The notes below the pieces were generated by a model. It searched no databases and was not told the DNA's origin. It saw only the letters and a list, made by a program, of their open reading frames with translations. From Rhodocollybia butyracea (Eukaryota > Basidiomycota > Agaricomycetes > Agaricales > Omphalotaceae): a DNA stretch of 64,000 nucleotides. Below, piece by piece: positions 1 to 64,000 of this stretch (position 1 is the first letter of the stretch; the number at the start of each line of letters is the position of its first letter). The stretch lies in assembly GCA_015501585.1 (NCBI GenBank), contig JADNRY010000018.1, forward strand, positions 124,001 through 188,000, in the 5' to 3' direction. Both the position numbers and the translations under genes were made by a program.

Positions 1-492
1 TTAGCGCCCATGACTAGAAAGTCAGACTACAAGAATCGGACAGACTGGTCGTGAGTGTTCTGTATTGTTTCCTTTTGATTTAGGAGCTCGTCTTCGGTCT
101 TCTGTAATCGATTCTATCGGATATGGTGGTGCGACCAGCAATAGTAATCGGACAGCCGGGTACCTCGGGTGTTGTCTAAGTCGAGCTGCTTCGAGCCTGA
201 AGCATTTACTTATATACTGGTTCTCTCTTTCACTACTCAAACCTTCTGCCACCTGTCTCTGTCACTCTCTGATCTCCTCCTTTTGATCGGGTGTCTACTC
301 TACACTCATCGCAGCACTCAAAGAGTCGCTGGACGAAAAAGATATACATTTGTGTTAGATTAAGTATACTTAGGTACACATGTACCGACTTTGTTCAAAA
401 AATTGAAAGACAAGCGACATCAAGAGCTGTATGGAAGGAAGAAAGTAAGTAAATTACTCGACCGAGTCTGGGATATGGAAAGACATCTTACA
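1..492. other. Intergenic, no gene recognised
   Basis: Short open frames overlap on both strands, but none shows a domain, a signal peptide or convincing splice sites. The stretch holds the 3' flank of the SET gene to its right. Confidence 0.5.
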
Positions 493-1659
493 TCATCGTA
501 TCATCCGCAATGCCTTTGAAGTTGGAGAGCATTCTCCTTCGATGATCAGGTACTCTCTTTTTGCTCTCTTCAACCAGTCTGCTGCAAGCTGCCTTTTGTT
601 CAGACGCGCGAGTCTTGCAGCACCATACCACAGAATTTGCGCATAGTGAACCACCAGCCCCTCTGCCTTTGCCATATTCAAACCATCTTGAAGCTCCAAC
701 TGGGAAAGCGGCGCTTCACTGGGATTCATTTCCAACGTTCTAATAATCCGACCTACTTGTGTCCGGCGACCGTCGCTTGCCGCGGCTTCCGCGTCCGAGA
801 CCGTGCAAGTATTACATCCGCACGCGAAGAAGTAGTCTTCCTTCAACCAAGATCGTCGCACTCTTCCTTGAGCAGCAATATTAACGTACATGATTGTGAT
901 CTCCTCTCCGGCTTCTACATCTCTGATTGCACGCAGCTCACCAGAAAATGTGCCAAAGGAGAAGTAGTAATTGGAGTTGGGAGTGCATGAGTGATTTACT
1001 CGCGAGATTGTAGGGAATATACCAACGAAGTCGTTTGCGGGATCCGGCTCTTCAGCGATGTCATGCGTGAGGAAGTTCGTTCTCAGGATTCCTAGTAACT
1101 CGTGTGTTTCGGGACCGAAAGAATTTTTGAGCGCGTAAATTGCATTTTGGGAAGCCTGTGCAAGACCATTGACTGCGCCAAGGTAGAAGTATCCATTTGT
1201 ATCTGTATAGTCGATGGGACGAGCAATGCGTTTTCGTTGTGCGTATACTGGACGTTCGTTGACCAGAAGCTCTCCTGCTCTAATTCTGCGTGTGGCTACC
1301 ATCCCAACACCTTTTCCCTCAACCTCGCTGATCTCGTATGCGGGCTGGCGAATTGGGGGGAGAACAGTATCCCAAACACTCCATTTCGCAATCTTAATGA
1401 GAGACATGATGTTGTCGACAACTACAGTGGTGTTTTTACCATGTGGAAGGTAGAGGTAACCCGGGAGCGAAGGGGCATCTCTATCACATTGGACGATTTT
1501 CGGCTGCTTCGAGAGCTCGCGAGTACGCAGACCAGCATCCGTCGATGCCATGATAGTACTTTCATTGTGACTCAGTGCAGAGCTAGCGCTTACACGAGAA
1601 GACTCTGGGTCAGCTTTGTTTCGAGACTTTTTGTCGTTGACGAGAAACCCACGCCTCAT
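493..1659 (-). CDS. SET-domain protein (SMYD/SET5-like lysine methyltransferase family)
   Basis: Single-exon frame of 388 residues starting at the ATG at 1659. The SET domain begins near residue 108 with YEISEVEGKGVGMVATRRI, the usual opening that leads into the S-adenosylmethionine site. It continues to the hallmark RVNHSCTPN around residue 220 and the GEEITIMY motif around residue 252. A cysteine cluster, FACGCNTC, follows as in the post-SET region, and the C-terminal part is helical. The family transfers methyl groups from S-adenosylmethionine to lysines of histones or other proteins, but the substrate cannot be read from the sequence. The first 100 residues are Ser/Arg-rich and weakly conserved in character, so the true start could be the internal Met near residue 37. 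The gene is not obviously linked to its neighbours. Confidence 0.88.
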   Translation of the reverse strand: MRRGFLVNDKKSRNKADPESSRVSASSALSHNESTIMASTDAGLRTRELSKQPKIVQCDRDAPSLPGYLYLPHGKNTTVVVDNIMSLIKIAKWSVWDTVLPPIRQPAYEISEVEGKGVGMVATRRIRAGELLVNERPVYAQRKRIARPIDYTDTNGYFYLGAVNGLAQASQNAIYALKNSFGPETHELLGILRTNFLTHDIAEEPDPANDFVGIFPTISRVNHSCTPNSNYYFSFGTFSGELRAIRDVEAGEEITIMYVNIAAQGRVRRSWLKEDYFFACGCNTCTVSDAEAAASDGRRTQVGRIIRTLEMNPSEAPLSQLELQDGLNMAKAEGLVVHYAQILWYGAARLARLNKRQLAADWLKRAKREYLIIEGECSPTSKALRMIR

Positions 1660-2440
1660 TCTGAAAAAATCTACGCCAAATAAGTCGAGTTGTGAAGGGT
1701 AGACAGATTCAACAGGATCGGCCTACCTCGATGTGGTTTATGGGCCCTTGGAAGGGGAAGGTAAGGTCTTTTGGAGATTTAAAAGCGCAGTCGCAGTGAG
1801 AGTAAAATAGTAGATTAAGCTCAGGCCTGAGTCAAGTCTGCGTAAGTTAAGCTTTGAATCACCACGCGGTCCACACTGCCTTAGCCTCGATTCCCGAATC
1901 TGCACGGGACAAGTCTTTGGGTCAGCGTTCAGCTCCTACCATATACCTAGTAGATCCCTCCTTCTGAGTCTACATAATCAACTTTTCCTTATCCTAGGCA
2001 AATTTGAACAGGTCCGGTCACATCATGTGACAGTGCAGATGCAAGATAAAGTCTCGACCAAGTAGTTCAGGTCGCATGATTCAAGCACAGACAGAGCGGA
2101 GTAGACGGACCAATGGGAAGCTCTTACAAATGAGTTAATAGTGCGCCTACTCTGCGCGGAATATGTGCATAATTTTCTCGAGATACTTACTTTAGGAGTA
2201 CTACTAGGATCTGTCTGGTGCCACTGGACGTTCCGGCTGATTAACTTCCTAGAGGGTGCAGCTTCCGCTTCTGATGTACAGACTCATGATAGCAAAAACT
2301 TTTGAATATATGCCATTTCTTATCCTATTACTCTAGATATGTACATAGGCTATCGGAGCCTAAGTATTCTAATTATCATTAAATAAGTATTGTTGTGGCT
2401 GCCGGTGACTCTGAACCCATGATATCTTATGAATAACGCG
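1660..2440. other. Intergenic, no gene recognised
   Basis: About 780 bases between two minus-strand genes. It should hold the promoter of the SET gene and the 3' flank of the first MCT-like transporter. I see no coding frame or repeat in it. Confidence 0.5.
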
Positions 2441-4206
2441 TTATGCTATGGCAAATAGATTCCTGTTCCGAATGAACCGTGCCACGCACAATAGCAGTGC
2501 CCCAACAAGCGACATAATGCCCTGTGTTGTTGTTATCGATTAGGAAAACCGGGACAAACTTCGAAAGTAGAATACTTACGGAAAACAGAATCAATCTTTG
2601 AAAATTTGGTTTTGTCTGGTCTTCGATAAACAAGCCTGATATCGGAGTCCCTGCAAGGGTAGCTGAGGCCATAAAGGCATAAGTACCACCGATTCTTGCT
2701 CCAACGCGTTCGATGGGAGATATTTCCACAATACAAGCCTAGTACATACAGTGAGTTTGCCATTGCTAAACCCATAAATATGAAACCTACTGGAGTGACC
2801 GAAAAGAACGGGCCAGAAGCCAGCCCGTATAGAGCGGCGAATGCTATCAAGTTTGCTTGTTCAAATGAGGTGTACCACAGGGCTAGAATTAGAATCGTCG
2901 ATATGATTGTGGATACACATAGGATGTTGAACCTGGAAGTCACAGAAATTCGGTATAATAAATTAAATTAATAGGTACCACATACCTCCCCACTTTGGGA
3001 GCGATAAGCCCAGGGCTTACACGTCCGACAATAGACGTTGCACACAGAATCGAGAGATAGTATCCATTGACACTGGAATTGGAATTAGCAACGTTAGCAC
3101 TCAATCCAACGTAGCTATATAATCAGGGTGAACAACTTTCAATGAAGAATAATGAGGCCAAGTTAATTACGCACAAGAGCGGGTTGAACACCGCGAAAAC
3201 AGAGAACCAGCATCCCAATGCAAGAAACGCGTAACATGGGTCTTTAAACGCGGCAAAATCGAATAAAGCCGAGACGGAGGGGAAAGGTTTGGACGGCCTA
3301 CGCTGCTTGATCGTTACTGCTCCAATCGCGAAACACGCGAGTGTGATGAAAGCAAAAATGCGAACTGTCCAACCTAGAAAACACAATGAAGATAAAAACT
3401 TTACGAATGAAGTACATCCACGCCTACCAAACCCAATTCTTGGTATTAGCCTTGTTACCATTATTGGGAAGACGATCCCTCCCACACTGGCACCGGAGAC
3501 GAGACACCCTACGGCATACGGCAATTTGGCCTTGAACCAGTGAGCCATAAGACCTATCAAAGGAAAGAAGCTATAGTTATATATGAGTAAGATTCGTTGT
3601 ACGCATTTCTGGCGAACCTCATTGTGGCACCGAAACTGAAGAGTACAGCTTGCGAAAGAAATTGTTGATATATTTTCTCGGGCTTTGTGATGCTCAACAT
3701 GAAGAGCGAAAAGACCGTTATAACACCGCTGAGAGGAATAAGATATCGTGGGCCTATCGCATCGAAAATAGCGCCCGCTGTTCCTGCAACTACAAGAAAA
3801 TGATTTAGAAAAACCCAAAGCGCCCCGGGTGGAATACGTTATACGTACAAATGTACAACAGAAATACCTGTACAGCTCCAATCATAGAGATCAAGGTCGC
3901 AGAGTAGTTCCTGAGGTACTGTTCTCCATAAAAATCGGCGAAAGCACCAAAAGCATTGACGAAGCTGAACAGTTATTCAATTTTTGCTCGCGGGTATAAG
4001 CAATATGCCCACCCAAACGTCCCAAGCGAGACCAATGACGCTCCGAGAACTGTCCCCCATGCATCCCAGCCTCCATCAGTCGGGCCGTACGCGTTGGACG
4101 GAGGTTGTGCCTTTCCAACTTCCACAACCAGTTTGGATTGTAGAGGATGTTCAAGTACCTTTTCAACGTCGTTGACGGTTGGATCGCTTTCTGATGACCG
4201 CATCAT
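2441..4206 (-). CDS. MFS transporter, monocarboxylate-transporter-like, copy 1
   Basis: Multi-exon gene of the major facilitator superfamily and the most diverged of three related copies here (others at 13.2-15.0 and 22.4-24.2 kb). The N-terminal cytosolic leader ends in the conserved DGGWDAWGTVLGA, the MCT-family entry to helix 1. Further exons encode VNAFGAFADFYGEQYL, a helix starting GLMAHWFKAKLPYAVG, and the central loop after IKQRRPSKPFP. The later helices and the C-terminal tail ending FIRNRNLFAIA and a TAA stop at 2441 are also present. About seven introns separate these blocks. The family moves monocarboxylates, riboflavin or related solutes across the plasma membrane, and the substrate is unknown. 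The start is set at one of two adjacent Met codons (4206/4203) by comparison with the other copies. A longer start at 4239 is possible. I saw no disabling lesion but did not verify every splice. Confidence 0.82.
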
Positions 4207-6137
4207 GGCGAACTTTGGAACGCAGAATGAAGTAGTCATCTTTGAAACTGGCTTTTAAACCAGTTTCAAACGGATCATCAACAGGCGGGAGTAAAGGAAA
4301 CTGCGAAACTGCCTTCCGTCTCTACATCGGAGCGCATTTGTCATGGAGGCCAAATTATTATGTTATCCAGCATGCAAATCTGCGCTAATTGTCGACGAAA
4401 TTACTTAAAACCTGTCGCCTAAGACTCGCTCAAGTCACAATTTTGATGAATCAACGATTATCATCGGATATTCCGGGCCGCCAAATCCAATACGCGTCCA
4501 AAGCTGAAAAACATCGAATTCATCGATAGTAACAACTCCTCAGTTACATTCGCGCCACTATAGCTCAGAATCGAGCCTCTTCGAACCCTGGCGAGTTCTC
4601 AGGGATGGAGAAAAATATTTACAGGATCATGCAGGATCGTGTTTCTCTTGGCACCCTGCCCCCTCCTGCCCCCTCCTGCCCCTTCGATCTCGTGTTTTGC
4701 CATATTGCTCATCTACGTAACAAAAAACAGGTCCTTTGGGAGCCAACATGACAGGATGGCAGGTTACCAGACGGTGCTCTACAACTCGTGTATTGAATTA
4801 TATGAGCACAGTCCTGTACAGTCGCGCTACTCGAGAATGGTCTGGAGCTGTAGTATGATCGATGCAATATCGCACTATTGCACTCATTCGCTTTCCCTAC
4901 GAGCTAGGGACTATGTAGAAGGTAATTTCTCCTAAATATCCTGAACGCAAAGAAGCCAGTTATTGGCACTGATTTTAAGATAACCCGAGTTTCTGGGCTT
5001 CTTCTAGACACTCTCAATGGTGGAAAATTACAGTGGGTACTCTCTTACTTCCACTCAACCTTCACTGAGTAAGTATCCTAGTCGTGATCCCTCTCCTCCA
5101 CCGTCCGATCCTAAAGCTTTAGAAGTCAAGAAACCATCTTTCTACTCGCTATCTCTTGCGAGCTTGTTTCAACTTTACCACGCTGCACTTTCAGTAAATC
5201 TACAAGACTAACAGCTGCACCCAAAGTCGGTTATTGGATATTAGTTTGCTTTTGGGACGTTCAAAACTCCAAACCTTCTCACATGCTACATTCAGCTCTC
5301 CTTGATAGAATCAGGCTGTCGAGTTTAGGCGATACGACTGACCACAGTGGACCTCTGAGCTTGAAAGCCACTGTTCCAAATTGTTCTGAGTCGGATACTA
5401 GACGGCGTGAGTGAGTCATGCTATCTTACTGAGCTCTGGGTGCCACAAATCTGTCCTGCAAAGTCTTCCGCTCCGAATCCGATAACGAGTCCGGTTTGAA
5501 AACGGAATGCTCGGATGGCCTAACATTTTCAATCACTCTTTACAATTTCCATTATAAATTTATGTCTCTGTTGTTCCTATACAATGATTTCCTTTCAACG
5601 ATGACTTGAAGACCGCAATTGCTTACCAAGGAGACTGGGAATGATGCATTACTAACCAATTACTAACTGGCGATGAGCCTGTTTGTATTTTCTTCTGAAT
5701 TGTGCTTCAACCAAGTATGGCGCCTAGTTCCGTCACGTCGATGACTCCGAAAGATTACTTACCTTGGTCCTTCATGCTGAGGAGCCATAAAAAATTGTGG
5801 CAGCAGCTGATAGCTATGTAAAGTGATCTTAAACACGTCGGAAAGTTGGATCCACAGGACTGCTGAGTGAATGATTTCGAAGGTGAGTTAGTGCATCAAA
5901 GGTCAAAATTGTGGGTCCCTAGTTAAAGGCGTGAAGCTCTAGATGTTCGAAAGCAGGATTGAAGATTGCGAGCAGCGAAAAGTTATATCAGCGTCATCGG
6001 CGCTTATCTTTGCCATTGTATTACGTAAATAACAAGCGTCAACACCAATTCAACGTCGTCTCGACCACCGTGACCGTCGAGCACATCCAATTTTGCCTGG
6101 TACCCATCCATCCTTCCTATCCTTTGAACTCATAATA
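4207..6137. other. Intergenic, no gene recognised
   Basis: About 1.9 kb without a supported gene. A short C-rich tandem repeat with unit CCCCCTCCTG lies at about 4658-4682. The frames at 4639-4935 and 5017-5211 lack recognisable features. The right end carries the promoter of the CFEM gene. Confidence 0.45.
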
Positions 6138-6987
6138 ATGGTCAACGGCTTTTCATCGACATATTTATCGCTAAACTCGACAGCTCTGCTACTACTATTT
6201 CTGAATCTCCTAGCAGGCTCTTGTTCTCTCGTTGCTGCTCAACAATCGAGCTCTTCAAGCTCCACTGGCAGCAGCAGCGGCAGTAGCAGTAGCAGTACCC
6301 TCAGCTCCAGCTCTAGTGCTACAAGCAATAGCAGTGCAAGTTCTAGTGCTAGCTCAACGTCTACGGCGTTGCCTTCATTGAGCACTTATTCTTCTTGTGG
6401 TATGTTGTCATTCGTCGATATATTGTATACCAAGTTCCTTTTCTATCATTTCGTGTTCCGACTGAGGCTGACTCTCTCCCACGCTTTCGCAGTCTCAACA
6501 TGTTTCGAAACTGCCATCGGACTAGTTAATTGTACGAGTGTTGTACCGGAAAGTTGTTACTGTAACAAGTGCGTCCACATTCAACTTTTTAATGTATATA
6601 TCGACTGACCTATTCTCCTTTCGTAGCACCTCCTTTCAACCCGCCCTGGTCTCCTGCATCCAAACAAGCTCCTGCGCAGACCAACTCTCTACTGCTGAAG
6701 ACCTCACAAATAAATTCTGCGCGCTGGCTAGCCCAAGTACTTCTATCTCTTTTCTTGTAACTTCCGTGTCTGCTTCGCCGTCGTCTTCACCATCGTCGTC
6801 TTCTTCAGGCACCGGTTCAACATCTAGTTCTGGTTCGGGCCTGACCGGCACTTCGTCATCCGGCAGTACCACCTCTTCGAATGCTGCAGCTGGTATGGTG
6901 GGATTCGGAGGTATCGATGGACTGTCGATGGTTAGGTTGGGAGTTGCGGTTGTGGGGGTTGTTATTGGTGCTTTATTGGTTGGATAG
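6138..6987 (+). CDS. CFEM-domain, serine-rich, GPI-anchored cell-surface protein
   Basis: Three exons (6138-6399, 6493-6568, 6627-6987) join to 232 residues. The start is the ATG at 6138, because it opens directly into a signal peptide ending near LVAAQQ. A serine-rich spacer of about 45 residues follows. After splicing, eight cysteines appear in CFEM order: SSC, STC, VNC, ESC, YCN, VSC, SSC and KFC. The two introns fall inside this domain, so no single open frame shows it. A second Ser/Gly-rich stretch follows, and the protein ends in a hydrophobic tail (GVAVVGVVIGALLVG) typical of a GPI-anchor signal. In other fungi CFEM proteins bind haem or act at the cell surface, in adhesion or host contact. 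A role in iron capture would fit the Fet3/Ftr1 genes farther along, but they are 30 kb away and no link is shown. Confidence 0.85.
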
Positions 6988-7813
6988 ATAGAGCTTGGAT
7001 AGAACTTGGATGCTACTCAGACGATTATTTTATGTATGTGCTGTACTACACCCACCACACCCGAGTCTTGATTAGTACTAACTGACTACGATTGACTTTC
7101 ACGATACCCCGCCTTACTAGGCGTTACTACTTTACTACGTATAATATGCCCTCCTAGTTCATAACGTTCATAGCCGCATCGTTGTCCCTAGCAATCAGAC
7201 TGGTCCTTGTAGTAGCACGGTTACAATTGGGCTTTTTTTTGGCCCTGGTCAGTCAATACATATATGCCGATTAGATTCTAATCAAGTCATCGCAAGTTGG
7301 GTCAAAGTACGCTCTTGAATATGTAGCTGCATTCATATTGGGCTCGATACTGATACATGTGGCGCCGAGGATGCGGCACATAAAAATGTGTAAGATGTCG
7401 TGGTGACCAATCACGGCATCAACGTCCGAAGTGCGGTACCAGGCCCTCGCTAGAATCTGAGCGCTGTGAGCCCTTTTAAGCCCTCCAGAAGGCGTCGGGT
7501 CCAGCAGCTGGCACATTACTAGTTGCGTCCCCCTTTCACACAAAAAATGGACTAATATTGTGATAGGCTCTACGGTGAATAGGGAAAGCGTTTCACAAGC
7601 CCATACCTACTACGGTGTCCTGGGCCCTGACCCCGTACAGTGAAGCGAACTGAAGAGGGTAGCCCTTCCGGCTTTCACGATTACTCAAGGACGAATCAAA
7701 TTATATAGACACTCATCATCGAAATACAACCACATATATGTTTCAAGTTTAAAAAAGCAAAGCGTTCAATAGAAAAAGACGTAGATATCTGGTTAGCTCA
7801 ATCAAAGAAAGGC
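6988..7813. other. Intergenic, no gene recognised
   Basis: This stretch holds the 3' flank of the CFEM gene and then about 600 bases with no coding signal that I can support. The frame at 7271-7543 shows no domain. Confidence 0.45.
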
Positions 7814-7891
7814 CTATCAAGCATAAGTGAGATTAAGCACAGCCTGACGTTCAATTCTGGGGAACACCCACCGACTCCAGTAAACCCACGC

Positions 7892-8168
7892 TTAAGATGC
7901 GACACAGTACAATGGTCCTCGGACTTGACATGCTGTAAGTGAGTTCGAATCGGTTAGCCATCCTTTTACATTCGGAGGGAACACACTGACTGCCAATGAA
8001 GAAGAACCCAGAGAGGGACCATGAGCATGGGGTACCCACCGCCTTGCCAGTACAGGGGCTGTAGGGGTCGCTAAAAGTAGCGGCACGGCTGTCGACGTCG
8101 ATAGCAGCGGCAGACGCGACACCAGTGAATGCAACGAGCATGGTGGAGGCAATGGCAAAGAACTTCAT
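7892..8168 (-). CDS. Small secreted cysteine-rich protein, copy A
   Basis: Two exons (8168-7991 and 7932-7892) with a 58-nt intron (GTCAGT donor, TTACAG acceptor) give 72 residues. The unspliced frame reads on into the intron and would give a wrong C-terminus. The signal peptide starts MKFFAIASTMLVAF and probably ends near ASA. The short mature part has four cysteines in the pattern SPC, GTPC, GTC and YCV, with Gly before three of them. This looks like the small disulphide-stabilised secreted proteins common in mushroom secretomes, whose roles are mostly unknown. A TATA box lies 75 bases upstream. Copy B at 10495-10771 differs at a handful of residues, for example GVASA here against SVATA there. 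Confidence 0.75.
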
Positions 8169-8242
8169 GTTGTCTGTGAGTAGTTGCTCGAGAGGGATTG
8201 GTCTTATTTTCTAAGATGGCTTTGGAGTGTAATTCCTGGCAC

Positions 8243-8250
8243 CTTATATA
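8243..8250 (-). promoter_or_regulatory. TATA box of small secreted protein copy A
   Basis: TATATAAG on the minus strand, 75 bases before the ATG. The same box stands at the same distance before copy B, which supports it as a kept promoter element. Confidence 0.6.
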
Positions 8251-8480
8251 GTTTTTGGGTCAGCCCCAGCACCCCTCCAGTTCTGCATGTGGAAAGCTCG
8301 AAGTCGAAGCTCACCATCGGCTAATCTCACCCCCAGGAATATTTTTGGAGGCGTCAGTTAGCGGTACCTTGAGATTCTGTTTTCAAATTCATTTGCCGAG
8401 TCGGTGGATCATGCCGAGCATTCTCCCTCCCTCCCCAGCCCCACCCCCTCTCAAGACAATGATTTACGAAGGCGTATCAG

Positions 8481-8546
8481 GTAGCTTGTCAGATCTCGGC
8501 GTATCAGAACTTGGTCCCGAGCCGGTAAAAACCTAACCTAACCTAA
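8481..8546 (+). mobile_element. Solo 3' tail of the non-LTR retrotransposon, ending in (AACCT)n
   Basis: The stretch GTAGCTT ... GGCGTATCAG ... ACTTGGTCCC ... AGCCGG ... (AACCT)n matches the 3' end of the plus-orientation element copy at 20904-20972 with several substitutions. It is probably a severely 5'-truncated insertion. The decamer GGCGTATCAG also occurs once just before it (8471-8480). Confidence 0.6.
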
Positions 8547-8878
8547 TTCACATGAAGTAAAATAATCGACGGTGCTCTCGATTTTGTCCCACTTTCAAGG
8601 TCCCAGTTGAAGCTCTTTTGGCTCTCAGGAAAAATTCAGTGGGCCAGGCTTACTTCTGTAGCATCTTGAAATCATATACATTGTATTCAACAAATTTCGA
8701 TTTCTTTTCGTGCAAAAACTCGTGCTTGCTATATGCTAGACTTGTGTGCTCATAGAGGTCTAGTTCAGGTCGTGAAAAGTTCTCTTGCCAGTGACATTGA
8801 CACTCAGACAATGGCATCTCGGGTGAAAGATGTTGCGGGACTGTACCTTTGCTGGAACTCATCTATTGCAGGTCCTTG

Positions 8879-8932
8879 GCGGGCTCTCAACTTGTACGGA
8901 TAATTACTAATCATCCGTATTTGAGAGCCCGC
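8879..8932. repeat. Short perfect hairpin (12-bp inverted repeat)
   Basis: GCGGGCTCTCAA at 8879-8890 pairs with TTGAGAGCCCGC at 8921-8932, and the inner ACGGAT/ATCCGT also pairs. It may be a tiny MITE or the excised ends of one. No clear target duplication was seen. Confidence 0.5.
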
Positions 8933-10410
8933 GATGATGTTAAGTATGATCATCAGTCATAACGCGCCCAACACTAGGTCAATTTGGAAGACAAACTTTA
9001 TAATCAACCCGTAACGCAATATTTGGCTGCCTGAACATGAATTATTGACCTTGAAGCATACTACATACAAGATTGTAGGAATGATATATTCAAGTGTCTC
9101 TTAGACTATAATTTGCGACCCTTCGATAACGGATAAATAATCGTACGAGAGTATAAGCTCCTTGTTCTTTCAACCAACAGCTCTTCATTCCAAAGCCGAC
9201 GTGTGCGGCACTGATGTCTTGGTCGGCCAGGATCCGAAGCGTCGAAGAGGCTCTTGCCAAGCAGAAGGAACAGCTAAAGCCTATGTATGATATGTGTATG
9301 CCAAGCACATAAGGTTTCGATCGGACGGGCATCTTACTCTGCCGACTCACCAGACCTGTTTGCCACACGAGCTCGGAATAGAGTAGTGCATCGATTGGCG
9401 TTAGTACCGCCATCAGTGGATACACTTTCTTGATAGGCTCTTGAGTCTTGACAGTACTTATGCGATCTCTCTACACATCGTGCGGCAAGCACCGTATCAT
9501 TACGGCCACTAGTTTGCGTACCACATATACCCCGGGATCTTTTGGACAACGTATCGTAAGATCGAAATTTCCACTAGTATCAGTACATATGGCCGATTGT
9601 GTGCTATATATGGTAATTTTTGAACGAGGAAAAAGGATTTATCATCTAACACGTAACACCTCGAGAATGTATGTTCATATTATGCAGTAGGTCTGGTGAG
9701 ATGGTTGGAAACGTCACCTCGGTGCTATACGCAGCATGCACGTAATACCACCGCTGTCCCCCTAACAAGGGCCCCCTATTCTTTGTATCCTGGTCGACCA
9801 AGAGGACATAAAGATCCTGTCAATACCGCACTCTTCGGCCTTGAAAGATGAGCTGCTGAGTATGGAAAACTTAGGAGCACATAATTACTGGCGCTCACAT
9901 TTTTGGACACAATATTGTTGATTGCAGTTTAAGAGACGCTGTCAGATATACTTAGCAACTTAAGGTCGTTTAAGGTCGTTTGAACATCATTCCACAGTCC
10001 AGAGGTAGAAAAGGCATTCGAATTGATTATTGCATAATATCTGGGCGGCTCTTCCAGCATCCTGTTACTGCTAGGCACAAAAACTGGAAATTCCGCAAGA
10101 GTTCCGAGATAAGTGCTCGAATTTCAGCATGGCACTTGTGTCACTGTCAATACAGCTTCTCATGACCTGAACTAGACCCAGCCCAGCCAGCGCCTCCGAC
10201 ACAAGCTCAATTCGCGCGCAAAAAATGCATGTTTTAGTAATTAAACGACCCAAAGGGTTGTCCGCCATGTGTGTGTATAGGAGTTGGAGTTAGAATCTCT
10301 CCAGGCACTAGTTAAGTGATGTCCGAAATGACTTTATTCTTCCGGTTCGTTGAGGGTAAGATTGGTCAATGGTGCACGCTTCGAGTTTGTCACCCTGGGC
10401 CTACCCAGAT
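8933..10410. other. Intergenic spacer between the two secreted-protein genes, no gene recognised
   Basis: Frames at 9090-9690 and 9980-10268 lack domains, signal peptides or matching splice sites. The right end holds the copy B promoter. Confidence 0.45.
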
Positions 10411-10412
10411 GC

Positions 10413-10420
10413 TATATAAG
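10413..10420 (+). promoter_or_regulatory. TATA box of small secreted protein copy B
   Basis: TATATAAG, 75 bases before the ATG at 10495, as in copy A. Confidence 0.6.
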
Positions 10421-10494
10421 GCGCCAGGAATTTACACTCCAACTTCATCTTAGGAAATAAGACCAATCCCCCTCGAACAACTCTCTCAGACAAC

Positions 10495-10771
10495 ATGAAG
10501 TTCTTTGCCATTGCCTCCACCATGCTCGTTGCATTCACTAGTGTTGCGACTGCCGCTGCTATCGACGTCGACAGCCGTGCCGCTGCTTTTAGCGACCCCT
10601 ACAGCCCCTGTACTGGCAAGGCGGTGGGTACCCCATGCTCATGGTCCCTTTCTGGGTTCTTCTTCATTGGCAGTCAGTGTGCCCCCTCCTAGTGTAAAAG
10701 GATGGCTAACCGATTCGACCTCACTTACAGCATGTCAAGTCCGAGGACCATTGTACTGTGTCGCATCTTAA
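10495..10771 (+). CDS. Small secreted cysteine-rich protein, copy B
   Basis: Exons 10495-10672 and 10731-10771 with a 58-nt intron encode 72 residues. Without splicing the frame stops inside the intron (GSQCAPS then TAG) and loses the last two cysteines. Splicing at GGC A|GTCAGT restores IGTCQVRGPLYCVAS, the same C-terminus as copy A. The protein has a signal peptide of about 20 residues followed by a short mature domain with four cysteines, so it is predicted to be exported. It lies head to head with copy A, so each copy has its own promoter. I cannot assign a function. An effector, a surface-active role or a signalling role would all be guesses. Confidence 0.75.
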
Positions 10772-10852
10772 GCTTGGCTTTACTAGAGTCGGTGGGTGTT
10801 CCCCGGAATTGAATGTCAGGCTGTAATCTCACTGATGCTTGATAGTGGGCCA

Positions 10853-11366
10853 TTCTTTGGCCAGATATCTACGTCTTGTATAATATCTCGTTGAATTCGA
10901 GACATTTGTGTGGTTGTATTTCAATTATGAGCAGTCAGTATACGTTTGATTCGTGCAAGAGGTAAATTGTGAGAACCGACCAGATGATCAGAATGCAAGG
11001 CGAGGACCTTGTCCCTCGTCTTTCACAGTTTATTTGAGGCAACTTCTCTTATAGTTTAACTGTTGTTGATAACCTCAAACGGGTGACCTGAGCCTTGTTT
11101 CTCCAGTTCATAACATATACAGCATCCTCGAACAGACTACGGGATGTTAGGTCGTCAGATCTCTGCCTTTCTACCGTATCCACTCTCGAGTAAATGGTCG
11201 ATGAGCATCTCTATTTGGACGATACAGTCCATCGAGCCAGCGCGTCTAGCTCCTATTCACGGCTTATTTCTTCCTACGAAACAAAGAAAGTGAAGGTCAG
11301 ATTATTATATAATTGGGCCACCGTAGAGAGCCGCAGAGTCGTGAGATGTAATCATATAGTTGTCAC
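10853..11366. other. Intergenic, no gene recognised
   Basis: 3' flanks of the secreted-protein gene and of the convergent GST gene. No coding signal seen. Confidence 0.5.
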
Positions 11367-12702
11367 TCACCCTTGAACGCGGTACAGGGACCCCGTGCCC
11401 TCCGTCCGCCCAACGTTCCCTGCGACTTCCCAGGTGGGCCGGGAAAGCGTGGTTTCGCACCATCTCTGTAATGGAGGAGTCGAGATGAGCGATTGGTAAT
11501 ATTATACCAGGAAACTGAATATAGGTTACACCATGACCCAATTCTGCTTACCTTGACGTTAGGCCACTCATCCAAGCTGGTGATTTTGCTGTATTCGCGG
11601 ATACGAAGCCTGGTGGAAGGAAGGTAAGATGAAAGAGTGATAAGGCAAACAAAGAGTATTAAATACGGATGGCCATTGAGCCGTTACTAATTGGATAGTA
11701 AAAGTACTAACCAAGGAAGAACATTCATATCCGCGATAGAATACTTCCCTCTGCCATTTCCAGCCAGGTAATCCCGGTCTTGGGAAAGACGAATGTCGAG
11801 GACGTTGTAGAGACGCTTGACCTCGTTGGTGTAGCCTAGGTGGTAGATGGCAAGCATTAGACGGTCAACGTTAAACGATAAAGTAAAGGTTGGCATGAGA
11901 TGAGGACTGATGTGAGGAAGAAAAAAATGATACAGACGGGTGATAGCATAGGGTACAACTTCGGTTGCAGCGTTGAGGAAGTGATTTACTAAGGAGGGGA
12001 AACAAGCAAACTAGTAGGTCAGCTCAATCGGAGTAAAGGAATGGGTCCTAACATTGTCCCTGCATCGGCCCCACACCGCCATGCTAGATAATAACAAGAT
12101 ATATAGAAGACAAGTAATTGATCAGCACAAAAACCCATCCAGGCATGAAAAGCAGACGAAGAACCTCACAGAGAAAAAGATCCACTGCATCATCTCACTA
12201 TACTCCTCCGGACTCTCCTCCGCATCCCATCCGAATTTATTCTCCGGATCGTAATACCGCTGGAGGTAGATTAAGATGGCGGCTGTTTCGAAGACGACAA
12301 AGTTGTTCCGGCTGCGGTCGACGATGGCAGGGATACGTCCATTGGGGTTTATGGCGAGGAACCAAGGTTCCTGAGGAATGGGGATGTTAGAGATTCGAGT
12401 GAGGGAATCAAGAATTTATGAGATTATGGAATCGCTACAAAAGAAGAACGGGAGGCATTGGAAAGAAGATAGATATGGACCTTGTGTTCCTGCTTCGGCA
12501 TATTCATGGGATAAACTCTTTATTTAAAGGGTTTCAGCAACGAAAGGCCAATCGATAGAAAGCAGAGGTAAACACACTCGTAATTAAACCCATAAGCACT
12601 CCTTAGTTCCTCCATGAACACGCCAACTTTGAATCCATTGGGGGTTGGAGCGGTGTATAGAATAATCGCGGGTTTTGTTGAGTTTGAGTTTGAATCAGAC
12701 AT
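11367..12702 (-). CDS. Glutathione S-transferase, Ure2p-like
   Basis: Eight exons (12702-12576, 12515-12481, 12370-12170, 12083-12053, 11988-11938, 11835-11712, 11609-11552, 11465-11367) join to exactly 242 codons, giving 241 residues, the usual size. The thioredoxin-fold domain opens with [20 protein letters not shown]. It contains [18 protein letters not shown] with the cis-proline, then [10 protein letters not shown] for glutathione binding. The linker [11 protein letters not shown] leads into the helical domain with [21 protein letters not shown] and [11 protein letters not shown]. The family conjugates glutathione to electrophiles or reduces disulphides in the cytosol. In wood or litter fungi it helps to detoxify plant phenolics. 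Introns 2, 5 and 6 are about 100 nt, longer than usual here. No lesion was seen. The exon junctions were chosen by frame and family pattern. Confidence 0.9.
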
Positions 12703-13238
12703 CGATAATCAGGAAATGTAACTGGAATGTAACAAGGTACCGGTAGGGATTTCAATATTCAAAGCTTTGGAGTTTACGTGGATGAGCGCGGGGTATGGGG
12801 AGCAGATTTGACAAGCGATGATGACAGATTATCCCGATGACCGATGACGAAGACCGAACTAGCGCCGAAGGCAGGCGCCTGGCGTAAACAAATATCAATC
12901 TCGGGCTTGGCTCAATTTCGCACTTTCATCACCTCGTCTGTTGTCCATGATATAGATATCATGCAACTTGAAAAATTCAAAAATTTATGGTAACAAACTG
13001 TTTACGGACGAATTCAAAGAAGGAAATGTCGAATAGTTATAGGGAAAGGTATCCAGAAGACCCCAGTCAGGCTTCAGGACAAAGTCGAGGAAGGTCTCAA
13101 CATTTCCTACAGCATACAGCCGCAAGATACATATATAGCCCGGGGAAGGACAAACGCCAAGACCAATTGCCTCCGCTGGATACATATTGCTTGTGAGTCC
13201 GAGTCTGGGCTGGACGTATGATCTTTCATGAAAACGCG
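12703..13238. other. Intergenic, no gene recognised
   Basis: GST promoter on the left. On the right is the 3' flank of MCT copy 2, which resembles the 3' flank of copy 3 near 22262-22380 (shared CCGCAAGATACAT ... TATAGCCCGG). Confidence 0.5.
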
Positions 13239-15049
13239 CTATGCTATCGCAAGGAGGTTCTTGTTCCGAATGAGCCGTGCCACGCATAACAGAAGTGCCC
13301 CAACAAGCGACATAATGCCCTGCGGTACTTGTCAATAAGTTACGAAGAGTAGGAGAGCCTGGGTAAGTAGAGTACTAACGGAAAACAGAATCAGTCTTTG
13401 AAAATTTGCTTTTGTCTGGTCTTGGATAAACACGCCTGATATCGGAGTCCCTGCAAGGGTTGCCGAGGCCATGAACGCATAAGTACCACCAATTCTTGCT
13501 CCGATGCGTTCGATGGGAGATATTTCCGCCACACAGGCCTACATACGATGAGTTCTCCATTGCTATTTCCATAGATAAATAACTTACTGGAGTGACAGAA
13601 AAGAATGGACCAGAAGACACTCCGTATAGAGCGGCGAATGCTATCAAGTTTGCTTGTTCAAACGAGGTGTACCACAGGGCTAGAATTAGAAACCGTCGAT
13701 AAGATTGTGGATACACATAGGAGGTTGAACCTGGCAGTCACAGAAACTCAGTATAGTGGAGTTGAATGTCTAAATAAGCATCACGTACCTCCCTACCCTG
13801 GTAGCAATAAGCCCAGGACTGACCCGTCCAACTATCGATGTTGCACACAGAATTGGGAGATAGTATCCGTTGACACTTGAATTAGGATTGGCGATCTCGG
13901 CACTCAATCCTACGTAGCTGTATAACGGGCCAATGTGAGCGAATTTCAATTGATAAGGATGAAGTAAAGTTAGTTGCACACAAGAACGGGTTGAACACCG
14001 CAAAAACAGAGAACCAGCATCCCAATACGAGAAACATGTAACATGGGTCTTTAAACGCGTCAAAATCGAATAAAGCTGAGGCAGAGGTGGGGAAAGGTTT
14101 GGACGGCCTGCGCTGCTTGATCGTTACTGTTCCAATTGTGAAACACGCGAGCGTAATGAATGCAAAAATCCGAATTGTCCAGCCTGGGAAACGCGATGAA
14201 GATAGAAACTTAACGAATGGCTCAAAACTGCGCTTACCAAACCCTATTTTGGGGATTAGTTTTGCCATCATTATCGGGAATATGACCCCTCCCACACTAG
14301 CCCCGGACGTGAGGCATCCTACAGCATACGGTAATTTGCCCTTGAACCAATGAGACATAAGACCCAACAAAGGGAAGAAGCTAGTACAATTCGTGTGAGT
14401 GGTATTTTACTTCCGTATGTTCGACTAACCTGATCCCTGCACCGAGACTGAAGAGTACAGATTGTGAAAGAAATTGTTGGTAGACTTTCTCTGGTTTCGT
14501 GATGCTCAGCATGAAGAGTGAAAACACCGTTATAACACCGCTGAGAGGAATAAGATATCGAGGCCTATGGCGTCGAAAACAGCCCCTGCTGTTCCCGCAA
14601 CTAAAAGAAAACGATTTAGAGAAACCCAAAGCGCCTCGGAAGATACACGCTAAGCGCATGGGAGGGTATACGTTATACGTACAAATAAACAGCAGAAAGA
14701 CTTGTAGGGCCCCAACCATATCAATAACATTTGCAGAGTAGCTCTTAAGGTAAATTTCGTCATAAAAGTCGGCAAAGGCGCCAAAAGCATTGATGAAACT
14801 AAACAATTGTTCAGTTTTGGTAGGGCCAACAAGTACTAGTGACATTCCTCACCCAAATGTGCTCATTGAAATTAATGTAGCTCCAAGAACTGTTCCCCAG
14901 GCATCCCAGCCTCCGTCGGTAGGATCGTACGCATTGGATGTCGCTTGTGGCTTTCCAGCTTCAACGTCCAATTTGGCTGCCAGGGGAGGATTTGCAGGAA
15001 CCTTCTCAAGGCCGTTGACGGCTCGATCGCTCCCTGATGAACGCGACAT
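13239..15049 (-). CDS. MFS transporter, monocarboxylate-transporter-like, copy 2
   Basis: Multi-exon MFS gene, clearly closer to copy 3 than to copy 1. Visible blocks in order: leader starting MSRSSGSD, then DGGWDAWGTVLGATLISMSTFG, NAFGAFADFYDEIYLKSYSA and the helix LIPLSGVITVFSLFMLSITK. They continue with GLMSHWFKGKLPYAVGCLTS, the basic loop IKQRRPSKPFP, VNGYYLPILCATSIVGRVSP, the ISPIERIGARIGGTYAFMAS block, and a tail ending in a TAG stop at 13239. The start at 15049 is supported by alignment with copy 3 (24171). Twelve membrane helices are expected, with a long central cytosolic loop. The substrate is unknown. Because the family is dispersed in one orientation with other genes between, it probably arose by segmental duplication. 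Every splice was not verified, so a silent lesion cannot be excluded. Confidence 0.8.
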
Positions 15050-16571
15050 GATGAACGCAGAAAGAAACAAGTGTGGTACTTGCGTGGTATTCAAAGCATC
15101 TTTTAAGCAACTGCCAGCAATCCAATTGGGAAAGGAACATAAAGTTCAAACTTTGTCTGGTTGCCAGCTCGATCACAGTGTATGAGGTAGCTTGTTGATC
15201 GGCCAACTCGCTTGATATTCCCTTTCCCCCGGCGGAGGACGAGTCGGCTTATCATTAATACTCCATCTACTGTACAATTACAATCGTTAGCTCATCCACT
15301 ATAATGGATGACGCATGGACCTTCTTAGTTCATCAGTTCATTGACTGCTATGATAGATGATGGACCAAAATTTCAGTTCATTCAGCCATCAGTTCAGTAA
15401 CTTCAGTTCAGTCACAGTACTTACCAAGGTACTTACCTACTTCCTTTTCAGTGCTTCACTTGCTAGAATGAATAGAAAGCAGTCAGTTCATCATTTGGTG
15501 TCAAAATATGCTTGGAACATCAGGAAAAAACAACCCTTATATGACCCTGTATGTATCATATGTATCTATTGTATAGCTGTTTAAAGGTCCCCCTGTACGT
15601 ATGATACTGTATCGCTCTGTATAGTATGTATACCCTCACTAAGTGCACAGTATCATTATGCATACCTTGTACACTGCATATACTCTCACTTCAAATACTG
15701 TACATATACAGTATCTGCTCATAGCACTACATCTCAGTCAGGACAGGTTAAGATTGTAACAATCCATGCTATTGACTGCAGATTGTCATGCAAATTACTT
15801 AGTAGGGAATACTCAGGTTCAACGAGGTTCAACGAAGAGGGGTATAAGCCATTCATTAATGTAGCTAATACGAGTAGCAAAAACGTAACTAATAAACATA
15901 ACTATACGTAGCTGAGACAGACGAATATAACAGACATAGCTAACGGAAATGTAACCGAGATGAGCAACGAAAACGGGACCGACAAATAACGAAAATATAA
16001 TCGACGAGAAAATACAACCGACGAGTAACGAGAATATGACCAACGAGTAACGAAAATATGACCAATGAGAGACCATAATCGACAAGTAATGAGAACTTAA
16101 CTGAGTTAAGAGGTGGTAGGAGTTGAGGCAGACTGGGACTCCAATGGGAGGCAAAGAACTATACCGACGTCGTCAGAGAGAAACACGGCTGAAACATGGG
16201 ACGTACCATATAGCGCCGAAGCGGAAGCAAGAATGAAAGAGGAACATTGTCAGACAGAACAATTACCAAATGTGTAAAGAATGACATACCAATACACCCA
16301 TCTCTTGCCAGTTCTTGATATCTGCAGAAAGGCGCCTTGAAGACCGAAAGCAGCCAAAGTAATTTTGAAGGAGAGACAAGACAGAAGCGCAGTGAGAGCA
16401 TTAGATTCCCTAGACAATGAAATTTGAAACGTTAAGACGTTGAGGCACGATAGCGTTAGCGGGAAGAAAGCCTCGAGGTGACGGATGAAAGCAAAGGAAG
16501 AAGCGAGAAAATTTTAACCAACATCAACGTGACATGATCATGTGAGTGTAGGGCAGGCATCGACTTCCAAC
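15050..16571. other. AT-rich intergenic region with degenerate minisatellite
   Basis: No gene supported. At about 15270-15420 the heptamer CAGTTCA recurs. At 15590-15720 the sequence is rich in GTATA/TATAC words. At about 15955-16095 a degenerate unit near GACCAACGAGTAACGAAAATAT repeats several times. The frames at 15819-16401 read through these repeats and are unlikely to be coding. Confidence 0.5.
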
Positions 16572-17718
16572 GCTACCCGATGTGCCTACGTACATCCTCG
16601 TCTCGGGGCCATCTCCCTGGTGTCCGGACGAGCTCACTACGCTTTGGTAGCGGTAGATCCGTGAGCCAAAAGAGAGGCCAAGAGTACAGGAATTAAATAA
16701 GTTAACAAGTATCTACCTACGGGACTACAAAATTTCTGTCATATCCAGTTGGGATAAATAAAGAAGCCTCGTCATAAATGGTTAAGACATCAAAGAAGTA
16801 CTTTGCAGTCACGGCAAATCCATTCTTTAGAGATATCATCTCTCCAAGCAGGGATGTAGCTTCGCCTTTATTACTGGGTGGACGTGTGCCTGGGAGAACA
16901 GAACTCAAAAGGCGTGCCCGCAAAGACTCAACAGCTGGGTATGAACACAGTAAAAATGCGTGTTCCGGATCCTCTACATCTGACTTACAAAATCTGCACA
17001 GTCGCATATTGTGAGGGACTTGTATACGGTGGTTGTCCACCCATCGCAATCGCTCAACTGCTAGAGAGTGGTCCCCTGTGATGACCTTGGTAAATGCCTT
17101 CCGATGTACTGTGTTTTTCACGAGACTGAGATATTGCCTCATGCATCTTGTCTTGTACTTTGAGTCATTTCTTGACCCGATTGGCTCTTTTCGCCAATGA
17201 AGAAGGTAAGTTTTACTCTTTGTGGCATTTAGTTGTGCCTCCAGATACTTATCTACCCCTTCTTCTACAAGCTCGTGAAAGGCATCTGCATTGTCTGGTA
17301 TGACCAGGTGATCGATTGACGGAATCGGTATTATTCCTCCCAGCAACTTTTCAGCCACTGTCAGCAGTGCTGTTATCCAGGCATAGTGACCCTGCCGATG
17401 TAAGGCAATTGATTCCATCATAGCCGCATAAAAGTAGGTGTCCGTCTCTCGATTCAGACCATATTTGAGTGTTCTAAAGGCAAGCTCCATGCGCCGGTAC
17501 AGTATTGGAGTCAAACCTGTTTCTGTGTATAGCGCTACATTCGATGCTTTAGCCGATAAGCCAAGAAGGCGTCTCAGGAAGTCAATTTGCACCCTTTCTA
17601 ATGACTTAGCTAATGCTGGGCTTGTGTCAATTGCAACTTCGCATCCGTAGGTCAAATGCGGGTCAATACAGCCCATGTATAGTGTCTTACCCTCGTCAGG
17701 TGGCACAGTTCCGATCAT
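16572..17718 (-). repeat. Left arm of 1.15-kb palindrome (retrotransposon 3' third)
   Basis: 1147 bases covering the last part of the reverse transcriptase gene and some 3' untranslated sequence. It recurs inverted at 19761-20908 with a single one-base difference that I can see (an A run near 20128-20132). Beyond 16572 the sequence diverges from the other arm and lacks the (AACCT)n tail. Confidence 0.9.
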
Positions 17719-19866
17719 GGATTCCAAGTGCAGAACTCCATGGGCTACTGACCGTGCTTTATCTGACTTGTTTGAATAGTGTGCCTCAAATATTTTGTGG
17801 ACGCAATCTGCTCGGAAAGGGCCGCCCTGGAATGTTACACCAACATAAGTATATTCCAAGACTAGTGCCACTATGTTTTGAGCGAAATAAAATACCGGTG
17901 GTACTTCCAGAGCAGGCCCATGGTATGACACGACTGACTTAATAGCGTTGATAACCATGAAGTTTGTTCGGCACCAGTCATAGAAAAGGTTCATTTTTCG
18001 TTGCAACCCCTCTGGTGATAGGGCAATGAGTAGTAGGTCATCCGCTTGTTCTAAATGGGAAATGAACTGCCCGAATAGTTCGACGTCATCCTCTGTCTCA
18101 GGTATTCCGAAGTCTGAGAAATACAGGATCCATAAGAGCGGTGATAGTGTGTCTCCCGCAAGTATGCCCAATAGTGACTGGAATTCTTCTGATAGTGACC
18201 CGCCGTTCTTTACTTTGTACTTCATTCTACTGTATATCATGCGAATCCAATCAAATATTTTCCCCCCTGCGCCCTTGCGCCAAAGCTTAAACCACAGTGT
18301 GGCACGGTGAACTGATGGGAATGCATTGGTTATGTCTACGCATGCTACCCAAAGCGTCCTTTTCATTGCCTTTGCCTTCTCAATTGCCGTCCGCAGGATA
18401 AAGCAGTTGTTTGTTGTACGATACTCCTTTCTGAAGCCGTTTTGGGAGGGAGGAATTAATTTATAGTCCTCAGCCCATTCTTCCATGCGAGACATGAAGA
18501 GGAGGGTAATAAACTTCAGCATACAGCTTTCCAGCGCTATTGCACGGTAACTATTTGCATCTTTACTGTCTTTTCCCTTCTTGAGAATACCAACCAGTAT
18601 TGCCACAATCCATATGATAGGATTGTCTGTGGTGTCAACGCAGTCATTTGCAAGGCTCGCAATCATTAAGCTGTCCATATTGCGAATGTCTTTGTAATGT
18701 ACCTCATCCATGCCTACAGAGGTTTTCCCCGGGTGGCGTCGTATCAACTCGGTCTTTGCCCATTCTATATCCTCTACTATGAATGCTCGACTGAATGACT
18801 TTCTCGGTGTCAAGTCTATCGTACATTCGGGAATTAGCCGGGACAGACATTCATTGATTTCATATTGTGCAGTGTCAAACGAGGCTGGGAGGCTCTCAGG
18901 TGGGTTCATTCTTTTCACGAAAACCAAGCTCAAATCTTCTGTACTCACATCTCCCGTATCCATTGCTAGAGCGGATGAACCCGCCAGCCTTCGAAACACG
19001 GTCCAGAATAATTTGGAGTTCTTTGCAACTCGAGTAAGTTCTTCCCTATTGGCTTCGCGCAATCTTGCAATGTTGTCACGTCCGCGGTGATTTGCCAGGC
19101 GATTTTCGTATATTTGTCTAGTATCGGAACCTTCAGGTATGAGTGGTGCATCTGTTGTCACTCGGAGTTTCCCTTTCTGCTGTCCATTGCTTGTTGGATC
19201 CAGGCACTTCGGACTTATACATGGTAGATGCAGATTCTCGTAACGCTCGGACATACCAGCCACCGCAAGGTCATATGCGGCACATATATGATCATTGTGC
19301 AGACCTTCCCGAACATATGACAAGTGTGTGGGACCCCCCCTCTGTTGTATTCGAGCCACGATTGCCTTCAATAGATCGCCGTTAGCACATGTCCAGCCCA
19401 GTTTAGCATTGTGCAGAGCATTGTGTGTGAGTGCATACACTAAGAATTGTGAGTCGGAGACAACCATAATAGGTTTATCCAACGGGAAATCATAGATTGC
19501 CACCCATAGTGCAAAGCATGCAGCCCTATTTCTGGATAGTGCAGGGCCTGGGACATGCAGGGCGTGATTGTGGCTCCGTTTCCAAGAAGGATCAGGGCCT
19601 CTGTAGATCCCTGCCCCTGCGCGTACGCTCAGGGAGCCCATGCCTTCACATATTCCTGCAATGAATATACGAGTTGGTGGGATTAACTCAATAGCGCGAG
19701 ACGGGAGAAAGCCATACACCACTGCCAATGGATTACTGATTTCTTGCGTGGCTGAGTTTGATGATCGGAACTGTGCCACCTGACGAGGGTAAGACACTAT
19801 ACATGGGCTGTATTGACCCGCATTTGACCTACGGATGCGAAGTTGCAATTGACACAAGCCCAGCAT
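16717..19866 (-). CDS. Non-LTR retrotransposon RNase H-reverse transcriptase polyprotein (5'-truncated)
   Basis: Open frame of 1049 codons. A degenerate RNase H domain comes first (about residues 68-215: RAGAGIY, VVSDSQFLVYALTHN). The reverse transcriptase follows (about residues 390-690) with VACVDITNAFPSVHR for motif A, LAGDTLSPLLWILYFSDF for motif B and HLEQADDLLLIA for motif C. A C-terminal zinc knuckle CRFCKSDVEDPEHAFLLC is kept. RNase H before RT is an arrangement I recall from mushroom jockey-like elements. RNase H seems to have lost its first Asp (FIAG where YTDG is usual). The first 35 residues (19866-19761) are not element protein: they are the antisense of the inverted right arm, so the real 5' end is missing at the junction. 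No endonuclease domain is present. Confidence 0.85.
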   Translation of the reverse strand: MLGLCQLQLRIRRSNAGQYSPCIVSYPRQVAQFRSSNSATQEISNPLAVVYGFLPSRAIELIPPTRIFIAGICEGMGSLSVRAGAGIYRGPDPSWKRSHNHALHVPGPALSRNRAACFALWVAIYDFPLDKPIMVVSDSQFLVYALTHNALHNAKLGWTCANGDLLKAIVARIQQRGGPTHLSYVREGLHNDHICAAYDLAVAGMSERYENLHLPCISPKCLDPTSNGQQKGKLRVTTDAPLIPEGSDTRQIYENRLANHRGRDNIARLREANREELTRVAKNSKLFWTVFRRLAGSSALAMDTGDVSTEDLSLVFVKRMNPPESLPASFDTAQYEINECLSRLIPECTIDLTPRKSFSRAFIVEDIEWAKTELIRRHPGKTSVGMDEVHYKDIRNMDSLMIASLANDCVDTTDNPIIWIVAILVGILKKGKDSKDANSYRAIALESCMLKFITLLFMSRMEEWAEDYKLIPPSQNGFRKEYRTTNNCFILRTAIEKAKAMKRTLWVACVDITNAFPSVHRATLWFKLWRKGAGGKIFDWIRMIYSRMKYKVKNGGSLSEEFQSLLGILAGDTLSPLLWILYFSDFGIPETEDDVELFGQFISHLEQADDLLLIALSPEGLQRKMNLFYDWCRTNFMVINAIKSVVSYHGPALEVPPVFYFAQNIVALVLEYTYVGVTFQGGPFRADCVHKIFEAHYSNKSDKARSVAHGVLHLESMIGTVPPDEGKTLYMGCIDPHLTYGCEVAIDTSPALAKSLERVQIDFLRRLLGLSAKASNVALYTETGLTPILYRRMELAFRTLKYGLNRETDTYFYAAMMESIALHRQGHYAWITALLTVAEKLLGGIIPIPSIDHLVIPDNADAFHELVEEGVDKYLEAQLNATKSKTYLLHWRKEPIGSRNDSKYKTRCMRQYLSLVKNTVHRKAFTKVITGDHSLAVERLRWVDNHRIQVPHNMRLCRFCKSDVEDPEHAFLLCSYPAVESLRARLLSSVLPGTRPPSNKGEATSLLGEMISLKNGFAVTAKYFFDVLTIYDEASLFIPTGYDRNFVVP

Positions 19867-20763
19867 TAGCTAAGTCATTAGAAAGGGTGCAAATTGACTT
19901 CCTGAGACGCCTTCTTGGCTTATCGGCTAAAGCATCGAATGTAGCGCTATACACAGAAACAGGTTTGACTCCAATACTGTACCGGCGCATGGAGCTTGCC
20001 TTTAGAACACTCAAATATGGTCTGAATCGAGAGACGGACACCTACTTTTATGCGGCTATGATGGAATCAATTGCCTTACATCGGCAGGGTCACTATGCCT
20101 GGATAACAGCACTGCTGACAGTGGCTGAAAAAGTTGCTGGGAGGAATAATACCGATTCCGTCAATCGATCACCTGGTCATACCAGACAATGCAGATGCCT
20201 TTCACGAGCTTGTAGAAGAAGGGGTAGATAAGTATCTGGAGGCACAACTAAATGCCACAAAGAGTAAAACTTACCTTCTTCATTGGCGAAAAGAGCCAAT
20301 CGGGTCAAGAAATGACTCAAAGTACAAGACAAGATGCATGAGGCAATATCTCAGTCTCGTGAAAAACACAGTACATCGGAAGGCATTTACCAAGGTCATC
20401 ACAGGGGACCACTCTCTAGCAGTTGAGCGATTGCGATGGGTGGACAACCACCGTATACAAGTCCCTCACAATATGCGACTGTGCAGATTTTGTAAGTCAG
20501 ATGTAGAGGATCCGGAACACGCATTTTTACTGTGTTCATACCCAGCTGTTGAGTCTTTGCGGGCACGCCTTTTGAGTTCTGTTCTCCCAGGCACACGTCC
20601 ACCCAGTAATAAAGGCGAAGCTACATCCCTGCTTGGAGAGATGATATCTCTAAAGAATGGATTTGCCGTGACTGCAAAGTACTTCTTTGATGTCTTAACC
20701 ATTTATGACGAGGCTTCTTTATTTATCCCAACTGGATATGACAGAAATTTTGTAGTCCCGTAG
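19761..20763 (+). pseudogene. Inverted partial copy of the reverse transcriptase C-terminus, frameshifted
   Basis: This repeats the last ~335 codons of the minus-strand element, from IGTVPPDEGKTLYMG through the zinc knuckle to the end at NFVVP. One extra A in the run at about 20128-20132 shifts the frame after LLTVAEK, so the copy splits into two overlapping frames (19758-20231 and 20134-20763). It has no RT catalytic core and cannot work alone. Confidence 0.88.
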
Positions 20764-20908
20764 GTAGATACTTGTTAACTTATTTAATTCCTGTACTCTT
20801 GGCCTCTCTTTTGGCTCACGGATCTACCGCTACCAAAGCGTAGTGAGCTCGTCCGGACACCAGGGAGATGGCCCCGAGACGAGGATGTACGTAGGCACAT
20901 CGGGTAGC
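19761..20908 (+). repeat. Right arm of 1.15-kb palindrome
   Basis: 1148 bases, the inverted partner of 16572-17718. The arms are separated by 2042 bases of element interior. Unlike the left arm, this one continues into the element's true 3' tail. Confidence 0.9.
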
Positions 20909-20972
20909 TTCTCGGACCCCGGCGTATCAGCACTTGGTCCCAAGCCGGCAATAAACCTAACCTAACCTAACC
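20909..20972 (+). mobile_element. 3' tail of the retrotransposon with (AACCT)n terminus
   Basis: It follows the plus-orientation arm directly. GGCGTATCAG, ACTTGGTCCC and AGCCGG precede almost four copies of AACCT at 20954-20972, after which unrelated sequence begins. The same tail recurs alone at 8481-8546, which marks it as the element's 3' end. Confidence 0.7.
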
Positions 20973-21531
20973 AACTTGAAACTTTGCCAATAAGCAGCCA
21001 AGCTAAGCTAAGGCTGCCATTCCTGACGCGCGCGCACCTGATATTCTATGAGATCATATTACACAGATCAATGGCCTAATGATGTGAAGCAGTACCATTG
21101 TATACGTAGGCCGCCCCCATCAAATACAAATCGATACAGAGTATACTCATGGTACATACTGGCCTGCAAAGTATACAAATCAATACAGATTCTATACACT
21201 ATACATGGAAAAAGCCTCACTGTGTGTATCAGTCCGTATCATTTCACTGTTTCCTGATGAAACATTAAACCACTTTAAAATTTTTCATTTCTATACTGTA
21301 CTTTTGCCACAAATGCTCTGTAAATTCACATATAATGTTGTCAAGATATGGACAGGAAGCTCTAAAAGGGCCCATCGGGCCCGAAAACCTACATATTTTG
21401 GCCTGGAAAAACCCCAGTTCATTGGCCAAAATGACGGGTGACAAACTCTCAAACTGCCTCAGTCCATTCAGTCCAATGATGGATGGCTGAACTAACGATC
21501 GTAATTGTACAGTAACTGTAATTGCTGCTGA
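20973..21531. other. Intergenic, no gene recognised
   Basis: AT-rich stretch with repeated GTATA/TATAC words at about 21098-21210. No coding signal. Confidence 0.45.
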
Positions 21532-22256
21532 ACATGAGCTCAAGCGGTTCTCAATGATTTCCGTGTAGCTTTATATGGCGCTGCAACTGTGATTATGGTG
21601 TACAGGCATTCGATAGACTTGTAAAGTCTGGATATGTATGTGTGCTTATGTGTGGGATTTCTGTTAGGGAATCCAATGAGTGTCCAATCAGGCGGTCAGT
21701 CCTGGGATCCAACACAAGTAGTTAGTGCAGTTGAACAAGGTATTAGACACCTCGCAAACGCATGAGTACTACGGTACTACATGCCAGCTTATATACTGTA
21801 CATACTGTATACTATTGCTAATACGATGAGTAAGGACACGGATATATGTACATACCGATCCGGCTAACTAATCTCTGGAGTTGCCACATCGGCAATATAC
21901 AACAGTATGTGCTCATGAGAATAGAGGGCATAGAAGTAGAACAAGATTGCTTTGGAGATTTGGCGCTTACAGACGGCTGTCACCAGGTCCACAGTGCATA
22001 AATAGCTTACTAAGATAAAGAACCTTGTTTCCTTGTTTCTTGAAATTGATAATCGAGGTAAGATACCCTGCTCCAGGACAAAGTACTATAATTCATCGTA
22101 ATATATAGTGTAAGGAGATTCAGCAAGCTCAAATAAATAAGTCAAATCCGAGTCCAGTTGTATGTATGATAGAATATCTTCTAGTAAAAACCCAGAAATT
22201 ATTAAAGCAAGGCGAGACATTAGTTATTAGCGCAAGGTAACATATCAATTTAAGTA
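21532..22256. repeat. Duplicated 3' flank of the laccase gene (distal copy)
   Basis: Resembles 24479-24938 in several blocks: CATGAGCTCA ... CGGTTCTCAATG, then a diverged middle, then GGTAAGATA.CCTGCTCCAGGA and CTTCTAGTAAAAACCCAG. The match ends in CATATCAATTTAAGTA at 22256. In the other copy that point is the laccase stop codon. Here the coding part is absent and MCT copy 3 flank begins. Confidence 0.75.
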
Positions 22257-22380
22257 TATGGCCGCAAGATACATGTATAGCCCGGAGAAGGGCAAACGCC
22301 AAGAACAATTGCGTCCGCTGGATGCGTATTGCTGCAAGTCCGAGTCTGAGCTGGATTGTAAGATCTTTCGTGAAAACGCG

Positions 22381-24171
22381 CTATGCTATCGCAAGGAGGT
22401 TCTTGTTTCGAATGAACCGTGCCACGCACAACAGAAGTGCCCCAACAAGTGACATAATCCCCTGTGGTATTTTTCAGTAATTGCGAAGGCTAGAAGAGCC
22501 CTTAGAGTACTAACAGAAAACAGAATCAGCCTTTGAAAATTCGGTTTTGTCTGGTCTTCGATAAACAAGCCTGATATTGGAGTTCCTGCAAGGGTTGCTG
22601 AAGCCATAAAGGCATAAGTACCCCCCATTCTTGCCCCGATTCGTTCGATGGGAGATATTTCCGCCACACAGGCCTACATATGATGGGTTTCTCCATTGCT
22701 ATATACTTAGATAAATAACTTACTGGAGTGACAGAAAAGAATGGACCAGAGGCCAGTCCGTATAGAGCGGCGAATGCTATCAAGTTTGCTTGTTCGAACG
22801 AGGTGTACCACAGGGCTAGAATTAGAATCGTCGATAAGATTGTGGATACACATAGGATGTTGAACCTGGCAGTCACAGAAACTCAGTGTAATGGAGTTGG
22901 ATGTTTAGGCAGGCACCATAGACAGAGCACATACCTCCCCACCCTGGTAGCAATAAGCCCAGGAGTGACCCGCCCAACAATCGACGTTGCACACAGAATT
23001 GGGAGATAATATCCGTTGACACTGGAATTGGGATTGGAAATCTCGGCACTCAATCCAACGTAGCTGTATAAGGGCCAAGGTGAGCGAATTTCGATTAAGA
23101 ATGATGAGCTAGATAGTTGCACACAAGAACGGGTTAAACACCGCAAAAACACAGAACCAGCATCCCAATGCGAGAAACGTGTAACATGGGTCTTTAAACG
23201 CGGCAAAATCGAATAAGGCAGAGGCAGAGGTGGGGAAAGGTTTGGACGGCCTGCGCTGCTTGATCGTTACTGCTCCAATTGTGAAACACGTGAGCGTAAT
23301 GAAAGCAAAAATCCGAATTGTCCAGCCTGGGAAACGCGATGAAGATAGAAACTTAATGAATGGCTCAAAACTACGCTTACCAAACCCTATTTTGGGGACT
23401 AGTTTTGCTATCATTATCGGGAATATGACCCCTCCCACACTAGCACCGGCCGTGAGGCATCCTACAGCATATGGTAATTTGCCCTTGAACCAATGAGCCA
23501 TAAGACCCAACAAAGGGAAAAAGCTAGTACAATTCGTGTGAGTAGGATTTGACTTTCGCATTTTCGGCTAACCTGATCCCCGCACCGAGACTGAAGAGTA
23601 CAGATTGTGAAAGAAATTGTTGGTAGACTTTCTCGGGCTTTGTGATGCTCAACATGAAGAGCGAAAAGATGGTCATAACACCACTTAGAGGAATAAGATA
23701 TCGTGGGCCTATCGCGTCGAAAACAGCGCCCGCTGTTCCTGCAACTACAAGAAAACGATTTAGAAAAACCCAAAGCGCCACGGGAGGTATACGTTATACG
23801 TACAAATGTACAGCAGAAAGACTTGTAGAGCCCCAACCATATCGATAACAGTTGCAGAGTAACTCTTAAGGTAAATTTCATCATAAAAGTCGGCAAAGGC
23901 GCCAAAAGCATTGACGAAACTAAACAATCGTTCAGTTTTGGGTATGACCAGCAAGCACTAGTGACATTCCTCACCCAAATGTGCTCATTGAAATTAATGT
24001 AGCTCCAAGAACTGTTCCCCAGGCATCCCAGCCTCCATCTGTAGGACCGTACGTATTGGATGTCGCTTGTGGCTTTCCAGCTTCAACGTCCAATTTGGCT
24101 GCCAGGGGAGGATCTGCAGGAACCTTCTCAAGGTCGTTGACGGCTGGATCGCTCCCTGATGAACGTGACAT
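22381..24171 (-). CDS. MFS transporter, monocarboxylate-transporter-like, copy 3
   Basis: Multi-exon MFS gene starting at the ATG at 24171 (MSRSSGSDPAVND) and ending at TAG 22381-22383. Blocks in order: DGGWDAWGTVLGAT, VNAFGAFADFYDEIYLKSYS, GALWVFLNRFLVVAGTAGAV, LMAHWFKGKLPYAVGC, IKQRRPSKPFPT, SYVGLSAEISNPNSSVNGYY and FEQANLIAFAALYGLASGPF. The last blocks are ISPIERIGARMGGTYAFMAS and, after an intron of about 54 nt, GIMSLVGALLLCVARFIRNK. This is the MCT-like branch of the major facilitator superfamily, a plasma-membrane or vacuolar solute carrier of unknown substrate. Copy 2 is its nearest relative, and similarity continues into the 3' flanks. The neighbouring laccase has lent its 3' flank to this locus by duplication. 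Confidence 0.82.
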
Positions 24172-24478
24172 GATGAACGCAGAAAGAAGCAAACGTGGTA
24201 CTTGCGTGGTATTATAAGCATCTTTTAAGCAACCTATTTATGTCAGCAATGGGAAAAGGAACCGGAAAAGGAACATAAAGTTCAAATATTGAACAGGTAG
24301 GTACATAGTTTTTCCGAGTCACTGGTTGCAAGCCTCATTGGCTGGATCACAGTGCATGGGTACTCTTGAACTTCTGGAGATAAGTAGCTTATTGATCGTT
24401 CAAATCGCTTGATATCCTCCCATCCCCTACTACGTTGACGACGAGTCGGCTTATTATTACTCTATTTAATTACTGTTT

Positions 24479-24938
24479 AACATGAGCTCACGCGGTTCTC
24501 AATGCTTTCCATATAGCTTTATACGACGCTAGGCTATGAATACGGTGTCCAGGCATTTGATAGACTTTTAAAATATAGATATGCTCATGAGAATGGGGGG
24601 CATCGAAAACAATTAAAGTAGAACGACAAGCTTGACTTTCGAGATTTGGCGCTCAATGATTGTGACCACAGTAGAGCTCGGCGTGGAAAGATAAAGAACC
24701 ATGTTTCCTTGTTTCTTGAAATCGATCATAAGTAGAGGTAAGATATCCTGCTCCAGGATAAAGTACTATAATTCATCATAATCTACTAAGGAGATTCAGC
24801 AAGTTCGAATAAATACAGAAAGTCCGAGTCTAGTCTGAGTCCAGTTGTATGTATAAACGTATAGGAAATCTTCTAGTAAAAACCCAGAAATTATTAAAGC
24901 AAAAGTTATTAGCTTAAGGTAGCATATCAATTTAAGTA
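24479..24938. repeat. 3' flank of the laccase gene (proximal copy of the duplication)
   Basis: Counterpart of 21532-22256, with gaps. It lies immediately downstream of the laccase coding region, whose stop is at 24932-24934, and includes the last few coding bases. Confidence 0.75.
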
Positions 24939-27900
24939 GTGGGGCCTCCTCCTCCACCGAGTTGAGCAGGAGTCAAGGCATCGTAGATGGGGCAAAGGTT
25001 GCTCCAGTCCTCTGTGAAGTGCAAGTATTCAGTGTCAAATGATATAATTAGGTACAGGGAAGAATCATACCAGGTACAGGGTTCGCTGAAGCGACATCTG
25101 GAATGTCTTCTGCGAAGACAATGGCGAAGCCACTAAAGCACGATCATGATAAGGTCAGAAGCTATTCCCGTAATTATGGATGAGACTCACGCTTCCAAAT
25201 GCCAATCGATGTGGCTATGAACATAATATTATATCAGTCCAGAGTCCACCCCCTTCAGTATCACAGCACGTACCAATGTAAGAACCCTTGAAACGCAACA
25301 AAAAGATATGGGTCAGTATATATTGAGGGCGAGTGATGTTTTACACCTACAAGGACCAGCGTTGTCCGTAGTAAACCTAATAGTGACATTGTCGATCGGG
25401 GAGCCATTTCCGGTAGAGACAACATCTCGGCGGGGAGGATTCACGTAGTTGTAATCGGCAGTACCAGCAGATCGGATAATATCGAAAGTGTGCTGTGAGG
25501 TAAATCGTTAGTTCGCGCATTTTGTATTGCTATGATAACATACTCCGTGAAGATGGAAGGGATGCTATAAGGGAAAATGGTCGTAAGCGAATGTTCGAGG
25601 AGTTCAAATTTTATTTCAATCTGCTTACCGGTCCACCAATACCAGCGACAGTAGCCGCGTTGAAGCTCAACTGGATAGTCGAGTTCAAGGGAAGCCCATA
25701 AACCGAACCCGAAGGAAGGAGAGACGCAGCAGATGTTGTTCCACTGAGAATTTGAAGCAGGACCGGCACGGTAGGAGGAACGAATGTAGCACCGTTAATG
25801 GTGAAATGCGGCGCGGCCTATTAGGAAAACAACAGAACTTATATTAGCGAAACAATCCAGAGGAAGAGTATGAAAAGGGGGACTGACGAATCCCAAGTTG
25901 AGGACAATGTCGACATCCACGCCATCGGGGGTAGGTAAACCGGGCTAAACATCAAGATAATCCATGTAAGTAGGCACATTATTTACTGTAGAGGGTCTTA
26001 CTGCTCCGGGGTTGACAAGAGGCTGTTAATCGACCTTATTCAGCACAAGCCAAAGATCAAATTATGGATCGAACTTACGCTAAGACTGGTTTCTGCTAAA
26101 AGATTGTCTGCCGCAGAGGTAGTTGTAGGCTCAGCCACAGGTGCGCCGTCATAGCGGAGAATGGCACTGTTTATTCCTCCAACGAAGCCGCTCTTTCCGG
26201 TTGAAGGGTTCGCGCGGACCCCTATAGCAGTATGATTAGACGGAGAAAACGGCGAGAAGAAATATGAGATTTCGTGCTCACAGTAATTATCCACAGTTTG
26301 GTTGGCGGTAAGCTACAGTACGTGAGTACCGATTCAATGACATAGTAACGTCGTGCATTTTGGTGGAGGGTACTTACCACGAAGGAGTATCGTTGGGCTG
26401 TTGATCAAAATCAGAACCTGGTCTTCAAAATCCGAAAAATGATAGTTAAACGCACCAGCAAAAATTTGAACAGAATCCACTGGAACGGATTGGGTCTCAA
26501 CACCATCAGCCTCAATGATCTGTTTTTTGTCTCGTTAAAATTGGAGAGTCACGGCGTTACTTTGTTCAAGCCATACCGAAAATGTATGTCCGTCAATTGA
26601 GAACACGAAGTTGGCTACAGGGCAAAGCATGATGACTTGTAAGCGCCCCTTGTACTTAGGATGAGCGCAAAAGTTTCACATACGATCGCAGGATATCGAG
26701 ATCAAACGGAAGCGGTATCTTGTATAATGTCAGTTACTGAAAAGCGACTCGGAGGATATTATTAGAGCTTACCGTTTGTTCTGTGTAACACTAATTACGG
26801 CCAGCGGAGCATCGGCTGGACCAGACGTTGAGCGTCCTGGTTATGTTCATGTTCGAGTTAGCTGTATAGGAGTTAGAGCGACCTGGGATTTACTTACCTA
26901 GACCGTTAATTATCGTAGCATCTGGTACTCTGAAAACAAGAATTAGCCGAGGAAATAGATGTGGATACATAGCTACTTACGCAACACCACGAATAAGGGT
27001 CGCAGGAGTGTCTAAGAGAAGCTGAGAACCGAGCAGTGGTGGAGTAATAACAGAATCACAACTTACGGTATCTATAGGCGAATGATTTCAGGATATGTGG
27101 AAAAGAGTGAAGGAGGAAATATGAATACGTACAAGTCTGCAAGCGTAATGATCGTGGATTCTGGACAAATGAAGCCGGGTATTAGTAGCAGTTCACTTTG
27201 AAAGAAAACCACTGCCAGATACTAACCATCGTCGATGTCGTAAAGGCTAGCCAAAGGATCGTTAGGATCATATACAACTATAGGTCCACGCAACCCATCG
27301 CAATATTGAGTTGCCAGATGCGAGTGGTACCTAGAATAGATAGTTGCGAGTCAGTCGCGAGGTCAGTTATCCACTGAACGATTGCTGAACGACCGGTTAC
27401 TCACCAGAAAGTCCCAGCCTGATCGGGAACATTAAAGTTGTACAAAAAGCTATTGTTTTGAGCGATAGGGCACTGGTTAATAAATGATCTGTACAGCGCT
27501 GTCATAAGTGCGAGCAAACGCAAGAAAAGATGTCACTACACTTACGGTCTATTAGGAAAAACAGTGCATGTCAATATTATGTAACGCCAAAGTGGAGTAT
27601 AGTTAATATCCTTACCCGTCGGCCCAATTCGTTCCCTAGACAGACGGAGAGACAGGATCAGTTAGGGTCAACAAAAAAAGTTGCCGACCTTTGAAAACTC
27701 ACTTTTTGGAAAAATCCATGCCAATGCTAATTGTGCAAGAACGAGAATGAGAACATGAAAGGGAGTAGTACGAGGATAGGGATATACGAACGATGGAAGT
27801 ACTCAGAAGCATAGTATCGTTCGTAAGCTCGTTGATTACATTAATCTGGAAGTTGTCGCCCTGCGGAACGAGTGTAAGTGATAGGTGATAGTGGTTAACA

Positions 27901-28096
27901 CCACGCTTAGAAGCTCGCAAACCTTGTTGCCCGTGATGAGAGGACCAGGAAAAGTGCCTTCAGCTACAACATAAGAACGGTTGTATCCATCAGGCTGGAG
28001 GAAGGCATTGACGATGTGCAGATCGGTGACGGGACCAATTGCGGCGAGAGTGCCACTGAGTGGCGCAAGAAGGAGAAGAGCAGCTACGGAGAGCAT
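24932..28096 (-). CDS. Laccase (multicopper oxidase, secreted)
   Basis: Secreted laccase in roughly 20 small exons, from the ATG at 28096 (signal peptide [18 protein letters not shown]) to TAA at 24932. All four copper signatures appear after splicing: [45 protein letters not shown] and [14 protein letters not shown]. The residue ten after the L4 cysteine is Phe, as in high-redox-potential laccases. The enzyme oxidises phenols with one electron and reduces oxygen to water outside the cell, acting on lignin-like material or pigments. Two exons are extremely short: 3 nt (27546-27548) gives the Pro of ADGPSF, and 5 nt (27067-27071) is needed to keep frame in LADLYHT. The Trp usual before YHT is Leu here. 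The C-terminus is [19 protein letters not shown]. Confidence 0.93.
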
Positions 28097-29743
28097 TGTC
28101 CGGGCTGATCGAGAACAGCTGACCAGTGAGGATGGGATGGGCTTGAACTTGGGTTTGGGCAGGGGAGTCCCGCTTAAATAGCGCAAAACGAAAAGACAGG
28201 GATATCGACAATACGACAGTTTGATTGAATGTTGAATTCAGTTTAGCGATACCAATACAACTACTTAATGAGGTTGCCAAGACGGGGAATTAAGAGCGGA
28301 TTTTTATTCAGATTTAAATCTTGGAAAGACGCATGAGTCGCAGGACCTCGATACGCACACGCAAAGCAGAGCCAAGAAAAACGAGTCATCTTGCTTACTT
28401 GCTGTGATGGCTGCTCCTGAAGCAGGAATTGGGACTTGCGCATGCGGCTCGACAGTCTAGAAGGTAGAGTAGGGAAGGAAGGAAGGGAGGAAGAGATACC
28501 ACAAACACAAGAAAGTGAGACGAATCTAAGATACTTGGACGGGTAAAAGCACCGACGCATAGTCTTCAGCGCTTCAGCTCTTGTCATAGGTTTGACTCGC
28601 CAGTACGAGCAGTGCTCATACTCGTTTGAGGCTAACGGTGCCGAATAGTTATTTGTATTTTAAATGACAGATCCATCAAGTACGCATTTACGCGTGGAAG
28701 CTTTCTAGTCCAGTTATTGAAGGCTACTGAGTGCTATCGATTGCGAATGCAACAAGTTTGGCTTAGTTGGTATAGAAGAAGTCGTTTTTGAGGTCCAATC
28801 AATACACGAAGAACCTTACTGAACGTATGCTTAGATGTACACGTATTGCCTGATTCAATTTATTCCAACGATATCCGAAAATATCCGAAAATCCGAGCTC
28901 TACATATTATTTGACTCAATAATATTACTACCAAGTGAACTTTGGGGCATGCGCTACGTATGTATGCTGCTTGAGAGTTATTATTGCCCCACAGACTTTC
29001 GGAGTCCGTGCTGGAAGTGATTACGACTGAAGTGTTTAGTAAACTTAGCTACATGAGCCGCAGGCTCTCCGAGTCGGCGCTGAATCGTCATTACGAGGCG
29101 TACGGGTAAACTCGACTAGAGTACATGCGTATGCAGCGGCATTGAGAACTGGTCGTCCCGCACGCTCAGGCTCTTCAAGCCTGCGCTGAATCATCGCTTT
29201 CCCACCAAATTAACGTCGACTTGGCCTTATTTGGCTTGCAACGGGTAGAGTAATATGGATGCATAAAGATACATAACCATCCATCTCCCGAAAGCAGGTA
29301 CGGTATTATCGAACTGAAATGCTCAAGGAACAGCTCTCTTGAATAATTATTCGGACCTGTCCCCCCAACCGACAGTCGGGGGAGGCTCTGGTTAGAGCGG
29401 GATTAGAGACAATGTAGTGTAACGACAGCAGAGCTTATCCTCTACTCACGGGCATCAAGGTGAAACAGAGTTAGCTGGTCTAATCCATCCATGAGACGTA
29501 TATGGAAAGCCAACAATCTTAACTGATCTTAATCTCCTCGCACAGTGCGAGGTTTAAGGTCTTGTAGGACCTAACTGGTAAAACCCAATTCAGCATACGA
29601 GAATGATGAATCAATACAAGCTGGATCGACACAATAGATCTACACCAATTCAAGTCAAGATTTGAGAAGAACGACAGAAAGTCCATCCGCACAGCCGTGA
29701 AATAGAATATCGCATACGTCGACTGTATCCCGTCTTGAGCGCA
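28097..29743. other. Intergenic, no gene recognised
   Basis: Laccase promoter on the left, then about 1.4 kb without a supported gene. The frame at 28261-28587 has no domain. The dyads near 29367-29385 (CCGACAGTCGG) and 29525-29545 (CTCGCACAGTGCGAG) are too short to interpret. Confidence 0.45.
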
Positions 29744-30105
29744 TACGGTGCCCGACCAGGCTCAGGCCGGATTTCGTTAGCTTCCATTGATTCAACTATT
29801 GTAAGTGTCATATAAGTTTCGTAAAGCTCTCGGCACTTAGTATATGTCTATTTTGGGCCATCACTTACCTTCGATGGACCGTGGCCAGTGTACTATACCA
29901 CTCCCTTTGTATCCTTTAATAGCAATAAAGCCTTCTATTTGAGACTGGGGTAGAGTAGCGAGTGCACTGTGAAAGACGGCGAAGATTTCAATACATTTAG
30001 AGGCACAGTGCCGGTGGCAAGTCACGGCCCTGCGCGCTAAATTATCTACGGTCAAAGACTTTTCGGTTTGACCGTAGATAATTTAGCGCGCAAGGCCGGC
30101 AGCAC
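29744..30105 (+). repeat. Left inverted arm with 25-bp hairpin
   Basis: Matches the right arm with a few substitutions (for example CAACTATTGTAAGTGTC here against CAACTGTTGTAACTGTC). The inner part holds a perfect 25-bp stem: 30032-30056 pairs with 30067-30091 around a 10-nt loop. A third partial copy of the stem word GACCGTAGATAATT lies just inside at 30124-30137. Confidence 0.9.
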
Positions 30106-30372
30106 AAGCTGAAAAGTCTTTTGACCGTAGATAATTGATGTCAGGTGATCCAATATAGTGCACAGCTTCTTACCTATGGCCAAAGCTAGAAATCTCTGTC
30201 GGTGATTCAATACAGTTAGTGTAGGGAATGAGCGAAGTTTTGAAATGAAATCCAACCTGGATTCAGTTGGCAACCGTAGCTGCATGTGTGTAGGTTGTGC
30301 ATTGCCTCATGCTGTTCTCTAATTATAAATTTAACTATTCTTAACCTTCACGAGGCTTTGCGCAGTAGTTTC

Positions 30373-30510
30373 GGTAGTTTCGGGTCAACGTTTGCTTTAT
30401 CCTTTGCCTTGCCTTGCCTCATTCTGTTTTCTAATTTTAGTAGTTTTGGGTCAACGTTTGCTCTATCCTTTGCCTTGCCTTGCCTCATTCTGTTTCTAAT
30501 TTTAACTCTA
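30373..30510 (+). repeat. Two tandem ~66-bp repeats
   Basis: GGGTCAACGTTTGC begins at 30382 and again at 30448. The following pyrimidine-rich text (CCTTTGCCTTGCCTTGCCTC) is repeated too. They lie between the left arm and the kinase promoter. Confidence 0.7.
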
Positions 30511-30780
30511 GCTATTCTTAAAAATCGTGAGGCCTAATGCACCCACCACGATGTAGTACACATTTAATGTCACTTACCTACTACCTTTGCCTTTGGGCTA
30601 TGGCTGTGTGGTGAGGTGATAACCGACTTAATTATTGGCTGCAGAAATGACTCGAGGTGAGAAGGGTTGAGCTGACTGAGACAAACCCCAAGCGAACTCA
30701 CAGCAGACTCGAGACTGAGCACCAAACGAGTGAGATACCGGCCACGATCTCATCACTGATGCGTCGCTTGCAGAAATGAC

Positions 30781-30787
30781 TATAAAA
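30781..30787 (+). promoter_or_regulatory. TATA box of the alpha-kinase gene
   Basis: TATAAAA 56 bases before the ATG at 30843, at a distance common in fungal promoters. Confidence 0.45.
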
Positions 30788-30842
30788 CCTCTATCCAAAT
30801 TGCACATCGTCTGTACTTTTCACTCTTTACTTGTTCTTATTT

Positions 30843-33213
30843 ATGCCTTTCTGCCCTACTTGCTCCCAGGAATACACAGGTCTTGCTGTAAGCACAAACT
30901 GTGCAAAGTGCTGTGCGATATTGGCAAATCCAAAGATTACTGACGTTGAGAGAAAGAAAATTTTGGTATGTTATATCCTTTGACTCTGTTTGATGTACTC
31001 ACTTCTTTGAAGAACACCCCCGCTTGTACTCATTGTAGTGCATATTATGCGATGTTGAGCCAAGACCTATGTGGGCCCTGCGCCAAGAGCACTGCGGTGA
31101 GCATGCAGTCTGACGGTGGTGAGTTCCAATTCCACGACGACACCCATAATATGATATTTATTTCTATAATGCTTCGATAGCCACATCTCCTTCAACGATT
31201 ACATCTACAGCTACGGTAATGCATCGTGCCAGGGCTTGGACCAGCGCGGCATCCAATCAGCGTCTGAACCTGAAAGCAAAGCAGAATAACGCTCTCAGCA
31301 AGGCTACTGAAATGATACAGGAAAAATCTAGTATGCGTAAACTCGGAAAGGCACAAGTACTGAAAGTCGAAATGTCTCTCTCATTCTCATTTCCTGACAA
31401 CAAGGAAGTCAAGGTATACCTCGAGTACCTATGCATACTGTTTTACTCACATAGATTAGGCAAATTTGCGTCCATACAGCAACATATTTGCGTCCACTTT
31501 AACAGTTACAGTGGTTTTCGATAAGTTGATTGAAGCCCTCAAAACCTCGTTCAATACCCATGCTCAATGCCAGAGCTTGCTACAAAATCATGCGAAGGGT
31601 AAATTTCGAAATGCGCATATTGATTGGGCTATGTATGTAGGCATTAACCTACACTGCTTTGCTACTGACGTACTTGCAGATCGAGTTTGACTTTCAACTC
31701 TTGTTCTGGAGCACACAAGAACTTGATTCCTATTAATGAGTTGAAGTGGGAGGAAAGCATCGAATCGCTATTCATGAGCCTGGAACACAAGGGAAGACTC
31801 TCGAAAGCAGATGTTGCGGAACGTAAATTTGCGCTGGAATGCTCTGTTCCTGTTATCCAACACGTAAGTATTAGCATAATTTTCATATATGCGATAAGTC
31901 ACTTAACCTACAAGCAGGAGGAGATACTTGACGAAGATGATACCAGTGATGATGACCCAGTACTTGTCTCAAGGGTAGCCTCACCGAGAACAGGTCAAAA
32001 GCGCAAATCCAAGATCAATGCTGGAAGTATGTACTTTCATTTTTTTGTCACATTTTGTTTGATATATTCTTGTTTTAGGTTCTCGTGCAGTAAAGCGTAA
32101 GACTTCCAGACCCAGTACATATTCAAGCTCGTGGAACAGGCAGGTCAGCACAGATCGTGTAATCCATGAGTTCGATCAACATACATTCAAGAAGACGACT
32201 TGTATTGCATCTGACGATGGTAATACCCGGATGGTACAGGAACCGGGGGAGTATACAATTGAAGTTGTGAAAAATTGGCGTCGTTACTCAAAAGATGGTG
32301 TTCCTAAAGGTGGTTATTTGGCAAAAGGATTTTATAAAACTGCAGTTTTGGTACGTACCGCACACATCTTTGCCTTATCTTTTCGTTTAATTTTTATGTT
32401 TGACTTCCAGGGGCGATACGAGAATAAGAACGTGGCAGTACTCCAGCTAATCTATGAGGGCTCCACAAGCAACTCGAACCGTGAATCCCTTCTGAATGAA
32501 TTCGAGCTTTTGATTCAAGCAGAAGGCTTTGCAAAAAGCTTCACGAAGCGAGCGAAAGATGCTGAATTGACAGTACCTGGTGTGTATAACAATGAATAGC
32601 ATGGTGTAAAAATTAATTGCCACTATATAGGTCTGAAGTACAATGTCGAAGGTGCATTTATCGGTACAGTAACATCCTATCTTTCTCCTGGTCCCCTACC
32701 ATTGGAGGATACCATACTGGATGATGAGCGCAGCCTTGTTCATGATACCTTTCTCGTCGTACCTCTGCTTCAAACCAAAGGGCTTTACAAGGAACGGAAA
32801 TTTTCTGGAAACAGTGAAACTGGGTGTAATGGAGATTTCGCAGGAAGGGTGGTTGATGCATTTGCACACCACATTGTGGAGCACACAAATGGTGAATGTA
32901 TGCTTGCTGATATTCAAGGTAGTTTTTAAATACTCGATGCGCTATCATTGCTAACGTTTCAATTTTTCAAGGCATTGTTGGCCCAGACAAGAAAATCACA
33001 CTCTTTGATCCCCAGGCTCACACGTAGGATGTGCTGTTCAAATCTGATTAAAACACTGACTTAGGTTTCCCCAGGAAAACCCAAACCTCTGGCGAATGGG
33101 ACAGCGGCATCTCTGAAATTCATAAATTCATCGAAGAACATAAGTGCAATGAATTCTGCAAACAGATGAACCTTCGAGATCTATCGAAACCATTTCCTCT
33201 CCGACCTTGGTAA
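30843..33213 (+). CDS. Zinc-finger / alpha-kinase (atypical protein kinase)
   Basis: Eleven exons (30843-30965, 31013-31118, 31181-31413, 31460-31632, 31680-31863, 31918-32026, 32079-32350, 32411-32579, 32631-32918, 32972-33023, 33075-33213) join to 616 codons, 615 residues. The N-terminus has two CxxC pairs (C4/C7, C20/C23) and two more (C46/C49, C61/C64), resembling zinc ribbons. A long Ser/Lys-rich middle follows. The C-terminal third (about 375-610) has the alpha-kinase pattern: GGYLAKGFYKTAVL, YNVEGAFIGTVTSYL, HTNGECMLADIQGIVGP, ITLFDPQAHT and SGEWDSG. The family phosphorylates Ser/Thr in helical substrates. At the expected ATP-binding lysine I read VAVLQL, with Leu where mushroom relatives, from memory, show Lys, so activity is uncertain. 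It is convergent with the integrase-core gene 206 bp away. Confidence 0.87.
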
Positions 33214-33419
33214 AATACCTTCTGCAGCTTCACATACTACACTCATTTAGCATACACTCTGACCAACTCTCCCCGCATTCGTTACTAGCTTTTGATACCC
33301 ACTTACTAATTAGTTTTCTCGTTTTTTCTTTGTTCTTTTACATATTGAATTAGCGTCTCAATGAATTAGTTACATGTGTGGCAACATAGCCTGAAATACG
33401 TCCCATACATTAGACATTG

Positions 33420-35044
33420 TTAGTTTCGGGGCCCCAGCTTGTCCTCCAATATACCCCTCGCCTTTGCCGCATACTCAACAGACACAAAGCGGATCAAATC
33501 TTCACCTCCAATCTCCTCCATGAGCTTTTCTATGACTTGTGAGTCAACAGGAACTAATCCGTTCTTACCACCATATTTTTCATAAAGCGAAAAGGCAATA
33601 TTTGATGCTACACCACTTGGAAGGAATTTTTGAGTATCCTTACGTGTACGGTGGTTGTTGAATGTTTCTCGCAAGTTGTCCAACTCTCCTTGTATCAATG
33701 TCGGCCACAGCCATTGCACAAGATCACTAATAATGTTCAGATACAGTATCAAAAATATGAATAGCAGATAGACGTACTGATGTGTTTGATTCGCGGAGTT
33801 ATAGATACCCGCTCCAGCTTCCCAGAATATCTTTACATTGTCTCCCCAGTGCAAACGCAGTCTTAGCCACCCACGTTCAATGGTAATATTATGTATACTC
33901 TGCATGAATCGATGCGCAGGAAGCTCTTCAATAGGTAGATCACTTGCAAACATCTCTCTACAGACCATGTTCGTCAGCACTATATTAATCAATTAATCTG
34001 TTACATTTTTAGACCTGAGTGCATTTGCAAATCCGTACACCATGACTAACTCTGACCCACAGTCGGTGGTCATCTGTACTGGAATACCTATAAGTTTGAT
34101 CTTAAGCAACAGTATCAGCAAGAACATTCACCAAAACAAACCTCCATATTCATGTACAAGTTTGAGGAAGAGATAGGCGATGGCATCTTTGAGGCGGTTG
34201 TTAGGAACTACCCAGAGGCCAAGCCATTTGCCTGACCATACATCTCGGATGCCCCAGATTGGGAATCCAATTGCACTTAATTTATCATGGCCATCACCAC
34301 TCCATTCGTGGTGGGGTCCAAGGCACACAAGAACTGTGCGATGAATCTTCTTCGATGTTGGCTCACGATTGGTAAAACCATCCGGGTCCTGTTCTCGCAT
34401 TATATTCTCAATATATTCCCTAGAGAATGAAGTGTTTCAACAGCTCGAAAGAAGAAAAATGTGTCAGAAAGGCACTAGACCTTGTGAGATGTACACCTGT
34501 TTCCAAAGCAATGACTTCCTTCACTGTCCGTGGGCCACGTTTTCCATTCGGGTCTTTGGCCATTTCATTGAATACTAGTTGTCGTTTATTGAGCTCAGGC
34601 ATTGCTGCTGTAGTCACTCGGCTCCCTTGGATTCCCCAATACTTCTTACGCCGTGTGACAGATGCTGCACTGTAAAACAATTTTGTCAAGACCAAATTGC
34701 AATAAACAAGTGTATCATAGTACTGGCCTTAGCTTAATACCATGTTCAGCTTCCAATAACTGAGAAATGGTGTCCTTATTGGTAATGTTCCGACGATGGT
34801 ATTCAAGTAGAGCTTGATGAACGTTAGGGTCGTCATAATCGGCTAGTAAAGAGCTGTAGTAAGTGTGTACTCCTAGCGGTGACAATAAACACATACGGCG
34901 ATTTTTGTACTGGTTTATTCCTTTCCAATTATGATTGTTGTTAGTCTTTTTGCTTGTGGAGGGTGCCTCCTCTTCTGGGTCTGTCGTATAACCTTGGTCG
35001 GAGTCGAGTAGCTCAGAAGCAATCTCATCTTCCGAGTTAGGCAT
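33420..35044 (-). CDS. DDE integrase-core domain protein (basidiomycete family, putative transposase)
   Basis: Six exons (35044-34728, 34669-34481, 34419-34142, 34087-34015, 33957-33778, 33726-33420) join to 448 codons, 447 residues. The first intron appears to be GC-AG. All others are GT-AG. An acidic N-terminus precedes a helix-turn-helix-like part (HGIKL joined to SAASVTRRKKYWG). The retroviral-integrase-like core carries GPHHEWSGDGHDKL (Asp 211), IPVQMTTDCGSEL (Asp 270) and HNITIERGWLRLR (Glu 313), a likely D-58-D-42-E triad. The family tail continues with NVKIFWEAG and LVQWLWPTLIQGELD. Such proteins are numerous in mushroom genomes and are generally called integrase-core proteins. Their mobility is largely untested. 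The intact frame and the flanking inverted arms suggest it may move this unit. Confidence 0.87.
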
Positions 35045-35320
35045 CGTGGATGAGTAACTGAGGGAATGTGCATCTTCCCTCTTTTCAATGCTTCCTTTTA
35101 TTGCCAAGTTCTACAGCTTTCACATGTCTAACGGGTGTTTCCAGCATGTTGAGCATGTGTCTAGACCTCCCATAAACCTCCAGTTCAGCTCACACCAGGT
35201 ATATGGCTCGATATATGATAAGCCAGTTTAAATTTGTACTCTAAGCTTGAGTAATAATTCCCTAGTTTGTCTCTAAGTTCCTGCGGGGAAGTAGTCTCGC
35301 TCACACACATGGAGTAGCCA

Positions 35321-35785
35321 GTGCCGCCGGCCCTGCGCGCTAAATTATCTACGGTCAAACCGAAAAGTCTTTGACCGTAGATAATTTAGCGCGCAGGGCC
35401 GTGACTTGCCACCGGCACTGTGCCTCTAAATGTATTGAAATCTTCGCCGTCTTTCACAGTGCACTCGCTACTCTACCCCAGTCTCAAATAGAAGGCTTTA
35501 TTGCTATTAAAGGATACAAAGGGAGTGGTATAGTACACTGGCCACGGTCCATCGAAGGTAAGTGATGGCCCAAAATAGACATATACTAAGTGCCGAGAGC
35601 TTTACGAAACTTATATGACAGTTACAACAGTTGAATCAATGGAAGCTAACGAAATCCGGCCTGAGCCTGGTCGGGCACCGTACATATACTAAGTGCCGAG
35701 AGCTTTACGAAACTTATATGACAGTTACAACAGTTGAATCAATGGAAGCTAACGAAATCCGGCCTGAGCCTGGTCGGGCACCGTA
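35321..35785 (-). repeat. Right inverted arm with hairpin and 103-bp tandem duplication
   Basis: Inverted partner of the left arm. The hairpin stem is 35335-35359 with 35370-35394. The outer 103 bases are present twice in tandem (35580-35682 and 35683-35785), with no difference that I can see. Each copy ends ...GGGCACCG followed by TA. Confidence 0.9.
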
Positions 35786-36020
35786 AACGCGCACCTACAA
35801 CACTGTACAAGGATCAAGTTGACTGAAATGATAAATCCTGAAGCTTTGAAGAGTCAGAAGACGAGCGTTAGTTTCTGACGCTTGCCCTTTCGGTCACGTT
35901 GTCTATTGCACAGTTGTCATTATTCAGAATATTCTTTCACTCTGGCCATGGCAATTCTACGGTTACACATACTACAAAAAACAAAAAAAAAACATACCAG
36001 TCTACTTTTTGTGGGGTAGG

Positions 36021-38457
36021 TTACGAAGCTGGTTTACCAACGAGTCCAAAAAACCTTCCCTTCTTAGCCTTTCTATCAATGGCTTCGCGTACCTCCTGGT
36101 CTGTTTCTTCTTCTGAAATCTGACCACCCATGACAGAATACCAAACCACGGTGAGCATACCAATAACTGCTGTAAGCACACAGCTGCACATAACCAATCG
36201 TTAAGCATGTAATACACGTATCAGGGTTTGGAAACAGCTTACCCGAACATCGCCAGAATACCTTTCGGGTGCCATCCGTTGTTTTGTGGGAACGGACCGA
36301 GGGGAAGCCCACTGAGGTCCGTCGTGGACGCGAATCCAGCAGCGTTTCCACTGACTGGTTTTCCGAGGGCTTTACAGTTGTCTATCAGGGCAGGCGGAAC
36401 TGGGTACTGCTGTGCTTGAAGCGGGGCTTCAATGAGTTGAATGGCTAGTCCGACTTCGAGATGCCATTCGATATGGCCTAAGGATCAAAGGTGTCAGTAT
36501 ATTACTGAGACCAGACCGACGCGGAACATACAGTGGAGGAACCAAACACCGGGATTGTCAGCCACAACACGGAGAGTAACAGAACCCCCAGAGGGAACAA
36601 GGACAGTATCCCGACGTACAGGGTTAGACTGGTTAGACGCAATCGGAGGATTGAGCGCTGGGTCATCAGAGGTGTAATCGGTCGCGGTACCGACGATCAT
36701 TGGCTTGTGACCGTGAAGGTGACTACCGTAGAAAGATGCATCAGCCTGATAAACGAGATTTGAAAATTGGAAGGAGCGTACAAAGGGTGTACTCCGGCGT
36801 CCGAGTTCTGGATTACAATGTCTACTACGTCCATGTGGTCCACAACGAAACTCAGTGGTCCATAAGCTTCTGCAACAGTCGCATTGGACCCTAGGGTCAG
36901 CTCACTAAGTATGGCGGGGACGAGAGGTGAGTTGTAAGTGATTTGGTTGAACATGGCATGATTGGTTCCGTCATCCATGGTATCGAATGCTGCCACAAGC
37001 TGGATGGTTTTGGTGGATTCCGGTGCAGCTATTTGCTGGACAGGAACCAGTTCCGTGTCATTGACCGTAAAGTACGCGTCGACGGGGCCACTGTCTGTGA
37101 TGGATGCGGATGAGGAGTAGGTGATCGATGAAGTGATATCTGGGATGATAGTCAGAAAAGATAGACGAAAGAAGGATAGTACTTGCTAGGTTGTAAAGTA
37201 TCGGGTACAGTATCGAACATGTCCGTATCAAAATTGGCATGAATAGCCCAATTTGAAGATGTATCGTTCCGGGCAGTAACCAGGACCGAGTAACGCTGCG
37301 CAACTGCCAGACTGATCAGTGATATTGGGTGCTCTTCGGTGTCAGTACCATCAACCTCGATCTAAATACAAAAGCACATTAGGAAAGAGCTGAGTCGGAG
37401 TACGACACTGGATGCTTACAATTGACATATCATGACCATCGATCCAGAAGTAAAACATGGAAAATGCAGAAGTGTTGATGATCCTTAATCGATATGTTTT
37501 ACCAGGCTGGAAAGGTAAAGTTGAGTTTTCATTGAAGCCAGCGGCAGAGGTCACCGGAGACGGATCGGTGCCCGCAATAGGACCTAGATAGGAACCGTTT
37601 TGCGCGAAGTATATCAATGCAGAGTCTAGACGAAATGGATTAGAGTGCCTCCATTGACTGAGTTTGGCCTAGAGACTGCTTACCAGGTACTGGTTCCGCC
37701 CCACCAGGATTGGCTAAAGAAAAACTGAGGTGTTAAAACCTAAAGAGCGAAAAATAGCTCAATTAGCTACCTCTGCTTATAAACTGTTGAAGAAGGACGC
37801 TGTGTTCTGAGTGGTACCAATCGCCGAGTATGACGGTAAACTCCTCGTCGTATGAATAGACCTCTTTCGGAGGATGGAGTAGTAGTGGAGCACGAAGTCC
37901 ATCCACATATTGACCCTACATCGAAGATGTCAATACAAAGGTACCGAAAGTACAGAGAGACAACCTACTCCAGCATGGGCATGTGCCCAATATGTGCCCC
38001 ATTGACCGGACTCGTTTATAGGGACCACGTAGTCAAAAGTACCGCCTGGAGGAATCCCACTACGGAGGAAATGTTAAACACAGTCATATACCATACGAAC
38101 AACGATCTACCATTCTGATACGCCTACCGCACCATCCATGAAAGACGACTTGTTGAAGAACATGCCGTGGTGATGAAGACTGGTCGCAGCATCAGGCAAA
38201 GAGTTTGTCATATGCACGACAAGTGAGTCTGTAGTATTGACTTCAATCGGGGGAGGTGGCCAGGTGTTGTTGACGCCTAAAAATGACGATGAAAAGGTGA
38301 GCAAGTACAGGGTATGGAAATAATCACCTATAACGCGTCGGTCTGCCAGCCCGTCAGGATTCGCATTTTCGACGTATGTGATATTCCACCAAAGTTCCCT
38401 CACTCCGGCAAGAGCGGGTGAAATGGAGCAAAGGAGCAGGAGCACCGTCGACTGCAT
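36021..38457 (-). CDS. FET3: Multicopper ferroxidase, Fet3-type
   Basis: Multi-exon gene from the ATG at 38457 (signal peptide [18 protein letters not shown]) to TAA at 36021. Copper motifs after splicing: [52 protein letters not shown] and [15 protein letters not shown]. The residue ten after the L4 cysteine is Leu. A single C-terminal membrane helix ([14 protein letters not shown]) and a charged cytosolic tail ([19 protein letters not shown]) distinguish it from secreted laccases and fit a plasma-membrane ferroxidase. Fet3 oxidises ferrous iron and hands it to Ftr1, whose gene starts 406 bp away on the other strand. I did not assign the iron-binding acidic residues. About ten introns are present, and L3 and L4 are each interrupted by one. 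Confidence 0.9.
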
Positions 38458-38596
38458 CGAGAAATGGGTAAAGTAAGCCCGGGGCGGTAGTGAAAGGAAA
38501 AAACATATCGTGCATTTTATGCAGGGCGGATCTGAACCAAAAAAATTGAAAATGAAAACCGGAAGAACGTCACTGCCGTGACTGCGAGGGTAGGAA

Positions 38597-38749
38597 TATC
38601 AGATTAGATTTATCGCCAACGTGTTACTGGGCCAGGGTACCGCGTATTTTCAGCATGCCGCATGTGACTGCGAAGGTCGGATATCAGATTAGATTTTTCA
38701 ACATCGTGTCACTGCGATGTCACTGCGAGGGTCGTATCAGATTAGATAA
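38597..38749. promoter_or_regulatory. Triple GATA-type repeat in the FET3-FTR1 bidirectional promoter
   Basis: Three imperfect direct repeats share CTGCGA(A/G)GGT followed by TATCAGATTAGAT. The octamer TATCAGAT lies at 38597-38604, 38682-38689 and 38735-38742. Its complement ATCTGATA matches most of ATCWGATAA, the site bound by fungal iron-responsive GATA repressors such as SreA/Fep1/Urbs1. A plain AGATAA follows at 38744-38749. Placement between two iron-uptake genes makes iron control likely. This is inference. Confidence 0.65.
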
Positions 38750-38863
38750 TAGGCCCGCGTTTATCCGATTTCAAGGGAATCGAGATCCTTCAGGATTTAA
38801 AAAGTCAAAGGGGGGAAAAAAGTGAAGCACCAGTAGAGTATCTCCCCGCTCGGTCGCTCTACG

Positions 38864-40366
38864 ATGGCCAAAAATCTGTTCTCTGTTCCTATATTCTTCA
38901 TCGCGTTCCGTGAAACTCTCGAAGCGGCAATCATCGTGTCCGTCCTCCTGGGTCTTGCTGAACAAATTGTTTACGAAGATCCTGGACGTTTGACCCATAT
39001 CACTGCGGGTGAGGAAAAATCCCCAGAGTCTGTCGAGAATGAAGAGATCCAGCGTCGTCGTCTCATTCGAAAGTTGCGCATTCAGGTTTGTTCATTTGCG
39101 TAAACATATCCTGAACAGATTCTGACTGGGATGTAGATCTTCGCAGGTGCTGGCATAGGGCTTTTCATTGCGTTGTCTATTGGAGCTGCGTAAGTGTGTG
39201 AGTAAATGTAAACAAGAGCAGCAACTGAAATACTCGTAGATTCATTGCTGTATGGTTTACCCAAGCTTCTAACCTTTGGGCCAACACCGAGGAACTTTGG
39301 GAGGGTAACTACCCCGCCCTTAGTGTTCAAGCGTTTCGTTCACCTTTTTACAGGTATCTTTGACGTGATCGCTTCTGTAATGATTTTCGTTATGGGTGTT
39401 AGCATGCTAAGGATGGACCGAGGTTTGCACGGCTCTTTGATGTTCTTATTTCTGGATCTCATACATCGAGATAGCCAAGGCGAAATGGCGTCTAAAGTTA
39501 CAACGTGCCTTTGACGGTAAAACCAAAGCTGACAAGGACGGTAAAACAGGAAAATGGGTACTTCTCATACTCCCTCTCATCACTGTTCTGCGAGAAGGTG
39601 GGGTTCAGGCTTTCAGTCACCACCGAGTAACTGACGTTTTCAAAGGACTCGAAGCCGTTATCTTCATTGGCGGCGTTTCTCTTGGACAGCCAGCCACTTC
39701 CATCCCCATTGCTGCCATCGTTGGCCTTGTGTGTGGCTTGATCGTCGGGTTCCTCATCTACCAATTCGGTAGTCGGACAAGTAAGCTTCTTGCTGCCATA
39801 TAGAACCTTACTTACCTTCGATTAGCTCTGAGTATCTTCCTCATCGCAATGACGAACCTGTTACTCCTCATTGGTGCTGGTCTTTTCTCTCGTGGTATCT
39901 GGGCCTTTCAGGAAAATTCTTTCAACAAATTGCTCGGTGGTGACGTGGACGATGCTGGCGGAGATGGTCCTGGCTCTTTCAACGTCGTGGGTAACGTCTG
40001 GCATCTAGATTGTTGCAACCCAGAGAACAATTTCGATAACTCGGGATGGTCTATCTTCAATGCCATTTTTGGATGGACCAACAGCGCCACTTTAGGTTCA
40101 ATTCTGAGCTACGTATTCTATTGGATCGCTGTGATTGTAACCTTGGTCGTTATGAAGTTTGTAGAGGTGAGTGTGATATTTTGCCGAACGCCTTGTTATT
40201 GAATACACGACACTCGTAGGGGCGAACTACCCTCTTTGGATACGAATCTTCTGCTGGTCGCACTCGTCGTATCCGTCGCGAAAATGCAGCAGCGGATGAG
40301 AGACCTATTTCCGACTCAAAGGCTGACAGCAACAGTGGTGTATCTGTATTGCACGGTTCCGGGTGA
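38864..40366 (+). CDS. FTR1: High-affinity iron permease, Ftr1-type
   Basis: Eight exons (38864-39085, 39137-39189, 39240-39304, 39354-39422, 39475-39597, 39646-39780, 39826-40166, 40220-40366) join to 385 codons, 384 residues, close to the ~400 of yeast Ftr1. The first iron motif is RETLE in FFIAFRETLEAAIIV. The second, REGLEAVIF, is split by the 48-nt intron at 39598-39645. The unspliced frame instead reads REGVQAF, so the intron must be removed to see it. Seven membrane helices are expected, including FIAVWFTQASNLWANTEELW and GGVSLGQPATSIPIAAIVG. The C-terminus is a short basic and Ser-rich cytosolic tail. It imports iron oxidised by Fet3. The two genes share a promoter with GATA-type sites. 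Confidence 0.95.
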
Positions 40367-40655
40367 CTTTGAGGCTCGGGGGATTATTTCGTTTTGATTC
40401 TGGGACCATTGTATAAGAGAGGACGAGGCATGGATGGCATTAGACTTACTATAGATTGTGGGAAAATAGGAATTTTTGATTGCCTAGTATGTTGCGAACC
40501 CATCCCAGTGGCCTTCGGGAAAAGCAAGTTCGATTCATGAATAACTCGTTCTAGTACATGTTCAACTAACTACACGGCATATGTGGGCGTTAGTGAAGTT
40601 GAGCGTCAAGATCTAATCATCGGCGCTAATTTCAGATCTTTTTGTGTTTACCACC

Positions 40656-42673
40656 ATGGAGAAAGACGCAGATGGCTTTTATACTGCAGGTGCACCGCGA
40701 TTTTTTGCTATTCTTTCGTGGACGTTGAAAAAGCTTTTCAGCACCAGCTGCAAAGAAACAAGACGAAAAGAAACCAGACGAAAAGAAACCAGACGAAAAG
40801 AAACCAGTCGAAAAGAAACCAGACGAAGAGAAACCAGATGAACCCGCTCCATGTAAACCTATTTGATTTTTCAAAAGTCTGGGATTCTGATAACAAACTA
40901 GCTACCAACACTGAGCTGATAAACTCCACCTTCGAAGTTTCGGTGAGCAAGTTGATTTTCCGTTCTTGGACTGTCTTTCAACGTGATTTCGCAGGTTACA
41001 TTGGCAGATCAGCAGGCAGATTCTTCATCTCCATTGTACAGTGTCAAAACATTTGAGGAACTCGGGCTGTGTGTCTTGAATCGCTGCTCGAACTGCTCGA
41101 ACTGACCTCGAGATAGGCACCAGGATCTGCTTAAGGGAATTTACGACATGGGCTTTTCCAAACCTTCAAAAATTCAAGAACGCGCTCTACCTTTACTTCT
41201 ATCCAACCCGTAAGATCTACCCCAATACGTGAAGCCATCTAACCCGTTAGTCTGCGCCAGGCCCACGAACATGATTGGACAATCTCAGTCTGGAACAGGG
41301 AAGACCGCTGCATTTGTGCTGACCATGTTGAGTCGAGTAGATTTCTCTATAAACAAGCCTCAGGTATGTTCTGGACACACTTTGTTCTTCTGGGCTTAAT
41401 CTGTATCATTTAGGCCGTCTGTTTAGCTCCATCTCGTGAACTGGCACGACAAATCATGTCTGTTGTCATCGCCATGGGCAAATTCACTCAAGTACAGACG
41501 GAATATGCCATCAAGGACAATCTGCCCAGAAACGCGACCCGAATCACTGCTCAGATCATTGTTGGTACTCCCGGAACGATGATTGAACTCATGCGAAAGA
41601 AAGTAATCGACGTCAGCGATGTAAAAGTGTTTGTGTTGGACGAAGCCGATAATATGCTTGATCAGGATGGATTGGGAGACCAGACGTTACGGGTGAAAAA
41701 GTTCGTAACTGGAATCTGTACATATACTGCTAACTAAACTCTTTTCAGCATGCTTCCCAAAAGCCAAGTCCAAATTATTCTTTTCTCCGCCACCTTCCCC
41801 GATCACGTCCGCGCCTTTGCATCTAAATTTGCCCCCAATGCCAACAAAATTGAGCTGCAAAAGGAAGAGCTCAGTGTCGATTCTATCCGTCAATTTTATA
41901 TGGATTGTAGAGACGCAGAGCATAAATACGACATCCTGGTTACCCTTTACACCTTGCTTACTATAGGACAAAGTATTATCTTCTGTCAGCACCGGCATAC
42001 TGCTGACCGGATTAGCGCGAGGATGACAGCTGAAGGGCATCATGTCGCGTCATTACATGGCGCAAAGGACGCGACGGAGCGTGACGAGATTATTGATAGG
42101 TTTAGGGAGGGCAAAGAAAAAGTATATCACCTCGATCCATCCCCACCGTTACCAATCTAACGTGACTTGCCTCTCAGGTCCTCATCACGACCAATGTCAT
42201 CGCCCGCGGTATCGACATCCTTCAAGTCAACATGGTTGTCAACTATGACCTTCCTCTCATGAACGAACGAAACACCACTCATTCCGATGACAGCCGTCCA
42301 GATGTCGAAACATACATACATCGTATAGGGCGTACAGGACGGTTTGGACGTAAAGGCATTTCTGTCAATTTCGTTCATGATCGAAAGACGTGGCTACAGA
42401 TGGAAGAGATAGAGAAACAGACGGGCAAGAAGATCATGAGGATTGAGACGAATGATATCGATGTAATGGAGGAGGTGCGCCATTTAATCATATTTGGAAG
42501 GACAGACACTGACTTTTCGCTTTTAAAAGAAAATGAGAAAGGCAATGAAGTAAATTTAAACGGTGCTCTGATGCAATACAATGTACATACACATACGTCT
42601 TTCCATATCTCTTGTAGAACTAAACCCCATCGGTGACAAATGTCCTTCCTAGGCAGCCTCGAAAATTCGCTAA
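40656..42673 (+). CDS. DBP5: ATP-dependent RNA helicase Dbp5 (DDX19 family)
   Basis: Ten exons: 40656-40689, 40742-40852, 40878-40942, 40995-41068, 41117-41209, 41261-41363, 41414-41700, 41749-42121, 42178-42474 and probably 42653-42673. They give about 485 residues, as in yeast Dbp5 (482). Key motifs: [12 protein letters not shown] and [11 protein letters not shown] (Q-motif region), [11 protein letters not shown] (Walker A), VLDEADNML (DEAD box), [32 protein letters not shown] and [13 protein letters not shown]. Dbp5 remodels mRNA-protein complexes at the cytoplasmic face of nuclear pores during mRNA export, with Gle1. An unusual N-terminus contains a tandem pentapeptide near KKPDE, coded by a 15-bp repeat at about 40755-40845. 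The last exon is uncertain: splicing at 42617 instead would end the protein one residue after MEE. Confidence 0.94.
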
Positions 42674-45479
42674 AGCATTCGATGTCCCTCCTTCGCTTAT
42701 TTCCTCCTTCAGGTCATAACGGAGTACAGACTTTTTATTGAATACCGACCCTTCAATTATATGTATAAACCGAACTGGGTGGTGAGTGTCAAGCGTCAAA
42801 CTCCAAGTGAGAAGATCCGGAAGAGGATAGGAAGAAGTGTCTGGTTTGTTTATGTCGATCGACCGCTTATCTCTTCAATACAGCCTTTCACTGCAAAACT
42901 CTATGAAGTAAAATTCGAGTAAACAGTCTGTCAATGAACACCATTCCGCTGTAAGATTCCTACTAGCCCAATAATTTCCTGTGTTCAACCTTTTAGTCGA
43001 AGTGTTGACGACTATGGCTTCATCGTGTTTCTCATCCTCGAAGAATCAAGATGATCCCAGGGTTCTATTTACCATGAAAATAAGGTACAGCTTATAGCCT
43101 TCGAATTTCAACAGGGTCCAAGTCCGTGCCTGTAAGTATATAGCCACTAAGCCAATGGTGCAGTCCTTGCCATCTTCTTCCCTTTCCGATATACTCGCGG
43201 CCGATACACTCGCCATGATCTTGGAAAACCATTGCGCGTCTACGTTGCTATAGGGTACGAAATCACTACAAATCTCTATGTTCGTGGAACACAATCTTGG
43301 GGTCTACAGGGCCATTTCATGCAACTACTGGTGTGGCCCTTGCATCCCATGAAATGCCATTCTCGCTGAGCGGGCATAAGCTTCTCCCCTAATATAGTTC
43401 ACAAGCCTTGCTTGGTGTATCCCTACCTGCGTAAGCTTTCTTTGCATGCTGCTTTCGCGATAGATGCCCTTGATATTGTTTTCATCAAAGGTTCACTGGT
43501 TATGGATTTTCGTTCGTCTAGACCAGCCCAACCACGACCTCAGGATTATATACGTACTAACTGAAAGCTTTCTTCAAGCTATATAGCAATATTTCTCAGC
43601 ACTTTGATAGCCTGTGTTTCAGGCCTTCATGCTTCAAGCTGCGACGGCCTCATCAAGCCATCGGGCGTACTTATTTTCATCGCGGCCAACAAATTACCGA
43701 GCGCGTTGGCTTCACAAGCAAAGTGACTGCAAGGAACCAGTCACAACAATTGGATCGCTCCAGTAACGTCACCTGTGGGTTTCAGTAACTCACTTGCAAA
43801 CGTCGCGCAATGTAACAGGCCCTGATACGTGCCTCGCGTAGGAGCTTACGGTGCTAAAGACTTCGTGCGAGAACATGCGTAGGCCGCATCTCCGACCTGC
43901 AAATGAGAGGATGCTACTCGTCGTCTGTGCCGTCCTTGAGTTAGGAACCGTCGTTTCGCCTTTCCAGTCCGATCTCTGGCTGCAGAGCAACCTTTCAACT
44001 AGAATTGTAAGGAAAGCGCTCTAATATGCTATGTTCGTAGTAGCCTCGTACCCTTCTTTTCGTCGAACTTTTCCAATGACTCTGATTTCTAAGTAGAAGT
44101 GTGAAAAGGTGAAAAACGGAGATATACATAGATCTAGTCAGCCACATAGCAGCCAAGCTGGAAGCGATAAACGTTCTTGATATATAAAATGCTTGCAAAA
44201 GTGATATTGAATTCATAGATGTCGGTGATAAACTGCACAAATTCGCAGCTTCGGATGTCAGAAGTAAGTTTTCTTGATTCTGAGGATATTTGTCGACAGT
44301 CCCAGCGGGGGTTATATGTACCAAAGCTTGTGACTGGATAAATGGTAAATGACAAGTAAGGGAACACGATATCGAAGGCGCCATGCGTCCGGGAAGATAA
44401 CGAGAACAGCTAATAAATGGTGGTGGACGCGTCGATCAAGAGATTTTACTCTCTGCAATGACACCGTGTGTACGATAACCTCCGCCATGTTTTGGGGTGC
44501 CCCCTGGATTATAGTCAGTAATTGCCACATTAACGGAAAGGGAGACCATGTTAAGCACGTATCCGAGGAGGGAAAACGAATAAACCAGATAAATTCTGCG
44601 TACCATTGTGCTGTTTCAGGGCTCCAAAGTATCATAGCTCTCGGATTGAGGTTCCGATGAGATTTTGATACCGATGAAACAAGAAACCCTTTTCAACATC
44701 TGGGAAAGAGACGGTGAAGTTAAATGGACATATGGTTTTGATTCTTGGTCCTGTCTGCGATCAGGATAATCGTATTTAAAATAAACGGACGCAGTTATTA
44801 GATAGTTCTCCTGGGTAGATTGAGGTTCGCCTCAGTGGACCATGGTCCATGTTTTCTGGATAAGGAAAAGTTAGTTTGGATTATAAGATTTCGCCGCCTT
44901 ATTAGATGAAATCTTTGAGGAGGCTGGCGAGAGATGATAGCCAAGTGCTCTTGGTTTAACCCCGCCGAAATGAAGCATAGAATCCGAAAATCTTTCTAGC
45001 GTTTGTAACTCTGGCCTGTTGATTTTGGCAGGCATCTTATGATGGAAGAGTGGAAGAGAGAGATTAAGTCCGGGTTTCGGACCGCATTTCCGATTTTGGT
45101 TTCGAGGCGCTCATTCCGTTTTCTTTCTGGCCGCCATCGACCGCCAAAATATATTCCTGAAACAGATTTCTACGCCACACTGGAGCGATAGCTCTCCACC
45201 CCTCCACCCCATGGTATTTCTACGGGTGTGCGCTCCAATTTCCGCGTCGTGCAATGCACGAGGTTCAGGGAACCAAGTTTGTGTTTAATGACTTTCATGA
45301 TCTACTTCGCCGCGTAATGATCCATATAAGCCCGGAGACAACCCCTGTACAGCCCTCATTTGGATTCTTCGGCAAAAACTTTAAAGAGATTGGGGTAAGC
45401 TCGATTTCTCTGAACTGTTATTTAAGCAGTGTGGCCTGCTTCCTTTACGCTCGCACAGATTTTTATTCGGGCTTCCAAC
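42674..45479. other. Long intergenic region, no gene recognised
   Basis: About 2.8 kb. Frames such as 43046-43294, 43995-44384 and 44349-44660 overlap on both strands with no domain or splice logic. It probably contains the 3' flank of DBP5 and a long promoter region for the J-protein gene. A non-coding RNA cannot be excluded. Confidence 0.4.
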
Positions 45480-47032
45480 ATGCATTTCAAGTCAAAGCCC
45501 AGAGATCACTGGCATGAATGTTTGGGCGTTCCCGACGATGCCACTCGAGACGAAATCAAGGCTGCCTACAAGAAACTAGTGAATGGCCTTTGTATTTTGG
45601 TTTTATTCTCCTTCTGCTTACTGGCAGAATATGTTGTAGGCATTGCAATGGCACCCTGATCGACATAGCGAAGACAAGAATCTGGCAACAGCGAAGTTTG
45701 TTGAGGTAAGTACACACATTACACTGTTTTTGGAAGGTTAGAGCGTTTATTCTTTCCTGTAATCTTTTATGTCAGATCAACAACGCGTACCGTATTATTA
45801 TGCGAGAGCGTCACTTTGAGCTTGCCAACGTGTCAGTCCACGACTTGGACCCATCCAGGCCCTCACTGCAAACCAGAACTAGCACGGAATACAAAATACC
45901 GAATACTCCTCGTACTCGAGATTCCTCTACGACACTGAGGACCTTATCTTCGTCTTCCCGTCAATCAAGCTTTGAGTCCGTCACTACTGCACCTTCTTTC
46001 TCTAGGTTCAGTATGCGAAATGCTTCTACAAGCTGCGATACCTTACCTTCTATGACTCATGGGAATTCGCCTTCTTATCCTCGCGCTCCTCCCCCTCAAT
46101 CTATCTCGAATGTGTTGGAATCTAATCGCTTCAGAACTTCGACAGAAAGGCATCCAATCTTCGCAAGTCGACTGACTGATAGCCCTATAGAATCCAAGCT
46201 GCCAAATCTTCCGCGCAGATCGACTGATGATTCCACATTGTACGTCTGTTATCGGTAAACTGGTGCCTTTATCAGCCACTGACTCTTTACACCACAGCAG
46301 CGCACATATTCCAATGAAACGAACGTTATCGTTCAAAGATCCGCCATTCCCAGCTGGCTCTGTTCACCCTGCTTATCGTCCCACTTTCGCCTCGGTTGGT
46401 GTAGGCACGTCCAGAGAGTGGAAATATTCGTTAACCTTGACCCTCGAGGAATTGTTCCAAGGTCGCATATGTCCCATCCGGATTACTCGCCGACTGCTGT
46501 CCGGGCAAAAAGTAAATGTGGTCCTCGATGTCGACGTCCCTCCTGGTTGTCTCCCAGGGACAGAAGTTATCTTTCGAGGGGCTGGCCACGAGCGTACCCC
46601 AGGGTCATTCCAGGACATCATATTCGTTGTTGAGCAGGCTCATCACGATCGCTTTGTCCGCGCAGAGAACGACCTCCTTATGGATGTTAAGGTTCCCTGG
46701 TCGGAAAACCTGAAGAACCAGGATGGAAGGCTTTGTTTCCCTGGAATTGACGGGGAGCTTTTGGCCGTAAGAGTTCCTCGACCAACACCCCGGGCGCGTG
46801 GAGCTATTATAGGATCTCAAGTTGTTTGTGGCGCTGGTATGCCGATATGGTTTAACAATAAAGTCGTTGGCAGAGGTAACCTTGTAGTACAGTAAGTGAA
46901 CTTCGAGTGCGACACCGTTATGCGGCTAATCCTTGTCAAGTTGGGAAATACAGATGCCCCACGTTTCTCGCTGGGACAATTTTAGATCTACTTTTGGATT
47001 TGGTAGGAGATGATATACTAGAGAAGCCCTAA
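45480..47032 (+). CDS. J-domain co-chaperone with DnaJ C-terminal domain (type II Hsp40-like)
   Basis: Five exons (45480-45578, 45640-45705, 45776-46239, 46298-46891, 46954-47032) join to 434 codons, 433 residues. The J domain is at the N-terminus: DHWHECLGVPDDATRDEIKA, then ALQWHPDRHSEDKNLATAKF with the HPD tripeptide that stimulates Hsp70 ATPase. A Ser/Thr/Arg-rich linker of about 160 residues replaces the Gly/Phe region. There is no zinc domain. The C-terminal substrate-binding domain follows: WKYSLTLTLEELFQGR, VDVPPGCLPGTEVIFRGAGH, PGSFQDIIFVVEQAHHDRF, ENDLLMDVKVPW and VVGRGNLVVQ. Its role would be to deliver clients to Hsp70 in the cytosol or nucleus. The introns of 57-70 nt all keep frame. 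The long disordered linker makes it unlike plain Sis1. Confidence 0.9.
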
Positions 47033-47442
47033 TTGTATTGTATACTATGCCATAGCCTATGTTCTTCAAAATTTTGCGTATACAATCGCTGTTTATTACT
47101 ATGATATATGTATTCATGTAGTTACTCTTCTGTATTTTATGTCCTTCTTCCGTACTTCAACTTGAATCAATTTATTTCTTAGATCGAAGCTGAGGTTTAC
47201 GCGGATTGAGTAGCATCGGTGTGGGAGTTGCCTTCGCAAAGATTTCAACTGTATTGTTCTCGATCTGTAAGTAATTAAGTGAAGTCGACCGACACAGATG
47301 TCGTACTCTCAGAAGATCAGTAGAAGAGTATCTCAGTCCTTCCGTAGGTAATTGCGTACTAAGCGGGTCTCCAACAAGAGACTAATATTATTTACCACCC
47401 TCCGTACCAGCGCAGCTACAGTTTGATCATGACGTTTATTAC
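47033..47442. other. Intergenic between convergent genes
   Basis: 3' flanks of the J-protein and arrestin genes. Nothing else seen. Confidence 0.5.
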
Positions 47443-49156
47443 TTATGCGTACACATTCTGATTCAACTCTTTCTCAAGCAAACAGCGCCCTAGCCCCAAT
47501 GCCGGAGCAGGCAAACCACCCGTCGACTGCAGCTCCCGATTCATCGTTTCCCAGCAGTCCGTAGTAAGCTCCACCTCCTTCTGCATCTTAAACGACGGAA
47601 GATGATCTTTCATATGTGCAGGCGCGTCGATCTCGATCTCGAAGAAGTATTGCAGTTGCGCCAAGTGTCCGACCTTCCAGGAGCATCCTTGCCCAAGATA
47701 TCCCGCGTCAATCGAGCCTCGAAGGAGGTGTACACCCTCCGAGTACTCGCTACGCGTCTCCAGACGACCAGTTGTTAGATGCCATCGTTGAGTTACAGGA
47801 GGACCGTACATGTCTATGGATGGAGAATTGGAACGAGAATGTCCAGGGGAGCATTCAAAAGGCGAGTTGCTTCTCTGGTCATCTTCGTTATGGGGGGGAT
47901 CTGGGGTACTACTCCTGCTCCGTGATGTTTTAGCCGAAGAGTTTTTTGCGCGGGTGAATAACTTGGCCAAGCTCGACTTGAGAGGACGAACGGTGAGCTG
48001 CTTCCATAATGAAACCTTGATATTTTTTGTGTACATTGCGCCTTGAGCGGGGCTGTGGGGGAATACTAGACTCAGGAAGAAGGGTATCTGTTCACCAGAT
48101 ACAAATGATTGCGGCGCAGGCAGAGAGAACTGGTAACAGAGATTGATATTAGAACCAAGGAAGACATGTTGAGAAACGGAGAAGTGCATACAATGGCAGA
48201 ATTCTTGAACGGCTCGAGGCCCCCTGCAGGGTGTTTGACATGCGAAGATAAAGAACACCAACGTGGTTTCAATAGAAAGCTGTCAATGTGTTCAGAGATA
48301 GAAAGACTCGGCCCAGAGGTAAAACGGAGATCGTGATCGAGAAGAGGCTTGGGCATAGTCGAAAGCGGAGGGTCCTGCAGTCAAGGGGTTAGTGAGAAAT
48401 ACTGAAAAATGGTAAGAAGCACGAACCATGGGACGCGTTTTCGGAAAGTATAGAATGGGAATAATTTTACTATTCAAGAGATAGTCAGCTTTCTGTTCAT
48501 GCATGCCGTATCAGAAACTCACGTTTCATTGGGTTCCAGTTTAAACGACACGCGACTTCCTCGCCTAGTCATTGAAATCTTCAATGAATACGCAATCTCT
48601 CCTGATAGGTCATCGTAACAACGATAGAAAGATGGAGGAGTGAGTGCTGTGACGTCTTGAACGGTTATTTCCGACGGTATTGAGATAGCAAATGGATGTT
48701 CGTCTCCTACGAGTGGATGACGCGAGAGGGGAAGAGTTATACTCCGGGATAGGAATAAAGAATTGCTTCGTGGTGCACCACCGTCTCCGAGGACAGAAAC
48801 TAGTAGATTTCCTTCGAGCTGAAGATTATTTGAGATGGGTTCTGTGGAGGAAAAGCAATGCTCACTGTGATACTAATGTCTTCTATGTGTTCAGTGTGAC
48901 CATTTAATCTTACTGAGCCTTCGATTCTGTCGTTCAAACCATACGCAGGGGAACGCGTTCTCCATACTCTCCTTCCTAGTCCAATGTTCATAGATTTCGT
49001 CCGGTAAACCCATGAAAAGCGACGGAATAGAGGCTCGGCATCGAGAGATATTTCTGTGCTATTGGGTACAGATGAATAAGTTGGTGTGGATAGAGAAGTC
49101 GAGCCATAAGCGTCAGAGTCGAAAAACGCAGACGGGACTGTAAAGATATCAGCCAT
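47443..49156 (-). CDS. Alpha-arrestin-like protein
   Basis: Five exons (49156-48866, 48818-48523, 48469-48427, 48374-48192, 48129-47443) join to 500 codons, 499 residues. The N-terminal arrestin fold is seen in YGLNDRIEGSVRLNGHTEHI, LEGNLLVSVLGDGGAPRSNS, HPFAISIPSEI and LSGEIAYSLKISMTRRG. The C-terminal fold is seen in SLPAPQSFVSGEQIPFFLSL and YFFEIEIDAPAHMKDHLPSF. A Ser-rich, probably phosphorylated loop (SSAKTSRSRSSTPDPP, HSRSNSPSID) lies in the second half. Fungal alpha-arrestins recruit Rsp5-type ubiquitin ligases to membrane transporters and so control nutrient uptake. I see no PPxY motif, which leaves ligase binding unproved. The family is diverse, so the name is kept general. Confidence 0.82.
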
Positions 49157-50112
49157 GCTCCAGAGGTTTGAAGCTTCGAGGTTAGGTTCTCACCTATTTA
49201 TGGTCTTACCTGTTTATGACCTATTTATGTGTCTGAAATCAAAAATGAAAAGTGGATACTGAGTGGATAAAAGAAGTGCTGCCCTGCCGAAAGCCGAGCC
49301 CTCCTCGAGCCGAAACTGGCATCGGAGAGAATCGGAAAGGCTTCAAGTTGAGGCGTTCGCCGGCTTCAGCTAATTTACAAGTATACCTAAGCCACCAAGT
49401 AGCGGGTTTCAAGTCCCAAAGTATTACAGAATGAACCGGGATTTTTCTTGTCGGTGTGTAACAGTCTCAACTTAGCTCAACTTTCCCTCATCATCCCATC
49501 GATATCAACAGATACCACAGCCTACAGAAGCAGACTGTTTCAACGAGTTGACCATGCTGAACCACTCTGTTCAATCCTACAGCACTATATTCATTCCTAA
49601 TCCTCGGACTAGCCGCAACAACTGCTACATATGCGACCGCCTTACAAATATCAAATAATCTACGATGTGCTGGGCCTCAGTATAGCTTTTCTGCGGGGAA
49701 ACAGTTCACATCGCAAAGAACTATATGACCTTTCTGAAGTCCCTTCTCAAGCATGCTAACTAAAGCTTTCTCGTCAAATTGCACTGCTCACCCTTGACAT
49801 AAACCAATCTCGCTGGATGTGATTGAATGACCAGCATGTCGTAATCAACGCAGCTAAACATCTACTGGCACGGAAGTGAAAGATATCAAGAGCCCACACT
49901 TCCAAAACTTACCGGGAAAGCCAAATCGGAGGAGGAAATGGGACACCATTCTCAAGAAATCTGGCGGTTGATGCCATGAAAGAGCTTTCACTAGTAATAA
50001 CGAGTCCGGCAAGTGACGGGTGCTTATGGGTTCCTAGGCACGGATAAGCATAAAGACTGGTGCAAATTGTACGTTTGAATTCGTGTTTTTGGTGCTATAA
50101 ACCGGAGAAGCA
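49157..50112. other. Intergenic, no gene recognised
   Basis: Promoter region of the arrestin gene and about 800 bases with no supported coding frame. Confidence 0.45.
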
Positions 50113-50509
50113 ATGACGTCGACTTTCCAGAGGGCCAGAGAGTTTCGAAAGCAAAAGCGTTTTGGTGGTCAACAGGTCGACCGGTCAAAGCTTGAAGGAA
50201 AGATGCGGAAGCCGGTGACGTGCCGAACGGATATACTTGAATGCGCTAGTCCGACTTTGTCGTCGGGTAAGTAAAGCTTTGGCACCTTAATTTGGCATCC
50301 GAATTGTTCCAGTGGCGGTTTGTCATCCAATCCGCATCTGCCCTTTTCCAGGGCCGCTTGAGCTGAGCAATCGTGAATACACAGGAATACACTCGTTGAT
50401 ATCGGCCGACAAAAAGAGGTCCAGCCAAGTCGGGCTCGGAAGAGGCAGGATCTTAGGCTCAGGCTTCTGGCCGAGTATAATCGTTGGTGAGCTTCCCGCT
50501 TGCTCTTGA
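50113..50509 (+). CDS. Possible small two-exon protein, function unknown
   Basis: An ATG at 50113 opens 51 codons (MTSTFQRAREFRKQKRFGGQ...) that run to a strong donor G|GTAAGT at 50267. A TTCCAG acceptor at 50312 joins in frame to 65 more codons ending at TGA 50507-50509. The 46-nt intron keeps phase, and the total of 351 coding bases divides by three. The product would be 116 residues, basic at the start, with no signal peptide, membrane helix or known domain. It lies alone between the arrestin and exonuclease genes. Fitting splice signals could occur by chance, so the gene is tentative. Confidence 0.35.
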
Positions 50510-51293
50510 ACGTTTAAGAATGAAATCCCTCAGTGATGTCAATGGACTTTAGTCTTAGAGGGACCATGCTACGCATCCTCACATCCAAAAAGTCTGTAGC
50601 GGCTCAACTTTTAACAACATGAGGGCTCACTTAATACCACAGAAATGATTTAACCCCTTCGAGTGCTTCATTCCAGAGTCGTGCCCAGAGCACTTTTCGG
50701 TACTTTGACGCCACTGTTCCAGGTGAACACTCTGTTCCGATACCACTCATTCTAGAGCCGTGTCCGGAACCATGTTCACTTTCCAGTGCTCCGACATCAC
50801 AGGCTGTATACATTCCCATTCACATAAACCCACATACAAAGGACACGTTTGAAAAGGTTGTTCCGGTACCGTAGAGCTGAAGCACTCAAGTACGAAATAA
50901 CGTATGCTTGATAAACTATCCAAATTCCTTCACCCGGAGAGGTCACAAGAGTATTCGCTACAGGAATGTACCTAGGGATATCGAATTGGAAGCTTCTAAT
51001 TTTACATCTATTGGGGGGAGATTGACTTATCTGGACTGACGAGACGGTGCAGGAGCGGGGAGTCACAAGAAACAATACAATTGCGTCGTACATCTACAGA
51101 AGAATATCCCTGTGCTGTCTATGACTGGCTATCATCAGTGGGAACTATGAAGAAAGGAACGAAAACAAAGTGAAAAATATATTCTATCTGTGTAGATTCA
51201 GCATACTTCGATTTCACGGTCTCTAAGAAAACACCGTTTAGAAAGACTGGAACTTGTTACATAAAGCCAAAGCGCCAGTGTAACCCTTCAACT
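50510..51293. other. Intergenic, no gene recognised
   Basis: At about 50665-50795 the words TTCCAG, TTCCGG and GAGCAC/GTGCTC recur in a pattern that may be an old repeat. No coding signal. Confidence 0.4.
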
Positions 51294-52290
51294 TCAGAGA
51301 TAACGCGACTCTTTCACATAAAAAACCTCAACATCGGCCTCAGCCTCAATAACCTGAACATCAACCTGTGCACCTTCAGAACCATCATCTAAACTTGTAG
51401 GTAAAGTCTGTTCGGTAATAGACAAGGTATGGTCAAACATCGCTTCAAAGATATGACGCGAGGCAGCCACATCGCAGGCAGCGTAATAAAGCAACGCAGG
51501 GGATATGGTAGAGAACTCCCAGTTGTTGTTCGCGCGTATTTTCGGGTCTTTAGGAAGTTCCAACCCCAAAATCGCATCACACAATGCGGCTAAACTGCCG
51601 GATTGCCTTGGCTGGATGAGCCCTCGCGAACGCGCCAAGTCTTTGAGATCGATAGTCGAAAATCGGGTATTATCATCAAGTTGGGACGGGAACTGTTTTT
51701 TGAGGCGAGTCAGGTCGCCTTTGATTCGGGAACCAATCTTCCATACGCGCTCGGAAGTCAGGAGTCGAAGTAAAGAAGGAGGGAGGGAGGAAAGTCGGTG
51801 AACCTTTATTCAGATGAGCATGTAGAATATAATGAGGAAGGATACGTACTCTAATAATGTAGACCGCCAATGGGTCAAAATGAGGACAAAGCTGAATAGT
51901 TGAAACGCCCATTCGCCTTGAGATGTTCCACTCAGCATCCATGCTCAGATACAGCGAAGCTGTGGGGTCCTGATCGATTATCTGCACCAGAGGCGCGAGC
52001 AGTTTGTCTATATAGTCAGGCAGTTGTACTACTGTGGGCTTGAAGTCCTTGGGAAGCTGGAAGACACGTAGTTTTGGCGGAATGTCGGATAGCCCAGGCG
52101 CGGTAACTGGATTTGGATTCGAGACCAGCAATTGCTCTTGCTGGAAACATATTACTCGAAAATCACGCTTCCAGTCGAAGAGGCTCACCTGAGCAGCATG
52201 ACGATAACCTAAGTATCGAAATCCTTGTGAACCACCCAAGATTTTCAAATACCTTCCAATGTACCGGGTGGCGCGAAAGATAAGAGACAT
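51294..52290 (-). CDS. 3'-5' exonuclease, DEDDy type (WRN/Egalitarian-like)
   Basis: Three exons (52290-52189, 52140-51850, 51803-51294) join to 301 codons, 300 residues. Catalytic motifs of the DEDD nuclease fold are visible. LSMDAEWN gives the Asp and Glu of Exo I. ERVWKIGSRIKGDLTRLKKQ gives the Asp of Exo II. LYYAACDVAASRHIF gives Tyr-x3-Asp of Exo III, the DEDDy form. SLAALCDAILGLELPKDPKI and NNNWEF are typical of this subfamily. It should remove nucleotides from 3' ends of DNA or RNA with two metal ions. The first ~60 residues look basic and could be a mitochondrial presequence (MSLIFRATRYIGRYLKIL), which is inference. The first intron is 48 nt without a stop, so retention would also stay in frame. 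Confidence 0.85.
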
Positions 52291-52644
52291 GACAGAGGAG
52301 TGGAACTGAGTTACATAGGCCTCTGAAGAACTATTTATCTGGATGCGATTCGCGAAACCCGAGAGAACAAAGAACAAAGGCTGTCAGGGACGAGAACTCA
52401 CCACGTGCAAGATTGCTTATAACAAGATTGCTCATAACTCAAGCTTCGTTACTTGAATCTAGCTCGTAATAGAGCATGTACAACATTGTCGATGATCATA
52501 AGTAATTGTAGGACAGATATGTAGTAATTTTACACGGGGATAGATCCGGATCCGGGGTAACACAACTCTAGATGATTATGCATAGAAAAAATTTGACGTG
52601 TATCTGTAGTGACTTCATTTCAACAAGAAACGTTCTGACCACAA

Positions 52645-54576
52645 TTATATGGCCTTCCTATGTTCCTGTTGCGCAAAATTTAATCAGCGTTTAGGAGCGG
52701 TGATGGAGACTTCTTACGGGTGTATGCGTGAACTCATGATCGACGTGAACAAAGGCTCTTTCAACACCAGGAAGATTTTCGATACGGTCCTGTAACAGCT
52801 GACTTGCATCGTGAGCTTTCCAGAGCGGTGTATCAGACTTCATGACGATGTCAATTTCGACAAAATACAGCTGGGAAGTTAAGAAGGGTTAGGAATCATG
52901 TATGACTTTGAGCACCGGAGACGACGTACGGAGCCACTCTAAGAGTGAAACAAAAAAGAATACATCAGTGCTCACTCCGCAGGATAACAACACAGCACAC
53001 ACATGGTAGGCCCTCACAGTATCCACTTTTTCGATATCCTCATTGAACGTCATCGCATTGTATGTCAGCAACTTCAAAAACTCGTTGGGTGCGGATTTGC
53101 CTGCTAACAGTTCGAATTCACGATAGACGGTACGACCCCAAGTGAGGAGAATTCCGACTCCGATCTTGAGGAGGGAGGGATTTGAGAGCGCGTAGTACAC
53201 AAGAAATAAGTACTCACGATGAGAGCACCAGTCGGATCCAGCCCTATGTGGTATCAATATTTTGGACGATAAGATGACAATGGAGTCGCTTACACCACCG
53301 AAGTTTACTCCCCCCAGCTGACATTAGAACACCTGAGAATGCAGATTCGGCGTCGATCAGACCTGCTTGAAATAAGGATCACTCACCGAATCCATTAAGG
53401 AAGATATCATTTCGGTGATCCTCCCAAAGAACATGGACTTGACTGTTGCTTTTTCTAAGGGAGAGGCAGTAGAAGAATAGCAGAATCTTGACACCTAGAA
53501 AGAAGATGAGGACTGGAAATTATACATGATGAGAGGGCTTACCCAAAGCTGCACCAACTGCGATAATTGAGGGAAGATGGAATGTATTGGTATCGCTACT
53601 GGAGCTATGTGTGACGATATCTCGAACGGATTCAACCATGACCACCAGGTTGACTGCGCCCATCCTGAATCACATAATCAATCAGGATACCCCTAGAAAA
53701 GAAGCAGCCTTGCTCACAGAAAGCCTATCCAATGAAGGTAAGATTCAAGACAACACAGGTAAACAGCGTTTCCTTACCATAAACAATATTCCCGATGTTC
53801 TCGATTCGGGCACCGCCGACAGGCCACTTGTTGATATCCAACTTCTTTGCTTTACGATGGAGATAAAAAAGGACGACGTTGCTCCCTACATCGAACAACG
53901 AGTCGATTCCGGTGGCTTAATTCGAATGACATAAGCAGGGCGTTCAAAGATGGTAGGATGAACGTGGTTCACCGAGTAATGAAAGAGATGCGGCCGATAT
54001 CGCAGCATACAACTGTAAAACGCAAAGCCCGAAGTTGGCAGCCATACTTGCATATATGGCAATTTTAACCTTGTTAAGCACAAAGGTTGGTCAAAGTTTG
54101 AAGGTTATGATCGTGAACGCACCGGTATACGATGACCTTCCTCTTCTATTCGTGCATCTTCAGTATGCTCTTGCATCGGTTTCAGCAACGAAGCGATTAG
54201 CTAGATATTACAGTGAGACTAGTACGAAGCCGGGAAGCCACACTTACCTCGTTCTGCTGATCTTGGTATCTAGCTACTGCTTTGCCTCCTCGTTTGCTCT
54301 TTCTGCGGTTCCTCATTGCCGTAAGCTCTTCATCTGTCCTCAGCCCGTTCCTGAGGAGATATGGGTCTGAAACGGCGCCGGCATTCTGTTCCAAGTCAGT
54401 ATCCAAGCTTAGAGAAGGGCTTGGAGGAGTTTGTTTGGAAAAGTTGGAATCCTGCCAGCAAAACGACACATCAGGAAAAAACTTGCAAAACGGGGAGAGA
54501 GATGTACATGCTGTGGGCTAATCGTCGGAGAAGGTTCTCGGCTTGAGCGTCTGGAGTCTTGTTGATCGCTAGACAT
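52645..54576 (-). CDS. Cation diffusion facilitator, manganese-type
   Basis: About twelve exons from the ATG at 54576 (MSSDQQDSRRSSREPSPTIS) to TAA 52645. The cytosolic N-terminus contains DPYLLRNGLRTDEELTAMRN. Membrane parts follow: VKIAIYASMAANFGLCVLQL, ATGIDSLFDVGSNVVLFYLH, NKWPVGGARIENIGNIVYG, HVLWEDHRNDIFLNGFGVLM and WLDPTGALI. The cytosolic dimer domain has LAGKSAPNEFLKLLTYNAMT, LYFVEIDIVMKSDTPLWKAH and VERAFVHVDHEFTHTPEHRK. DSLFD and DHRND are the DxxxD motifs of manganese-exporting CDFs in helices 2 and 5. A 9-nt exon (52931-52939) supplies SGS. The splice after NIVYG, near 53720-53680, is uncertain: the obvious donor leaves the wrong phase, and a donor 12 bases later would fix it. 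Confidence 0.85.
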
Positions 54577-55818
54577 CTGAACCGAATGCTTGGAATCCGA
54601 AACAATGGTACGCTTTACTATATGATTTTGAATTTTTGAGCCGTTGTACTGGGAAAGAGAGCAAAAATACACACAACTTCTGTCTTTGATGAAAGATTTA
54701 GGAAACGCAGCCCCGAAAGTGTGGCTGCCAGTAAAGACAGTAAAGAGGAAAGAGCAGGAAACAAAAGGCTCCGAAAAAGTGAGGGAAAGCTGTGTGATGG
54801 CCTGGCGGCAACATTCTTCGGCATCTCTTTTTCTCCGACAGGTCAAAGCTGGTTATTTTGAACCACAGTTTGCGAAACGCATCTGAAAGATGAAATGCAA
54901 CGTCTTCATAGAGACCGTTTCTTTGGCTACATAATATACATGTACGGGCACATCGGTGGTACATATGAGGGGGCTATGTATATGTTAGTGGGCGGCGCGC
55001 GGGACCGTGTCGGTTAATTCTTTCTTTCTTTCCCACACACAGATTCACCGTACGCCTACATATGCACAGTAACTTTAAGGCTTTTTCATAATTCGGGCTG
55101 TTATACCAAACTACCTCATCCATTCCCTTCTGCTATATCGATAGATCAAGGACATGATTTACGGTGAAACTCGTTGATGGATTTGCTAGACCATCAACGT
55201 GCCCACTGTGCTATTTTGGAAGAGCTGAAATATCTATCAGGCTACAATCTGAGATTCTGCAATGTAAAATAGATCTTGCCTAAAGCGCCCAGGCTGGGAA
55301 ACCCCCCAAGCCGTCTGATGTAGCACTTTCATTTGTGGCTGAACTGGTTACTGAAGGTACGCTCAAACAGGCTGCAGTAAGTATACTCCATGGTCAAAAC
55401 GCACGATCTTTGACTTCCAGACATCTTTTTACTGTTCTTCAACATCAAACTACCTTTTTCGGATGCCAAAGGGCTCGGGGGACAAATTCTTGAGAAAGTC
55501 CAAATTGAACTATTTGTGTCCTCCAATGTCCATGATCTTGAAAAGGGGAATGCGTCTCCCAAATGACCAGAAAATACTTTATGAGGGTTCCCGGTTGCAA
55601 CAATTCGACAGATTCTGCCATAATCTGATCCATACAATGATACACTGTTGTAAACTTGCCTCTCTTGGGATATTGGCTCAGACTGGCGTTGAGTTTATAA
55701 TCACTCCTGTGTTTGTGTACTTCGGATACATACTTCGGGCATGAAGTGAATCTAATCCTGCGGCCCGCCGCAGTCCAATTAAGATACATACGAAAGCAAC
55801 ACGAAGTTTGTTTTTTAT
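54577..55818. other. Intergenic, no gene recognised
   Basis: CDF promoter, then about 1 kb with overlapping frames on both strands and no supported gene. Confidence 0.4.
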
Positions 55819-55826
55819 CCTCCAAC

Positions 55827-56441
55827 TAGTGATGTGCGGGCTGGGGCCGGGCTCAGGAGCCGCGGCCAAGGCCCACTTAGCCCCGGCCAGGGCTGACAAA
55901 AAATCTGAGCCCAGCCCTACCACAGAGCCAAGGCCGGCCAGGGCTGGGCTGAGGCTCAAGCCGCGGCTCAGCACTCTGTAATTTATATTGGCATAGAGCA
56001 CAAAAAAACTTCATTATGGTGTATATTAGTGACCAATTTGTGAGTAATCCTCTCAGTACTCAACAATATACCAGTCAAACACCCCACAAACATGCAAATA
56101 GAGGTTCATGGGATGGTCCACATAGTGATATCCATTCTATTGAGACTCACTATACACTGCCAATTGTCTATATTAAGCTCATGTATGACTGGCGCCGTCA
56201 AATTGGCCTAAGACTAGTAAAATGAGAAGAAATATGTCCAATCTGACCTTGAATAATCTCTCAACTAACAAATCATATGCAGTGCTGAAGGCCGCGGCTC
56301 AAGCCCGGGCCGAAGGCTCAGAAAAATCTCAGCCTGGCCTTGAGCCCTCTTGAGCCCTTACCAGGGTCAGGCCAGGCTGGGGCTCAGTAGGGCCGGGCTC
56401 AGAGGGCTCAAAGGCTCCGAGCCCTGGCCCGCACATCACTA
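55827..56441. mobile_element. hAT-type MITE with 8-bp target duplication
   Basis: Terminal inverted repeats TAGTGATGTGCGGGC (55827-55841) and its complement (56427-56441) bound 615 bases. The octamer CCTCCAAC stands directly outside both ends (55819-55826 and 56442-56449), an 8-bp target-site duplication as made by hAT transposases. Inside the tips are GC-rich subterminal repeats of GGGCTCAG and GGGCTGGG type. The core is AT-rich with no transposase frame, so the element is non-autonomous. Confidence 0.88.
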
Positions 56442-56754
56442 CCTCCAACGGGTCCTAGATTGGCGTTGGAAACGCGACCAGGAGAGGAACTGCGTGTTTT
56501 ACCCAGAATCATCTTAAATTGGCTTTATGACGGGGTAGTGCTTGATGTCATATATGCCAGTGCTGATCCCTGGATAGTATCATCTATGTATTGAACTGGA
56601 AACGGGGAAGGCTACGGCTGCGAGAATGACAAACCTCTGTCTGAGTCAGTGGATGAGTAAAAGTCTGAAATAATCGAGCGGCTACAGGTCACCTGGCGAA
56701 ACTAGGGTCATATAATAGCCTCACTGCTCTCAATAAGGCTTGTTAATCTACAGA

Positions 56755-57671
56755 ATGGCCACATTCGAACCTCCCGTCTTCAACAAACCCCATATCGAGC
56801 ACTGCTTCAAACGTGTACGAGCGTTGTTCGGAGGTGCATTCGTTATCGATACTACTAAAGCCAAACTAGTGTATGTACTACCACCCCTATCATTGCCATC
56901 TTCATCGATTAACCATTGTTTCTCATTGAAGATGGGAGCATAAATTTTACCCACAGTATTACTTTCCAAATAGCGAGCTGCCTGCACAGTTCTTGGATGA
57001 TGGAAGCAAACTGGTTCCTACAGAAGGTGTAACTAAATTCGACGTCGTCGTTGGAGAGAAGAGGGCTCCTGGTGCGATTATTGTTTACGGAGACTTGATT
57101 GGGGAACGAGCGGGTTTGTTCAAGGTTAAGTTTGATTCGATGGATATGTGGTATGAGGAGGATGAACGGCTGTTCTATCACCCAAAGGATCCGTATAAAG
57201 TAAAGTCACTGTTTCCCAAGCAAAATGAATACTGATATCGATAACAAACATAGCGCGTCGATGTGCTCCAGTCTTCCCGACACGTTCGTGTTGAAATCGA
57301 CGGAATTGAAATGGCAAATACACAAAAGCCGAGGCTTCTGTTCGAGACTGGCCTCCATGTACGCACTTACATTCCGCAAACTGATTGCAAAGTGGGGCTC
57401 CTAGTTCCTTCGGACCACCATACTGAATGCCCATACAAGGTCTGCAATTCTCGTTTTCTTCTGTGCTCCGGTAAATGAACATGAATCACAGGGTGTTGCT
57501 AATTATTATCATGTCCAGACCCCGAATAAATTAGCTGAGAATATAGTCTGGTGGTATCAAAATCCAAACTTGGAATGTGCTTCAATCAATGGTTTTCTGA
57601 GCTTCTACGACGAGCATGTGGACGTATGGATTGATGGAGAGAAGCAGACTCGGCCAAAGACGGTTAGCTAG
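56755..57671 (+). CDS. DUF427-domain protein
   Basis: Four exons (56755-56868, 56957-57199, 57254-57439, 57492-57671) join to 241 codons, 240 residues. The sequence looks like two DUF427 modules. The first runs from HCFKRVRALFGGAFVIDTTK to GERAGLFKVKFDSMDMWYEE. The second runs from RHVRVEIDGIEMANTQKPRL to INGFLSFYDEHVDVWIDGE. LFYHPKDPYK joined to RVDVLQSSRHV is the typical bridge. DUF427 proteins occur in bacteria and fungi, are cytosolic by appearance (no signal or membrane segment) and have no established reaction that I can state. All junctions keep frame and no lesion was seen. Confidence 0.85.
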
Positions 57672-58157
57672 TGGGTTTGGGGGGCTGAACGATAGCTTAA
57701 CTTCAGAACCATTATTGTCTTACCTACTTGTTTAAACTACACCGGCCTTTGGAAATGCTCACTATTCCATTTCAACCTGAGAAACGAACTGTGCGTAGGA
57801 AATCGGAAGAGATCCGGCCCGAAAGAGCGGCCGTGACCTGGCGAATTTTCAGCTTTGTCAGTTACTCCTTGTACTACAACCACCACCCTTTTGCGTTTAC
57901 TTCTACACTTTCCACTTGTTTGAAGTAAATCGTCCACGATTTCGCCCTTTTACCCCCCAATTATACCTTCGCGTATCTTCTGTCCCTGCAGAGGATTCAT
58001 GCTTCGGCCTCCAATCGGTATATCCAGACATAAGAGATTATTTCAGACCAAGTCGCCCAGTTTTGTGAGCCTTTTACCATACTTATTCTCGGCACGGCTT
58101 TTCTTAACCACATTTTCTTTAAAAAATAGCGTTAAAACCTAAAATTTTCTGCCCAGT
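57672..58157. other. Promoter region of eIF5
   Basis: Holds the 3' flank of the DUF427 gene, pyrimidine-rich stretches and the 5' leader of eIF5. No separate gene supported. Confidence 0.45.
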
Positions 58158-59566
58158 ATGGCTTCCGGAGGTATAGTTAACATCCGTCGTGATGTAGAAG
58201 ACAAATTTTATCGTTACCGGTAAGTTTTTCGTGCCCGTACTCGTCCTATTCTACCCGCTGATGACAATTTCATTCGTTGCCCGCAGTATGCCCCTTCTTA
58301 CTACTAAAATCGAAGGCAAAGGCAACGGCATCAAAACTGTCATTCCTAACATGGCCGACGTAGCACGCGCTCTCAGTCGTCCTCCCTCTTACCCTACAAA
58401 ATTCTTTGGCTGCGAGTTGGGTGCTCAGACTTCATTTGACGAAAAAAACGAACGTTACATTGTCAATGGCGCTCATGACGCCAACCGTCTTCGAGAACTT
58501 CTTGATGGCTTCATCGACAAATTCGTTCTATGCAAATCATGCAAGAACCCAGAGACGGAGCTCATCATCCTCAAGCAAGGTCGTAGTGAAGACATTATAC
58601 GTGACTGCAAAGCCTGCGGTGAACGCACTGGTGTGGATATGCGCCACAAACTCACCACGTTCATCTTGAAGAACCCCCCTGTGAAAATCAAAAAGGGTAA
58701 AAAGAAGACCGGTACGGGCGATGCAGCTGCAGGCGTTGGAGGTGGTGGTGATTCACCTGACGGCGATGTGTCTCCCGCTGAGAATGGCGCGGAAAGCGAC
58801 GACGAATTGACCAGGAAGATTAAAGCCGAGGCAAAGGATCTCAACGACGAGACAACTTTGGCGAAAGAGGATTGGTCTGCCGATACTTCGCCTGAAGCCG
58901 TCAAGCAGCGCATCAAGGCCCTTGAGGGTGGCTTGGCTGGGGTGTCCCTGGCTGGCGATGACGAGGGTAGTGACGATGATGTGAACAGCCCTTATAGTCA
59001 ACTCGGAAAATGGGTCGAAGAAAACCGCGACGACCATGAGGGTGATACCAAGACGTTCTTGGTTGCTGTTTTCAAAAAGGCTGAACAGTTGGGTATCGAA
59101 AAGAAGCACAAATCTGTTTTAGTTCTCGCTCAGGCTCTTTTCACCGAGAACGTACTCAAGGAGATTCCTGAGTATGCGCCTCTCTTCGTCAAAGTATGTG
59201 GATATTTTGTATTACTTTTTTATAGCTGACGCGTCATTGCTCAGACGGTTACCTCTGAGAAGCACCAGAAGGCTTTACTTGGGGGTATGGAACGCCTTGT
59301 CGGGCTTTCGTACCCAGATCTCCTCCCAGCCGTACCCAAAATTCTTATGGCTTTTTACCAAGTTGACCTCCTCGAGGAGGAAGTGGTCACTCAATGGGGT
59401 ACCCATGTCAGTAAAAAGTACGTCGACAAAGAGACCAGTAAAAGAGTTAGGAAGGCCAGCGAGCCCTTCCTCAAGGTGTGTTCTACTTTCTACATAAACA
59501 TAAGCTTCAACTGAGCAACCTTGACTCCAGTGGCTCGAAGAAGCGGACGACGATTCTGACGAGTAA
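58158..59566 (+). CDS. TIF5: Translation initiation factor eIF5
   Basis: Four exons (58158-58219, 58287-59193, 59245-59475, 59531-59566) join to 412 codons, 411 residues, close to yeast eIF5 (405). The N-terminal GTPase-activating domain begins [20 protein letters not shown] with its catalytic Arg near residue 15. It continues with [20 protein letters not shown]. The zinc ribbon has CKSC and CKAC ([23 protein letters not shown]). A Lys-rich and acidic linker follows. The C-terminal W2/MIF4G-like domain with [14 protein letters not shown] at the very end carries the acidic-aromatic boxes that bind eIF2beta and eIF3. eIF5 stimulates GTP hydrolysis by eIF2 after start-codon recognition. Confidence 0.96.
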
Positions 59567-60280
59567 GGTGGGAAGACCTATCGGGATACACATTTCAGCT
59601 CATTTTGAAGGTTGGTTTATCAATCTTTGATGCCAGCAGCAGTCGCTAATGTCCGTCCCACCAGAATGCGTATTTATTGCCTCGAACATAGCTAATCGAG
59701 TTTCGTACATGGTACCCTGTGTTTAGCTTGTTACCCCGTCTCTCTGATTTTGTAATATATCACCTATGCTAGCTTGCCTGACTGTACTTAGTGTAAAGTG
59801 AGGAAAGATGGCGACCTGCCTTTCGTTGAGTTCCTGTTGGGTTTTAATATTTCATTCAATGGGATCATCGTGACAATGACAACTAATCATGACCTTTAGG
59901 CAATTTTAGTGTTGCAAACCGGGCCCAAACGTGGGCTTTGTATCAGTTGATGAAAAGGGGTGGTCGAACGGCTGCGGGCGGCCAAACCACAGACCACAAC
60001 TGCTTTGGCGATAGACTTTGACCTGCAGTACCGCATGGTAAATCTCTCGATATAATGGTGGATTCGATGAATTGGTATGGTCGCTTTTGATTATCCATTG
60101 TCTGAGTCAAGTTCTCAACACTTTTGATTCCCCATAATAGGCAATAATTTACTACGAACAATGCCCATTCTGTGTTTGGCGTTGGGCCATCGACTTTGAC
60201 CAGTGCGAAAGTGGATCAAGGATGAAGGTATAAAAGTATCGATAAACCCCGATAATGCAGTTCGACTACTGCCCATTTTC
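59567..60280. other. Intergenic, no gene recognised
   Basis: eIF5 3' flank and the upstream region of the next gene. TATAAAAG at 60230-60237 could be its TATA box, about 45 bases before the chosen ATG. Confidence 0.45.
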
Positions 60281-61643
60281 ATGTCATATCTCACACCCGA
60301 ACAGATTCTCAAGCAGGCAGGACCTGTACATCTTGTTCACCACCATGGAGCTCATGAGAACTTTGGCGTTGCTCCTGGGCAACTACACCATCCGCCACGT
60401 CATTCCTCCAGGGCTTCTCATGAAAATGCATACACTCTCAGTCCCAGTGGCTCTCGCGAAACCTATCACCATCATCATCCTAATTCTATGGGGCATCGTA
60501 AAATGTCTATCCCTATGATGAACCTGGGTGGTAACACCTACATTCCCACCTCTCCATCAGTTCATTTATCGACTTTCTCGACAGGCAATCCATATCCCAC
60601 AACATCTTCTCATCCGCATCCGCTCTCTGACCGGCGGAATTCTCAGGACGCCGTAATTCCTCATTCGTACTATGGAGCCCACGGTTCTACTCCTGCGAGT
60701 AAAAAACTCTTCATCGTCGTATCCTGACTATCTGAATCTACCACCGGAGTATCGTAATGACTCGAGAAGAATACAGGACTCACAGTATCCTGACTACTTA
60801 AATCTTCCCCGGAGTACCGAACGAAACCGACGTATGTTCAGCATGGACCTATCCGATCCCCTGGTCAATCGTCGCATCAGAACCCTTACCCAATAGTCTC
60901 CGGCTCCCACCAACGTTCACGCACTGAAAGTAACGCCACGTCATACAAGCGACGTCGGAGCGAAGCTAGGGTTCAATGTTACCCAGTCGATCCATTCCCA
61001 ATCCTCAAAGACGGCAAAGGTCCAACTAACTACATGCGGGTCCCGCAAAAAGTGTTTTACGACGAAGCGTATATCAATCGCTCTATGGCTTATAGCAAGC
61101 CCATTACTTTCAGGATGAAAAATTTTACAGAACTTGGGATACGCGTGTCTGATTGCTTAGACGATAAAATTTTGAGGCTTCCCGAAATTGAAGACAAGGA
61201 TGCTATTATGTTTAGTGATAGTGAAGTTTATCGCGAAATCAGGTTAAAAATCAATGTAAGTGTTACTCAACGTTGCACTTCGTTGGTTTCAACTCACTGA
61301 TTCTTTAGTGGCCTGGATATTACGCACATCCCTTCACTCGGAGAATTAACATCCGTAAGGGAGAGATGACTAGGATCTCTGTGCTTTTCAATGTCATGAA
61401 CGCGATCTTGGAGTTTATCAAAAAAAATCCAAGTACGTGACCAATCTCTAGTCTATTCGATTCTCCTTGTGACTTTTTTTGTTTTAGACTGATCGAGACT
61501 GCTTCTGTGAGCGCGGGTTGGAATTGTGGAAGCTTGAAGGCCCGGGTGAGCTCACCACCAAGCACCTCATCTTAACTGGTATAGTTCATCGGGGAGGACC
61601 AAACTGGCAGCCAGAAATTTGGTGTCCCATCTCTTTAAGCTGA
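60281..61643 (+). CDS. Basidiomycete-specific hypothetical protein with three homopolymer frameshifts
   Basis: Starts at MSYLTPEQILKQAGPVHLVH and carries a His/Ser/Pro-rich disordered half. A folded C-terminal part follows: YPVDPFPILKDGKGPTN, MKNFTELGIRVSDCLDDKIL, then across an intron (61256-61308) WPGYYAHPF, and finally WQPEI near the stop at 61643. I think the C-terminal half belongs to a basidiomycete family of unknown function with a WPGY...WQPEI pattern. Three single-base shifts break the frame, each in a homopolymer: A6 at 60701-60706, C4 at 60807-60810 and A8 at 61420-61427. Two tandem copies of YPDYLNLP differ by silent changes only, which shows past selection on the protein. Either the gene recently decayed or the assembly has local errors. 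Confidence 0.6.
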
Positions 61644-63965
61644 GCTGCATTTTGAATCATCTCTGAGCTTATGCAGACAGGGAACATTACATTGTTCTAA
61701 TTTATAGTATACATACTCTATACATACAGTACATCAATTAGGAATCAGGATCAAATAATGCATTACATAAAACCAGTGGCTACAAGGGTTTCATTGAAGT
61801 AGAGATCGATGCCTATCGATGCTCGGGAGATAATAAGTGGAGCCGGGGATAGGAACAATCCAGGGAACGATGGTCTTGTAAGCAAAATCAAAAGTGAATA
61901 GTGAAATCGAGCTGAGAAGAAGCCCGATTTCTGGTCCAATTTCTCCGATACATCCTTGTACTACAGGTCTACGTTCAAACGATGAAGTGTTTCATGGAGG
62001 AAGGAAGTGACACTGTAATTACAGCAGACGCGAGAAACGCAAGGAAAGGGACTACATAGTCTGAGGTTGAGAGGTGAATAGTGTCGGTAAAGAACGAAGG
62101 GAATGATTTCAAACAAAAATCTGGGTCTTCTATCAGTTTTTTCCAGTCAAAAAGGCTTGAAGAGCGCTTCTTTGAGGACTTGAGTGATACTGCAGATTCT
62201 TCTTGAGTCTACTCCTCTTTCCTTCTCAGGACAACTCAGAACTGAGTACTACAGGCACTAGTTCGTCACGTCGTCAACTTCCTTAGACGTTACAGGTTTC
62301 AGTAATATAACATTAAACGTCTGGTAGAAAGGACCCATAGTGTTCTCTGTTGTTGAATCCACCATAGGATCAAGAAGATAAAATTGAGGGTGGACCAACA
62401 AGCTCATACTAAGCTCTCGTCATTTGGTTGCAGCTCTGCCTGAGTACTAGCAAATCCACCAGATTCATTGATAACAGGTCCGGGGAAGGTTCGAGCACAA
62501 CCTCTTGGCGAGGGATTGCCGACCGAAGATTTTTTGATGCAATGAAGAATAGTAATTATATCAAGTTTCACCCCGGGAGGGTAATTTTTGTGAGCGTGCG
62601 GGAGCGGGAGCCTGGTAGCAGATACTTGAACGGTCACTAGTGTACTGTTGGCTAGTAGTAGAGTATATAGAGGCAAATACATAATCTGTTATATTCATCA
62701 GTGGGTGACAAATACTTGGACTTGGGAGATATATTTATGATTAGAAATGCTCGCATCTCCCGCACCCGCTGCTCGCAAATTTTACCCTCCCGGACAGTGG
62801 AACGTATTTTCCCGAGCTCGGACTAGCGTGAATTTGGTAGCAGAGGCCCACAGAACGTACGTACAGGTACGTACCAAAGAGGGAAGAGGAAGTAAAGTCT
62901 ATTCAAATGATATTCAATTGGGTTTGCTCATTAGGCGCCATATGTGTTGCACGAGCCCAGGGCGGCTGCTCCTAATTGGGAACGCGTTATCCTCCTCTCC
63001 CTCCTCCTCGTTACTTACACCAGTACTTCCATCTACCTTGATTTGAATAATGATAATCAGGTACTTTCGGTGTAGTTTCTTATCAGTGATGTTGTATCAA
63101 GATGCGCAAGCCAGACGAGCGTCATAGTATTCATCGATGAACTGAAGTTGGGCAAGAACTTAGATGAAGGAATGTGTTTCTAACACCACTATTAGCAGAA
63201 CTTTTCGGGCTTCCGATTTCAGTGCGGACGAGCCGATAGATCTCTTTGCATACTTAGATCTTCTGATTCTAGTCTGATTCTTGCTTGGGGACTCCACAAC
63301 TTCACAGCTGATAGAGGCTAATAGGCATAATTAAGGGATTTCTTTCCTTGTGGTCAACCCGAGACCACCGCGAGCCTGTAAATCTCGGAGAAGAATGCAC
63401 TTGATTTCCTTACATACAATGTTGTACAATGTGGTATGGCTGATCCGTTCATGGGAAGGATTGAAGCTGCCAACATCCACATAAAGAATGGCCTGGACAT
63501 AAAATTGAAACGCAAGAGCTTGGGAGGATGCATCAGACGACCCCGTATATATGATATGAGTACGAGATTCCCAAGGCTCCATCCACATATGTCTTTGTAG
63601 GTTACCCAATTGTGTTCCCGCCAACTCATCGCAGTTTTCAGGAACCGCAGCGAAGCTGATATGAAAATATCATGATTCTTGATTTCTTTGACTCTGTATA
63701 CCGTGGCCATCATTGGGCAGATTCCTGATATTAGGTGAACACAAGTGCCTTCCTTTGCTCCTTCATTATCCCAATGAAGAAAGTGAATACCCACGACATT
63801 CCACACACAAGTCAGCTGGTTCTACCTAGAATTTGCCCTACATAGTAAGGTCTTCCGGCTGAGACCAGGTCGTGCTGGAAGGGTATATAACAGTGAAGCG
63901 CTCCCGCATTTCGTATCCGGTTCCCCAATCACCAACCCTCCTTCCAAACCATTGGCGATACTAGG
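61644..63965. other. Long intergenic region, no gene supported
   Basis: About 2.3 kb. The minus-strand frames at 63331-63806 overlap and one (63331-63624) has a protein-like composition, but I recognise no domain. TATATAA at 63884-63890 probably serves the gene starting at 63966. Confidence 0.4.
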
Positions 63966-64000
63966 ATGGCATCAGCAAACCGAGACGCTGAAAAAGGTCA
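63966..64000 (+). CDS. Start of a gene cut by the window edge
   Basis: ATG at 63966 opens MASANRDAEKG and runs off the window. A TATA-like TATATAA lies 76 bases upstream. The product cannot be named. Confidence 0.4.
   Translation, partial: MASANRDAEKG

Follow-up and report, generated by a model that had tools for sequence, protein, structure and literature searches.

The segment at positions 29744-35785 of the analysed stretch of Rhodocollybia butyracea DNA (the window; 64,000 nucleotides, C472:124001-188000, from an assembly of 95.6 Mb in 1,381 contigs) is best explained, and with high confidence, as an IS3EU-type DNA transposon with two genes, an integrase-core transposase gene and an alpha-kinase gene, between long inverted arms. 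The family is mobile, as observed from recurrent bracketed copies and from target duplications. The preliminary description had proposed one mobile unit with the integrase-core protein as the mover and the kinase aboard, and this proposal was borne out by the recurrence of the bracketed pair and by the linkage statistics. The kinase is likely a core part of the element and not cargo. A context is thereby gained for two protein families that occur in many mushroom genomes and are mostly filed as hypothetical proteins, and the question is raised why a cut-and-paste transposon retains a kinase in several mushrooms and, reportedly, in rusts.

Organization of the element in the window

The inverted arms are 367 nt long and 98% complementary, for which a chance match cannot account. 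The inverted pair had been recognised in the preliminary description, but its size, given there as 362 bp, was slightly too low. The outer edges of the element read TACGG..CCGTA, and the right border was set by a tandem repeat following the right arm, a perfect pair of 103-bp units at 35579-35681 and 35682-35784. A tandem doubling of the terminal ~103 bp was also seen at a left end in C3 (L009 5637-5741). Each arm contains a stem-loop palindrome, which is perhaps a tiny fold-back element; its core, GCGCTAAATTATCTACGGTCAAAGACTTTTCG, is dispersed at seven other contigs (C1157, C724, C639, C169, C656, C549 and C1050), where it is less perfect.

Table 1. Coordinates of the features of the element (positions in the window)
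Feature	Position	Strand	Remarks
Left terminal inverted repeat	29744..30110	+	98% complementary to 35316-35682; starts TACGGTGCCCGACCAGG; further copies in genome
Stem-loop palindrome	30025..30098		32+10+32 nt; inner end of left arm
Alpha-kinase gene	30843..33213	+	11 exons (splice model); 612 aa; premature stop absent
Alpha-kinase exons 1-6	30843-30965, 31013-31118, 31181-31424, 31480-31632, 31680-31863, 31918-32026	+	
Alpha-kinase exons 7-11	32079-32350, 32411-32579, 32631-32918, 32972-33023, 33075-33213	+	
Transposase gene, rva_4 integrase core	33420..35044	-	PF24764, E 3e-9; 7 exons, implied by P0001
Transposase introns	34896-34843, 34740-34665, 34480-34420, 34141-34088, 34014-33958, 33777-33727	-	
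Right terminal inverted repeat	35316..35682	-	Complementary to left arm
Stem-loop palindrome	35328..35401		32+10+32 nt, as in left arm; within right arm
Perfect tandem duplicate of right-terminal ~103 bp	35682..35785	-	Outer element end ..CCGTA

The two genes are convergent, with a spacing of 206 bp. The public R. butyracea protein P0001 maps exactly to the integrase-core gene of the window, and protein P0004 to that of the C823 copy. Residues D187, D246 and E289 (P0001 numbering) are all present in the window transposase; an integrase fold with the D-D-E of a transposase is supported, and the lineage is very probably that of the IS3EU transposase. The frame of the window gene stops at 33420, and the final ~20 codons conserved in relatives sit in another frame. 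Two convergent multi-exon genes had been described between the arms, which was correct, but both had been regarded as intact, which does not apply to the integrase-core gene because its C-terminus is out of frame.

The alpha-kinase differs from MHCK-A, eEF2K and the TRP-channel alpha-kinases by an N-terminus rich in CxxC, by a middle domain and by the motif G.WD.G in place of the canonical glycine-rich loop. Its C-terminal alpha-kinase domain (residues 392-595) matched PF02816 with an E-value of 5.8e-19 and 69.3 bits (Pfam cut-off 21.3). The catalytic Asp and the zinc residues of PF02816 align in the window kinase; the sequence alignments to PF02816 reached the C-lobe only, and the ATP-binding lysine was not placed by sequence. 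In protein database searches, the whole kinase gave one match among the 7,993 candidates listed and residues 330-605 gave 19 matches; the window kinase itself did not turn up among them.

No matching duplication flanks the window copy (left AGCGCA, right AACGCG). Contig C1084 matches the left flank together with the left arm at 99.7% and terminates inside the arm, which gives the assembly a second example of the left junction. In contig C565, the match to the right flank (99.6%) begins exactly at 35786 and the DNA on the other side is different (L040 5447/5448), indicating that the right end of the element (35785/35786) is a structural breakpoint between haplotypes. A 500-bp piece of this differing DNA was matched in C565 only. 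Among five pieces taken further along C565, three had second copies in C102 or C405; the pieces at 58,000 and 66,200 had no second copy beyond short or same-contig repeat matches. A breakpoint at this site fits aberrant transposition or recombination between copies, which would explain the missing duplication, and it may also be an assembly error. The window copy is probably rearranged, as its right end is doubled, its right junction falls on a haplotype breakpoint and a target duplication is missing. It may also be dead, since it combines the missing duplication with a transposase C-terminus that is out of frame.

Further copies, target duplications and element-free places

The next-best places in the genome for the kinase and for the integrase-core protein coincided, at C823 and C525, where both pairs are convergent. 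The C823 element measures 5,948 bp and the C525 element 5,673 bp, the inverted ends of both start with TACGGTT, and termini of the form TACGG..CCGTA were read in the window, C525, C823, C859 and C3. The terminal inverted repeats vary in length (367 in the window, 75 in C823, several blocks across about 335 bp in C525, 52+22 in C180), and the flanks differ and are unrelated from copy to copy. The C525 copy is decayed, with a stop in the kinase and an N replacing the first catalytic D of the transposase. C3 contains a nest of such ends and an internally deleted derivative, in which kinase codons 1-41 are present at 100% together with a stub of the transposase gene. Recurrence of the arms and of the bracketed pair, for which the preliminary description had suggested searching other genomes, was observed within this genome: the arm sequence flanks part of the same kinase gene at C3, and diverged arms enclose the two convergent genes in both C823 and C525.

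Ten copies of ~1.15-1.18 kb, which lack both genes, are flanked by an end of the C823 type about 49 bp long. The short copies were read at both ends and conform to the TA..TA pattern. C823-type ends also flank a 5.8-kb copy, C694:255066-260900 (L043 167-6001), inside which neither gene matched. Short arm-bearing copies without genes are the usual pattern for non-autonomous derivatives. The occurrence of arms widely without the genes had been named beforehand as evidence against a mobile unit, and it applies by half, in that short gene-less copies exist. A second family is represented by C180, with termini TAGCG..CGCTA and a divergent kinase/integrase-core pair; the right end of the short copy in C180 reads TACAG. 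Gene order hence varies by family, being convergent in the window, C823 and C525 and divergent in C180. Tandem kinase/integrase-core pairs, likewise in divergent order, were found at C583 and its allele C850 (L021, L022), and a search for TA[CT]GG ends recovered none for them. C850 carries an extra stretch between identical 167-nt direct repeats.

The flanks of C823 (AACGAG) and C525 (ACTGCC) matched exactly over 6 bp. The duplication test comprised nine of the ten ~1.17-kb copies, C581 being left out, and an exact 6-bp duplication was found in eight of the nine, seven by script and one (C794, TCCGAG) by eye. C580 and C559 are probably alleles of one insertion, hence 6-bp duplications accompany seven of eight insertions. 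The short copy in C824 had no duplication with the left end used, and another end lies 0.2 kb off, at 19768. In C859 and in the short copy of C180 the flanks matched over 5 bases, the 5.8-kb copy in C694 had a 6-base flank match with one mismatch, and 7 flank bases of the two-gene copy in C180 matched by eye. No flank duplication was found at the outer ends of C3. Since the 6-bp duplication sits outside the TA, the TA belongs to the element. The presence of TA at both outer edges was therefore read correctly in the preliminary description, but not its role: TA as a target duplication, as in Tc1/mariner or other TA-duplicating transposons, was ruled out.

When six flank pairs were joined, a contiguous element-free place was present in the assembly for two of them (C538 for C3, 93%; C798 for C859, 84%), in each case with a few bases extra or missing at the junction. 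A comparison of empty sites for a clean TA duplication had been suggested beforehand; the duplication of the family is of 6 bp. Alleles elsewhere in the assembly are 98.5-99.7% alike; because of their lower identity and the differences at the junctions, C538 and C798 may represent paralogues instead of alleles, and they are weak evidence for movement.

Linkage of the two genes and relationship to IS3EU elements

Of the 14 alpha-kinase places in the R. butyracea genome, 8, or about half, adjoin integrase-core genes, with no more than 5 kb between them and an integrase-core place, where 0.10 would be expected (binomial p 2e-14, this genome); extra rows of a listed place were omitted from these counts, the kinase fragment in C3 was not taken as a place, and counts for large families are lower bounds. 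The linkage was 7/13 (p 2e-12) minus the window place, 5/11 (p 9e-9) minus the window and the C850 allele, and 4/10 (p 6e-7) when the C583 tandem was in addition counted once. Co-occurrence within 5 kb above chance had been proposed as a test and was clearly found, and mere chance neighbourhood was ruled out by it. Conversely, 59 of the 66 integrase-core places had no kinase within 5 kb, indicating that the Pfam family at large can do without the kinase. Around the integrase-core gene of C716, which had the top Pfam integrase-core score and lacks a kinase, no inverted pair of at least 20 nt was found within 8 kb, and the kinase-less C436 gave one weak pair (20 nt, 80%, not TA..TA), probably due to chance. 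As neither gave convincing ends, nothing is inferred for these 59 places.

Among the 19 kinase relatives, six shared the species and an equal-size contig with an integrase-core relative (among 120 of the 208 integrase-core matches listed) and 13 did not. The six came from R. butyracea (C525), L. edodes, T. constricta, H. aurantiaca, C. squamosus and C. lactineus; the five other species presumably represent the Agaricales, Boletales and Polyporales. The pair of T. constricta has adjoining locus tags (D9615_002422/002423) and that of H. aurantiaca lies on a contig of 7,881 bases. Among the large contigs the locus tags adjoin in Tricholomella only, and the pair could be distant in Lentinula, Cerioporus and Cubamyces.

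The protein distances of the two genes correlated over eight pairs with r 0.88, a value reached in a fraction of 5e-5 of shuffles, a comparison in which species history is a confounding factor, three of the eight rows derive from R. butyracea and the C823 kinase row is a splice model with doubtful stretches. Between the window and C823, pS was 0.76-0.79, which is near saturation, and pN was 0.205 for the transposase and 0.215 for one kinase exon. A second kinase exon of C823 (6761-6472) was looser, with pN 0.437 and pS 0.702. As estimated from these coding stretches, amino-acid change is well below silent change in both genes, unevenly so in the kinase.

Rust IS3EU families are described in extracts of PMC12730594 (2025) as having 6-bp duplications, terminal inverted repeats >30 bp and TAYGG..CCRTA ends, and all TET-bearing IS3EU families are stated there to hold the TET gene between oppositely oriented transposase and alpha-kinase genes. 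By this description, the R. butyracea family has in common with the TET-bearing fungal IS3EU elements, chiefly of rusts, the ends, the repeats >30 bp, the 6-bp duplication and the opposite orientation of transposase and alpha-kinase genes; it differs in its mushroom host and in that no TET/JBP gene lies between the two genes (206 bp), a trait of the TET-bearing subset only. TA..TA termini, 6-bp duplications and an integrase-like DDD/E transposase are shared with IS3EU and GingerRoot elements in general, as characterised in extracts of PMC10045372. Several genes per element are also a property of Styx of Zymoseptoria, whose DDD/E transposase is said in extracts of PMC10853768 to be co-derived with IS3EU. 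Since termini, 6-bp duplication, terminal inverted repeats and a kinase opposite the transposase match the described families, the element very likely belongs to the IS3EU superfamily, an assignment made by described features. Among the literature matches listed, an alpha-kinase gene was tied to a transposon only in PMC12730594, in two sentences of the extracts, and the word kinase is absent from the main text of PMC10045372 as extracted. The context of integrase-core and alpha-kinase genes had been considered unexplained, which is no longer tenable, as IS3EU elements with an alpha-kinase are already in print (PMC12730594, in extracts).

Possible roles of the kinase

In the proposed mechanism, the transposase would bind the arms, excise the element and insert it at a target cut with a 6-bp stagger, and full elements would supply in trans the activity that mobilises the short copies. 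Rather than passing cargo, the alpha-kinase would be a second core gene that has been retained, and its most likely substrate would be either the transposase or a nuclear protein of the host, whose phosphorylation would allow transposition or time it. The kinase is probably a working part, because the two genes are found together again in further copies and, it appears, in other mushrooms. A more far-reaching proposal, that the basidiomycete IS3EU transposase and the alpha-kinase form an obligate pair and that phosphorylation by the kinase, either of the transposase or of a single host factor, licenses transposition or sets its timing, is put forward tentatively, as something possible that may well be wrong. 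If true, a good part of the annotated alpha-kinase expansions of mushrooms and rusts would be transposon genes, and a phosphorylation-gated eukaryotic cut-and-paste system would exist. The kinase question is made testable by C823, which is complete and has a clean 6-bp duplication, together with the short copies with near-identical ends.

The kinase might instead be directed at the host, phosphorylating a putative component of silencing, chromatin or growth and thereby keeping the element active, rather than acting on the transposase. Such a role is quite conceivable, short of an even chance; the domain match, which was no better than common arrangements give, speaks against it. A reading in which the element is an IS3EU transposon but its kinase was picked up a single time and travels as passive cargo, as TET/JBP genes do in other fungal transposons, is rather unlikely. 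Passive cargo would agree with the many kinase-less integrase-core places (59/66), with the loose constraint on one kinase exon and with the reported passage of transposon-borne TET/JBP genes between superfamilies (PMC12730594, in extracts), and cargo beneficial to the host can appear conserved. It is opposed by the presence of both proteins on equal-size contigs in five other species, by the pair reported in rust fungi (extracts of PMC12730594), by nonsynonymous change below synonymous change in both genes, and by the joint rise of the protein distances of the two genes (eight pairs, r 0.88), which is partly due to species relatedness.

A domesticated locus, i.e. a former transposon pair kept for a host function with the arms as remnants, is very improbable. 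The tandem pairs of C583 and C850 without recognisable ends would be in line with it, as would the left junction of the window in a second contig, by which the insertion is old enough to be common to both haplotypes; however, arms that are 98% complementary, unrelated flanks, exact duplications and the near-identical ends of the short copies indicate that the family moved fairly recently. That two unrelated host genes came to lie by chance between dispersed-repeat copies can practically be dismissed: arm fragments and the inner palindrome do also stand alone elsewhere, but the same pair is enclosed by matched ends in both C823 and C525, and by other ends in C180, and the co-occurrence is too strong with or without the window place (p 2e-14 and 2e-12).

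Besides the two-gene transposons, some partial structures were seen. In C525 (L018 ~2680-3200) and C823 (L017 ~8340-8650), the interval from the kinase to the closer end contains a short partial second integrase-core similarity, which covers different parts of the protein in the two elements. A further end family (TACGGTAGGCGGG in L026) flanks an integrase-core gene fragment in C994 (L026 4148-6106) and C739 (L027 3841-5795). In C716:515000-523000, an ORF (L063 683-1229) no further than about 4 kb from the integrase-core gene may, judged by eye, encode a TET/JBP-type dioxygenase.
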